Positions 1-64,000 of a DNA stretch of 64,000 nt are shown in pieces. Position 1 is the first letter of the stretch. Each line of letters begins with the position of its first letter. Origin of the DNA: Neelides folsomi (Eukaryota > Arthropoda > Collembola > Neelipleona > Neelidae); assembly GCA_034687125.1 (NCBI GenBank), contig JAQGBZ010000056.1:62001-126000 (forward strand), in the 5' to 3' direction. Below the pieces are notes generated by a model. It was not told the origin of the DNA. It was given only the letters and a program-made list of their open reading frames with translations, and made no database searches. The position numbers were made by a program, and so were the translations under genes.

Positions 1-3000
1 ATGCCGAGGAATTGCACTAAAAGAATGATAGCGAAGAAAGCTACGAATGCCAAACCAATTGGTTCAAGTTGAAGCGGAGAAGTTTCAATGGACATCTACA
101 AATATTCGAACGACAATTCAATTATAAAATCGCTTAAGATAACATTACTGTTAATTACACAATTATTAATTATTTTTCACTATGATGTTTTAATTTATTG
201 TTAGTTTTAATTGGTAAATTCACCTCTGTATTTCCTTCATATGTGACATTAGTCGCAGCACCAAACGGCCATTTAATGAAAATTTGGTCTTTGTTGAGCT
301 GAAGCAGAAAAACAACAACGACAAAGAGCAGATTGATCATGAAGAAAGCAAAAACCATTTTGTTCCGAAGATCTTTTAATCCTTCTTCTTCTTTTTTCTA
401 TTTATTAAAGCCATTTAAATATAAGTAAAATTTCTTCAATATTGAAATTATAAGAAAATTTATTATAGAAGTCTCTTTACCTGCTTTGCTTTATCAGCAT
501 CAAGAGGCTTCAGATATTTCTCAATAAATTTATGCCAGAAATTGATTTCTTCTCCAGTCAAAAAGTCCGTTATTGCTCTTTTCAAACATGAATCTTCGAT
601 CCAATATGGATTCATTAAATCATCGACAGGAGTAGTTTCTATACATTATAAATTCAATAATTATTATCTCATTGTTCATATTCATATTAGAGTTTATATG
701 AAAGTCGAACCTTCTTCTTTTTCAGCTTCGTCTTCGTCTTCATTGTCTTCATGAATTGTTTCAGGTTCTGCTTTCCTTCCTCTGTCAATGAGTTCATGCA
801 TTTTAGAAGTACCGGAAAGAACTGACGCACTTGATCCTCTTCTCAATCCAGAATTTCCTCCATCAATTCCTCTATAAAATTTACACATTTAAAATATACG
901 TTTATAGAATTTATAGTGTATGTAATGTAAATGTATAGGTAATGTAAATATCTTTGTAAATATAAATTAAAAACGGTTTTTTAAGTTACCTTTCAATCTT
1001 ATCAAGTCGTTTTGAAACTTTATCAAGAGAATCGGCAATTCTTGACAACTGTGGTTTTTCATCCGGTTTGGGTGTTGTGCAACACATGATTTTAAAAAGA
1101 CCAGCTAATGAAAACTCAATGGACCCTTCAGTGTCATCAACTCCCATTGCAGTTGGAATGAATCCAAAGAGACCGCCAGATTTTTTAGATTTTTTCTTTG
1201 CTTCTTCCGCTTCTTTGGCTTCAGCGTCAAGTTCCTGCTTTGACTTCTTCACGGCCACTTCCCTCGTTCCCCACGATACAACGTTGAGGTTGAACAAAGA
1301 ATAGATGATAAGAAGAAGGTACATGGAAGGAATGGTAATGTAATAAACCACACCATGGAGTAAACAGTCAAACTCCATTGGATGAATTATCCCGGCTATA
1401 ATGAAACTTGCAGCTATTGCTACTAAAAATAAAGACGAAGGAGCTAGCAATCCATCTTCTACAATTTGGAGAATTATACCGACAAGTACAGCTATCATTA
1501 CAAGAGCATACATAGCTGATAATAGTTGGGCAAGTAGAATCTAAAATTAAAAAATTAATTAGAAAAAGCACAATTGTAAAACTATTAATTTGAATTACAA
1601 AAGTAAAGAAATTATTTGTACTTAAATTGAACAAAATTCCATTACCTGATGATTACTTGTAAGGAAGAAACAAGAAGCTATGAATAAAAGTATAGGGACT
1701 GCATTATAAATCAAACTTGTCCAATTGTCAATTCTGAATGCAACAACAAAGGCTCCAATCAACATAAGGAAAATTGTCCCAGGTCCAAGAATTGTTCCAA
1801 CCATCATCATAAACTAAAATATCATTTTATTAAATTAATTTACAATATAATATTATATAAATTAAAATAATCCGAATAATTTTTTTATAATTATCAATTT
1901 TATAAAGGAATTCACAATATAGAATTTAGAATTTGATATTACATGTCTTTATGACTTACTTGATAGGCAATATACGGGAGTGAAATATTTGGATTTCTCT
2001 TAATAGTCCTTTTATAATCTCCCAACAAATCAAATATATTTGCCATTGTTGACGGAACCCAACGTCTTCTCTGATTGTAAAATTCTCCGAATCCTTCTGG
2101 TGCATGAGTTTTGGCATCGGATGCTGCAGAATATTCCACCCGCCATCCTTGTTGCAAAATTAACGTACAGAGCCATCGATCTTCCCCTTGATCGTATTGG
2201 ACATAATGTCGCGGTTGGTCAGCAACTTTTGTATATTTAGCAGCCACCGAATCATCCATAAGAGCACGAGCCCGAAAGAGAGAAAAACAACCCGGGGAAC
2301 AAAGAACACAACCAATCATATGCTCTGTCGCTTTTTGGAGCCAATGCCCAATTGCATATTCGAACTTTTGATACCAAACCATAGGACCAGAACCAATAGG
2401 ATGAATCCGCCCACAAGCAGCTCCAAGTCGGGCATTTTTCTTCATGAGGTCAACAAGAAGTTCGACGGCTTTGGGTTGGAAGTCAATGTCGCCATCAAGT
2501 GCAAGGAGATAAGTATTTTCAGCCAAAACTTCTTTTTTCTCTTTGGTATAAGGTTGGTCCATGATTTTGTGTCCCAAGAGATAATACATGTACATGACTT
2601 GGCTCCATCTTTTCTTGTGACGAATCTTGTCTTTGTCTTTTAAATGGAGAATCATTTGGGTTTTTCCAGGTAAAGTCCAAATTATTCGACCTCCGTAAGG
2701 AGTCGGGATCTTTTTTGGAGGTTCTAAACGGATATGAGCTTCGTGGACGTGTGACGCCGCTTCGTCCATGCAATTTACCATGTCTTTGACGAAACTGTTG
2801 AGGATTTTAGGAGAATTTGCTTCTCCTGCAGTTTCAAGCTCAAAAGCATCATCGAAAAAGATATTCGCTAAAAAGATCCTTAGATTAAAATCCGCAAGAT
2901 AACTCTCAAATTCTTTAACTTTTATTACAAAAATTATTATTAATTTAATTATTGTTAAAATAATTAACCAACTTTCAAATTCATAATAATTTCTATCTCC

Positions 3001-6000
3001 ATTTCCAAAATATTGTCGTTCGAGTCTCCGAGCACAAGCATCAATATCCATACGAAAAATACTCTTTAACATTTCCATCATTTCTTCCTATATAAAATGA
3101 TCTCAAAATAGTCAAAATATATACAAAATGATATACAGGACATAATATATTTATACTTGCACTTTTATATGTAAATACATTAACTTAATTCATTGTTAAT
3201 TAAAGCGTAGTTGCATTAATTACAATTACTGATATAACGTATAATTACTTTATTTTCATGCCACATGGTTGCACATGCAATAATTCGTGGAAATGTGTCA
3301 GTTCTTTTAGAGCTGTCTTCCGTCTCAGTTGGTTCAAAAACAATTGAATTTCTCTTATCAGAATCAATATGTCGAACTTCTTTTCCATCATCAGCTCTTC
3401 GATTAAAAGCCAGGGATTGATCCATAAGAAGAGAAGAATACATCGGAGTACAAAAGACTCTTTCGGTTGCTGCGAGTCTTTCAGTCTTTGGATTCCACAA
3501 ATGGAGAGTGATCCAAGTTTGAGATAAAAACCAAAGAATCCAAGCCCATGCATACTAAATGGTCAAATGCAATTTTAATTTTAATTATAATTATAATAAA
3601 AAATCATTTATATTTTTAGTTGAACATTTTGAGCTTCTTATACATAATACAGTTATTACTATGTAATACAGTTATTAAACATTTGCAAGGCTATTTGTAT
3701 AAAATTGTTTAAAGTAAACCTCATCTTTAATAAAGTCATGCAGAAAATTTCCTTTAGGACAAGTCCAATACAAATACTTGGGGAATAAGTCTCCCCAAAA
3801 ACACGTGTTTTCGTCCCTGAATCCACACATGCCAATGAGAACTGCTACAGTCACTGGGACTGAAATGCTCACAGGAAATGCAAAGCTAAATTCTTGAATT
3901 GTAATTCTGCATGCGAACTTGCCTATAAAAAATCAGAAAAAATATTTTTGTAATATGAACGCTAATCAATATGTTATAACGCTATTATATTTTAGATCAT
4001 ATCGTTATTTTGATATATGGTACATTTTTTGCAAATTATTCAAATCTCACCAAATATATAGCAAAAGTATGAAGCCAAAATCTGAATGATAAAAGTTGCA
4101 TAAACGGAGGATTCCACAGAATATTCATCTGTTATTACAGGTTTTAATATTTGATTAGCACCAAATGCGGGTAAGTCGGAAATATCAATTGAGGATCCAA
4201 TCTTAACAATAAAAGTTAATTGTAAGGAAATCATTTTAAACAGTTTTAATAATAAGCTTAAATGTAATGATCATTTCTATTTGTTCTCATTTTACCTCTG
4301 TGAAATTGATCTGATGAGCTTTGAAAGCATCAGAGAAATTTTGGAAATGATTCTTCACATTCCCTCCTTCCATATGAATTGTTAGAAGCATTACACCACC
4401 GAATGCAGCGATCTTGAAAATGGAAATGAAGAAATAAACAAAATATCGCGTTCGAAATAATGAATTTTTCACTCGACCCAAATACTTCATAAATCCTGTG
4501 AAAAAACATCATATACTATAATTTCTTCGATTCATACATACTTTTGCAAATGTTTTATGTATGAATTAATGTTTGTATTTAAGTATGATAAAAATGTTGA
4601 ATATTTACTAAAATCGGATTCCTCTTCTTTATCAACATAATTTTCCCACCATCCAAATGATATAAGAATGGAAGCCAAAGGGAACGTCCAAACTCTTGGT
4701 GATTCGACCGTTGACAAAATTGGCCACAAAAGAAATCCAGAAATTTGAAAGATAAGGGCGAAAAGATTAACAAATAAAACAATCATAGATTTAACACGTT
4801 TATCTGCAAAAGGCTTTTTGGCTAAAACAGCTACAATAAATAAAAAAAACAATAATTGTTTTCTTAATTAATAAATAATTATCATACTCTATGTATGGAG
4901 TATGGAATATTAAAATTGTGTTTACTTAAGAGTATTGGAAGAAAGCAAACGCAATTAGTTAGCATAACTGATTTCACGGCATCAACTGATGGTAATACTG
5001 AAAATACGAAAAGAGCGAGTCCAGCAGCATGGCAAACCTAAATGGAGAAAAGGCTTAAACTCGGGAAATTAATTAATAAATCATTAATTCATGATAAAAA
5101 ACTGGATTTTTTACTCACTTCAAAAATAATTGGGATAAGGAAATGGAAAAAGTTCTTTGGGGTTGTATAGCCCTTAAAAAGACAAATTCTCAATGAGCGT
5201 AAAAAACATTGGATTTCTGGAGCAGTGAAAGCGAAGAGAATTGCCCAAGCCCATGAGATTTTTTCTAATTCAGGAATTGTAGCTTCAAATGACGTTCCTT
5301 TCCCTATTTAATTAAAGTTTAAATAAAGGATCATTATATTAATTTGCAATTATAATATGTATGCAATTCATTCATTTCGTATTTGAATTTAATGCGTTCT
5401 TTACCAAATCTGTTTGCTGAACAATACAAAATTCTCCTATCTGGTTCCAATTGAGATGTCATAAGGGTGAGTGTGAGTTTTGATATAACAATTCCTCCAA
5501 GAATTACTGAGAATGTGATTGCGTATGTGATTACCTTTAATTAATAAAATTAAAAGGTAAAATATTCAGTAAACTGATTATTTAAAATATTTATTAGCTA
5601 AAATATAAAAATGTAGTCTTTACTTTAATTGTTTTGATAACGGCGTTATAAATTCGATTATCTTCATAAGATTCGCTTTCACTCTCCGGTGGAGGATTTC
5701 TCATAACATCCCATCCTTGAATTTCTTCAACCTCCCTTTAAATTCACAAAACTCTTTAATTAAAAATATCTTAAATATGCATTACCTAAATACGCTTACG
5801 GTTTATATCTCAAGACGATCACAAGCAATTTTTTAACCAATTTTGCATAGCTATTATAAAATCTCATACTTACTCTTAAAAAACTTTGAGTGTTGAAAAT
5901 TTACAAAAATGAAAGAAAGATTTTAACATTTACAATTTGATAAAACTACCATTACTAACCATGTTTAAGTATGCATTTTAATTTAACATTTAAATCCTTA

Positions 6001-6265
6001 TTATTTATTATAGTTAATCCAAAATGACATTATAATTTATAATGCTTCCTAACCTAATCAAGTTAATCCTTGTGTTATGAGTTATGATCAAGGATCCTGA
6101 TCCTTGATCATAATTATTTTTCCGGCACGTGTGAACGGACCTTCTTGATCTGTCAAAGTATTGATAAAGATAGCTGAAACGTTACCTCGTATCATCGGGC
6201 TGGTCTTCAACATCTTCATCTGAATAGTCAAAATCATCTAACAGAGATTGATTGGCCATCGCCAT
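1..6265 (-). CDS. CHS2: Chitin synthase 2 (CHS-B type), C-terminus cut by window edge
   Basis: Chitin synthase is a GT2-family membrane enzyme that polymerises UDP-GlcNAc into chitin and extrudes it through the membrane. I join 18 exons in phase: 6265-6186, 5735-5624, 5534-5405, 5303-5119, 5037-4926, 4830-4609, 4495-4296, 4201-4051, 3922-3720, 3554-3249, 3087-2973, 2867-1960, 1813-1646, 1540-990, 871-711, 638-481, 397-224 and 95 to the edge, about 1,343 codons. An N-terminal multi-membrane block precedes the catalytic domain, which shows CATMWHE, QVMYMYYLLG, DGDID (about residue 730), GEDRW (834) and QRRRW (871). A five-helix cluster and SWGTRE (about 1,052) follow. The start is ATG GCG ATG at 6265. 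It has one membrane exon (58 codons) where CHS1 has two alternatives, which in insects marks CHS-B, the gut or peritrophic-matrix enzyme. Two introns present in CHS1 are absent here. The B assignment is inferred from the single exon and linkage; the family call is firm. Confidence 0.95.
6082..6113. repeat. Perfect 15-bp inverted repeat with 2-nt spacer
   Basis: Left arm 6082-6096 (ttatgatcaaggatc), spacer CT, right arm 6099-6113, with no mismatch. It lies in the first intron of CHS2, about 70 nt inside the intron from exon 1, just before a CACGTG E-box-like palindrome at about 6126. It could form a hairpin in the pre-mRNA or act as a palindromic protein-binding site. No flanking target-site duplication was noticed. 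Confidence 0.85.
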
Positions 6266-7976
6266 TTTCTAAAATTTCTGAAACCTTCTCACGATTTCAT
6301 ATATAAATTTAACAACATTACAAAATTTTATTCGAAATTTCGATACTTATGAATATAATCAAATTCTTAAAATTAAAACTTTTCACACAAAGAACAAACG
6401 ACGCCTCAATTCGCAAACCCACTTTGTCAAATATTTGTATAGAGATCAACGGGTAAAGTCAGTTTGTCAAATCAACTTTGGAAGTTGGAATTCTGCTCAT
6501 CATCATATAATGAATTTTAATTAATCAAAGGTCATTCTTATCAAATTACTTAGAATGAATCTCATGCGGCTTTTATCAATTATCTGTCCCAGAATTCATT
6601 TTTACAAGTAACAAAAAAGCAATAATTTAAATTCTTATCTTATCTTTAATGAAAAAGAACATTGCCAATTTACTGATCTGATGACTTCAATATAGCTTTT
6701 CACATTCACTCTTGATCTCATTGTCAAATAATTAAAAAAACAGATCGTAACCGCACGTCAATATGATTCTTTAATTACATTTGTTGACTCATATGATTAT
6801 GAACAAAAAAGGAATGTATGATGCTATAAATAAGTAAGATATGAAACCGGACAATGAACAATGCGTTTATGTGGACTCAATAAGATACGGTAACTATATT
6901 ATATGTAATATGTGACAAATATTATGAATGCAATAACCCAATATCAATTGAATGTATGATTAGTAAAAAATGTAATTTTGACGTAATTTCTGTAAATTTT
7001 TATTATAAGTTCTTCTCTCGTTCTACTATTTATATTTATTTATCATATATTCTATAGATTATCGTATAAAAGTTAAAAAATACATTTTCGTAAATATTAT
7101 TATTTCTCTTTATTAAATCAAAAAGTTAAAATTCCATCAGTTTCAGGATGATGAAAAAATTGGCAAATTGGTTCCATCATTTAAAAAAGTACGTATGTGA
7201 TGTCAGCACACATTAAGTGAAATATAAGCACAGGCATTTACATGTAAAGATTGAACCATTGGTAAAAAATAATTGTAAATATTTTACACAGTAGTGTTTT
7301 AAAAGTTAATATAAAATCTTATATAAAAACACATATCTAGCTAACATTTATTATATTAGTGATACCAGTCAATGTTCAGATCAATACTTTCTTATTCGCA
7401 ACTCATGATGAATCCATCATCACAGTTCTAACTACAATAAAATATTAAATACAGTAATTATTTATTAACTTTACAACGTTATTTAAATAAATACTTGGTC
7501 AAAGACTCTTAAATCTCAATAATTATAATCTCATAAGTTTTACAAATGTACTGTTTCATTTATCTACGAATCTCATATTGCAAATGTCAAAAAAACATTT
7601 ATAGTAAAATATATTTAATTTAACTAATCACATTTTACAAAATTAAATATTATATCTAAATTCTAGAACATGTTATTTTATCATATAAATATCAATATGA
7701 TAAAATTCAACGAGTCAATTAATAAAAAACTTCAAAATGAGCTAAAATTATAAAAAAATTATTGTAAATAATATCAGTGTTAATACAATTTTTGCCATAT
7801 TAATTAAAATAATAAAATAAATTTACTAGTCAAAGATGTACTAGAGGAAGTTTTTAAATAAAATATTAAATAGGTACGCACGTGTATTGCTTTTAATCCT
7901 TTCAAAGGAGAAACGAACACTTTTCAATAAAATTGAATCAATTAAAATAAAAATATGGTTTGAAACGCAGAATTGT
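6266..7976. other. CHS1-CHS2 intergenic region
   Basis: 1.7 kb, strongly AT-rich. It must contain the CHS1 3' UTR and the CHS2 promoter and 5' UTR. I see no further gene and no clear element. Confidence 0.6.
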
Positions 7977-10900
7977 TTAAATTTGACTGTTTCTTCTCGA
8001 AAGGTCATAGGAGGCTCCTGACCCCGAGCCTGAACCTTCAGGATAACCCATTTCAGGATCACCAGCTTGCCATCCGATTGAGTTTCGGCGTGGGGCTTGA
8101 CGGTCGTATAACTGAATATCATCTTCGAACGCCTATTAAAATAATTACAATTAATAATTTAATTCAATTTTTCCATAAATAATGTACATAGAAATGTACA
8201 TTATAAGCGCTGTTGATGATGTTGAGCCTTAATTTAACAATTAAATAAAATATTTTAGTTTATAAATTTTACCTCATTCATGACACCACCAGGATTTGGT
8301 CCTCCATTTCGAGGTCCAGCAAAGTCAATATTTGTAACTCGAGGTTTCGGTGCTTTTCCTCTCGTTCTTGAAGCGTTGGAAGCAGGAACTCCATTTCCGG
8401 GAGGGACAATTGGACCTTTAAGAGTTTCCATTCCCCCGTTGTTCTTTCTCCTATCTCCCATCACAGAGTTACGTCTTTCTAAGACGTTGCTCCGTCTCTC
8501 TTTGAGCGCTTGGAATGTAACTTGGAAATTGTCGCCACCAAACACCTTCGCTTGTTTATCAGGTGCTAATATCAAATCAAAATTACATTTAATTTCCTAA
8601 ATTAATCTCATAATTGCAACAAAAGTTTAAAAAATCATAGAAATTTTAAAATCATACAATTCAATAGTTCCTTGAATTTCTTTTCAAAAGCAACATCAAG
8701 AGTTCCAACTTGTTTTCTTGAATTCTTCAACTTTTCAAGATTATGAATGGTCTTTCTTCTTCCAATATCTCCAGGATGCATATGGCGTCCCGTGTCACTA
8801 TTTTCTATAAAAGTATAAAAACGTTAATTTAATACTGAGAATAAAAAGAGAATAAAATGAATTTTATTGGTAGTATAAACTAAATTAAACTAGTAAAATT
8901 AATTATACAAATTATAATATATTAAATTAATTAAAATATTTGTATTGGTGTAATTTGTAAATTACCATCAAAGTTTTTGAGCTTTTGGAATCTCCTAATC
9001 AATCTCACGCCTTCCTTTTGAACGGCCGACTCTTTGCTTATGGTATCAATTTCCTTATTGCAACAAGTGACTTCTGTAGCGGCCAGGATATGTGACAGTG
9101 TCCCGAACCGATGGAACAACATGGCAAGGAACTGAATGATCAAAATGAGGGCAAAGAAACCCACAAAGACCAAACCAATCGGCTCAAGTTGTAAATACTC
9201 CTTTGTGATGGTGAGCTAAACAATGCCATAAAAACGGTTAAACCATATCTAAATCTCATTTAAACAAATTGGAATTAATAAAGGAAAGGAAGACAAAGAA
9301 TTGTGCGTGGGGTGTTTGTTGTGTGTGATGTTCGTGTGGGGACACCCGTCTACCTCGGAAGACTCTGCGGAAAATGTGACATTTGTCTTGACCCCAAAAG
9401 GCCAGTCGATGTGTAACTCATCTTTGTTGAGTTGTAGGAGGAACACAATGATGACGAAAAGGGCGTTGAACATAAAGAAGGCAAAGAACGACTTGTTCCT
9501 CAGCTCAATCAGCTCTTTAGCAATTTTCATCTAAGAATAATAGAAAAAGAGGAATTACAATTACCTGCCCTGTGCTGTCTACATAAGAGACGTTAGTCTT
9601 GACTCCCCAAGGCCACCTCAGGTGGAGTTGGTCTTTGTTCAATTGCATGAGGAACACGATCAGAACGAAGATCGCATTGATCATGAAAAAGAAGAAAACG
9701 GAGCGGTCCCTCAGCTCCGACAACTCCTTCGCGATCCTCGCCTTTTGACCCCAACCAAACACCATTCGTGAAGAGAAAGAGACGGTGCAGAGTCCAAATG
9801 TCATAGTTAGTTATTTACAAAAGGTCAGAAGGAAAGAGAAGTTCGTTTTTAGTCAATTAGTCAGTTTTTCGCCACCGGAACAGGAACATGGAACATTTAC
9901 AAAAATGCATAAGAATTTTTACAAGATTTAATATCACTGATACGAAATTATCAGTTTTTTAACTATTGAACTTAAACTATTTATCTAAATCATAAAAGTT
10001 TACTAAATTATTACGGTTCACTAAACTTTATCACTACATTATAATATGAGCAATGAACTAATTTTTTAGATTTTATTATTTAATTAAAACGGCCATAAAG
10101 TATAATGGCTGATATTGAATTGCAAAGAGTAGTAAAGCAATCTGAATAAATAACAGATTGTACTATAAAACTATAATAATGAAATATATGAAAGTTTTTT
10201 GTACAATTTTAAATATTTTTTAAGCTTATTCCCAAATAAAGATCAAATTAATTTCTTTGAATAAATATACAGCAAGAAATTGTTAGAAAATTAGAATTGC
10301 TCGATTATAATATTATAGAAAAATTTGATATAATCGAGTACATATTAAATTTATTAATCATAATCATAATTTGTAAGTAAATGTATCTTATAAATAAATT
10401 AAATGTGTTAATTGTTTGAAAGTAATTAAAAGAACTTCGTACCTCCTTTGCCTTATCAGCATCAATTGGTTTCAAGTACTTTTCAATGAGGTCTTTCCAA
10501 AACGTAACTTCTTGCCCGTTAAGGAAATCAACTTCTCCTCTTTTGAGGTCTCGGTCTTCGATCCAATATGGATTCATAAGATCGTCCCGTTGTTCTCTCG
10601 TATCTTTAATTCATTTTAAAAAAATATTTAAAACCATTTAATCCACTTTCAATGAAAATGTAAATTAAACGTGTAACACTCACCTGAAGAAGAAGTTGTT
10701 TCATCATCTTCATCTTTATGTGTATGTTCTTCTGTAGTTGAAGGATCTTTCATTCCACCGCCCTCAGTTGTTCTTGGACTACTAGGTCGATTAGTTGTAA
10801 CTCTCCTCCTAGTCAAAACAAATGCAGTTTTACTTAATGATCGTGAAACAACTTTATTTTTACAACATTAAATCCTAATGGTTCAATTATTATAATAAGA

Positions 10901-13900
10901 TAAATGCATTAAATAACTGAAAGTAATGTGCATTGAATAAATTAAATTACTTTTCAATTGAATCAAGTCTCTTTCCAAGTTTTTCTAAAGAATCAGCAAT
11001 TCTAACAAGTTGTTGTCGATCGTCAGGTTTAGGATGAGTACAACACATAATTTTGAATAATCCAGCAAAGGAAAATTCCATCGATCCTTCCGTGTCATCC
11101 GCACTGGTCCCGGGAATAAATCCAAGAAACCCAGATTTCTTTGCCCTCTTCTTTGCGTCTTCTTGTTCTTTCTTCTCGGCCTCCAATTCCTGAATGGAAA
11201 TCATGTAAAAGCCCATTTAATTGATGAAGACAATCAGAAAGGATAAAAAGGAATTCAAGTTTATGAAATTACATTACTAATTACATAGATCTAACAATAA
11301 GTAGGTAAATGCTCAAACATGCTATAAACCTCTTTTACGACATACACAACACTATTACCTATAATAACAATAATAATGTTCTGGTATAAGAGCCTGAATG
11401 ATACAAAGAAACGAGTATATCCACTTGTCCACATTAATTACTTCTCTTAACCTACAAACTCTTCATGACTTAGCGAACATGTGCTATAAAAAATCATTTA
11501 TGGATTTACTCGAGAAAAAATTTTTAATTATAAAAAAGGAAAGCTGAATGGGTCTGTTTAAGCTCTGTATGAATCCAAGTATTAATTTATGCGGTTTAGA
11601 ATTGAGGAATTCTCTTTTAAAGGAAGTCCCTGTCCACATGATGAACAATATCCCTAGTGGGCAAAAGATGTTTAGAGGAGGAGAAGAGGGCATTGATCAG
11701 TCCTCGATTCACATACCTGCTTTGACTTCTTCGTGGCCACCTCTCGCGTTCCCCACGAGACGACGTTGAGATTAATGAGGGAGTAAATGATGAGGAGGAG
11801 GTACATTGAGGGAATTGAAAGAAGGTACAAAAGTCCAGGAACAATGCACCAAAACTCTTGAGGATGCAAACACGCCGCTATGAAAAACGATCCTGAGAGG
11901 GATATTAAGAAAATAGCCGACGGAGATTCGATCCCGTCTTCGCCTAATTGCAGCGCCGTTCCCACAATCACAGCCATCATCACGAGGGCGTAAAGTGTTG
12001 AAAGTATCTGAGCCACTAATAGCTAAAATAAAATCCCTTCATTAGTTTACCATTAACTTAAATGTAAAAAGACCATTTAAAGTACAGGTAATATTATTCT
12101 ACAGGTAAATGTAAAAGTAAAAAAATTAAGTATTCGAGTAAGTATTCAGGTAAGTATTCAAATAGGTTAAATTTCAGAATCTTACTTGAATCTCCGCTTT
12201 AAAACAGAAGCAAACGATGATGAAGAGAATAATCGGGTAAATATTCCAATAGAAACTCGTCCAGTTGTCAATCCTGAATGCAGCGACGAAGGCTCCCACC
12301 AACATAAGGAAAATCGTCCCAGGTCCAAGAATTGTTCCAGCCATCAACATAAACTGGAAAGCAAGTTAGTTAGAGATCTCTTTCCAATTCATTCAACCCG
12401 TTTGTTGTGGAAGTGGAGGAAGCCAGTGGAGTAATTTCATATGCTAATCTCCTCACACACCTCCTTCTCCCTTACTACTCACACACTACCGTCTCCAAGC
12501 ACAAGACCATGTAATTTGCATAAATACGTTCAAGGGTCTCTGAGCCGCAAAGAATAAGAAGGAGAAGAAGATGTGAAGAAGGGAAAAGAATGTTTTAAAG
12601 AAACTCACTTGATAAATGACGTAGGGGAGAGAAATGTCTGGGTTCACTTTAATCGTTCTCTTGTAGTCCATGAGGAGGTCCATGATGTTCGCCATCGTCG
12701 ATGGGACCCACCGGCGCCGTTGGTTGTAGAACTCAGAGAATCCCTCCGGACAATGAGTCTTGGCATCGGAGGCGGCCGAATACTCGACACGGTAACCTCG
12801 CTGAAGGAGCAAAGTGCAAAGCCACCGATCCTCTCCCTGATCATACTGAACGTAATGTCTGGGCTCGTCGCTCTTCGTCGTGTATTTGGCCATCACATTG
12901 TCATCCATAAGGGCCTTCCCTCGAAATAGAGAAAAACAACCCGGAGAACAAAGAACACAGCCGATCATATGTTCCGTGGCTTTTTGGAGCCAATGTCCAA
13001 TTGCATACTCGAACATTTGGTACCAGACCATTGGACCTGTCAAATTAATCATCTCTCATTATAAACATCTGAAGAAGCTCAAAGAAACTTCTATGAGTTC
13101 CAAAGATTCAAATCCATCCCATGGAATAGAACTACTACAATGACATATGAATTTATGATGGGAATGATATGAAGGGTTGACATTTGACTGACATGATTTA
13201 TGGAACATAAGGCAGAGGCGTGAAATGAAGACATTAAAAATAATACCTGTTCCAATAGGATGAATTCTTCCACAAGCGGCTCCTAAGTTCTTATTCTTTT
13301 TCATGAGATCTACAAGCAGCTCCACAGCATTGGGATGAAAGTCAATATCTCCATCAAGTGTGAGTAAATAAGTATTTTCCGCAATGACTTCTTTCCTTGC
13401 TACAGGAATGCTCAGTTCCATGAGTTTGTGTCCCAATAAGTAATACATGTACATCACTTGGCTCCATCGTTTCCTATGTCGGATCTTTGCTTTGTCTTTC
13501 AGATGAGCAATCATCTTTGTCTTTCCGGGTAAAATCCACTCAAGTCGGCCGCCATACGGTGTTGGGATCTTTTTCGGTGGTCGGATCCTAACTTGAGTTT
13601 CATGTACATGACAAGCGGCTTCTTCGATCGTTGACACCATCAGCTTCACGAATTGATTGACAATTGATGGGGAGTTGATGTGCCCTTCGTCTCTGAGCTC
13701 AAATGCATCATCGAAGAAGATGTGAGCTGGAGAAGGAAAAAAAATTTCTCACCTTAGAACATCTCCCTTTTTAGTTCTCATCAATCTACGTGTTGCGTGC
13801 ACGAACAGCTACGTGCACTAATCACGTATGTATTTTTATATCAGGGATGTGATGATGACCGTAGCTATATTGGTAATATAGCGAGATGAAGTGTGAAGAA

Positions 13901-16900
13901 GATGAGAAAACAATGGGGGTCTTGGTGGAAGTCATCTTAATTGCCTCTCATCACTTCCTCCTTCCACCTTCCAGTGTTACTTAAACTGTCATAATACACC
14001 TATGATGGTTCCTTCCACCTGCCACTCAACTCTTTAAAAACCGAAGAAGAAGATCCATTGTTCTCTCATCGATCCTTCTTATTACTCCCAATACTGTATT
14101 GGGAATACATCTTACTAAAAATATATGTATTTAGTAATGTTTAAAAATAACAAGTTTTTCCCTTCTTACTTTCAAACTCGTAGTATCCGGGGTCAACCAC
14201 TTCAAAATATTTGAGAGCAACACGGCGGGCACATTGGTCTTCATCCATCCGGAAGATGCTCTTCAACATCTCCATCATTTCTTCCTATAATAAGCAAATA
14301 CAAATTCCGTTTGATTTACTCTTTCCATTCGCACCCCGTAGGTAAGAAACCGTAGGAGACAATTCCAAATACAAATCCATATACAAATCCATAATGCAAC
14401 TCCATATAGAATTCCATATAAGATTCCTTGTACACGTACCTTTAATTAAATAATGAGTTATGTGACGTGATTAATAATTTTTACCTTTGTCTCGTGCCAC
14501 ATAGTCGCACATGCATAAATCCTTGGGATTGTGTCCGTCTTGAATTTGTTGTCTTTCTCTTTATGGGACGAGTCAATGGACCGAATTTCCTCGTAGTCAG
14601 TTTCCGCAGCATCCATTTCGACCTCATCCGTCCTAATGTCATTGTCATCATCTCGCCGACGATTGAATGCAAGTGATTGATCCACAAGAAGGGCGGAGTA
14701 CATTGGAGTTACAAAGATTCGTTCTGTACTCGCCAATCGCTCACACTTTGGCGTCCAAATATGGAGAGAGACCCAGGCTTGAGACAATAACCAGAGGAGC
14801 CAAGCCCACGCATACTGCCAAAACACAACATACTCAACATTATTATTAATCGACTCAAGGATCAATGAATCCTAAGAGTGAAATAAACAGATAAATAATC
14901 ATTGGCAGCACCCAATTCATAATATTTTCATTTTCTCTTGGCACTTATATGGGGAAAAGAATAAAAAACGGTTCGTACCTCTTTGGCAAGAAAATCAGAG
15001 AGGAAGTCTCCTTTCGGACATGACCAATACAAGTATTGTGGGAACACCCGTTCCCCAAAACATGAATTCTCAACTCTCAAACCACAGAGACTGATGAGGA
15101 GAGAAATTGTCACAGGTACGGAGAGACTCACAGGTAGAGCAAAAGAAAATCCTTGGATGCAAATCTTACAAGCGAATTTTCCTAAAATGGCAAAATCATT
15201 GAAAATTAAGGATTTGTATTTATTTGTTTGATTAAACTTGCATAATAATTTAAATTCATTACTAAATTGCAAATATTAGCAATCAAGCTTCTTCATTCAC
15301 ATATCTTTAATTGTAATTACTAATTACATAGCACTGAATCCTTATCTTAGGACACAAGAGGCAATTAGTAGTAACATATACATATGTTAGTATGAATAAA
15401 ATATAATTATAAGAAGCCATAAACCAAATTCTTATATTAAAGGTCAGTAAGAATACATAAATTAAGTTGTAGGAACAAAACATAATTAATACACGGTATG
15501 ATTCCGTTCAAATTGAAAATGGCCCAAGATTAAACTTATATTGCAATTATGCATTTAATCCAAAGAGATACCAATTACGAGTGTAATGTATACTTCGGTA
15601 TTTTAACTATTCATATAAAGATAATGTATTGGAAGTGTAGTGGTAAGTACGTCTATGACAACTCAGGGCCATTCCTTTCCTTTGTTCCTCGTCTTATACA
15701 ATAAAAGGGAACGTAATGAACAATTAAACAATGAACCCCCATTTGTTCCCTTTTACAAGTGTACAAGAAAGGCCCAGTGACTTAAGAACTTACAAACAGT
15801 AGAGACGCGTATCTTCTCAGTAAATCTTGCGGAAATCTCCTACAAGGATCTTAACTACACACTCCGGCCCCTTTTCCCCTTTTTAATTCATTCTATGGAG
15901 GGGAATAGGTAATACGTTTTGTTCTTTCAAATTTCACTCCGACCAAATGTTGACTTTGGGAGTGACAGAGACACTCACACTTTTTTTTCATTTCAAGAAG
16001 CCAACTCACTCACACCTTCGAAGACATAATGATTCAGCATCCGAAAGTATCCCTTAGTTCTCAAATATCCCTGAGGAACCCCGTAGAGCACTTAAATCTC
16101 ACAAACTAATTAATACATACCCTTTTTCTTACATTATTACACTCGTGAGACATTCTTTTATTTAATTCGGCCCATATGTATTATTTAATATGAGAACCAT
16201 GAAAGCCATGAAACACAAGGAGATGAATAAAGGACCATACATTATACTTAAATACATACCTAATAATATCTAATGTATTAAAAGTATGAAAATGGTCAAA
16301 TATAGCCTCCTTGAACCTGCCATCATAATTGAGATTTTACACTTCTATAATTCCTTTAAATATTTAAACATATAAGCCAACATGATTACATGCATGGATT
16401 GTCTTTTTGCTAAAGTGCATTTTTACACCTATATACCTACATAAGTATAGGAAATGAAAATATATGAAGCGTATATTATGTACATTGTGTTATATTCAAA
16501 CATGAGAAAGGAATTCCTTAAGATTTTCTTCTTTTTTGGCTTCGAATACTCTTTTCTCTTAGATCATGATTAATTCAACTGTCACTTCCACATCTCTTTT
16601 TTTCTCTCAAATTCAGTTAAAAACGAGATAGATATCTTAGGATGGGTCTTGGGAATCGTATTAATATCCAATGCACCTCCCAAAGTAGTATTTAGAAGGC
16701 GAGAAGAAAGGTGCCGACGGGATGGTCTGTAATTAACTTACAAGGGAGACGCGGAGGAGTGTAATTATTACGTATTTCCCATTTTCCCCATGAAGGAAGT
16801 CAAGGGAAGGTTCTTGAATTAAAGAAATTTCTCGACGAGCTCTCCAAAGGAGATAAATACAAACGAAATGAAGCGAATTGAATGGAGGATAAATGTGTAA

Positions 16901-19900
16901 TAATTGGAGCTTGGAGGTGAATCTCCTCTCCACGAGGTCCTCCGGACCGAAACGATCAAGGAGGGAGAAGATGAAAATAGAAAAAGTGATACATCATGAT
17001 GAAATTCATTTACTGAACCTCCTTATTATCACTCTCATGCCACCAGCCCCTACAGCTGTATTAAAAACGACCACTTTTAATGCACTTTACTACACACACC
17101 GTGAGAAATCTCATGTAGTAAATTAGCAAGCTTCAGAGACACACACTCGCTCCGAATACTAAAGCCAAGCTCCTTGGAGAGTTATAAGAGCGGCACACAT
17201 CATACATCTATCTCTAATTCACTAATGCTAAGGTGAATCTCCTATGTTAAGATGAACATGTTGGGCGAATGTTGGGCGAATCTCTACATGTTGGGCGAAG
17301 ATCCACAGGTGAGTTGTGTGGAGAATCTCACACAAACCCTCATGAGTTCATTATCCGAGAACTGTATACGAGCATGGACTAGTAAGCAATTGGAGAAGGA
17401 GTGTACGAGGCCAATGGAACTTCAATAATACAACCACAAACACACTTTTTACATTACCTAGATATTCGCAAGATGAGATTGCAAAAATAGCCATATGTAA
17501 GGAATAGGAAGAAGGAGTCTTACCGAATATATAGCAAATGTATGTGGCGATGATTTGGGCAAAGAGAGCTTGGAGCACGGCATTGTGAACAGACTTTTCT
17601 TTAATTATCTCTTGCAACAGACTCGTTCCGGGAACGTCGGGTAAAATGGACAAATCAATTTTTCCACCAACCTGCAAACATTCATAAATTAATAATAGGT
17701 AATTAAAAATTGGAATACACTTCCTCGGTCTCATTGTGTTCCGCTCTAACATTAAGTGCACAGGACACGTGTATGTACAGTCTAACTACTTCTTATAACA
17801 TTTCGTCAGCGATAATATTGAGAGAAGAATGAGAGAGGAATTTCATTTGAATGAACTCCCAGACTCTCCCATGAAATGAGAGCAAAGATAAGAACGAAAG
17901 GTATAATAATAATAAAGTAATGGCGACCATAGTTCTTCTAACTTTAATAAAAGTCTTCATGTGTAGTATACCACGTTTTAAATCATCATAAAACGCCATT
18001 CTCATTTGCGAAACTTTCTCTCTTGACGAACATTTCAAACCATGAAGATTATCATTAGCCTCACATTCCCCTCTCTATTATATAAGAGATTTAACAAAGA
18101 GGAATGAATATAAATCAATCAATTAAAGCCGAGCATGGAGCAACAAGAGCTTTAAATGATTTCTTGACTAAATCCCATCATCACTTATTGACACACATTC
18201 AAATCAAGCTAATATAGAAATTCCCCAATGAGAAAATATTACAATTTACCATTAAAACTTTTATTATGTTTTTTTCAATGACGAGAGCTCTGAATAATAT
18301 ACCATATACCATACATACCATAACTATACATAACCGTTACCTACTTATTAAAATTATAATATACTGCATAATGTCCATATAATAACTATTAAGTATATTA
18401 TTCCTCCTACTCATGCAATCATACACTAAAATATTACGATGCATAAAATTTTCATTTTTTATATTCAAATACATAATGTATAGGTATATATATATATGAC
18501 ACAGTGGGAGAATAAGACCACAGTCAGAGATTATCTCACCCTGATCGAATATTGTCGACTAATGATCAAAAATCCCTACATAATGAAATGAGGAGGGAAT
18601 GAAAGAGGATAAAGGTCTCACGATCCAAATTTTCCTTTTATTACAGATCAATCGGTGAACTGGCCGTGGCCATTTCTTCCAAACAACTCCAACAGAGACT
18701 GAATATATATTATATGTATGAAGGGAGTAATAACTACCTTACTGCTCCAAGAGATGATTTCGAGTCCATTTATTAGATTTACGATAAGAGAATGGAAAGT
18801 TCCTTTCATCCCAAACGAAGGAACATTGGGTAATTTAATAAGGATAGGCCAATGGAGTGTTATAGGAGAGAGTAGGGCGCTGAAGAAATTCTCTCTCAGT
18901 TTCGTTAAGATCCTATTATTACTCTCCTTACAATAAAGGTCCTACTACAAATCCACCGTTTTTTTACATCTCTTCATAATGAATGTATAATGAGAGAAGA
19001 ATGAGGCTTAAAAGTTATCAAAAACATACATTAATGGCCTTAGAGGCAAGAGCTCTCATTCCTCATCCCTACTACTTATATTACTCCTACCCCTACTTGT
19101 ATAGTAAAACGGAGTTTAAGATCCAAATCGACCTGCATGCTTCTCCTGAAATGCATTAGTGTTTATAAGGAGCCTCCTTCAAAATGATAGTACAAGGTGA
19201 GTGAGCGTAATGGTTTAATGGCATTAAACCCACTCCCATTCATACCGGCGGCGTGTAGGGAGATGGATTACTTTTACTATTATTATTCACCATCATTATT
19301 ATTATTACTTACTAAGTGATTCTAAGATTCTTATAGAGGCCAAGATATAAACATAATGATTCTCTATAGAATAGATCTCTTGGCTCCCCTGAAGAGTAAT
19401 GCAAGGCGGATGGGATTTGTTATTCATCGGATCATAAATCGTAAATAGACATTCATCATTCTTTATTTCTCCCAGACCACACGTGTGATTAAGGAGCCAC
19501 CACCGCACGTTGACATCGGCCAAGGTACAGAGGGGAAAGGGCAAGTGGAGGAAGATTGGGATCCAAATTGCCGACCACAAACTCAAAGTAGAGAGAGCTG
19601 AAGGAATCACTAAAAACTTTTTCGACATCTACCTGTTGCATTTCCCCCTCGAGGATTCATTTCATACGCACAGTTCACTTCACTCAACTCCGAGGAATTT
19701 GTGTGGAGAGTAAAAAGCTTAAGAGAGGAGGGTTCTTGTTGGGAGTAATAGGAACCCCGACACGTGGTGAATTTCTATCATATCTCTCTCTCTGATTTTT
19801 CCTTTATGTAAGAGAATCGTCAGAGTTCCTTCTCCTCCAGTAATCACTCTCCTCAAACGTCGCCGGACTCCTCACACTTTTTATTCCTTTCATGTGAGAG

Positions 19901-22900
19901 GATTGTGTGAGGGAAGATGTGTGGAATCCTGAGGAGTGCGAAACGGCCCCGAGTCCATTCGAACCTTCTCTCTACTAAATTGCATTTTTAAGCATAATTG
20001 TGGAAAAGGGAGTGACAACCATGTGGGGAGATTAAAGTGAATATAAAATATGAGCAAATTGAAGAATACATTTCCACGATTGGCGGAACACTCCCAAGGG
20101 CCACGGCCGAAACCTTACAAAGCAATTTCTCAAGGCAGATTAACAAGGTGGAGATGGGGATTAAATGAGGTAAAAAAAGAGAAAGATAAGTAAAATGAAT
20201 CGTTTAACGAGTTGGTGGAATTTTCTCCTCCTGGAACTTCCTCCAAGCGATGATGGATGAGAAATGACCTTGCAAGGTCACCGGCTCCGAATATAATAAC
20301 GATATCATTTCACCTCCCTGACACACCAACCAGGTCCAAACAATAACAACGAGAAAAACGGATGGGCGGCGTTGGATGAAATTGTTCAAAAGTAAACATA
20401 CAAAAGGTTTATAATCCATTCCATGATTCACTCACATCATAGATCCTATGAACTCACTAACTAAATAATACAGGCTCTGGATTACATGAAAGAATCATAT
20501 TTATGTTCCTGGCTTATTATCCTTATACACGTGAATGAGTTTGCCTTTTTTTACAATTCTCCTCCTCAGAGTTTTTATAAAGTTTGAAATTCATTGTTCG
20601 CGTGAGAATGGCAGATTTCCTTAAATAAAGAATGTACACATCTCAGTCAATCCATCTTAAGACAGGTGTAAGTGGATTCGTTTAAAGATTTCATGATAGA
20701 ATTAAATTTGTTTTGAACCTAAATGACTTGCTTGATAGATTTAGATGATTATGATAAATTAGCAAAAATTAATTAATTTAATAAATTTCCCCTTATTAGT
20801 CTTTCCTGTGGTCTAATAGATTCTTATTAATTTAACCAACTTAACCAACCCACCTACATAAAATAATAACATAATATAAATACATTAAATATACCATATA
20901 AGTAAAAACACTATTGGAGTCGTGAAGAAATCTTTGATTCCATTTGTGATTGACAATTGAAAAGCAGTTTCGATTAGCATTATTCTTAGCGATTACATGT
21001 TTATCTTATAGTACATATCTTTACATGCACATATGTATGTCGTACATTCACATATTACATACATATTACATACATATTAGTAGTGTACTTATATTAGTAA
21101 ATGAACCCTCACTCACGAAATGCTCATATTAGAATATGTTTTCCCCTCACCAAAACTTTTTGTTCTTCTCTTGCGGAATTCCTCAACTCTCAAATTCGTT
21201 GAGTGAGTTTTAGTGATTGTGAGATGGAAATCGGTTGTTGGTTGTAATATCCAAATTGAAAAGAAGCATATTATCAAGGAGAGTAATAAACCTATGAATT
21301 GTTTCAAAGGAATTGAATAGTACTTCAACTTCTCTTGTTCTCTTACTACTCTCATTCCTGATTGAATAAGATTTCTCCCACACATGCATCCACACTTCCT
21401 TCCTCCTCTGACTTTTTCAATTACGGAGGAGATGAAAGAGAATGAGATATCTTAAGAGGAATCTCTTCACCCCACCCCTCCCAAAACTCATTCCACGAAC
21501 ATTACATTATTACAAACATTACCTACTACATAATACATACCATACTATACATAATACATACAGTACTTACATATAATACTTATAGACTTACTGACTTACA
21601 TAAATGCATAAAATATACATATTATGCATAGGTTCAAACCTCTCTATTCTGAGCCATATTCCTAAAAGATCTCATCTAACTCTGATGTAAAAATCTCTTT
21701 TTGAAGCCTTCAGGGGGGGCAGAAGTTATTAGGAATTGAAATGAACACGTAACGCATACAGTAAAAATTGTAAAGTAACATTAAGGATGCACATCGTGCG
21801 TAGGCAGCCTCCCTCAGATAATCGATATAAGATGGAGAGGAATAGAGATCTTAAAGGTAATGGGTTAGGAGAGGAAACTCGTTTCCCACATCCGCACTTC
21901 TCCTAAATTAGCCAGCCCATATACATTCAATACAACCTGAGAGGTAAATTGGGAGCGATAAATAACTCACTACAGTTTCATTTGGGAAGTGAAAGGGTTA
22001 AAAGGGTGGAGCCAAATACAGCCGGCTTTTCAAATTCTTCTCAATACACACTTCTCATACAAAGTATTGTAAGTTCCTTCAAAACATCGAAAGGACTTGA
22101 ATAAATATCCACAATGCACCTTTGCACATACATGTAAACATTGTTTAACCTTAAGGAATTGGGAAGGAATCAAAATGCAATGGTTTAGAATTCATATTGA
22201 ACAACACATATTGAACATAGCCATATTGAGCGAACGTAATATGCATATCTGTATATTGAATAAAGTCATATTGAACACCCCTAGGAAGATATTGTTCTTT
22301 TGGCTCCTACAAGAATTGATCTTATTAAGTGAGAGAAGAATGAAGGAACCTTCCCAACATTCACCTTCACGACTCTCGATTGAGATCTCTTGCACACATT
22401 GACCAGACTCCCCTCATTACGCTCACTTTGATCCGTGGCGATTCCTTTGTCGTGTGGATAAAAGCGTTCAAGAAGCCTGTTCCACATTCCACAAGTGATT
22501 TGAGAGAGGGACAACCTTGCCATACTCCCCATCCCCCCTATAATCCCCCCGAGTCAAATTTACTCATAACGGAGGAATAGAAAGTGAGTCCCTTGGAGTG
22601 TTTACTTCTCCCAATAGTGAATGATGGTCCATTTGGAGGAATTGTGGAGAAAAACATTGCTTACCTCTGTCACGTTGATTTGATGTGTGGCAAAGGAAGG
22701 AGAGAACTTGGAAAAGAGGTTCGACACGTTTCCTCCGGAGACGTGGATCGAGAAAACCATGGCGGCAAAAAAGATAAGCATCTTCCACACCGAGATGAAG
22801 ACGTAAGTGAAGTAACGAGTGTGGACGAGATGCTTTCGCATCCTCCCCAATGCTTTGATCGGTCCTAGATATAGACAATTTCTATATTAGCACAAAATCC

Positions 22901-25900
22901 ATATCCAATCTACCATGCCTATACTATACTTCTGTATTAGCAAGTTAATGATCATGAAATTCATGAAAACATATAAGATTGGATTCCCCCCTGGAGGATG
23001 ATTCCAAACTGTCCCATAGGGAATAAAAAAGCTGATGCGTAAGAAATCGTCTGTTTGTCCGGTGGAATAAAAAAAAGATGCAATTCGGCGGATGATGAGA
23101 CTCACCGAAGGGAGATGAGCTGTCAACGTAGTTCTCCCACCATCCACATGAAATTAAGACAGCAGCCAAAGGGAGAACCCAAGGCTTCGAAGCCTCCGAT
23201 GAGAAGAATGGCCAAAGGAGGAGGCCTGAGATTTGAAATACGATGGCGATAGCGTCAATTGAGCAATGGAGGAGCCACTTTGGGCGACCGTCCTTCTCTG
23301 GATACCGCGAGAGCATCCCTACATAATATTCATATTCATATACATTTCATATTCATAATATTCATATTAGCTTCTCAATTACAGTTTCCTTCTTTTCAAA
23401 ATAATTACCAAAAACAGCCGGAATGAGACAAATGCAATTTGTGAGCATTGCCGCCTTCACAACGTCAACATATGGGAGAACTGCAAATACGAAGAGGGCC
23501 ACTCCAACAGCGTGGCACGACTATGAAAGTAAAAGTCCATATCTTTACAATGACAATAATCGTAAAAAAGAACAGTAAAATATATTTGTTTGCAAACACA
23601 CACAGCCTCAGATATCCGTTCATTATGATCTCACGCCCAATGTTTACTTAATCCGAGTTAAAATATTGGTTTATTTCATTTGTGCTTTTTCATCATAGGC
23701 AATTAAACAAGGTAGTCAACAAAGAAGGTTTTCTGTGAATGCAATTGACTTACTTCGAAGAAGAAAGGAATGAAGAATTGAAGAAACGAAGGTTTCTTCC
23801 ATGCTTTAAATACACATATCCTCAGAGATCGGAGAAGTGTTCCGAGTTCTGGCACGATGAAGGCAAATAAAATCGCCCATGTCCATGATATCCTTTCTTC
23901 CTCAGGAATTGTCGCTTCAAATACCTTGTCACGACCTTTAATCAAAGTGGAGCAATTAAACAACTTGCAAATTAATTACAAATGACCAAATACGCTTACC
24001 ATATTTTTTATTGCAGAATGGTATCCTTCTGTCAGGTTGGAGTTGAGAGGTCATAAGGAGGAGACTTCCTTTGGATACCACAGCACCGCCCAATACGGCA
24101 ATGAATGTGATCGTATAGGCGAGGATCTAATAATTAAAATTAAAACAATACATAACAGGAATAATTAATTTAATTAATTAACACACCAAAAATACTTAAG
24201 TTAATTAATATGCCTAATTATGTAAAAATATCCACCCAATTTTAGTTATTTTTGTAATTAATTTTAGTTAATTAAGCAATTAACTAAAATTAATTACAAG
24301 CTATAGTAAGCTAAAGTATTCTCTATCTATCAGTATATACGTATTTTGTATTTTACGTAAATATAATACTCGTACATATACAGATACTTCAGATAGGTGC
24401 ATAATAATTGTACCAAAAATATTATCATGATTTTATGATTTAGCTTCAATCTAATCCCAATGCATGACTAAACAATGCACATAAAATATTTATATTTATT
24501 ATTGATCAAAACGATGACCAAACAATTTGTAATAATTTCATCCAAATTAGGCATTAGAATTCACCAAATCATGTTAATAAAAAATGGATAAATAATGGTC
24601 GAGTTATTTGCCCGTGTTCCAAGTGTCCATATTTTGGTTAGCGTATGAAGGAATCAGGAAGAGAAAATAATGAAATCACAAAAGGGTCCTTCTGGATAAA
24701 AAACGAAGGATGATTCGAGCACTAATGTTGATGACTCTATATCTCTTCTGAAGAGATTCTTCATCCATTGTCAAAGACCTACCACGCGTCAATCTCCTCC
24801 TTCATTTATTCTCCACCCCATTTAGAGTCACTCACGCTCTCCCGACTTCCCATCCAAAAGGAATGGAAGTTCCCGAAGACTCCCGAATACATTATTATTG
24901 TTTTTTTCCTTCCCTTCGCATCGTGACACGACTGAATCGGAGTATCCATTAGCCTAATATGTTTTGGCATTTCCTCTCATTGTCTCCCACAGATCCCTTA
25001 TAAGGGCCCAAAGAACAAAAAGAGATTCCTTCTCATCTTCATCTTCAATTCTCTCATTAAAGTCCGGTTGGATATCTCACCTCGACGTAAATATGAGGCT
25101 TAATTGGAAGTTAGTATGCGCATTACTATTTTACTTTCCATCATTTGTTTCTCTATAGCTTATTTATAACTTTATATTCAATAATATAGGCCCACCTGCA
25201 TCAAGGAATCTTAATTCCATTCTTATATGCATTATATGAATTATATCCCAACATTATTGTGCATTAAAGGTGCATTAAATTAATAAGCAACACATTTGAA
25301 TATCTCAAAGAAACATTCCATATAGACGTGAGAACTTGACTCAATTATGTATTTAAAATGTGAGAGTGATACTAATTCCCATCCATGTAATGTGGGACCA
25401 AGGTTAAATTGAGTAAGATGTCAAATGCTCATTAAACTACCTAACAACTGATCCATCAAGGAATCTGCACAAATGCAATTTGTATTATAATAAAAAGAGA
25501 TTGCTTACTTTGAGGAATTTGATAACAAAGAGGTAACATGTTTGGTCTTCAAGAGTCTCGCTCTCGGATTCTGGTGGAAGGTTTCGGAACACGTCCCAAC
25601 TCTTCGTATCGGATCCGCTCTTCGTACTATAAATAGGAAAGAAAAATTAAAATAAAAAATAAAACATTCATCAAATATTCAAATCACTACATCGGAAAAT
25701 TAATGAACCACCTTCTACTTAGTACATAAGTAGTTAACAATCTCAATGTCCTCATTAACTTGTTAAATCAAAAGGTTAATTCCAACCTCATTTCCTACAT
25801 CGGTCCTCATGACTCTCATGGATCGTAATTTATTAGAGTCATTGAGCTGTAATCTGTAGATTTTAAACTGATTTCTCCTCCACAAGTGTTTAGACCATTT

Positions 25901-26951
25901 CCAACCAAGGACCTTGAAGTTGTTCAATTTCGCTCATTCACTCAAGTTCTACTTTGTCTTATTGATACACATTCCAATGTTCGTCACAGGAGGTGGGCCG
26001 ACAATCAACGCTCGACTGACCAACGTCTCCAGGAATCATTATTTCACTCAACGATCCTCCCTCTTTTAAACACAACACAGCCACACATAAATGCAACAAT
26101 GATTAAAAAAACTATTTCCTCCTCTCAACCTGACATGTAAATAAGTAACAACATATCCCAACAACGACATAAATCAATTCCTCAATGTCTTTAAAGGACA
26201 TTTGGTTAGCTCTTAAAGCCTCTCATTACGGCCTACAAAGTGGAGATCAAAATGCAAATATTTTGCTCCCAATTACTCGAATAAATTCCAACATTTCATT
26301 CCAATCCTCACTTCTGGCTCCAATTATCTCCTCTCAGATTTTTTTTCTTCTCTTAATAATTCTGTTGGAATCGAGACCCTCCCTCAGCCTGACCTTGCCT
26401 CGTTGAAGGAACAGAAAAGGCGGATTATTGATTCCTCTAATGCATTCTTTATCCGTATTCTTTCAACCACTACTATTATTTCCTACAGCTCTGCTCTGGT
26501 TAAACCAAATGTATCTTAAACCAAAGTATCTGTACATACATAGTAGTAATATCCAAGTCCACTTTTTTGAGTGTAGAGAAATAGATAAAGAATTCACATT
26601 CTTTTCTCAATGTGGCAAAGAGTTCTAACAATATCTGTACCTGTATACTCTATGTAATAAACGTGTATGATTTGGAAGTATCGTAGATAATATATTATAC
26701 TATCTATATATTGTATATTACACACCGAGCCAAGCCGGATCAAATACCAACCATAAATGCCTACACCTATAATTTATAATCTTGAGAGTAAAAAAAGGTT
26801 TCATTCATGTCTCCGGGTTCGGGAATATATTTTGGAGAATAAAGTCCTTAATATTTCTTTCTTACCTTCCCCCGTAAGTCTCATGAGCCAAAGGAGTCGT
26901 CTCATCGTCACTGTACTCAGGTTCAGAAGTGTCGAGACGCATTGAAGGCAT
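7977..26951 (-). CDS. CHS1: Chitin synthase 1 (CHS-A / krotzkopf verkehrt type), complete
   Basis: Cuticular-type chitin synthase of 1,587 aa, the usual insect CHS-A size. Exons: 26951-26866, 25626-25509, 24126-24000, 23935-23754, 23520-23409, 23318-23106, 22864-22665, 17671-17524, 15181-14979, 14814-14485, 14284-14170, 13726-13247, 13036-12609, 12353-12186, 12022-11717, 11189-10951, 10808-10684, 10603-10443, one of 9741-9565 or 9530-9354, 9215-8966, 8804-8658, 8565-8273 and 8132-7977 (stop TAA). The catalytic domain has CATMWHE, QVMYMYYLLG, DGDID (about 736), GEDRW (840) and QRRRW (877); SWGTRE lies near 1,059. After the last membrane helix comes a charged, probably coiled-coil region and a Gly/Pro/Arg-rich, low-complexity tail, as in class A enzymes. 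The first exon encodes an acidic leader ending Y-G-G. Long introns (up to 5 kb) cluster in the 5' half. A non-coding first exon probably lies near 28,900. CHS2 follows 1.7 kb downstream on the same strand. Confidence 0.96.
9354..9530 (-). other. CHS1: CHS1 alternative exon 19b (59 codons)
   Basis: Second 177-nt version of the same membrane exon, beginning M-K-I-A-K-E-L-I-E-L and ending NVTFSAESSE. The acceptor at 9532-9531 has a strong pyrimidine tract and the donor GTAGAC starts at 9353. It sits 34 nt downstream of exon 19a, too close for ordinary splicing of 19a to 19b. Each exon alone keeps the frame from exon 18 (ends 10443) to exon 20 (starts 9215). Either choice changes one membrane helix and the flanking extracellular sequon. 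Confidence 0.9.
9565..9741 (-). other. CHS1: CHS1 alternative exon 19a (59 codons)
   Basis: 177-nt exon, phase 0 at both ends, following exon 18. It begins A-R-I-A-K-E-L-S-E-L, runs through a hydrophobic segment (VFFFFMINAIFVLIVFLMQL) and ends NVSYVDSTGQ, with one NxS glycosylation sequon after the helix. The donor GTAATT is at 9564-9563. The acceptor at 9743-9742 is weaker, with purines just before AG. It aligns residue for residue with exon 19b and with the single CHS2 exon at 397-224. In insects the homologous pair (exons 8a/8b or 19a/b, also 59 aa) is mutually exclusive and stage-regulated. Confidence 0.9.
15182..17523 (-). other. CHS1: 2.3-kb CHS1 intron (between exons 8 and 9)
   Basis: No exon, RNA gene or transposon recognised. 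The only structured item noticed is the 11-bp tandem repeat at 17258-17299. Confidence 0.65.
17258..17299. repeat. Short tandem repeat, 11-bp unit x3
   Basis: The unit atgttgggcga occurs at 17258-17268 and 17269-17279, directly adjacent, and again at 17288-17298 after an 8-nt spacer. It lies in the intron following CHS1 exon 8. The unit is GC-richer than its surroundings. No function can be inferred. Confidence 0.7.
17672..22664 (-). other. CHS1: 5-kb CHS1 intron (between exons 7 and 8)
   Basis: Longest intron in the window. It holds no convincing ORF or exon. There are simple TA and TACATA-type repeats at about 18,485 and 20,990-21,600 and several GC-richer blocks, but I recognise nothing in them. 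Long 5' introns are a common place for enhancers; that is inference only. Confidence 0.7.
24127..25508 (-). other. CHS1: CHS1 intron 2
   Basis: AT-rich intron of 1.4 kb. It contains the perfect 22-bp inverted repeat at 24252-24299. No coding signal was seen. Confidence 0.65.
24252..24299. repeat. Perfect 22-bp inverted repeat with 4-nt loop
   Basis: Left arm 24252-24273 and right arm 24278-24299 are exact reverse complements around the spacer AAGC. The arms are AT-rich, built around ttagttaatt. It lies in CHS1 intron 2, close to exon 3 (24126-24000). The 4-nt loop is too small for a normal microRNA precursor. It may be a miniature inverted-repeat relic or a structural element near the splice acceptor. 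Confidence 0.85.
25627..26865 (-). other. CHS1: CHS1 intron 1
   Basis: 1.2-kb intron between the 28-codon first coding exon and exon 2. Phase 2 on each side joins AG to T to give serine. Nothing else recognised. Confidence 0.65.
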
Positions 26952-28890
26952 TCCTCACCCAACTGCCCTATGGAATAAATAAAAAAAAACTTTCTATTAT
27001 CAACCGCCTAATAAATATAAAAAAGCGTGGTCACAAGCTCAGTTCATTCTTATAACTTTTGTGTATAAAAGACAGGGAATAAGTTAAAGTTAAAGTAAAG
27101 GCTATCTAAAGTTAAGGCTATCTATAAAAAATAGATTCATATGACTGAACATAAACAAATACACATAAATTACAATGAACATCAAACAGAACAATAAGTT
27201 CGAATATCTCAGTTGTGAACAAAATTCAAAGTAGTAAGAATAAGGTTCTTGTAAATTCATTTCTCCTCCCTCATTTAACAATGGAAATAAATGGAAAAAT
27301 AGGAATAGCTTTAAAGTATAGTTATAAGTTCTTATAAGTTATAAAGTTAAACATAACTACGTACCATATGACATATTAAATCTAGAATTTCTAGAGTATG
27401 TATGTATGAGTTTTGAGTATACAATACATTGAAAATATCTTTCTTTCCCACGGGAGGAATTTCAACTTAACCCATTTTCTCTTCCATTGGCCCATGAGGA
27501 AGTTGAGAAAAATGGTAACAAGACATTCGTCGCCGTTTCAATTCATTTCCAATTCATTCTCAATAGCACCAATTCATCCCACCGCGACAATTCTCAGATT
27601 GCCAATTGAATAGGAAAAAGGACAAATGGTTCCTCATCTTTGCGAGCCTAAGAGGTGATGTAGTAAAAGGCAAGAGAGTGAGTTGAGTGAGTGAATGAGT
27701 GTGAAACGACTTGAATTTTAATATAAAAGATTTCAACACAAATTCGAGTTCCTCGTCATTCAAGATGACGAAGAAGACGAGTCGTTACAAGGTGCACCTT
27801 GCATTCTTGCATCTTAATAAACGAACAAATCTATATTCCTTAATAAATTAAATGAGGAAGACTCGTCCAACCCATTCAGCCCATATAAGGAATATTAAAA
27901 AATATCTCGTCTATGGTGGTTATCACCATTAAAAAAGTAATACTGTAATACATGCTCCTTAATAATCACCAAAACCATTTAATTAGGTAAAAGTAGAAAT
28001 CTGATCCTACTCAAATAAACCCATTAAAGAAATGATAACAAAGTTAACAAACTCCATTTAAACTTTACAATAACACCAAACTTTTACATTGTCTCTCTCT
28101 TACAATTTGCTCACTCAGTCATACATATAGGGAATAGAAAGCAAAACATTAAAAAATGAAAAATAATATCTTGAGCTAGGTTAGTATTACAGGTAAATAC
28201 AGAGATATTTATTACTCTACCAAAAGTTTTTAAAGTCTTTAATAAATTAAAGTTTAAATTAACTAAAAAAGGGAGCAGAGGGCCAAAAATTAAAAGTCAT
28301 TTCCCATTGGTGCATTGAGGGCTTTAAAGTAGGAAATTTGAGGTGGTGAATTGACTGTTGGTCAGAACTCCTTATAATGGAGAAGTAGGGATGATTGTTT
28401 ATTAGGAACCATTAAGAATTGTAATTCATTCATTCGTATCCTCAGTTAAACTTGAAAATATCCTCGAAGGGAGAATAAAATGAAAGGTGTGTGCGTGGCG
28501 TGAAAACCATGTTGGCCGTTCACTTTGCGTCTCAAAGGGAAGAAAGTGGGCCAGAAGGGTTTCACTCCTACGATTCACATGGCCCAGTTTCCTTCTACCT
28601 TCACAAACTACACACAATTTACCCTTCTTTATTCTAATCACATTCTGGGGACTCTTTAATGCTTAAATCCTCTCCCCTCTCAGTTTCCTCCAAAGTTCGC
28701 CAAAACAAGACAATAGAATCTTATTAGAATAAAAGAGGAAACTTCAAACTTAAATTGAGGGTATGAAAATTATGGAAATGAACCACAACAAGAACCGTTC
28801 TCTACTCACAACAAACTCACACTCTCTTCTCCCTATCTTTCTAAAGTTGATTAAGGCTTTAAAGTTATAGGTGATCTTAATTAAACTTAC
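26952..28890 (-). other. CHS1: CHS1 upstream region / 5' UTR intron
   Basis: Lies between the CHS1 start codon and the proposed non-coding first exon. It contains a short direct repeat (ggctatct, twice near 27,101-27,122). No ORF with family resemblance was found. Confidence 0.5.
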
Positions 28891-29060
28891 TTTGATATTA
28901 AAAGGTCTCCACCCTGTCCGGGTGCGTCTTCAGGTTCCCGGTTTCTCTTAGAGGCGGGGTTGGATGGAAGCCTCAAGGAGTGAAACGTCTTGTCTTGTTG
29001 TTCAGAGCATCGTGAAGTCACGATGCGGCGAAGTCTCCACTTTTACAACTGAGTCCACCG
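28891..29060 (-). other. CHS1: Probable non-coding first exon / promoter region of CHS1
   Basis: On the minus strand a stretch clearly richer in GC than its surroundings ends in a very good splice donor (TCAAA then GTAAGT at 28890). It has no long ORF and lies 1.9 kb upstream of the coding exon that carries the CHS1 start. This is what a 5' UTR exon would look like. The transcription start is not visible, so the upstream limit is arbitrary. Confidence 0.35.
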
Positions 29061-30718
29061 AGAGGGAAACAAGTTGGATGAAGGTAGGACCAGATTTTCC
29101 ACCCTCCTACCTTTCAAACACAATTCTCTCCCCTTAATTCCTACCTTCCAACTCCCAACCTCCTTCCATACACAAAGCATTCACCTTCATTCCTTCTTCC
29201 TCTACAACACAAATCCATCCTTACTTCTAAAATACATAAATACATGACACATTAAAATATGTCTTTGTATTGACCAAGCATCCGAATTATTCAAAATTAA
29301 GAAAACTTTAACCTTATGGAAAAACCACAAGCATTCTAAATATATAAAATATACATAATCTGTACATACACAATTTATTCTCTAGTCTCTACTATTAACT
29401 AATAAGTCCAAAATATAAAATCATACAATTTTTCTAAATTATGACAAGTATACACGAAACATGTTAAATTAAATAAATATACATAGTTTACAAAATACTA
29501 CAATTAGGCGGTTAAATTAGGTAAGTAAAGTTAAACACAAGTATAGAATTTTACATTGCAAGGTATAAATACGTAAATAAGTAAAGGTAAGATTAGAGAC
29601 AAATAAGGTAAGTAATGTAATATACATATGGAAGATATTAGTTCGTTTCTCTATTATTACGTATATTAGTACGGACTCTACAAAATATTTTAAATATACA
29701 GCCAATGGGTAAGATTATGAGAAATGCGTTTAAATCTGTGCTCTGTATTCATGCAACAAATGCAGAAAGACAATAATGTAAACAAAGAGTCAAAATATAT
29801 AAATATGCATGTGTTGATGTATGCGGTTTGAAAAGGAGAAGGACTCCACTCAGGTGTTACGGAGGAGAGATATGTGAGAGAAGCAAAGGGAGAACACAAA
29901 GGAGCAAAATGAAGGAAAAATCTTCTTGTATGCGGAAGGATCATCAGTAAAATAAAAGAAATAAATATATGAAATTGTTTAAAGACGTTTTTTTTAATTC
30001 TTAATAATAATAATGTTCGGGTCTTGACGCAAATTGACGTCTCAAGAAAAACGGCGAAGTAAGGCAGAGGAAACAACGGTAGAATAGAGAAATTTTTATT
30101 ATTAGAGAAAAAAGAGGATCCTTCTCGTCTTCCATCCAACTCCAACATTCTCTCAGACTCTCATCTGCAAGACAATTCATACAGAGGAATTCAGTCAATC
30201 GTCACAATCATGTCTTCTTCGACTCCATTCAACCAAATCATAAATATTTTACTATAAATAAATACTTTAATAATACGTTAAATTCCATTGGGATTTTTAA
30301 AACCAATGAAAATTTATGAGTTTTGATAAATTATAATAAAATTAAAATAAATCATTATTTCTACATTACTAATTACAATTACAGTTGACCAAACAATACA
30401 ATTCCTCATTTGAATCACGCTCTCACTGTTCGCACATTCACCATCACAATCATTTCCCCTATGCTTCAATCATCGCACTCATGATCAATCACATCAGCCT
30501 TTAAGTATTATATCGAAAATAATGATACCTAAGAAAAATATAATGTGTTCAAGGTGTCAAATAATAAATGAGAATATTCAATACAAACATAATTTTCAAG
30601 AAATTTTGCCATATATAATAAAGTATATTGGCAATTTCCATTTTTGTAAATATCGTATTTAATAGCGCATATAAAAAATCTTTTAAAAAATAAATAAATC
30701 TATTCCTTTTATCTACCT
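29061..30718. other. CHS1-importin intergenic region
   Basis: Contains the CHS1 upstream region and the importin beta 3' flank. A 152-codon minus-strand reading frame (30148-29690) is Phe/Leu/Ser-rich low complexity with no recognisable similarity, so I do not call it a gene. Confidence 0.55.
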
Positions 30719-33700
30719 TCAATTAGCAGCTGAGGTTGTATTTTTTAATTTCCGCAATTCCTTTGTAGCCCAGGTTGAGAGCATTTTAGTTTTCCCTGTT
30801 CTCGATCTTCGTCCATGGCCCAAAAGTTCATTGATATTATCATTATCAACCAAGGGGAGAATTCGAGTTCCAAATCCAATTAAAAGGTCCCTAAATAAAA
30901 ATTTATTATAAAAGTAAGTTTTTTTAAAACATTTAAGATAATTTTTTTCTTTTGAAGATTGTTCAAAATAAATCTTACCCAATTAGGCCAGCACAAGCAG
31001 CAATATTTCCATCTGACTTTTCAGGGTCCTTTGAAACTTCTCCAATGAATTGAACAATGTGAACGAGATGCATCTCAATGCAGGCCAAGTCTGGTATTCC
31101 TGAACCATCCCCTCTTAAACCCTGGACAATCCCCGTATACGCCTCCAACACTCCTTCACGTAGTTCACAGAGGTAATCAACCATCTCGAAATCATTCTAT
31201 GAAAAATTCAATTATTAACCAAATTCCATTCAAACTGTCAACGCTTTCTACACCAAATTAGAAACCAGAAACCACAATGACATTCATAAATTGCATTTCC
31301 TTTACCCTATCAACTTGAGCTTGTGATGCTTGCATGAGAGTCTGTAAAACAATATCCAAATATTTCCTAAATTCAGGTCCGATCGCCAATGCCACGTCAC
31401 CCAACACAGACAAAATTTGAGGCTTCACCGATCGATGAACATTTCCACTCTAAATTACAAAAAATAACAATCAATCAAAATCTTAATCAAATTGAAGAAA
31501 TTGAATTGATCAAAACAAGATTATATTTGTAAATAATGATCAAAAATTAAAAATATTCTTACTCCTAAATTTGTGAGGAGAAGTTGCATAATTTCGTCGC
31601 AGAAAGGAACAGCTTTAGGACCCAAAGCACGGCAAATATCTCCAGAAACTCCCACAGCCGCCGTACAGACCGTATGTTCATTTGTGTTCTGAAGCCCCAA
31701 GAGGAGGAAGGGCTTGAAAGATTCCATATATTTGATGAAACCCTCTCCCATGACTTCAGTAAGGGTTGAAATGGCCATAAGGGCATCTTCCTGTACTCCG
31801 CCCGAACGACCTCCCGGGCCACTCAGCATTTGAAGAAGAGCTTCCATTACAGCATCCGAAATATTCGGAGCGTCATTTGGAGTCACTTTAAAAACAAATA
31901 AAATTAAGACACATTCTAATAACCTAATAATAACACGATACACATTTCAAGACCTTAATATTAACTTTTTAAGATAAGGGTTGAAATTAATTTAAGATTT
32001 AATTAATTTTAACTTACTTTTTCTAAGTACACTCTGAAGAGTTGCACAAAGGGAGCTCTGCAACTCATTATACTGAGATCGATCTCCTGAATTCATATCC
32101 ATTGAGAGAACAGTGCGAAGACGTTCAAGAATGACAAGAGTAGTCTGTTGAACAGTATCATAGCAATCCCTGGGAGAATTCTTAATCATCTCCATAAGTG
32201 CTTCGTAAGCTGCTGGACGGAGATTTGCCTTAAAAATAATTAACATTTATATATTATTATCAACATTTATATTATTACTTTGTTAAATCGATATATAATA
32301 TCTGAATAAATAAAATCATACTTGTAAGCCATCAGGTCTGTCAGTTGTTGCAAGAAGTTTTTCCACAATAGGTCTAAAGAAAGTTGACAAAACGTAAGTG
32401 TCAGGTTCCTTGCTCTCATCATTCCTTCCATCAGAAGCAAGTTCATATGCAGCTTCAGCAAGACTGCTAAGTGCCCAGCAAGCATTTGCAGCGACACGTG
32501 GCTCAGCTTGGAGGGCCAAAACAAGAGCATCGAGGAGAGGTGGGAGATGGTGAGGAGTCAACGCAGCATCAGAAACAACTTCACAAATTCGACCAAGAGC
32601 CCAAGCTGTAGTATCTCGAACAACTACGTTCTCGTCACTCATAAGAGCAATCAATGTCGGGAGAGCTTCTTCCGCCAATGGCTTCATCGAACCAGGTTCT
32701 GGACCTAATTTAACAAAAAGTAAAGATTTTAGATTATTATACAAACTTTAATTTTATGATAATGATAAGCTTCATTAAACTTCATTAAACTAATCTATAA
32801 ACTTAACTTTAGCTATACTGAATTACTAAAAGAATAAATGATTGAAACTCATACCTTCCATGATGCATCCAAAAGCCATGACAGCTGCATCACGGAACCT
32901 CCAATTCTCGTGTTTGATGTTATGTTGAACAAAAGGTACAACGTGGGGAATGGTGTCATCTTCACAACAGTTGGCTAAAAGCATAAGGCAAACTCCAGCA
33001 GCTTTGCATGGGTTCCAATCGTCATCATCATCATTGATTTCCTATAAAATTGATTCAATTTTTATTATGAAAAATATTTACTAAATATAATGAGATGTCA
33101 AGAAATAAAAAATTGAGATGATAAAAATAATGAAATAAATACTTGTTTCGTGAGAGTTTGAATGAGCAAAGGAACGAGATATTGTAATGCTCCTTTTGCA
33201 TAAAATCTCGATGACCGAGTTGGAGGTCGTCCCATGTCTTGAGCCTCTGTGGCTTCTATCGCAAGATCAACTTCTTCGTCACAAACATTAGACCAAAATT
33301 CAATGCCTTGAAGGGCAACGTCGTCAACGTCAGATTTCATGGCCTCCATCGTAATAGCAAACAAAGCATGATTCATGTAAAATTCCATATACTGGTAGTA
33401 GAGTGACATGATTTTAACAAGACATTGCAATGCTGCAACTTTCACTGCTGTCTCTCGAATTTGAGTCGCTTCGCATACTACTTGCATAATATAATGACGC
33501 TCAGTCTGAAATTAACCAAATTAAATTAAACAAAAGTCTAATTAAATATTAATATTTAATTATTTTTAAATGAAGAATTAAATACCTCTGCTTCAAAGTT
33601 GGTTTTAGTGAATTCCAACGAATTAAGAAGGGCATTTGTTGCCGCCAACTTGACTCTATCACTTGGTTCGTCACTTTTCATTCCATGGACAATTGCAGTT

Positions 33701-34690
33701 AATATTTGGTTACTTTGAGAGGCGAGTGTTTCAGGCTCCTACAAATGGTTACATTATTTATATAAAGTTAAGTTTAATGCTTAAACAAACAATAAATGTA
33801 AAGATAGTCGACATATTGGTAAATAAAAGTTTAAAGCTTAGTTCTTACAATGTCGCCGCAGATGTATCCGATGGCTTCTAATGATGCTTCTTTGAGAAGT
33901 TCAGGAGAAACATTAACAGGTGCAACGCCAGTCACATTGTTCACAAGAATTGGTATTAAATCTACCCATTGATTTACAGACAATTCAATGACTCCGATAT
34001 AAGAAACGCATTGTGCTGCAGAGCTCGGGCGAGTAGTTTCAGTTCCAAGGGCTCCCAAAACCTAACAAAATTAAAATATTCATAATGTCGTTTTCATAAA
34101 CAAATTAAGCGAAATTGGTTAAATAAGTTAACGTTTTTTTACTTACATTCTTTTTAACATAATTTCTAATATCTTCTGTAAGCATTAGCCATCTCTGTTG
34201 ATACTGAGTTTTAATGGTACTGTCTTTTGATGTCAATAAATTTTTAAGCTGAAGACCAGAGGCCATCCGAGCAACCGGACTATATCCAGTTTGATACAAA
34301 ATTTCCGAAAGACTTCGGATATACTCGGCCTATTAAAAACATCAAATCAATAATCATTTTATGAAATATAAAATATTTCGAAATATTGAATAAGTTAAAA
34401 CATTAAAAGTAAGAATCGACAAAACTTACAAAATTCGTCTGAGCCGCTTGTTCGAGAAAACTTTGTGCTGACTGGAGTTCATGTTGATCTACAATTAAAA
34501 TCAATTAATATTTACATGTGTGGTAAAACAGATGAATTAAATAATATGGCGCTCAATTAACAATAAGCTCAATATGAAAATTTAAAGGTTATGAAAATAT
34601 TAAAAAGATCTTACCTGGTGAAACGGTCCGCTCTAAGATTTGGACGAGCTGAGCCGTCTGAGGATTAATTGGATTAATTGTCGAATTCAT
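30719..34690 (-). CDS. Kpnb1: Importin subunit beta-1 (karyopherin beta-1, Ketel)
   Basis: Nuclear import receptor made of HEAT repeats. It binds importin alpha (IBB), nucleoporin FG repeats and Ran-GTP and carries cargo through the nuclear pore. Thirteen exons join in phase to give 894 aa (family about 880): 34690-34615, 34488-34430, 34329-34147, 34061-33849, 33738-33586, 33505-33143, 33041-32855, 32704-32322, 32228-32018, 31885-31563, 31449-31306, 31196-30979 and 30890-30719 (stop TGA). Recognisable pieces are the N-terminal [15 protein letters not shown] region, the acidic loop [19 protein letters not shown] (residues about 350-368, in the HEAT 8 region that contacts Ran and the IBB), [19 protein letters not shown], and the C-terminal [17 protein letters not shown]. 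The ATG lies 11 nt downstream of a splice acceptor (34703-34702), so the 5' UTR is spliced. No missing motif or disruption was seen. Confidence 0.97.
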
Positions 34691-35269
34691 TTTGCGACTC
34701 CCTGCAGATTAAAAAATTCAATTAGCAAAAGATCCCACTTGATGATTCAAAAATATTTAATTTACTCTCTATCTAGATGAATTCGCTCTTCAAAAACACT
34801 TCCTCCCTCTGATAGGAAATGACAAAATCGGAATTGGCTCTATGATGGGTAAACGAACCCTAGGAACATTTATCGACCGCTTGTGAAGGTCCCGGAGGTC
34901 AAGTTAATTAATGGCGGTTGTTAAATCCAAATTACGATTCGGCCTTTATGTGATGTGGGTTACCGGCAAAAAAGGTGGAGTCAGAATGACCGAATCCAAC
35001 GAGTGGATCTCAACGTCCTTTGACGTATGACGTGGGAGCTTTTGAATTTTCCACAATTGGCAACACCACAAAGAACGATGCGAAACCAAAAGGAACCAAA
35101 ACCAAAAGACAGAAACTCACGTGAAGATTCAACAGGAAAAAGAAGATCGTAAATGACACATTCCCAAACTTTGGGGATTAATTTAAAAGTGAACTTTGAC
35201 CTATGTCAACCAGCTGGATGAGCTTATAAATGGGATGAATGGGTTTAATCGTAATTAAAAAAGGCTTAC

Positions 35270-35410
35270 CCGGACGAGTCGAATTAACTGATGGAGTTTT
35301 AACGTCGATTCGACTTGTTCTTGTCCCGTGAGAATTTGAGGAGAATTGTTCCCGGCTCGCAGCGTTGCAACCGCGTGGAGCGTGCTTTGTCCTCGCTCCT
35401 CTCTAAAATG
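35270..35410 (-). other. Kpnb1: Probable 5' UTR exon / promoter of importin beta-1
   Basis: On the minus strand a GC-richer block ends in the donor GTAAGC (35269), matching the acceptor at 34703-34702 just before the importin start codon. The resulting 5' UTR intron is 566 nt. The upstream boundary is arbitrary. Confidence 0.45.
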
Positions 35411-35578
35411 AAATACTCATGGGGCATGTCCAGCAGATGCCCTCATTATCCAATCAAACCAAATATCATGTTATTTAAATTTAATTTACAATATTTAAAC
35501 TTTAATGAAAAATCATGAGTAATGTCATTTAAAAATATTATGAGAATTTTTAAACATTATAAAATTATTATAAAATTT

Positions 35579-35658
35579 AACGTTCATGAACGTTCACATT
35601 TAAGGAACGTTCAGTGACGTTCATGAATTTTGCGAATTGAGAAGATAAAGAACGTTCA
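35579..35658. promoter_or_regulatory. Cluster of five ACGTTCA motifs upstream of importin beta-1
   Basis: Copies at 35579-35586, 35588-35596, 35605-35613, 35616-35623 and 35650-35658, each (G)A(A)CGTTCA. The first two form a perfect 16-bp palindrome, AACGTTCATGAACGTT. It lies 170-390 bp upstream of the proposed first exon, in otherwise AT-rich DNA. A transcription-factor site cluster is possible; I do not recognise the factor. Confidence 0.45.
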
Positions 35659-35659
35659 G

Positions 35660-37670
35660 TTTTAGCCATATAATGGCATACAGGTAGTTTTTATTGCTTA
35701 ATTGAATCCTAATTAGCTTTAATTTATTAAAATTACCTTATTTACATTTTGAACGGTCCAAACTGTAAATGGAGTTCTTGAACTATTATTTTAATGATTT
35801 GTTATGAGTTCCTTATTTTGATTTCTTTTTCTTTATACGCTGAAATGAAGACAGTTAAAATGACTTTAAATGTGATTTTGATGAGAATGAAAGGAATTAT
35901 TCAATTTATAGATAATATCATGTATTCAATTTATTTTATATATATATTACAATTTTATTAATTATACCCTTAACACCATACATTGGAGTTTCATTGAAGA
36001 ATTAAATAATTTACATCATTTAAATACACATTTACTTATATGCTATGTAAAACCGCGTTCGTTCCCGTCCACAATTTTAACTCCGGGTACGATTAAAGAG
36101 ATTTTTCATCATTTGGATGATTTTTTAAGTAGTTTAATGTTCTATATATTATTCTAGGACATTAATTAGCAAATATGAATATTGTGTTTAACTATAAACA
36201 TATTTACTATACAAAATTTTCTCTTCCTATAATGTTAAATATTTAAAATTTCCGTGTATCAGGTAGGAAATCCTGTGTATATGAAACCTTAAGTTTTAAA
36301 TCTGTAAAAGGAACCTAACTTACCATTTTAATCGTTAACTCGGCTTTTTCTTGGTATAGCTTTCTCATCTTTAAATTCAATAAGAAACTAACACGATTAA
36401 GATTACAGAGGTTCTAATTACTATAATGTATTAGTTTATCCTTAATATTAAATTCATGTATCTAAAATGTATGACAATTTACTTAAACAACATTATTACT
36501 TAATTATAATGTTAAATATCTTTAATGTTTTTTATATAAAATCTTAATTTAAATTAGTACTCCTTAACAGGAATAGGATATAAATACTATTTATTTCTCA
36601 AATAAATACTTTATTAACTCACAATCTATCATAATTTTAAACACCGCAATCTTCTTTTTACACGTTGAGTTATTTTCATAAAAACAAATGAACTTCTCAC
36701 AGTTAAATATAAAAATTCAATAAGTAAACAGAAAGAACCATTAGAGCCAGATTGCCAATCTCATTTTCAATTAGGTATAAATATTATTTATTATTGAAGA
36801 AAAACATAATTGAATAAATATTATATCTAGTCATCAAAAACTGATTAGACAGAAAAAAATAAATTACAACAGTTGTAATGAAAATTAATTGTAAAAAAAC
36901 AATTTTTAAAGAAAATGAAAAACTAGATCAAATGATCAAAACAAATTGAGATTATTTTACCATATTTTCATAATTTATTATCAAGTACTGAAAATATTAA
37001 ATAAATAAGAAACAAATGTAAAAATTGGTTTTAGTTTTTTAAAAAAATTCGGATAAATTATAAATGAATCTTAATTAAATTCAGTAAAAACAAGAAATAA
37101 ACATTTAATACCTTAATCAGGCTTAAACTACACAAATCCATAAACTTCTCAAGGTTTTCAAAGTAACTCATATACCCCCAAGTCTTTAAAAAAAAGTTAT
37201 CTGAGCCAACATACAAAATCTTAATGCATGTTGCACAAAAGTAAAAATTGAGAATTGAACGCAGCTTGTCAACATTGAGAGCATTTAATTGTAAATTAAA
37301 AACAAATATTGTTGAGTCAAACAATTAAAACGGAGTTGAAACTTGAGTTAAATTTTAAAGATAATAAAAAAGCATTAAAATTTTAACAAAATAACTCAAA
37401 CTCCTTTCAAGAAAAAAATCTTCCTCTCTGTCAACTCAAAAGCGATGCTTCATAATCACAACACATTATTTAAGTCCCGTGCATAATATTACTAATTAAG
37501 AGTCTTTTCACATTAATTTCGATGTGTTCATTATGGTACATATACAAATTCCACTATGTAATAGTTTAAAAAGGACCATCGGTTATTACTCAAAAGGTAT
37601 GAATAAATTGAAGAGAAAAAAAACTTATAAATTATGAGTAGGGAGTTGAAGGTAAGATGAGATCGTGATG
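35660..37670. other. Importin-kismet intergenic region
   Basis: Two kilobases of AT-rich sequence between the importin upstream region and the kismet stop codon. It contains the kismet 3' UTR. No gene or structured element recognised. Confidence 0.6.
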
Positions 37671-40600
37671 TCATTGATGCGGAGAATTGGGACCTGAAGC
37701 GGCAGCGGCGGCAGCAGCGGCACTTGACCTCCTCGTAGTCCTCCCGCCATCTTTACCACCATCATCTTCCTTTGCCAAACGCTCCTTTTTCTTCACCATG
37801 AGCAATTGGCGCTCTTCTGCTGTTAAACCTCTGCCCCCATCTCTTAACCTTCTTTCCCGCCTTGTTTCCATCTTCTGAGCCGCCAATTCTTTCTCCAATT
37901 CTTTACTCTCTATTCAACAATTAAACAAAAATTAACCATTAATTAAATACAAAATTAACTGAAATCAATTTAAATGAAAATTTTGCAAGTATAAAATATT
38001 CTATAAATTGTCACCTTTAAGTACAATTCTTTCTGCATATTCATTAGGCGAATCATCATCAGGTAGATCGTCAGCATGATTTCCCATAAGACTCTTCATG
38101 CTCTCATCATCAGATTCATCAGGATTTTCTTGTTGAACAACAGGAGGTCTCACAGCCGCAACTTGACTTCTTCCTCTTTGACCCGATGAATCTTTTTTAT
38201 GTATTGAAGGAATGTTCAGCCCTGGTTGATTTCTCCCTCCAGAAGGGCTTTTATTAGAAGGTTGAGTCTTCTTCCCTCCAAGACCATTGACAAGACCAGA
38301 ACTCATCCCAGGGAAATTTGATCCCATTGAGGACGACATTGGGAAACTCCCAAGACCCAGTGGATTATACATCAAACCCGGATTGGGGAATAAAAAGGGG
38401 AGAGCGGAAGAGAGCATATTGTTAGCATTGTTATTTGCTTGTTGCTGTGCTTGTTGCTGTTGTTGTGATGAAGATTTCCTTCCTCCTTTTTCTCCATCTT
38501 TCTTCCTCTCATTCCTTTCTTGGCGTTCTTGACGTTCTGTAGAGGCCGCATTGGCTGTTTCTTTTGCCATTTTCTCCATAAGTCCAGATAATTCCGAACT
38601 CATTCCACTCATTCCAGGAAGACCAAATCCAAATAAGGGATTTCCTAACCCAAGACTGCTTAAATTGCTCAATGAGCCTAAATTTCCTAAAGAACCTAAG
38701 TTTCCTAATGATCCCAATCCTCCAAAAGGCATAAATAATGGATTCTTTGGATCAATGGACCCTAAAGGTAGATTAGCGAGGAGATTCGGATTCAAGCCAG
38801 ATAAACCTGCAAAATATATATCTGTGAAATATATTTTCAAAAAATATACATGGTTAGAAGGATACTAGAACAAGAAGTTATTTGTAATATTCTGCTGAAA
38901 TCGAAAGACAGTCAGATTGAAGGATCAAAATGTTCCAAATAGAAATGTATAATGTACCTGGGATGTTTGAGAAAGCTCCAAGAGAACTGTAAGGATTGGA
39001 TGATGCCGAGGATGTTGGGACGGAGGCTGACGTCGAGGTTGGAACAGGAGGTGGACTTGTGAGCAACGTCGGTCTCCCAGGTCCCTTCTTCTTCTCGCCT
39101 GAGATTCTCCTATAAAGGTCAGAAGGAAGGTTGCCCTTCTCTTTTACAAGGTCTGACCATTTGGGGTCTATGTCATACATTGGATTATCCAGCAGCCAAG
39201 AGCCCAACTGTTTCAGCTGTGGAGCTTTCGGACCAGTGATCTAAACAAATAAAAACCAATTAAATTCATAAAATTCAAATTTCTTGACTTACCTTTTTTC
39301 CAGAAACTCTATTCACCACAGCTACGTTTTCTTCTCCACTCAGCTTGTTCCAATCAAGAAGGAGGGGATCCACTCTCGGACGACGTCGTCGTCGACCATC
39401 GTTGAAATCAGGAGTTGTTGGTCGCTCAGGTGTCAAATTTGCATGTTCTGCCAGCCATTTGTTCACCTTTGCGTCATGAGAAAAGAGATCCAATTTCGGG
39501 ACAGCTAATTCAGCCAAACGGCTCAAGTCACATTTAGGAATTTCTCCAGGCGCTCCAGAAAATCCACCTATTTAGAACATTTAAAAATTAAAATGTTAAT
39601 ACCACATTAGAATAATATGCTATTCGTATATTGGCAATTTACAAACATTTAATAACTTGTAAGTTATTTTAAAAATATTTTTTAATACTTTTAGTACCAG
39701 CTCCTCCTCTTGGTGAATCTTTCTTTGGAGTTTGTTGTTGCATAGCTGTTAATCGACTCAACTCTTTTCCAGCAGCAGAATTGAAAAGGGAAAGCGTAGC
39801 GCTAAGGAGAGGATTGTTGAATATATTTGCACTCATTGCTTGTTGTTGTTGTTGTTGTTGCTGTTGATCTTTAGCAGCTTGTAAATTCTGAGCGGAGCGT
39901 GCTTTTGAGCGATCAAGTGGAGAAGGATTTGAAGGCGTTTTTCTGCCTCCAGCCGCTGGTGGAAAATTAGATGATCCACCTTTGGCTGCAGAAAGTCCAA
40001 AGACAATCTCGTCAAGCTTCTTGCGTTTTTGAGCTTTTCCTGCACCAGTCGACTGTTCAGGTTCTGGTTCTGGTTCAACATCTCCAAGCTATAAAATAAA
40101 AATTATCATTTACTAATCCTATTCATTATTAATAGTGTTCATACAACTTATTAAATTAGTGTACTTAATTAAAAATTATTACATCATTATTTAAAGTTTA
40201 ATTACCTTTCGTTTTTTCAATTTATCAAGCATGTTTTCAAGCTTAGACTGTTGTTTGGGACCTTTCCTATCACGATCAGTTTCAGAAGGTGAATGTTTCT
40301 CGCTACTTGAGCTAAGATCCAATTCTTTATGTTGTTGCTGCTGTCTGCCTTTTGACATTCGACTAAAGCAAAATTATAAAATTTCAATTAAATCAAAATC
40401 AAGAACAATTTAAAAATTTAATCAAATTCAAAAGAATTAATAGTTAATTAATTAAAATAGATTAAATTAATTACCCTCCAGAGAGGTCAAGTGCAGCTCC
40501 TCCATTTTGTTCTCCTCTTGGTGAAGAGAGTGAGACAGGAGTGACAGTGACAGAAGAGAGCGAAGACAAGGCCGACATCACACCCCCACCAGACTTCACG

Positions 40601-43600
40601 CTCAGGTCAAGAGTTGATCCTTGGGAGCTAAAGTCGGAAGCAGAGGTATTCCGATGAATTCCCTCCCCTCGATTTCCCCTCAAAAGTGAAGACCCCAAAG
40701 ATGAATGATGTTGATGGGCAGGTGGCGGAGGGTGAAAAGATGTTGAATTCTTTTTTCCAATATCTCTCAATAAACCTCGTGTTGGTTTATGTGACTTTGG
40801 TGGTGGATGATGGTCGGATTCTTCTGAGTCGTCTGCCACCCCACGACCCCTCATGACTGTTGGAAGTCGAGACATATGGGGCATGAGATTTCCCCCATGA
40901 ATTCCACTGTGGTTGAGAAGTGCTTGAAGTTTCGCACGCTCTGTTTCAACGTCGATGGCTATCCTCCTCCTCCTCCCACGACGACCACCTCCACCTATTT
41001 CAAACCATGGCTCATTTTGAATTTATAATTAAAAGAGAAGAGTTATAAAAATCCATTATTAAATAAAATCTACAATGCTAACAAACGTATGAAACTTATA
41101 CATTCCGTGCAAGAAGTCATAAAAATAAAGAGAGCAACACCGCTAACATAAAATACCATATATCCTTTTAAACTACTACAATCCCCAAATCTCCTATCTT
41201 CCCACTCATCATCATGTAAATTAGGTCAACGATGATTATCAAAAATGCCAACTCGTTTTAATTTCATAAAAACATTTCATAGTGTTTAAATCAAGGACGC
41301 GACTCTTCTAGCTTTTCCATTGTAATCCCCTTTGATAGTCTACTTAAAAATAAGCACCATATATTCAAATGATATTTAAGGTGTAAATATTATTATTACA
41401 CGTTGATAAGTTTATAAATATGTATGAAATGTATAAACCATGAAGTTTTATCTCAAAACATTTAATTTATAATCTACACAAGTTTTTTTTTCGCTCACAG
41501 TTAAAATGATAATGAGATAAACAGATAAAAGCACATGCCGATTTGATTATGATTTAAGCTACATCTAAACTTTAAATGCCAATTTCGAAGAAAAAAAGTC
41601 TTACTGTTATTCTGTTGTTGTTGTTGCTGTTGGAGGTTCATGATAAGTTCCTCAGTAGGAGCCAAGTCACTTGCTTCTGAAATTGGCGTCGGGGTGTCAC
41701 GTACCGGTGTTGAGGCCGCATCCGGAGTTCCAGTCGGAGTGTAGTCAAAGACATCAGAAACACCAGCAGATGAAAAGAATCTTGACACAGGCCATTCGTT
41801 CTTTTCAATAGCATGAACAATGTGTTCTAGCCGGATTTGAATCGCTTTATCTCTTGGCCACCGAATCGGATTCATTTGATTCAATAGATTTCCCAATGCT
41901 TCAATGTTATTGCTATCAGCAGCAAGATTAAACGAGTCTCCTAAGAGTGATTTATTTAAAATTGATTGCGTGGGAATTGAGGTTTCTTCTTGAGCATGAG
42001 GCGGCGGAGGTTCCGGAACAGAAAACTTGGGTGATCCTTTCACTTGAACCTCAACGTTCTTCATCTTCTCAGCAGAGAGTTTAATTGTGATTTTGAGTTC
42101 ATCTTTAATTTCAACTTGAACTTCATTCATGCCATCAGAATCTTTGTCTTTCTCTTCCTTCTCTCTCATTTCCTCCTTCTCGCGTTTTTCCTCTTTCTCA
42201 CGTTTTTCTTCCTTTTCTCGTTTTTCTTCCTTCTCGCGTTTTTCTTCCTTTTCACGCTTTTCCTCCTTCTCTCGCTCTTTTTCTTTCTCTTCCTTCTCCC
42301 TCAATTCTTCTTTCTCTTTCAAATCTCTTTCCTCTTTCTCCTTCACTTCATCTTTCTCAACCAATTCTTCTTTTTCTTTCATTTCCTCATCCTTCTGTTC
42401 TTCAACCTTCTCACCTTCAGTAGCTTCTTCTTTCTCTTTGGTTGAAGATTCTTCTGGGACTTCCATTGGTTCTTCTTTAATCACTACTTTCTCTTCCTTT
42501 TCCTTTTCTCCATCACATTTATCTTCAGACTTCTCGACTTCTTTTTCTACTTCTTTCTCAGGTGAAGATTCCTTTTTATTTCCAACAGCAAGAGATTCAG
42601 GAACATCTTCAGTTTTACTTTTAGCAACTTCTTCAGTCTCAGAGTCCTTCTTTTCTTCTTCGACTGCAGCGGCGGCGGCAGCAGCAGCAGCTTCAGCTTC
42701 CGCCTCCTCAGCAGCCTTTTTCTTTTTAGCGTCTTCACGCTCTTTTTTAATATCCTTGATTTCTATATCGACCATATCAGGGCGGAAACGCTTTTTAGTT
42801 TCCTCTTCACCCTTCACTTTCTTCTCCTTTTTAGCATCAAGGAGAGGTTCACCCGAAATATGTCGACGAAGAATTTCTCGGAATGACAAGTCGGGGTCAT
42901 TAAGGTAAAACAAGTCCGTGCGTCCAAGACCATGCCTTGAAATAAAAACAATAATTATTATTGATGAATAAAATAACACTCGTATAAATCTCACAACTTG
43001 TTTTGTTAAGAAGTTATATTTAAAATGTCAAGTTATTCACCTTGATGCTCCAATTAAGAGATCCTTGTCATGTTTCCCAGATATCCACCATTCAGGCATG
43101 TCTAAAGATGGTTGGCAGAGTTTGAGCCTTTCTTCAAGTTGAGGATGGAACATAACTTCTTCTCTTATCTTGTTAAGCAAATCAATTCGTTCTAATGTTC
43201 TCTTTGCTCTTTCTTCAGCCAATGGCTCAACCGGAACTTGGATCAAATCTGTGATTCAAATGAGATATGTTTAATTATGTGATAATGAACTCGGAAATTT
43301 GATCTAAATGAAAGCCTCATTCAACGTTCTGCAAGTCTGCAACTTACCAAACTCTATAAGAAGGATTTGAAGTGTGAGTTAAACGAATCCAGAGTGGAAG
43401 GTGCGAATTATGAAATTAAATAAGCAATAAATTAAATTACGCACTACCGTAATTAATAAATTCGTGAAATTTAAAGTGGATGCAATTTTACGTGACTATT
43501 TTTGTAATTTAATTTAAGAAATTACCTTCTTCCTGGGTTAGCTTCTTTCCACAGATTCTCTTACACATTGCAAAGAAAGCTCTGTAGTATTCAGTCAAAG

Positions 43601-46600
43601 TTTCATCAAACTTCTTATCGAGTCGAGAAAGAGCGCGGAATTTGGTCCAATCGTAACGATTCTCTTTCCTAAGAAATTGAAAAAGTAATTTAGAAAACGA
43701 GAAAAATATAAAATGGACATTTTAATTCTAAATTGAACTTAAATTATATTGAACATTTAGGATATATTTACTCACTTATTATATTGAATTCCAAAAGTTG
43801 AAATTGTCCTGTAAAAATCGGATTCTTCTTTTTTGCTCCACCGTTTTTGATGAACTTCCAATTTTTGTCTTTCTCTTTCACGAACAATTTGTTCGATCTT
43901 TTCTTTTCTCTCCATCCGTTGCAATAAACGCTGTAAAGAAACCTCGTTAAATACTTCATAATATATGAATCGTTATTTGAAAAAACAATAACGATCCTCA
44001 GGTCTCATAATCTCGCAAACATTAGAGGGCTGATATTTTGAGCTTGCAAGTATTTTAGTTAATACCATCGAAAAAAATATAATTAAAAAATAATACACTT
44101 GAAAACTCGAAAAAATCTCCCTCTTATTGGTTTTTTATCTCGTCATCGGAAAAAACATAGATCAATAGAAGAAAAATCAGACTCACTTTAGCCTTTTGAG
44201 CATTTCGAATTTCTTCTTTTTTGAAATTTCTTTGGAAGGAAGTGATGAGCTTTCTGAGACGAGTATTCAAATCAGAACAGGACGGCATACGGATTTGTCC
44301 AGCTTCCGTTGGTTCAGAAGGAGTTGTGGTGTCAGGAGTTGGAGTTCCCGCTGTTGGCTTCTCAATAGTTTCACCATTTTCATCTTCCTCTTCGTCTCCA
44401 CCGACAGCTTTTTCGAGCTCTTCTTCATTCCTAATTAAATTAAAATTGAAATAATTAAACTTACTTACAATAAAACTTTAGATGAAAATGAATTAATAAA
44501 ATAATTATCTAAAACTTACACTTCGGAAGATATTTCGGCGAGAACAGCAGAACCATCAGGAGGTCCACATCGACTCAAGAAGCACAATAGAGGATCGAGT
44601 CTCATTACATTGTACCTCTCGTATCCATGTTTATAAGTTCCAATGAGAAGAGATGCATCGGCCTCTCGGTCCCACCAAGGTGTAGGTCCATTGTCAACGA
44701 CAAGCGTGGGAGGACAAATTTGAATCTCACTATAAAATAAATTAACATTTAATAAACTAGCGATCATAATTTTAATGCCAAGTGAAATTAAACATACTTT
44801 GAAGGAATTCCAACAGCAATTTTCTGTGACCAGTCTCCAATGATTTCTTGTTTAATATAATACAGCATTCTGATCCTCAGTAAAACTCTGAAAAACAAAA
44901 TAAGAAACATGTAATATTGATAACCATAAATTGAAAAGAAAGTTTATAATGCTAAAGATGGTAGGAAAGAAATCTTCAGACTAACGAGATATAATTCACT
45001 CATTATATACCATTAAATGGTATTCGGTATTAGCATGGGTTTGTCATCATATGAAATTAAATAAAACTAACCAAAAGAAAATCAAGTTTAATTTTTAGAT
45101 TTTAAACTTACTTGTTGGAATGTTTCGACAAATGTTTTTTGTAATTTCCGTCCAAATGAGTTTCCGGATTGTATTTGTCATCTTGCATCCAATCCTCAGT
45201 ATCAGGTTTGTCTGGAGTTTTGGCATTTTGCTTCTTTTTACTCTTCCTACCTCCTCGTGAAACGGGATTAGCAAGGCCAGAATGATTTCTTGTAATGACA
45301 TTTCCACCCTTTTCAGAAGGAAAGATCAAGTCTGAAACAAAGCTTTTGACTTTTTCATCCCCACGGAAGTTCATGACACAATGGAGGAGAATCATCCTTG
45401 CAGCATCTTCAATATGCGATTCTTCCCATCCATTTCTAAATTGCCCTTGTGCCAATATTTCACTCCAGCGATTCCAACTAAATAATTAAAATAAACGAAC
45501 GACCATTATTCATGAAATTATATTTCTTGATCTTTGAATTTCATTGAAATGAATCTTCAGACTAACGAGATATAATTCAACTCATAGATGCCATTAAATG
45601 ACATTCGGTATTAGCATGGGTATGTCATCATGAAATATAATTATTTGATAATCTTATTAAAAATAAAAATTACCCAAATGTAAGAAGTCCCTTCTCAATT
45701 TTGTAAAGTTCACTCCTTGACCATCTGCCATATTCAACAATTCCATCATCACAATGGTAATCTTCGTCAATGCCCTTCCTTGATTTTCGACTCTTCTTTC
45801 CTCTTCGCCCTTTAAAGGCAAAAAATAATTTGATATGAGTTAGAGTTTGATTGATAAAAATACTAATTTTACTAATATACATATAATTAAATTATTATCT
45901 TACTTCCTCCTCGTGTTCTTTCCCCAACACCCCCTTCATCATCAGAATCTGACGAGGATTCAAGTTCAGAAATTTCCATAACTTGTTCGTCGTGGCCATA
46001 ACGTTTGATTTGGGTTCTTCTTCGAGGTTCATTCATTAGAAGGTCATTCTAAATAAAATAGGTAAATTATGCCAAAACAATTCCAGCAAATAAAATTCTT
46101 ATGAAAATAAAGTGACATTCATTAGTGAGAATGTCAAAAGTTTAAATATCATTAAAACTTTAATAAAAATTAACAAACCTTTTCTCCAAATTCATCAATT
46201 TCAATTTCAGCCTTCCTCGCCCATTTCTTCCAAAAATCAGGATCGTCAATATTAATATCCTCTCGGATTCCGCTTGAAGCAAAAGAAGCCTTTGAAAATG
46301 TCGATCCCTTCTCTCCAGGGTCCAACGTGATGATTTGGGTTCTCCTCTTGAGAATACAATCAATGTCTTCTTCACAGAATTTGTCCCCTGCGTTATCTTC
46401 ATCCATAAGAGCACCGTACGCACCGCGTTTGAGCAAATCCTCAACTTCCTTTTTAGAAAGCTGCTTCGAAGGATTATTCGCATCAGGATTTTTCCCTTGA
46501 GTATTCATACTTTGAAGAACTGCTTTGTCAAGTCCCAGTTTCAACGATGCTCGATCAAACATTTCCCGCTCGTACGTGCTACGACAAATGAGGCGATAAA

Positions 46601-49600
46601 CTTTGACCATCTTTGCTTGGCCAATACGATGACACCGTGCTTGAGCCTAGAAAATAAAATTAGCATGTAGAAAATAAATTCTCCTTGTTTTATAAATTTT
46701 TTTTCTTAAGATTGATCATAATGGGATAATAAATACCTGGAGATCATTCTGTGGGTTCCAATCGGAATCATATATAATTACGGTGTCAGCAGCCGTCAAA
46801 TTAATTCCAAGGCCACCAGCTTTTGTACACAAGAGGAATACGAACCGGTCCGAGTCGGGTTTGCTAAACCGGTCAATAGCTGCTTGTCTCAAAGGCCCGC
46901 GAATTCTCCCATCAATCCGTTCAAATGGGTACTTCATATAAATGAGATAATCCTCCAAAATATCCAAACATCGGACCATTTGGCTAAATATTAGCACACG
47001 ATGGCCATTTGCCTTCAACTTTGGAAGTAGCTTGTCAACAAGGACCATTTTTCCGGACGAGGTGATTAGTGCCTTGTAATAAAGGTCAGGATCATCATGT
47101 GGGACATTGTAAACCATTCTGTAATCCAGTTGGATTTGATCCTCAGCTCCATTGAGCAAATAGGGATGAATGCAGCATTTCCTCAGCTCCATCATTGTGT
47201 TCATGAGATTTGGAATGTTGGACGTGTTTGTGCCTTTGCTCAAAAATGAGAAATTCCTTTCAAGGATACCTCGATAATACTTTTTCTGCATATTGGTCAG
47301 CTCAACTTCAATGATGGTTTCTTCTTTGGGAGCAATTGACTTTTCCACGTCTTCCTTCAGTCTCCTCAACATCATTGGTTTTAAAAGAGCTTGAAGTTTT
47401 TGAACTTGAGTTTCCGTCTTCAACTCTCCGAATTCTTTTTGGAAATTTTCATCCGATTGAAATTGGGTCGGTTCTAAAAAGTTGAGAAGGGAAAATAATT
47501 CATTTACATTGTTCTGTAGCGGAGTTCCACTCAAAAGAACCCGATGTTCCAAATTGAGCATACGAAGGCCTTCTAACAATTTACAATTCTTGTTCTTGAG
47601 TCGATGAGCTTCATCAATGATGCAAAGACGCCAAGGGAAATCCTTCAAGTCCAACACATCAGTGAGAACAATTTCGAATGTTGTGATCAAGACATTGAAT
47701 TTGAAACAATCCTTAATGTTCATATTAGGATTGTCGGGGTGTCTGTAAAATAATTCATATTCTTGAATCATATTGCGACTCGCGACTGACCCATGGTAAA
47801 CAACGACATTCAAATCCGTCCAAGTTTCAAATTCTCTTTGCCAATTTGGAACAGTGGAGAGGGGAGCAATGACAAGAAACGGACCTCGAATTCCAACCCG
47901 AGTCACAGATTCAACAAATGCTAAGGATTGGATAGTTTTTCCAAGACCCATTTCATCAGCTAAAATACAATTCCTCCCGTTGAACCATGAAAAAGACAAC
48001 CAATTGAGACCTTCAAGCTGATACTCTCGCAATGTATTGGAATTTTTGTAAACTGGAGAGTCTTCAAGTTTGACCCAATCAGCTGGCTTTGGCCTTTTCT
48101 TCTTACTCCATTGATCTTTAGTTGGTGGTTTGAAATACCGATGGAATTGTTTTAGAATTTCGGGATCAATGTCATCGTGTAATTCCCATGTGCATTCGTC
48201 ATAAGGCAAAGATCGCCATTTGACCAAATAATTCCTAGAGATGTTTCCAGTTGATGGATCTCGTACTTCAGACATGTCCAAGATACGATCAACTTCTGTG
48301 TATTCAGGATTGAAAGCGTCTTCTTCAAGGAACTCAAAGATATTCGAATTATTTGCCATCTTCTGCTTGTACCTTTTGATTTTTGGAGTTGCTCGCTTGT
48401 CGCCTTTTAGAAGTTCTTCCTCCGTTTTCCACTCGCAATGAAGATAAGAAAAATTCTTGAATTTGACAAAGAATTCTTCAACTTCAATTGTTTGTGGGGG
48501 CTTTGGAATTTTCTTTTTCCCTTTTTTGGGGGATCCTTCGATTGTTTCTTCAGTCTTTATATCTTCTTTTTTCTCATCTTCCTCAGCGCCTTCGACTTTC
48601 TCTGTACTTTCTGTTGCCTCAACTTTAATTTCGTTTTCATCTTTTACTTTTTCAGGTTCTTCTTTCTTTTCTTCTTCCTCCTCATCGGCTTTCTTTTCGG
48701 GGGTCTTTGGAGTTGAAGGTTGTTCAACTTTAATTTCCAATTCCTCTTCTTTTTCCTCTTTTTCTTTGGCAGGCTCTTCAATTTTTTCTTCATCAGATTT
48801 AACAACTTCTGGTTTTTCAGTTTCTTCAGTTTTAATTTCAGAATCAGTTGCTTCTAATACAGCCTCGTCTTTGGGTTTTTCTTCTGATTGATCTTCTGAC
48901 TTTTTCTTTTCGTCTTCAGTTTTTACTTTTTCTTCATCTTCGTCCTCTGAAGAGGAATCCATAATTATTTCTCTAGTACCAGTCCGTACTTGCAAAATAT
49001 GCTGAATTATCATAGTGTCTTCTTCGGCAGGATTCTAAAATTGAAAACATCAAAAATAAACAATATGTCCCATCTACAGATGAATATTATTTAAGATAAT
49101 TTTCAGCTAAATATAATATGTACTAGAGGTATGTAGTTTAAAACTTGTATGCATTTTTGAATTATCATTAATTTTTACTTACAATGAATACAAAATTAGG
49201 TTTGTTCTGGTTGAAGCTCTGATTGCTATTCGATTCCTCTTTTTTGGGCGTGGCAACTGCAGGAGTTGATGGGGCCGATGGTGCTCCTGCTGTGTCAGCA
49301 GTTCCAGGAGTTGCTGATGGGCCAGATATTGCGCTTCCATCAGCTTCAGTGGGAACGACTTCCCCAGGTGGAACAACAAGCGGTTTCTTTTTATCAGGCA
49401 TTAACAAATCCTCTTCGGATAAAGGAAGGTCAATATCATCAATATATTTTTTCCTCTTTGTATTTCTTGCAGACCGTCGTTTGTTTGACAAGTCTTCTTC
49501 TGGCGGGGGTGAAGGAGGTGGTGTAGCATCCAAATCGGATCCTTCGGAATCGCTTCTCTTCCTTTTCTTTTTCTTAGCTAAAGCGCTTATCAAAGTCCTG

Positions 49601-52600
49601 TGAATTAAGTGTATACAGTTAGTAAATGATTTAATTATTAAAAATAATCATTAATATTAATTGTAAGTGAATAATAAAGATTAAAAAATTAAATACTTCG
49701 AGGGACGTTTCTTCCCTGACGAACTCGATTTGACTTTGGGTTTTTTAGGCTTCTTTGGCTTCTCAGGTGTTTTGAGCTCGGCAGGAAGATCCGCGATGGC
49801 TTCTGTTGATTTGCCATCTTGGGTGCTGATATCACCTTCCCCGCTACTGGTCGTAGCCGCGGGGCCTCCTTCAGCTACTATGATACCAGCAGCACCAATC
49901 CCGTTTTTTTGATCCGATTCATTCAAACCTTCCCCATCTGTGAGGACGGGAAGGTCATTGGTCTCCATTGCAGACGCATCTACTTCTTCTACACCTTTCT
50001 TTTTTCGTGGTCTATAAACAATAAAGCACCATTAGATTAAATATCCGATTTAGATTCAATCATGTAAAATGTTTAAATGAAAATGTATATTACTTCTTTG
50101 GAGTCTTTTCTTTGGGTGTCTTCGGTTCTTTTACTTTCTTTTCTTTAGGAGATTTCTGTTCTCGAGGTTTTCTATAAATTGAATAATCATTTTATAGAAA
50201 GTGGTCAACAATAAATTGGAAAATGAATATTAGCAATTCATATATTTTACATACCGTGGCTTTTTCGGTTTCTTTTCAGGAAGTTCGGGGGGTATGTCTT
50301 GAAAATCATAAACTTCATGAGGAAGTGGAGGAGGCGGAAATTGAGCCAAATCTTCCTTCTTTCCTTTTTTCCCTTTTCCTTTGGGTTCTCTTGGTTTACG
50401 TTCTTTTTTCTTTTTCCCTTTAGGAACTTCGTCAAGCCCATCAATTGGCACATCCAAACCCTATAAATAATTGTTCATAAGCATAAGTTTTTTTCATCGT
50501 TAGAAAAAAGTTAAAATGATAAACAATTCTGAAGTTATCAAAGGAAGATAAATATTATACCTGTGGATGAGGAATTGGTTGTTGCCCGTAAATTGGACCT
50601 CCCATTTGACCCGGTTGCATTGGTGGATACGGGCCTGCGCCTCCAAGTCCTTGCTGTTGCTGCTGTAGTTGTTGTTGCTGTTGTTGGAGACTCCTTAGGC
50701 GTTCTTGAAGCTCACTTATCTATAAATTACAAATGTACCAAAGTTAATAAAAATCAGTAAATATACTGTAATACAATAAATAATAAATTATTTAAATAAA
50801 CACCATTATGCGACTATAATTAAATATAATATTTTAATTTGCAATGAAATAAGTCAACAATTCAAATTTTAAATTCTTATTACTCAAAAGCTTATGCTTG
50901 GAATATAAACGATCCTCTCACAGCGCAATTCAATCGCGCAATCTGACTTTGTTAACAATTTATGTATACGAACTGCGTGTATAAGAAGCAACATGTATTT
51001 AGTTATGAGTATTTAGTAAATTCCTTCGAATCCTTATTATCTATGTAAATAACATAAAAGCCCTACGAAAACTTTTATGGAAAAACTTCAAATATAAGAA
51101 ATTAACATAATTGGAGACTCAAAAATAATCAAATTAGTATTTACAGTTGACTTTGTATTCCTGTAAAAATATTGAAGGGAAGAGCGGAGATGGAAAACTG
51201 ATTCGCATGATTCGAATCTCTCGACATTCATCACAAAAAATAGGTATGAGCATGCCTAAGCCTATTATTGATAATCTGAAGTATATTCATTTGAAGGATT
51301 GAGAAGGGGAATGAGGTGTACATCGGATGTTTCCTCGTTTCCCCCCATCCGTTTCACACTCATCGATTCGAACCGAGTTCTCTCTCTGCTTCTCTCTCCA
51401 TCTTAATTGGGATCCTTCAGACTTCAGAGGAGAGGGAGAGGAAAGCATATATATCTAACCAAACCAATTTCATAACTATGTAGATGTGTAGCTCAATAGT
51501 TTTATACTCATCTTATATCTCAAATTAACCTCATTTATTAAGAAAATAGAATATAGAACCGAAAAGCCATATATTGAGGAAAAGAGGAAAACCATTTCAT
51601 TTAAGATTTACACATTTACACATACATATTTATTAAAACCTACCATCTTAGATTTAATAAGCTTATACGAAATGGTCCATTATATAAAACGAGTTTAATT
51701 AATTTTATTGGGTTTAACTCTAGCACCATTCGACAATTGAATCAGTGGTTCAAATGAAATCCTTTCCTCTCCAACTCTCCATTAATCGATTTGTCCTTTA
51801 GGTTTGAAAGCATCTTAACTTTGTCTCCAACCTATTTATTATAAGAATCAGATATTGCGCCGTTCTCTTCTCGTCTTCGACTCACTCAGTGAAACAATTT
51901 CATCAAAAGAAAACTCTTTTCAATTATGCATGTTGGCATCATAAATAAGCCAATCTTCCTATCTCATAATTCAATTTTATTCCATGTCCTACTTTATTGC
52001 TAATTATATTAGCAAAATATAAATGACTTTCTTCTTATTAGATCTTAAATTTTCTTAAACCTTTATTATGAGAATATAAATGAGAATTTACTTGGATTTG
52101 AGTCTGCTGAGAGGGCGGCAATGTGAACAAATGCTGAAGTTGTTGATTCACTTGATGAATTTCAAAATGAAGTGGCGGTTGCATCGGCCCAGCATGATTA
52201 ATTGGATATTGAGCAGGGCGAATTCCTGCTTGGAATTGTGGACCACCTGGACCAGGAAATCCTGGATGTTCGGGTCTTCCATGGAAGTTCCCATAACCGT
52301 CAGTTGGGAATCTTTGTTGGTATGAATTTGGGCCCATCATCGGAGGTCTCATCCCACCTTGTGCATTTGGAAAATGGGGTGGTTGTGGAGGACCAACAAC
52401 TCCTTGTGAATATCCTGCCATCATAGCCTGCTGTTGTTGTTGAACTTGTTGCGGATTAATCGGAGCCTGTTGAGGAATTCCAGGTTGTTGTTGATGTGGC
52501 ATGTGCCCCTGCTGAGGGGGAATTCCTCCTTGGGGGATTGATGAAGGTACTCCAGGCATTCCTTGTTGTATTCCTTGCTGTGGTTGTTGAAGCCCAGGTT

Positions 52601-54183
52601 GTTGTGGAATTCCTTGTTGTTGAATTGATGGCTGTTGGATTGGGGGCTGTTGGGGCATTCCTTGTTGCTGTTGTTGAGGAATTCCTTGTTGCTGCTGAAT
52701 AGATTGTGGTTGTTGAATTGGTGACTGTTGTTGGATCCCTTGTTGATGAATTTGGGATACCTGATTTTGTTGTGAACTATTTTGTGATAAGAGGGATGGA
52801 GATGATGAAGGTGGAATCCCTGCAAACCCTTGGGATTGAATTGGAGTACTCGTATGACTACTCATTGAATCATTAGAATTTTGTGAAGATTGTGAATTCT
52901 CCATATTGAACACGTGAGGGAGTGAGAGCTGTTGTTGTTGTTGTTGTTGATGGTGATCAGGAGATTCATTCATCGGAGGTTGAAACCGTTCTTCTTGCTG
53001 AAGAGAATGAGATGAGGAACTGTTTGAAGATTCACCAAATGGCCCTAGTTCTTCACTATTACTCACTTTCCCTTCATGTGGAGTTGGAGGTTTTGGTTCA
53101 CCGTCTCTGACAACTCCTTCCGGTCGGCTAGTGTCAAGTGAGGGTGTCAAAGTGTCCAACTCTGTATCTCTTCCCATGTTCCCATCCATCCCACTTCCTG
53201 AGTTGTTCATCCCATGAGTGACTGGTGAATGGGGATGAAGTGGTTGGGTAGGAATGTGTTGCGGGAGCAATCCATTCCCTGTAGGTCCTTGATGTGGATG
53301 ATACACACTCGCCTGTTGCTGCTTACTCCGATTCGGCGTTGAAGGTGTTTGCCATTGAGTAGGTGAAAGTGGAGTTTTAGGTGACATTGGAGTTTTTGGT
53401 CCGCTATTTAAAGGACTTAAAACTCCTCCAGACGGAGGCCCTAATTGAGGTTTTGGTGATGGTGAATTTTTATTTATCATTTGTTCCAATTGTTGAAGAG
53501 AGCTCGGTGGAGCATTTTGATGAGGAACAGAAGGAACAGTTGGAGTTGTGGCTGCTGGAGGGCGAGGAGATGGAACTGGTGGCCTCGGTGACGCTGTTGG
53601 AGCTCTTGGGGAAAGTTGTGGGAGCTGAGCAGGGTAGGCAGCGGGCATTGGAGGCCTATAATTACTCGGACTGCCCCCATTCGGGACCAAACTGGATGCC
53701 CCATAAGGGTATGAAGAATTAAGGGAGCTTGAACCCATTGAAGCACTCCCCTGTCCTGGATAATACTGTCCGTACTGGTTCCCATACTGATTTATATTTA
53801 CAGAGCTTGGGATACCATATGGTTGAGGAGCAGCCGGAGTCTGCTGTCCCTGAGGAGGATACGCGGGCCCTGCCGGTGGCCCTTGACGACTCCCATGATG
53901 ATAATCAGGGTATGAAGAGGGATACATACCTTGACCATACGCTCTTCCGCTCATGTAACCTGGAATGCTGTGAGGCTGAGCAGGGGAAGGCTGAGAGCTT
54001 TGTTGTTCCACTTGTGGAGGTCGAACAGCGCCAACACTTGCAGGATAACTTTGGGGTTGACCTCGGTACGCTGCTGCAGGATTTGGCGGATAATGATGTC
54101 CTAAACTTCCAGGCGTCCCATAAAGAGCCGATTGTTGTGAAGGTTGCTGATGTTGCTGTTGCTGTTGGTGTTGTTGCTGTTGT

Positions 54184-54233
<50 letters not shown>

Positions 54234-54737
54234 TTGCTGTTGTTGTGCTTGTTGTTGAGCTTGTTGCTGCTGCTGCTGCTGTTGTTCATTCCATCTTTGA
54301 AGTTGTTGGACGTACATATTGTCCTGTGGCGGAACGGGGGGCCTGTATGGCGGAAACTGTTGCTGGGGTATTCTTGGGGCGGGGGGAGCAGGAGGGCGTA
54401 GGGGATACTCTTGGTAGTGAATCCCACTAGTGGTCTGTTGCTGGTAGGGAGGATAGGGAGTGATGGGTCTTGTCGGCGGATACCCTACACTTGTTCCTCC
54501 TCCACCGTATCCGTAAGAGTAGTCGGGGTAAACCTTCGATGGGGGCGGCATGCTTCCACCGATTTGTGTGTATGACGGGGGCTGAAAAGTTCCCATAACC
54601 CCCTCGGCCCTTTGAGGCCCTTGAGGATTCCCCGAGCCACCTCCCGAGGAGAAACCTTCTGCGGACCCGAGGTCGGCCAGCCCGTCGAGCATACCGCTCC
54701 CCAACTCATCACCGAACAAGTCGCTGTAATTCTCCAT
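37671..54737 (-). CDS. kis: Kismet / CHD7-type chromodomain helicase DNA-binding protein
   Basis: ATP-dependent chromatin remodeller of CHD subfamily III (CHD6-9). 25 exons in phase, about 4,092 aa: 54737-52092, 50719-50561, 50460-50255, 50171-50094, 50011-49697, 49597-49183, 49034-46737, 46646-46179, 46048-45904, 45809-45674, 45477-45112, 44887-44798, 44729-44520, 44430-44187, 43930-43776, 43668-43526, 43248-43041, 42935-41605, 40994-40475, 40362-40206, 40088-39689, 39567-39293, 39240-38958, 38806-38015 and 37909-37671. Order: an 880-residue Q/P/G/S-rich N-terminus; basic linker; tandem chromodomains (about 1,281-1,570, the first interrupted by an acidic insert); SNF2 ATPase with DEMGLGKT (about 1,634), DEAH (1,748), SGTPLQN (1,780) and RCHRIGQ (about 2,043); the family signature [24 protein letters not shown]-like [19 protein letters not shown]; an E/K/R repeat helix; a BRK domain (about 3,635-3,710); and a poly-Ala C-terminus. 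In-frame TGA codons just upstream confirm the ATG at 54737. Confidence 0.95.
42141..42320 (-). repeat. kis: In-frame hexapeptide repeat REKEEK in kismet
   Basis: At least six near-identical units of 18 nt encode R-E-K-E-E-K in succession, flanked by further E/K/R-rich sequence. The composition and i to i+4 charge pattern are those of a stable single alpha helix. Slight codon differences between units suggest an older expansion. The complementary strand gives a long but meaningless Ser/Phe reading frame here. Confidence 0.85.
44970..45056 (-). ncRNA. Candidate box C/D snoRNA, copy 1 (kismet intron)
   Basis: On the host strand: box C ATGATGA (45050-45044), then a conserved body, then box D CTGA (44979-44976), exactly 75 nt from box C to box D. 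A degenerate box D' (CCGA) and a C'-like ATGAGT lie inside. The antisense element before D is TATCTCGTTAGT and before D' is CCATGCTAATA; both are identical in copy 2. From memory, the first is complementary (with one G-U) to the universal large-subunit rRNA segment AUUAACGAGAU, and the second to UAUUAGCAUGG of small-subunit rRNA. That would make it a 2'-O-methylation guide. It lies between exons 45477-45112 and 44887-44798. No clear terminal stem is visible for this copy. Confidence 0.75.
45551..45637 (-). ncRNA. Candidate box C/D snoRNA, copy 2 (adjacent kismet intron)
   Basis: Same orientation as copy 1 and about 85-90% identical over the body. Box C is ATGATGA (45631-45625) and box D is CTGA (45560-45557), again 75 nt apart. 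The guide tracts before D and D' are unchanged, while the differences fall in the linker between D' and the C'-like element. An external stem, ATTTCAT with ATGAAAT, can close the ends. It lies in the intron between exons 45809-45674 and 45477-45112. Neighbouring-intron duplicates with conserved boxes and guides are the usual picture for intron-encoded snoRNAs. Confidence 0.78.
50720..52091 (-). other. kis: Kismet intron 1 (coding)
   Basis: 1.37-kb intron between the giant first coding exon and the next. AT-rich; no additional exon or C/D-box pair found in it. Confidence 0.6.
54132..54290 (-). repeat. kis: Polyglutamine-coding CAA/CAG tract in kismet exon 1
   Basis: Encodes about 50 residues that are nearly all Gln, with occasional Ala and His. 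CAG and CAA are mixed rather than pure, which usually stabilises such tracts. A second, looser Q-rich stretch (QQQGIPQQ-type) is encoded at about 52421-52780. Confidence 0.9.
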
Positions 54738-54810
54738 GCTCAGTCCTTCTCGTCGACAGCCCTCGAACTCGAGAACTCGGAAGACATCACCCTTCGACCC
54801 GCCTCATCAC
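54738..54810 (-). other. kis: Kismet 5' UTR (part joined to the first coding exon)
   Basis: Acceptor TTTATAG at 54812-54811 followed by 73 nt before the ATG. In the main frame it opens with two consecutive TGA codons. If joined to the donor at 56248, an upstream ORF beginning ATG at 56261 runs through it and stops with TGA at 54742-54740, 2 nt before the main start. Confidence 0.6.
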
Positions 54811-56248
54811 CTATAAATATACAAAAATCCAGACATAAGGAAAGGTTTATAGTGATTCTAAATTTTAATGTAAATTATTGTGGATTGAGGATTGGAACAA
54901 TTGGGAGCTAGTGCTAATATTGACTTAAAACTCATATTGGTTCAAGTAATAATGAAATGAATATTAAGTACGACTTGGTGAAATATTTATGCTAAAGTGA
55001 GTATTGAATGAATTTTATTGTTGAGAAGTTGACACATGGAACAATGAGTTGTATAATGAGATGTCATCGAAGTCTTCGAGAGTGAAAGGCGGAATTGTTA
55101 GTAATCCAAAGGGGAAAAGCCATACGCTTATGCCTTAATTTTTTTAACATAATCGCCATGACCTTTCCCTCTAGGACCACTAAAGTTCTTCGTTGTAACA
55201 CGTCCTCAGCATCTTCTTGTCATCCCATGTGCCAATTTACTCAATCAATCATTTGACAAGTTGTCAGACTCTTGACATTTTTTGCAACATTTGCCAAAAA
55301 ATCTCTTAGTTTATGAATCCACCAAGTCGCCTTTTTGGGAGATTGAAATAATTTCATCACTACCAAATTTAGTTAAACTTGTAAACTCATAACTAAATGA
55401 ATACATCCAAATACCATTCAATAAAAATTAAAAGTTTAATAAATTATCTATCTGGGTTAATTTTTATCTATGCAAGAGATAGATTTAGATAAGGTACCAT
55501 AAACGACGTTGTATATAATAATAGTAAAACAACATGACTATGTGACTCTTGGTACTAATCTGGCAATTGCGATATTACATGAAGACAGAATGCGAACGAA
55601 ATTAAAAGTTCATTACACTTGACCAACAACACCATGCTTTTGAATGGTTCAAGACTTGTAGACAAATTAAAAATTGGAATTTAAAGGGAGAGCTTATTAG
55701 ACCGTCACGCTATAACTATCCCCCAATCAAGCTCATGTGCTATATTCAAATAATTAATTGTCTTTAAACATTTTTCTCTTACTGGATGAATTGATCAAAC
55801 AATTGTCAAGCGTCATGCTCTTAACTCCCTATCCTTCCGGTATAAATCTAGTGTTTCTCCCAAGTTATAAAATATAAATGAAATGTTATAATTTATAACA
55901 ACTAATGTTTAGATATTCGAGATGCTTTTTCCTCTCTTGTCTTTCCTCAAGTCTCCCATGTCTTTAAATCCGAGATCGGAGCTGTCAACAAGCATTTGAC
56001 AGCCATGATATTTAAGGACAAAAAACCGCTTTAGACCATGACTAAACAATACCGGAGGGTCGGAAAGGTCCTTATATGAAAGGAAGGGGTATCAATCAAC
56101 TCTTTGAGCCCCCCCACTCCAGCCTCCGAGGTCACAAACCCTCCGAGATGAAGAGACAATAGAAGGTTCAATTGGGAGCGAAGCGGATCTCCTGCGTGGA
56201 GTTTGGGTAAATGAAGAGGGTTAAATTCGGAGTTAAATCGGTTCTTAC
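54811..56248 (-). other. kis: Probable kismet 5' UTR intron
   Basis: 1.44 kb bounded by a strong donor (TGGG then GTAAG, 56248) and the acceptor at 54812-54811. No ORF of interest inside. Confidence 0.5.
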
Positions 56249-56560
56249 CCCAGATATCCATGGTTGAGGATCCTGCTCGAGTCAGCGGCGGGTGTGTTGT
56301 TAGAGATCCTCCATTGTCGGTGGTTCTGGGGCTTGTGGTCGGCGTAGTGGTCCCTCCTCGCCTGGGTCCTCTGGAGCCGTCGTGGTGGAATCACAGGAGA
56401 AGAGATTCCAGTCACTACCCCCACACCGGGGGCGGAAGGAACGACGGCCCTCATTGGTCATCTCCCTTCCACCTCAGGTTCAATGACAGGGAAGGGCGAC
56501 AGAGCGGCCAATGAAAACCCTTCTACTACAACTAGTAGACCCGAAGCCACCCAGCTTTGA
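56249..56560 (-). promoter_or_regulatory. kis: GC-rich kismet first exon / bidirectional promoter region
   Basis: The most GC- and CpG-rich non-coding block of the window. It ends on the minus strand in a consensus donor and lies about 210-520 bp from the start of the divergent plus-strand gene at 56768. It is likely the kismet transcription start region and may serve both genes. No TATA box was identified and the boundaries are approximate. Confidence 0.5.
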
Positions 56561-56767
56561 TCCAATACAAAATCAGCGACAGAGACACCGCGGATCTTTG
56601 AATACAAACTCCACTTGACAGACATGCAGAAGGATATACCTATATAACAAAAAGAAAAAATATAAAATTATATAGACCAATAGGGTTATATAGCCGACTG
56701 AGGAGTTTTGGGAAGAAAGTAAAACTCCGTTTATTTTTATTGTGTCAAAATTAAAGAAGGTTAAAAA

Positions 56768-57530
56768 ATGTCTTTAGATTTATTGTCAGAAGACAATAAA
56801 GTTGAAACAATTGATGAAAGTAAGTTTGTATTGTAAATTGTAATTTATATCTATTTAATGATTAATGTTTTATGAGTGTTTTATAATAAATTAATATATA
56901 ATATTTATTATATCATTTTTAAAAAAAAAATTTTAATTTTGTATTGATTTTTTAAAAATTATACTTACTGGAAGATTTGTAAACTTTAAAATTTATTTTT
57001 ACGATTTAGATGCTCCAGTTCCGGTAAGGTGCCGAAAGTGCCGATTTGTGTTATTCGTTCATCCTGAAGGTCGATATAAAATATAAACATGCATTAAAGC
57101 AATTAAACTTACAAACATTTTAATAAAGTATAGTTTTAAATGATCATTTATTTATAGGTATACATATTATGTTAATGTAAAATCGCTATACCTTATTTTA
57201 TTATCTTTCTTTGTGACAGTGCCGGTTCAAGATACTCATGGCACAGTTTCTGAATCAAATAAACCAGACATCGAGTCTTCGTGTACTTCAGAGGTCTGGT
57301 ACATTCCAGAAGAAAAGTGTCCAATGTGGCTGAAGGACAATTTGGAAGCAGGAGGTTGGGTCAAAGGGAAGATTAAATGCCCAAATGCAAAATGTGATGG
57401 AAGAATCGGCTCGTATAATTTCGTAAATGGGATGAAGTGTCCATGTGGGGTCCGCGTCCTTCCGCCAATTCATCTTGTCAAGAGCAAAATTGATTTTCAA
57501 GTCAAGCCAATTATTCTTAATCCACAATAA
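56768..57530 (+). CDS. Small zinc-binding protein like the N-terminus of RNF180 (Rines); also DUSP12 zinc-domain-like
   Basis: Three exons, 56768-56819, 57010-57069 and 57220-57530 (stop TAA), encode 140 aa. After a short acidic leader comes CRKCRFVLF-x-H, then VWYIPEE-x-CPMWL, GWVKGKIKCPNAKCDGRIGS, YNFVNGMKCPCG and IHLVKSKIDFQ. The paired CxxC and CxCG cysteines, the invariant Trp and the His-Leu-x-Lys-Ser-x-x-Asp ending match the N-terminal zinc-binding region of the E3 ligase RNF180 and, more distantly, the C-terminal domain of DUSP12. Neither a RING finger nor a phosphatase domain is present, so it may be a stand-alone adaptor. The donor after exon 2 (GTCGAT) is weak, although the phase is right. 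Biochemical role unknown. It diverges from the kismet promoter. Confidence 0.8.
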
Positions 57531-58987
57531 TGATCTCATTACCTGTATCCATATTCCACTTTTATTTTATGCCAAAATGTATTAACTCATAGGTAATAGG
57601 CTTTAATTGTAATAAGAATTAAAAATTGTTGATATGAACACTATCAACATTATTGTAAATTTTTAACTACAGAAAAGAGGAACTTAATGACAATGGCTAT
57701 TATAAGAATGATGAAATATCGATCTATAAGTTAATTGAAAAGAATCAATCAAATTATTTTATTTAATGTTTTATTAGTTATTTAGCCTTTTGTTTAACAG
57801 TTGAATAGTTAATAGTGTGTTTTTATTTATATTTAAGTAATAGACTTAGACATAAAAATATTAGGCACTAATTATTTACAACCTGAATGCAAAATAGTTG
57901 AGAATTATTTATTGAATATTATAAACGTCGAGTTGAGAATTAGGATTGAGATTTCTGAGTTTCAGTCAAATTTCATTTGAAAATAAAACTTGTAAAATAC
58001 AGATTTAGGTAGCGTAGTTAAATTAAAATCTCATCTACTTACTTAAATAAGCGTCTTACGGTTAGATCTATCTAAAATACTTGGAATATAGTCATAAATA
58101 GTCTTTCAAGTTAACGAACATTAACATCTATTAGGTACAAGAACTTCAGAGTAACGAATTTTAAAATAATTTGAAATCACTATTTCGTCTTGTGTGTTGA
58201 GAAAATTGAGAATTGTTATAATTTTATAGAGAAAAACAATATTTTTTAAAAATGGTGATTTGAGTGAGTAAAGGTACCCGTTTGAATCATTATCTTTTTC
58301 ACCAAAATTTTAAAATTAAGTACACAACATTTAATCTAATCACATCTATGATCTATTTCTATGTTCAATGCACATTATACCGTTAATTAGATTGCTCCCC
58401 TTGTACCTGCTATTACATATATTATTCTAACAATTTATGCAACTTATAAGTTAAGAAAAATACTATAAAACTCCGCTTAGCAATAGAATTGACCGATTAA
58501 TTATTAAAAATAAAATTATTGCGTGATTCTATCAATACAATGTTGATTTATAGCATAAACACAATTGACATTTTTGTCCAGTCATAATTTTGATCCCTTA
58601 TGTTTATATGATTCATTTCATATGTCTTCTCACATGCCGTTAAATTCTTAAATATAAATAAATAACATTATATAATCTAATCACAGTACTCACTCTGTAA
58701 TTTTAGTCAAATAAAATAAATAAAATTTACAAGTCTATACATATTATGCCTGTAAAGTACAATTTAAGAGTATATACTGCTGAAGAAAATTATACTGAAA
58801 GTCTTTTAAATACACAACATACAAACAACTAAATGTAAATGTTTCCAAATACAACACTTATAATAGTACCCCCTATAACTTATTTACCTGTAGAGTATTT
58901 CTAACAATAAAACTAACTGTAAAAGCAATTAAAAAAACTTCGCACCTTTTCGTAAGGGAGTTCAAATGATCGAGTATTGAAGAGAAT
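57531..58987. other. Convergent 3' flanks
   Basis: 1.46 kb of AT-rich DNA between the stop codons of the RNF180-like gene (plus) and the XK-related gene (minus). It must hold both 3' UTRs. No other feature recognised. Confidence 0.6.
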
Positions 58988-60825
58988 TTAAAGTTTTGTT
59001 TCGTCATTTTGATTCGCTTTTTGAGATTCTTGAGTAGATTGTTGATCCAATGCAAAAGTAACATTTCTCCTTTGGCTGTTCCCTGAGATGTGAGCGATAG
59101 TTGATTGATCAATCGATCCTTTCCTTGTAAGAAATTCTTGCCGGTTCCGAGGCTGTTGATTTCCGTCCACTTGAAATTCTTTATTCAAAGCTTCAATTTC
59201 ATTCTTGCAAGTTCTTGATGGATGGAAAAAACCGTAGTAAATTATCATACAGAGTATTCCGATGCCGAATGAGGCATAGTCTCCAACGAGTCCCGTCACA
59301 CGGAACCAATATATTTCAGACGTATAAACATTTAAAGAGAAGTACCATGCAAAGAGAAGGATGGTATTTTCTATAAAACATATTATATAATACGCTACAT
59401 ATTTCCATCGTGTTGGTTCTTCCCTCACGTTGAAGAAAGTGAAGATGTAGACGAAGGCGACGACTAGATTGAACATTGCTTCTTGGCATTGGTTCGAACA
59501 AGCGTGACCTCCTTGGATGATGAGCCATGAAAGCATGGCGAGCCAATGGGCAATGCAAAAAGGAACTACAAGGACAGGTTGAGTCGCTGCAAAGACTCCA
59601 AGGGCAAACACTCGTGCACCTATTTATGCAAAAAATACTATCTGTAAAATTTAAGTCTTATGAATCAAATGATCGAGGAAACTTAGAATAGTAAATGTTA
59701 TTAAAATCAAAATTAGAATTATTAACTCACTTATTGTAAAAAGGTGCCAGAAAAATTGAAGAATAGTTCCTTTATAAGAAATGTTTGGTTTGTCTGGTTG
59801 AGAATATCGCAGAGACCTATGATATGAAGAAAGTGACCAGGCAAGGCTGACCAAGGACGAAAATATGGCTAGGATTTGAAGGTACACTAAAAATCAAAAT
59901 TAAATTATTGAGTTTTAAATTAAATTAAATTGACTTTAATTGGAGAAATCAATTGGAGAAGAATAAATACCGTTTTTATCGTAGAATGGCCCTGTTGGAT
60001 CGTTGAAATGAAATATAAGGATGTATAGTTGTAAGGTCACTTGGGGTGCCGATTCCATGAAACCTTCAAAGAGTCGAAGAAGGGTAGAATCAGCATCTTC
60101 GTTCACCATGTAGGTGTAGTATTTGATTTGCTTTGGTCGGTCGCCTTCTTTTTCTGCTTTTCGACTTTTGAGCCCGTAAAGAAGTGAATCCACGTATCTG
60201 CATTTAATCACAATATTTTAATACAAGATAATTAACGCGTGGAGAGAAGTTTTGTATAAACTCTGATTAATAAATAATTATTAGATTACCTTAAAACTGG
60301 TGCGAGTTGAAGGAGGAGAAATACTGTACGGAGAATCCATTTCGTGCAAGACGTTTTCGGAATGTTTTGATTTTCCATATCCATCACGTACCTGATACAT
60401 AAAAAGAAAAACGTTGAAATATTAGATTGTATCGCCATTTTGTATCATGTTAGTAATTTAGCTCATATTTTATTATTGTTATTGCAAATCATAAAATAAT
60501 GTCTTTTGTTGACTAACCATCGTAGAGAAAACGCAGACATTGTGCAAGCAGGGATAATTACAAACACAAGTGTAAGGACGAAGTATAAAATATTCTCCGT
60601 TAAATAGTAAATGTAAGCTACGTAAATGTCCATAAAAAGGTCAAGAATATAAGTGAAGATTGAAAAAACAATGCAGGAAACATCGAAATTGTTGAAGGTA
60701 AGTGACGAAGGCAAAGAATCGTGTTCGTCGTAGTGAAGCCATTGACCTTCGGCCCCCATGCCGGACTCGTCAATGTCACTTCCTGACTTCTTTCTCTCCT
60801 CAGAGCTTTCCCGGCTATCTCTCAT
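58988..60825 (-). CDS. XK-related protein (XKR4/6/7-like), plasma-membrane protein
   Basis: Five exons, 60825-60518, 60391-60290, 60197-59971, 59886-59731 and 59619-58988, give 474 aa. XKR proteins are multi-pass membrane proteins; XKR4/8/9 and nematode CED-8 scramble phosphatidylserine during apoptosis. Family features are the N-terminal helices with DLFMDIYVAYIYY, then SLRWYV, VFLLLQLAPVLRY, the signature YVDSLLYGLKS, LLRLFEGFMESAPQVTLQLYIL, SYHRSLR, a WHLFTISARVFALGVFA block and a final set of helices ending at about residue 405. A hydrophilic tail of about 70 residues follows. The first exon begins with a charged Ser/Glu/Lys leader; the start is the ATG at 60825, because the upstream in-frame codons include no ATG. 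I see no unambiguous caspase DxxD site, so scramblase activity cannot be claimed. Confidence 0.93.
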
Positions 60826-61560
60826 TTTTTCTCCTTTGGATGGAATGTTGATCAAAATTTCTTTTTACGTCTTGAACCCATTTGTCACCTTCGATTAAAT
60901 AAAATAAAGGGTTATCATTTAAATAGTAAATCAACCGATCCGAAATCCGAAAGAAACTTACAAAATTAATCCAAAGATCCAAATACTGCTTTCACCATCA
61001 TTGAACAAAATATTCAACGACCAGACCTAAATATTATATTAAAACGTTAATTTGTAAATTGACAAATAGCTGAATCAATATATTATTTAATGTATTTTAA
61101 TTAATTTGTGTCATACTTGTATTTTAAATAAACAAATAATTTTTTGTTATAATCTGTTATAAAAGTTCAAGTGCTGAGCGAAAACCTTACAAATATTACT
61201 CTTTGTAAAATATGAAAGTTGATAGACGATGTGGTGAATTAAAATTGTCTTAAAGGAGTGATTACGATTAACTTAATTTCGTTCTTCCAAGGAGGGATTA
61301 AAGAATTTCCCTTTGGGCAAGAATTCCTTTCCAAATACTCAACAGATCCGAACTCTCTAAAAGTTGGAATGACAGCGGCAAATGACGGAATTTCTCATTT
61401 TCCTTTTCATTGGTTCGAGTCAGCAAATTACAGGTGGAAGTTTTTATAAGAGAAGGATTGAAAATTGACTATGGTTTAAAGATTATTGATCGTTAAAGTT
61501 TGTTAATTCGGTGTTTTATTATAATTGATCATTTGATCTTATTTTATTTGCTAATTAGCG
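60826..61560. other. Divergent XKR / Derlin promoter region
   Basis: Separates the XK-related start (minus) from the Derlin 5' UTR (plus). A 61261-61440 block is somewhat GC-richer and open in one frame but starts without ATG and resembles nothing, so I treat it as regulatory or UTR sequence. Confidence 0.45.
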
Positions 61561-61762
61561 GTCAAACTTTAGAGGAAGATATCGAGACTGTTGCAAGACC
61601 TTAAAATCGCCGTGCAATTTACGTACTTCCGATAATACATTTAAATAAAGTAAGTTTAATTAAATATTAACGTGGTAATATTGATCAAGGCTATTGATTA
61701 AATATTGGTATATTAGTTTTCAATTTTTTTGATTTCTTTACAGGCTTAAAAGTTAACTAAAA
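61561..61762 (+). other. Derlin-1 spliced 5' UTR
   Basis: A donor GTAAGT at 61650 and an acceptor TTTACAG ending at 61743 bracket a 94-nt intron. The second UTR piece, 61744-61762, runs into the ATG. The upstream limit is approximate. Confidence 0.5.
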
Positions 61763-62995
61763 ATGGGTGACGTTGCAAATTGGTTCAACAGTTTGCCAAA
61801 ATTTACCAAGTACTGGTTCGGAGGAACAGTTGGAGTTTCCCTTTTAGCCCGTTTCGGTCTTCTTTCACCAACCTACCTTGTTCTGATTTACGATCGTCTC
61901 ATCAATCATTTCGAGGTACAAATTTTATACAAATAAAAATAAACAAAAATGCTTTTATGCAAAAAATATAGTCCACGTGTATAAATGATGTAAAATAATT
62001 TAAAGACATGGCATTATGCTTTATTTTCCAGATATGGCGACCAATTACAGGACTTCTTTGGTATCCTATAAGTCCACAGACGGGCTTTCACTTTCTAATA
62101 AACCTCTATTTTCTCATCAATTACTCAAAACTTTTGGAAACTGGTAATATACTGCAAATTTTTGAATGAATAAATGATGATGAATATGTGCAAAAAAGAT
62201 ATAAACTATCTAAACGCCAAAATGAATTTTTATTCAGGTGTTTATGCGACTCGACCTGCTGATTATGCGTTTGCCCTCTTCTTCAATTGGTGTTTATGTG
62301 TTATTACGGCTCTCTATATGAATATAATGGTATTTAACATAAAATGATAACAATGATCATGTCTGAGATAAGATTTAACTATAAGAGATTGTGATGAATT
62401 GATTATTTTTAGTTCATCATGGACCCAATGGTTTTGAGTGTCCTATATATTTGGTGTCAACTTAACAAGGAAACGATTGTTAGTTTTTGGTTTGGAACAC
62501 AATTCAAAGCTATGTATCTCCCATGGGTTCTTTTCGGTTTCAACATGGTCATTTCCGGAGGGTAATTTTCATTTTCTAAAATATATATTATACTTTTTTA
62601 AACCTTTAATGTTTGTATCTTGTATAATAAATTGTCATTTTTGAACTAGCGGTACATCTGAACTAATCGGGATTATTGTTGGGCATCTCTACTTCTTCAT
62701 GAAATTTCAATATCCAACTGATTATGGAGGCCCAGCACTCCTTGAAACTCCTGGAATTTTGTAAGTTTATAAAATAGTAATTTTTTAAAGAATTTAATTT
62801 GTTACTTTTTTTTAATTATTTCACTGTTTTACATTTTATAGTGAACGAATGTTCCCGATGACTGCCGGTGGATTTGGAGGTTTTGGAGCTAACGCAGCAG
62901 CTCCTCCGAATCGTGCTCAAGCACCACCACCTCCAAGCGGTGGTGGAGCTGGTGGCCATAGATGGGGAAGGGGTGCAACACTTGGAGCCAATTAG
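61763..62995 (+). CDS. Derl1: Derlin-1, ER-associated degradation factor
   Basis: Rhomboid-family pseudoprotease of the ER membrane. It forms part of the retrotranslocation channel for misfolded proteins and recruits p97/VCP. Six exons, 61763-61915, 62032-62143, 62238-62329, 62413-62561, 62650-62760 and 62842-62995 (stop TAG), give 256 aa (family about 250). The N-terminus is MGDVANWFNSLPKFTKYWF, followed by a WRP motif after helix 1 (rhomboid L1 loop WR), several helices, and GTSELIGIIVGHLYFF containing the rhomboid GxxxG. No Ser-His dyad is expected or seen. The C-terminus, after a Gly/Ala/Pro-rich linker, ends HRWGRGATLGAN, an SHP box that binds p97. It shares an upstream region with the divergent XK-related gene. 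Confidence 0.96.
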
Positions 62996-63523
62996 TCACC
63001 ATAATATTATATCTTACTTGATTTATCATTCATTCATTATTTGTATCATGTATCATTGCGTATTTATTTCGTCTTTTCTTTAAAAACATAATTTTCACCT
63101 TGTATATTCACCGATTTTGTTAATCATATTTGTACTTTGATGAGTGAAATTAAAAATAAATTTCGACTTTAATTCACTTATAATCATTATTTTTAAAGAA
63201 ATTTTGGTCATAATTATAAATATATGATCCTGGATTAATATAATCTAGGTACATAATTAACTTAAGAAAGTTTCGGATTCGCACCAAAAACTTCATTTCA
63301 TCGTTTCACAATGCACTGGAGTAAAGGAGACTTGAGGTATCATGAAACATGTAAAGTTCCTTCTCGGTATTTACTGCGAGTGACTATAAATATTTTCACT
63401 ATAAAAGATAAAGAGATTAATTTCTACTGTTAATTTTGATTTCACCGACCCGAACTAGTGTAAAAAAGTTAATTATTAAATCATCTTTAACGAGAATAGA
63501 AATAGTCAACGAATTTATTTAAA
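62996..63523. other. Derlin 3' UTR and LYRM4 upstream region
   Basis: 528 nt between the Derlin stop and the LYRM4 start. An AATAAA at about 63155, 160 nt after the stop, is a plausible Derlin polyadenylation signal. No other feature. Confidence 0.5.
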
Positions 63524-64000
63524 ATGAACAAGACTTCTCAACTTCTTTCACTATACAAGTCTATGCTGCGTGAGAGTCAAAAATTTTCCAATTACAACGT
63601 CAGGTAACACGTGCAAATTATCATAAATATTAAAAACTTAAAGTAGCCATTTAGAAATAATAATTAAAATGAACATGAGATTACATTTCAGCTTGATGTT
63701 GACAGCATGATCTAATCATCTAATCTTTTATAGAACATACGCATTAAGGAGAGTTCGGGATGGATTTAAAGGAAATAAGAATCTTAACTGCCCGGAGAAA
63801 ATTGAAGATCAACTTCAATTAGCTCAGAGCAGTTTAAACCTGATTAAACGTCAAGTAACTGAATAATTTGTTTATAGTTTTAATAATTTATTTGGGTGAA
63901 AATTAAAGAATTACTTAAATATTTTAAAACGTGTTTACTATATATTTTAGGTCCTTGTGAGTGGAATGTATCAGACTTACAAACTAGTGATTGAAAATTA
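63524..64000 (+). CDS. Lyrm4: LYR motif-containing protein 4 (ISD11), stop codon cut by window edge
   Basis: Small mitochondrial-matrix partner that stabilises the cysteine desulfurase NFS1 and binds acyl carrier protein; essential for iron-sulfur cluster assembly. Exons 63524-63603, 63734-63854 and 63951-64000 give 83 residues, and the last two bases of the window are TA, the first two of the expected stop. Motifs: LYKSMLRESQKFSNYNVRTYALRR, where L-Y-K stands at the LYR position and is followed by the conserved phenylalanine; RDGFKGNKN; SLNLIKRQ; and the family ending YKLVIEN. Length is slightly below the human 91 aa. No mitochondrial presequence is obvious, as is usual for this family. Confidence 0.95.

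Follow-up and report, generated by a model that had tools for sequence, protein, structure and literature searches.

Two adjacent introns of a kismet-type gene each hold a short unit bounded by box C and box D motifs, which raises the question of whether these units are snoRNAs and, if so, which RNAs they would guide and how this host came to carry them. In the window (that is, the whole 64-kb stretch of DNA analysed here), both units and all of their parts lie on the minus strand, which is the strand of the host gene: copy A occupies 45557..45631 within intron 45673-45478, and copy B occupies 44976..45050 within intron 45111-44888. The span from the first base of box C to the last base of box D is 75 nt in both copies, with box C (ATGATGA) at 45625..45631 in copy A and 45044..45050 in copy B, and box D (CTGA) at 45557..45560 and 44976..44979, respectively. 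This is the arrangement described by the initial annotation, with one pair of boxes in each flanking intron. A 12-nt D' guide of U6-A53 type, CCCATGCTAATA (45609..45620 in copy A, 45028..45039 in copy B), runs directly into a degenerate D' box, CCGA as opposed to the consensus CTGA (45608-45605 and 45027-45024). A 7-bp hairpin with the loop TTA lies between D' and C' (45588..45604 and 45007..45023), and an 11-nt D guide, ATCTCGTTAGT, a U30-type antisense with a probable 28S target, directly precedes box D (45561..45571 and 44980..44990).

Taken alone, boxes C and D are weak evidence for a snoRNA: the two strands of the 64 kb contain 13 RTGATGA-to-CTGA pairs separated by 50-99 nt, two of which have the exact 75-nt span. 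Both copies combine a box C of the form RUGAUGA and a box D CUGA at snoRNA spacing with antisense elements of at least about 10 nt just upstream of D or D', these elements pairing over 10 and 11 bp with two U6-like loci and over 11 bp, including one G-U, with a presumed 28S string. In addition, CCATGCTAATAC occurs twice in the window and in none of 100 shuffles. Judged by these sequence features, the pair consists of genuine-looking intronic box C/D snoRNAs, a class that is itself already known.

The host was characterized by a domain search. Chromo, SNF2 and helicase-C domains (PF00385, PF00176 and PF00271) are encoded at 46716..49034 on the minus strand, a BRK domain (PF07533, 2.9e-9) is found in host stretches downstream of the SNF2 part, and an HTH_CHD6-9 domain (PF23078, 2.7e-20) is encoded at 43509..43721, also on the minus strand; the tri-helical, BRK, chromo and SNF2 domains are thus all present. 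By PF23078 and BRK together with the chromo and SNF2 domains, the kismet-type host is a member of the CHD6-9 subfamily, and the label "kismet" given to it at the outset is therefore right. Kismet is the fly member of CHD6-9, and CHD8 is one of its vertebrate members. The exon of kismet that separates the snoRNA introns (45112..45477, minus strand) was delimited by splice joining and its open frame, and its coordinates had been drawn correctly, the frame being open across both splices. The introns holding copy A (196 nt) and copy B (224 nt) are both GT..AG introns of the minus strand with junctions in phase 2, and their removal leaves three joined exon stretches in one stop-free frame. In the translated host, these junctions fall within the final codons of LLTFG and of KHSNK. 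As for the surroundings, the minus strand also carries a mir-965 precursor, upstream of the main kismet exons, at 55177-55104 (RF02520, 62.3 bits, E 9.4e-11); mir-965 is a kismet-intron miRNA in flies, and the kismet-type host and mir-965 together point to an arthropod source. Downstream of kismet, at about 30975-32747 on the same strand, lie parts of a gene resembling importin beta-1 (PF25574 TPR_IMB1, HEAT_EZ).

The two 75-nt units are alike at 65 of 75 positions, which bears out the duplication in adjacent kismet introns that had been claimed, and they differ at positions 10, 30, 31, 42, 45 and 48-52. All ten differences lie outside a set of 38 positions that covers both guides (12 nt for D' and 11 nt for D) and boxes C, D' and D; the hypergeometric P is 4e-4, for a set that was picked after the data were seen. 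The intron sequence flanking the units is dissimilar (16/40 and 19/41 ungapped identities). Three of the ten differences lie in the hairpin between D' and C', where pairing is kept and where one pair is altered on both sides, from G-C to A-U; such retention of pairing was matched by 256 of 500 shuffles and concerns two sequences only, and the covariation is suggestive only. Because these three differences keep the hairpin paired, the linkers may be constrained and not drifting freely. The initial picture of identical guides set between differing linkers consequently needs a qualification: guides and boxes are indeed free of changes, but three of the linker changes leave the hairpin intact. Five more differences correspond to a slight displacement at C' (TATGAGTTGAA vs TAATGAGTGAA).

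From its sequence, the D' guide is best read as a probable guide to U6 snRNA A53. When both strands of the window were compared with 4227 Rfam families, E 0.5 was reached only by mir-965 and RF00377 (snoU6-53), the latter being the best RNA match after mir-965 (E 0.074). In 121-nt searches, RF00377 matched copy A with 27.7 bits (E 1.4e-4) and copy B with 22.9 bits (E 2.9e-3). In this covariance comparison, of the kind suggested earlier, the family is the best match of both copies by E-value, but both scores fall below its gathering cut-off of 36 bits. The similarity takes in boxes C and D, a C' box of the form UGAGU, the guide CCAUGCUAAUAC and the register of D'; D' itself is CUGA in the family and CCGA in the copies. 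The D' guide is complementary around U6 A53, which by our count on the human U6 would lie five bases from D'. Like RF00377, then, the copies are C/D RNAs with the D' guide in equal register and a UGAGU-type C'; they are shorter (the match covers 85 nt, compared with 110 model positions) and are set apart by the degenerate D' and the U30-type D guide. By guide, boxes and host we regard them as probable relatives of RF00377, and not as established members, because both scores lie below the curated cut-off. When the assembly (75.1 Mb, 840 contigs) was searched with RF00377, with 55 of 3572 first-look candidates scored, the two kismet copies were the only places listed at E<=1 (E 0.021 and 0.421); of 14 prokaryotic control genomes, 2 also gave matches at this threshold, which makes both the E-values and the count of two soft. 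A DNA search of the assembly with copy A likewise listed only the two kismet copies.

Two U6-like loci, both above the Rfam cut-off, were found by a U6 search of the assembly in which 48 of 8492 candidates were scored. The first (L001, 1501-1612) carries GATTAGCATGGCCCC and the second (L002, 1501-1598) carries TATTAGCATGGTCC, and both presumably diverge from canonical animal U6. The guide complement AUUAGCAUGG is held by both loci, as is ATTAGCATGG. In computed duplexes, the D' guide pairs with L001 over 10 bp (-14.6 kcal/mol; 1 of 1000 shuffled guides as good) and with L002 over 11 bp (-15.4 kcal/mol; 0 of 1000). A T6 run follows the 3' end in L002, and no T-run stands there in L001. It is possible that the assembly lacks the main U6 genes as well as the rDNA.

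The D guide ATCTCGTTAGT matches the U30-type antisense AUCUCGUUA of the snoU30 model. With a string presumed to represent 28S it forms 11 pairs, one of them G-U (-12.6 kcal/mol, a value equalled by 5 of 1000 shuffled guides); this is the large-subunit pairing put forward by the initial annotation, recovered here against that presumed string only. The D guide probably targets an A in 28S, and both +5 target positions are A, as had been predicted. In snoU30/SNORD30 (RF01283) the antisense AUCUCGUUA(A/G)UCUGA likewise stands directly before a CUGA box; the guide tract alone is common to the two, that of the model falling within the first half of its length and that of the copies before the terminal D. 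Whole-model scores for RF01283 were 21.2, 13.9 and 19.5 bits against a cut-off of 45. An assembly search with this model listed four places (E 0.35-0.75, one of them on C171), with the kismet copies not among them; this listing is at noise level, 9 of 14 control genomes responding as well. The U30-type guide motif ATCTCGTTARTCTGA was found at four places in the assembly, two of which are the kismet copies, and at none in the reversed control; the other two (C50 and C171) were rejected, since visual inspection revealed no clear box C and neither reaches an Rfam cut-off. For 28S itself, the motif was found at 0 places as an exact 22-nt match and at 0 places as a 27-nt match with up to 3 mismatches, and a motif search for 18S gave 7 places, each of them with 3 mismatches, where the reversed control gave 4, which is not a convincing signal; the rDNA seems to be absent from the assembly or to have been missed. 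Both copies would have a dual target, probably U6 and 28S. Of the proposed dual-target guide duplicated inside kismet, the two antisense elements and the duplication stand, but the pair of targets has probably to be changed.

The introns themselves offer some indications of how such RNAs could be processed. Box D lies 79 nt (copy A) and 88 nt (copy B) from the 3' intron end, distances near the spacing favoured for vertebrate intronic C/D snoRNAs. By Rfam alignment, the terminal stem has 4 standard pairs in copy A and 2 of 4 in copy B. Outside the unit, copy A may form an 11-bp intronic stem (5' arm 45642-45632, 3' arm 45516..45526, minus strand) that abuts box C and begins 30 nt past D; it was equalled in 8 of 2000 shuffles when only Watson-Crick pairs were counted and in 230 of 2000 when G-U was allowed, and it may be read as at most a hint. 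The best external stem of copy B has 7 bp, a length reached by 1134 of 2000 shuffles, and the whole folds of the two copies are not clearly above shuffles (z -0.89 and -1.46).

A parallel for both guide and host exists in human. According to tables in two papers, SNORD8 (mgU6-53) and SNORD9 (mgU6-53B) target U6-A53 and have CHD8 as host (PMC6466398, PMC6023535), and another paper also gives CHD8 as the host of SNORD8 (PMC3766210). Both human RNAs belong to the Rfam family RF00377 (snoU6-53/MBII-28). Two copies in one host are common to the human pair and to copies A and B, the host belongs to the CHD6-9 subfamily on both sides, and the only assembly places listed for RF00377 sit in the same gene subfamily as CHD8. 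With CHD8 being a relative of kismet, this comparison suggests that the association of a U6-A53 guide with a CHD6-9 host may be older than the human-arthropod split. Hoeppner and Poole (2012, PMC3511168) trace no stable intronic snoRNA positions to the eukaryote ancestor, argue for ongoing snoRNA mobility and cite a positional conservation of 14% between birds and mammals. A human-arthropod association would fall between these two depths. Tentatively, and with somewhat less than an even chance of being right, we suggest that guide and CHD6-9 host have been together since the bilaterian ancestor as an exception to such mobility, perhaps because the dosage of a modifier of splicing RNA is tied to a chromatin remodeller; in this lineage the RNA would bear a second guide that connects the modification of spliceosome and ribosome. 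If the association is inherited, it would provide a test case of a snoRNA kept in one gene since before the arthropod-vertebrate split, and the CHD6-9 introns of any bilaterian would be expected to contain CCAUGCUAAU flanked by boxes C and D. The copies are also a candidate invertebrate U6-A53 guide, none being named in the passages of open-licence literature that were examined, and the second guide would couple modification of U6 and 28S within one RNA. No kismet-hosted snoRNA was found in the same kind of passages: the main text of a Drosophila S2-cell preprint has 0 mentions of kismet, U6 snRNA or A53 (PMC13228274), and in another paper the kismet passage concerns an enhancer, with a table placing CR44218, which is not a snoRNA, beside kis (PMC12449766).

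Taken together, we hold it likely that the locus carries a redundant intronic C/D pair with guides for U6-A53 and 28S and an old CHD6-9 association. Splicing and trimming of the kismet pre-mRNA would free one C/D snoRNA per intron, probably of 75-95 nt, which would assemble with fibrillarin. The D' guide CCAUGCUAAU would pair with U6 AUUAGCAUGG and lead to 2'-O-methylation of U6 A53, while the D guide AUCUCGUUAGU would pair with 28S AUUAACGAGAU, with one G-U, and direct methylation of the 28S A five bases from the box. As products of a duplication inside the host gene, both copies would be redundant, and the U6-A53 guide and the CHD6-9 host would probably have been joined already in the arthropod-vertebrate common ancestor, given the CHD8 host of SNORD8 and SNORD9.

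The target and the age of the association are the points at which other readings diverge from this one. The D' guide could be directed at 18S rRNA instead of, or besides, U6, at the site of yeast snR53 and plant snoR53, and a small-subunit guide is what the initial annotation had named. The plant family snoR53Y (RF01279), an 18S guide like the yeast snR53, shares the antisense CCAUGCUAAU with the copies and gives copy B more bits than RF00377 does (23.6 vs 22.9); moreover, the last guide base (A) would lengthen the pairing to UAUUAGCAUGG, so that an 18S target is possible if the 18S of this species has UAUUAGCAUGG. Nevertheless, the E-value of snoR53Y is the poorer one in both copies (0.014 for copy B, where the match stops at 44993 and does not reach the D guide or box D; the score of copy A is 16.8 bits), the complement is present in the U6-like loci, the papers cited above give U6 as the target of the comparable human guides, which reside in a related host gene, and the species' own 18S was not found by motif search of the assembly. 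We consider an 18S target quite unlikely, and the small-subunit assignment probably yields to U6, with the higher bit score of copy B remaining in its favour.

Real U6-A53 guides might also have reached a CHD6-9 host twice by coincidence, through separate insertions into related genes of broad expression. The instability of intronic snoRNA positions across the eukaryote tree and the tendency of snoRNA hosts toward broad expression, both reported by Hoeppner and Poole (2012, PMC3511168), would favour this account, but guide type and host subfamily both match, the only RF00377 places listed in the assembly are these two, and a random host would, we infer, rarely coincide; such a coincidence is rather unlikely. 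That the pair is decayed or non-expressed, and alike through recent duplication only, would fit the scores under the Rfam cut-off, the degenerate D' and the weak terminal stem; against this, divergence has spared boxes and guides, the intron flanks of the units are dissimilar, and, as a weak point given the 256 of 500 equal shuffles, the three hairpin changes retain pairing, which makes decay very improbable. The reading of a maintained pair guiding U6 and 28S is thus the one that we prefer.

Several other loci were considered as possible relatives of the kismet copies. The pattern TGATGA followed after 2-16 nt by CCATGCTAAT was found at seven places in the assembly, including the two kismet copies, and at none in the reversed control. 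The other five were rejected as snoRNAs: three have no CTGA at 20-110 nt, two have one 53 and 41 nt on and were rejected all the same, none shows a D'-like box by eye in the 8 nt past the guide, and none is at an Rfam cut-off. Although rejected, these five places against 0 in the reversed control are unexplained. A scan of viral contigs (IMG/VR) for relatives, in which matches were read with the 25 nt before each, gave 13 contigs, 4 of which have TGATGA upstream (L028, L030, L032 and L034); three of the four are identical over the stretch read. In addition to TGATGA, these four stretches contain CCATGCTAATACCGA and, judged by spacing, a CTGA further downstream. They were rejected as snoRNA relatives and are probably coding sequence, because the stretch in L030 overlaps ORFs on both strands. 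Lastly, the contigs C93 and C680 (L040 and L042, near 1500) share a stretch starting TGATGACTCCATGCTAATTAAAAAGTCCCAATTACTCAAT, which looks like a dispersed repeat and not a snoRNA.
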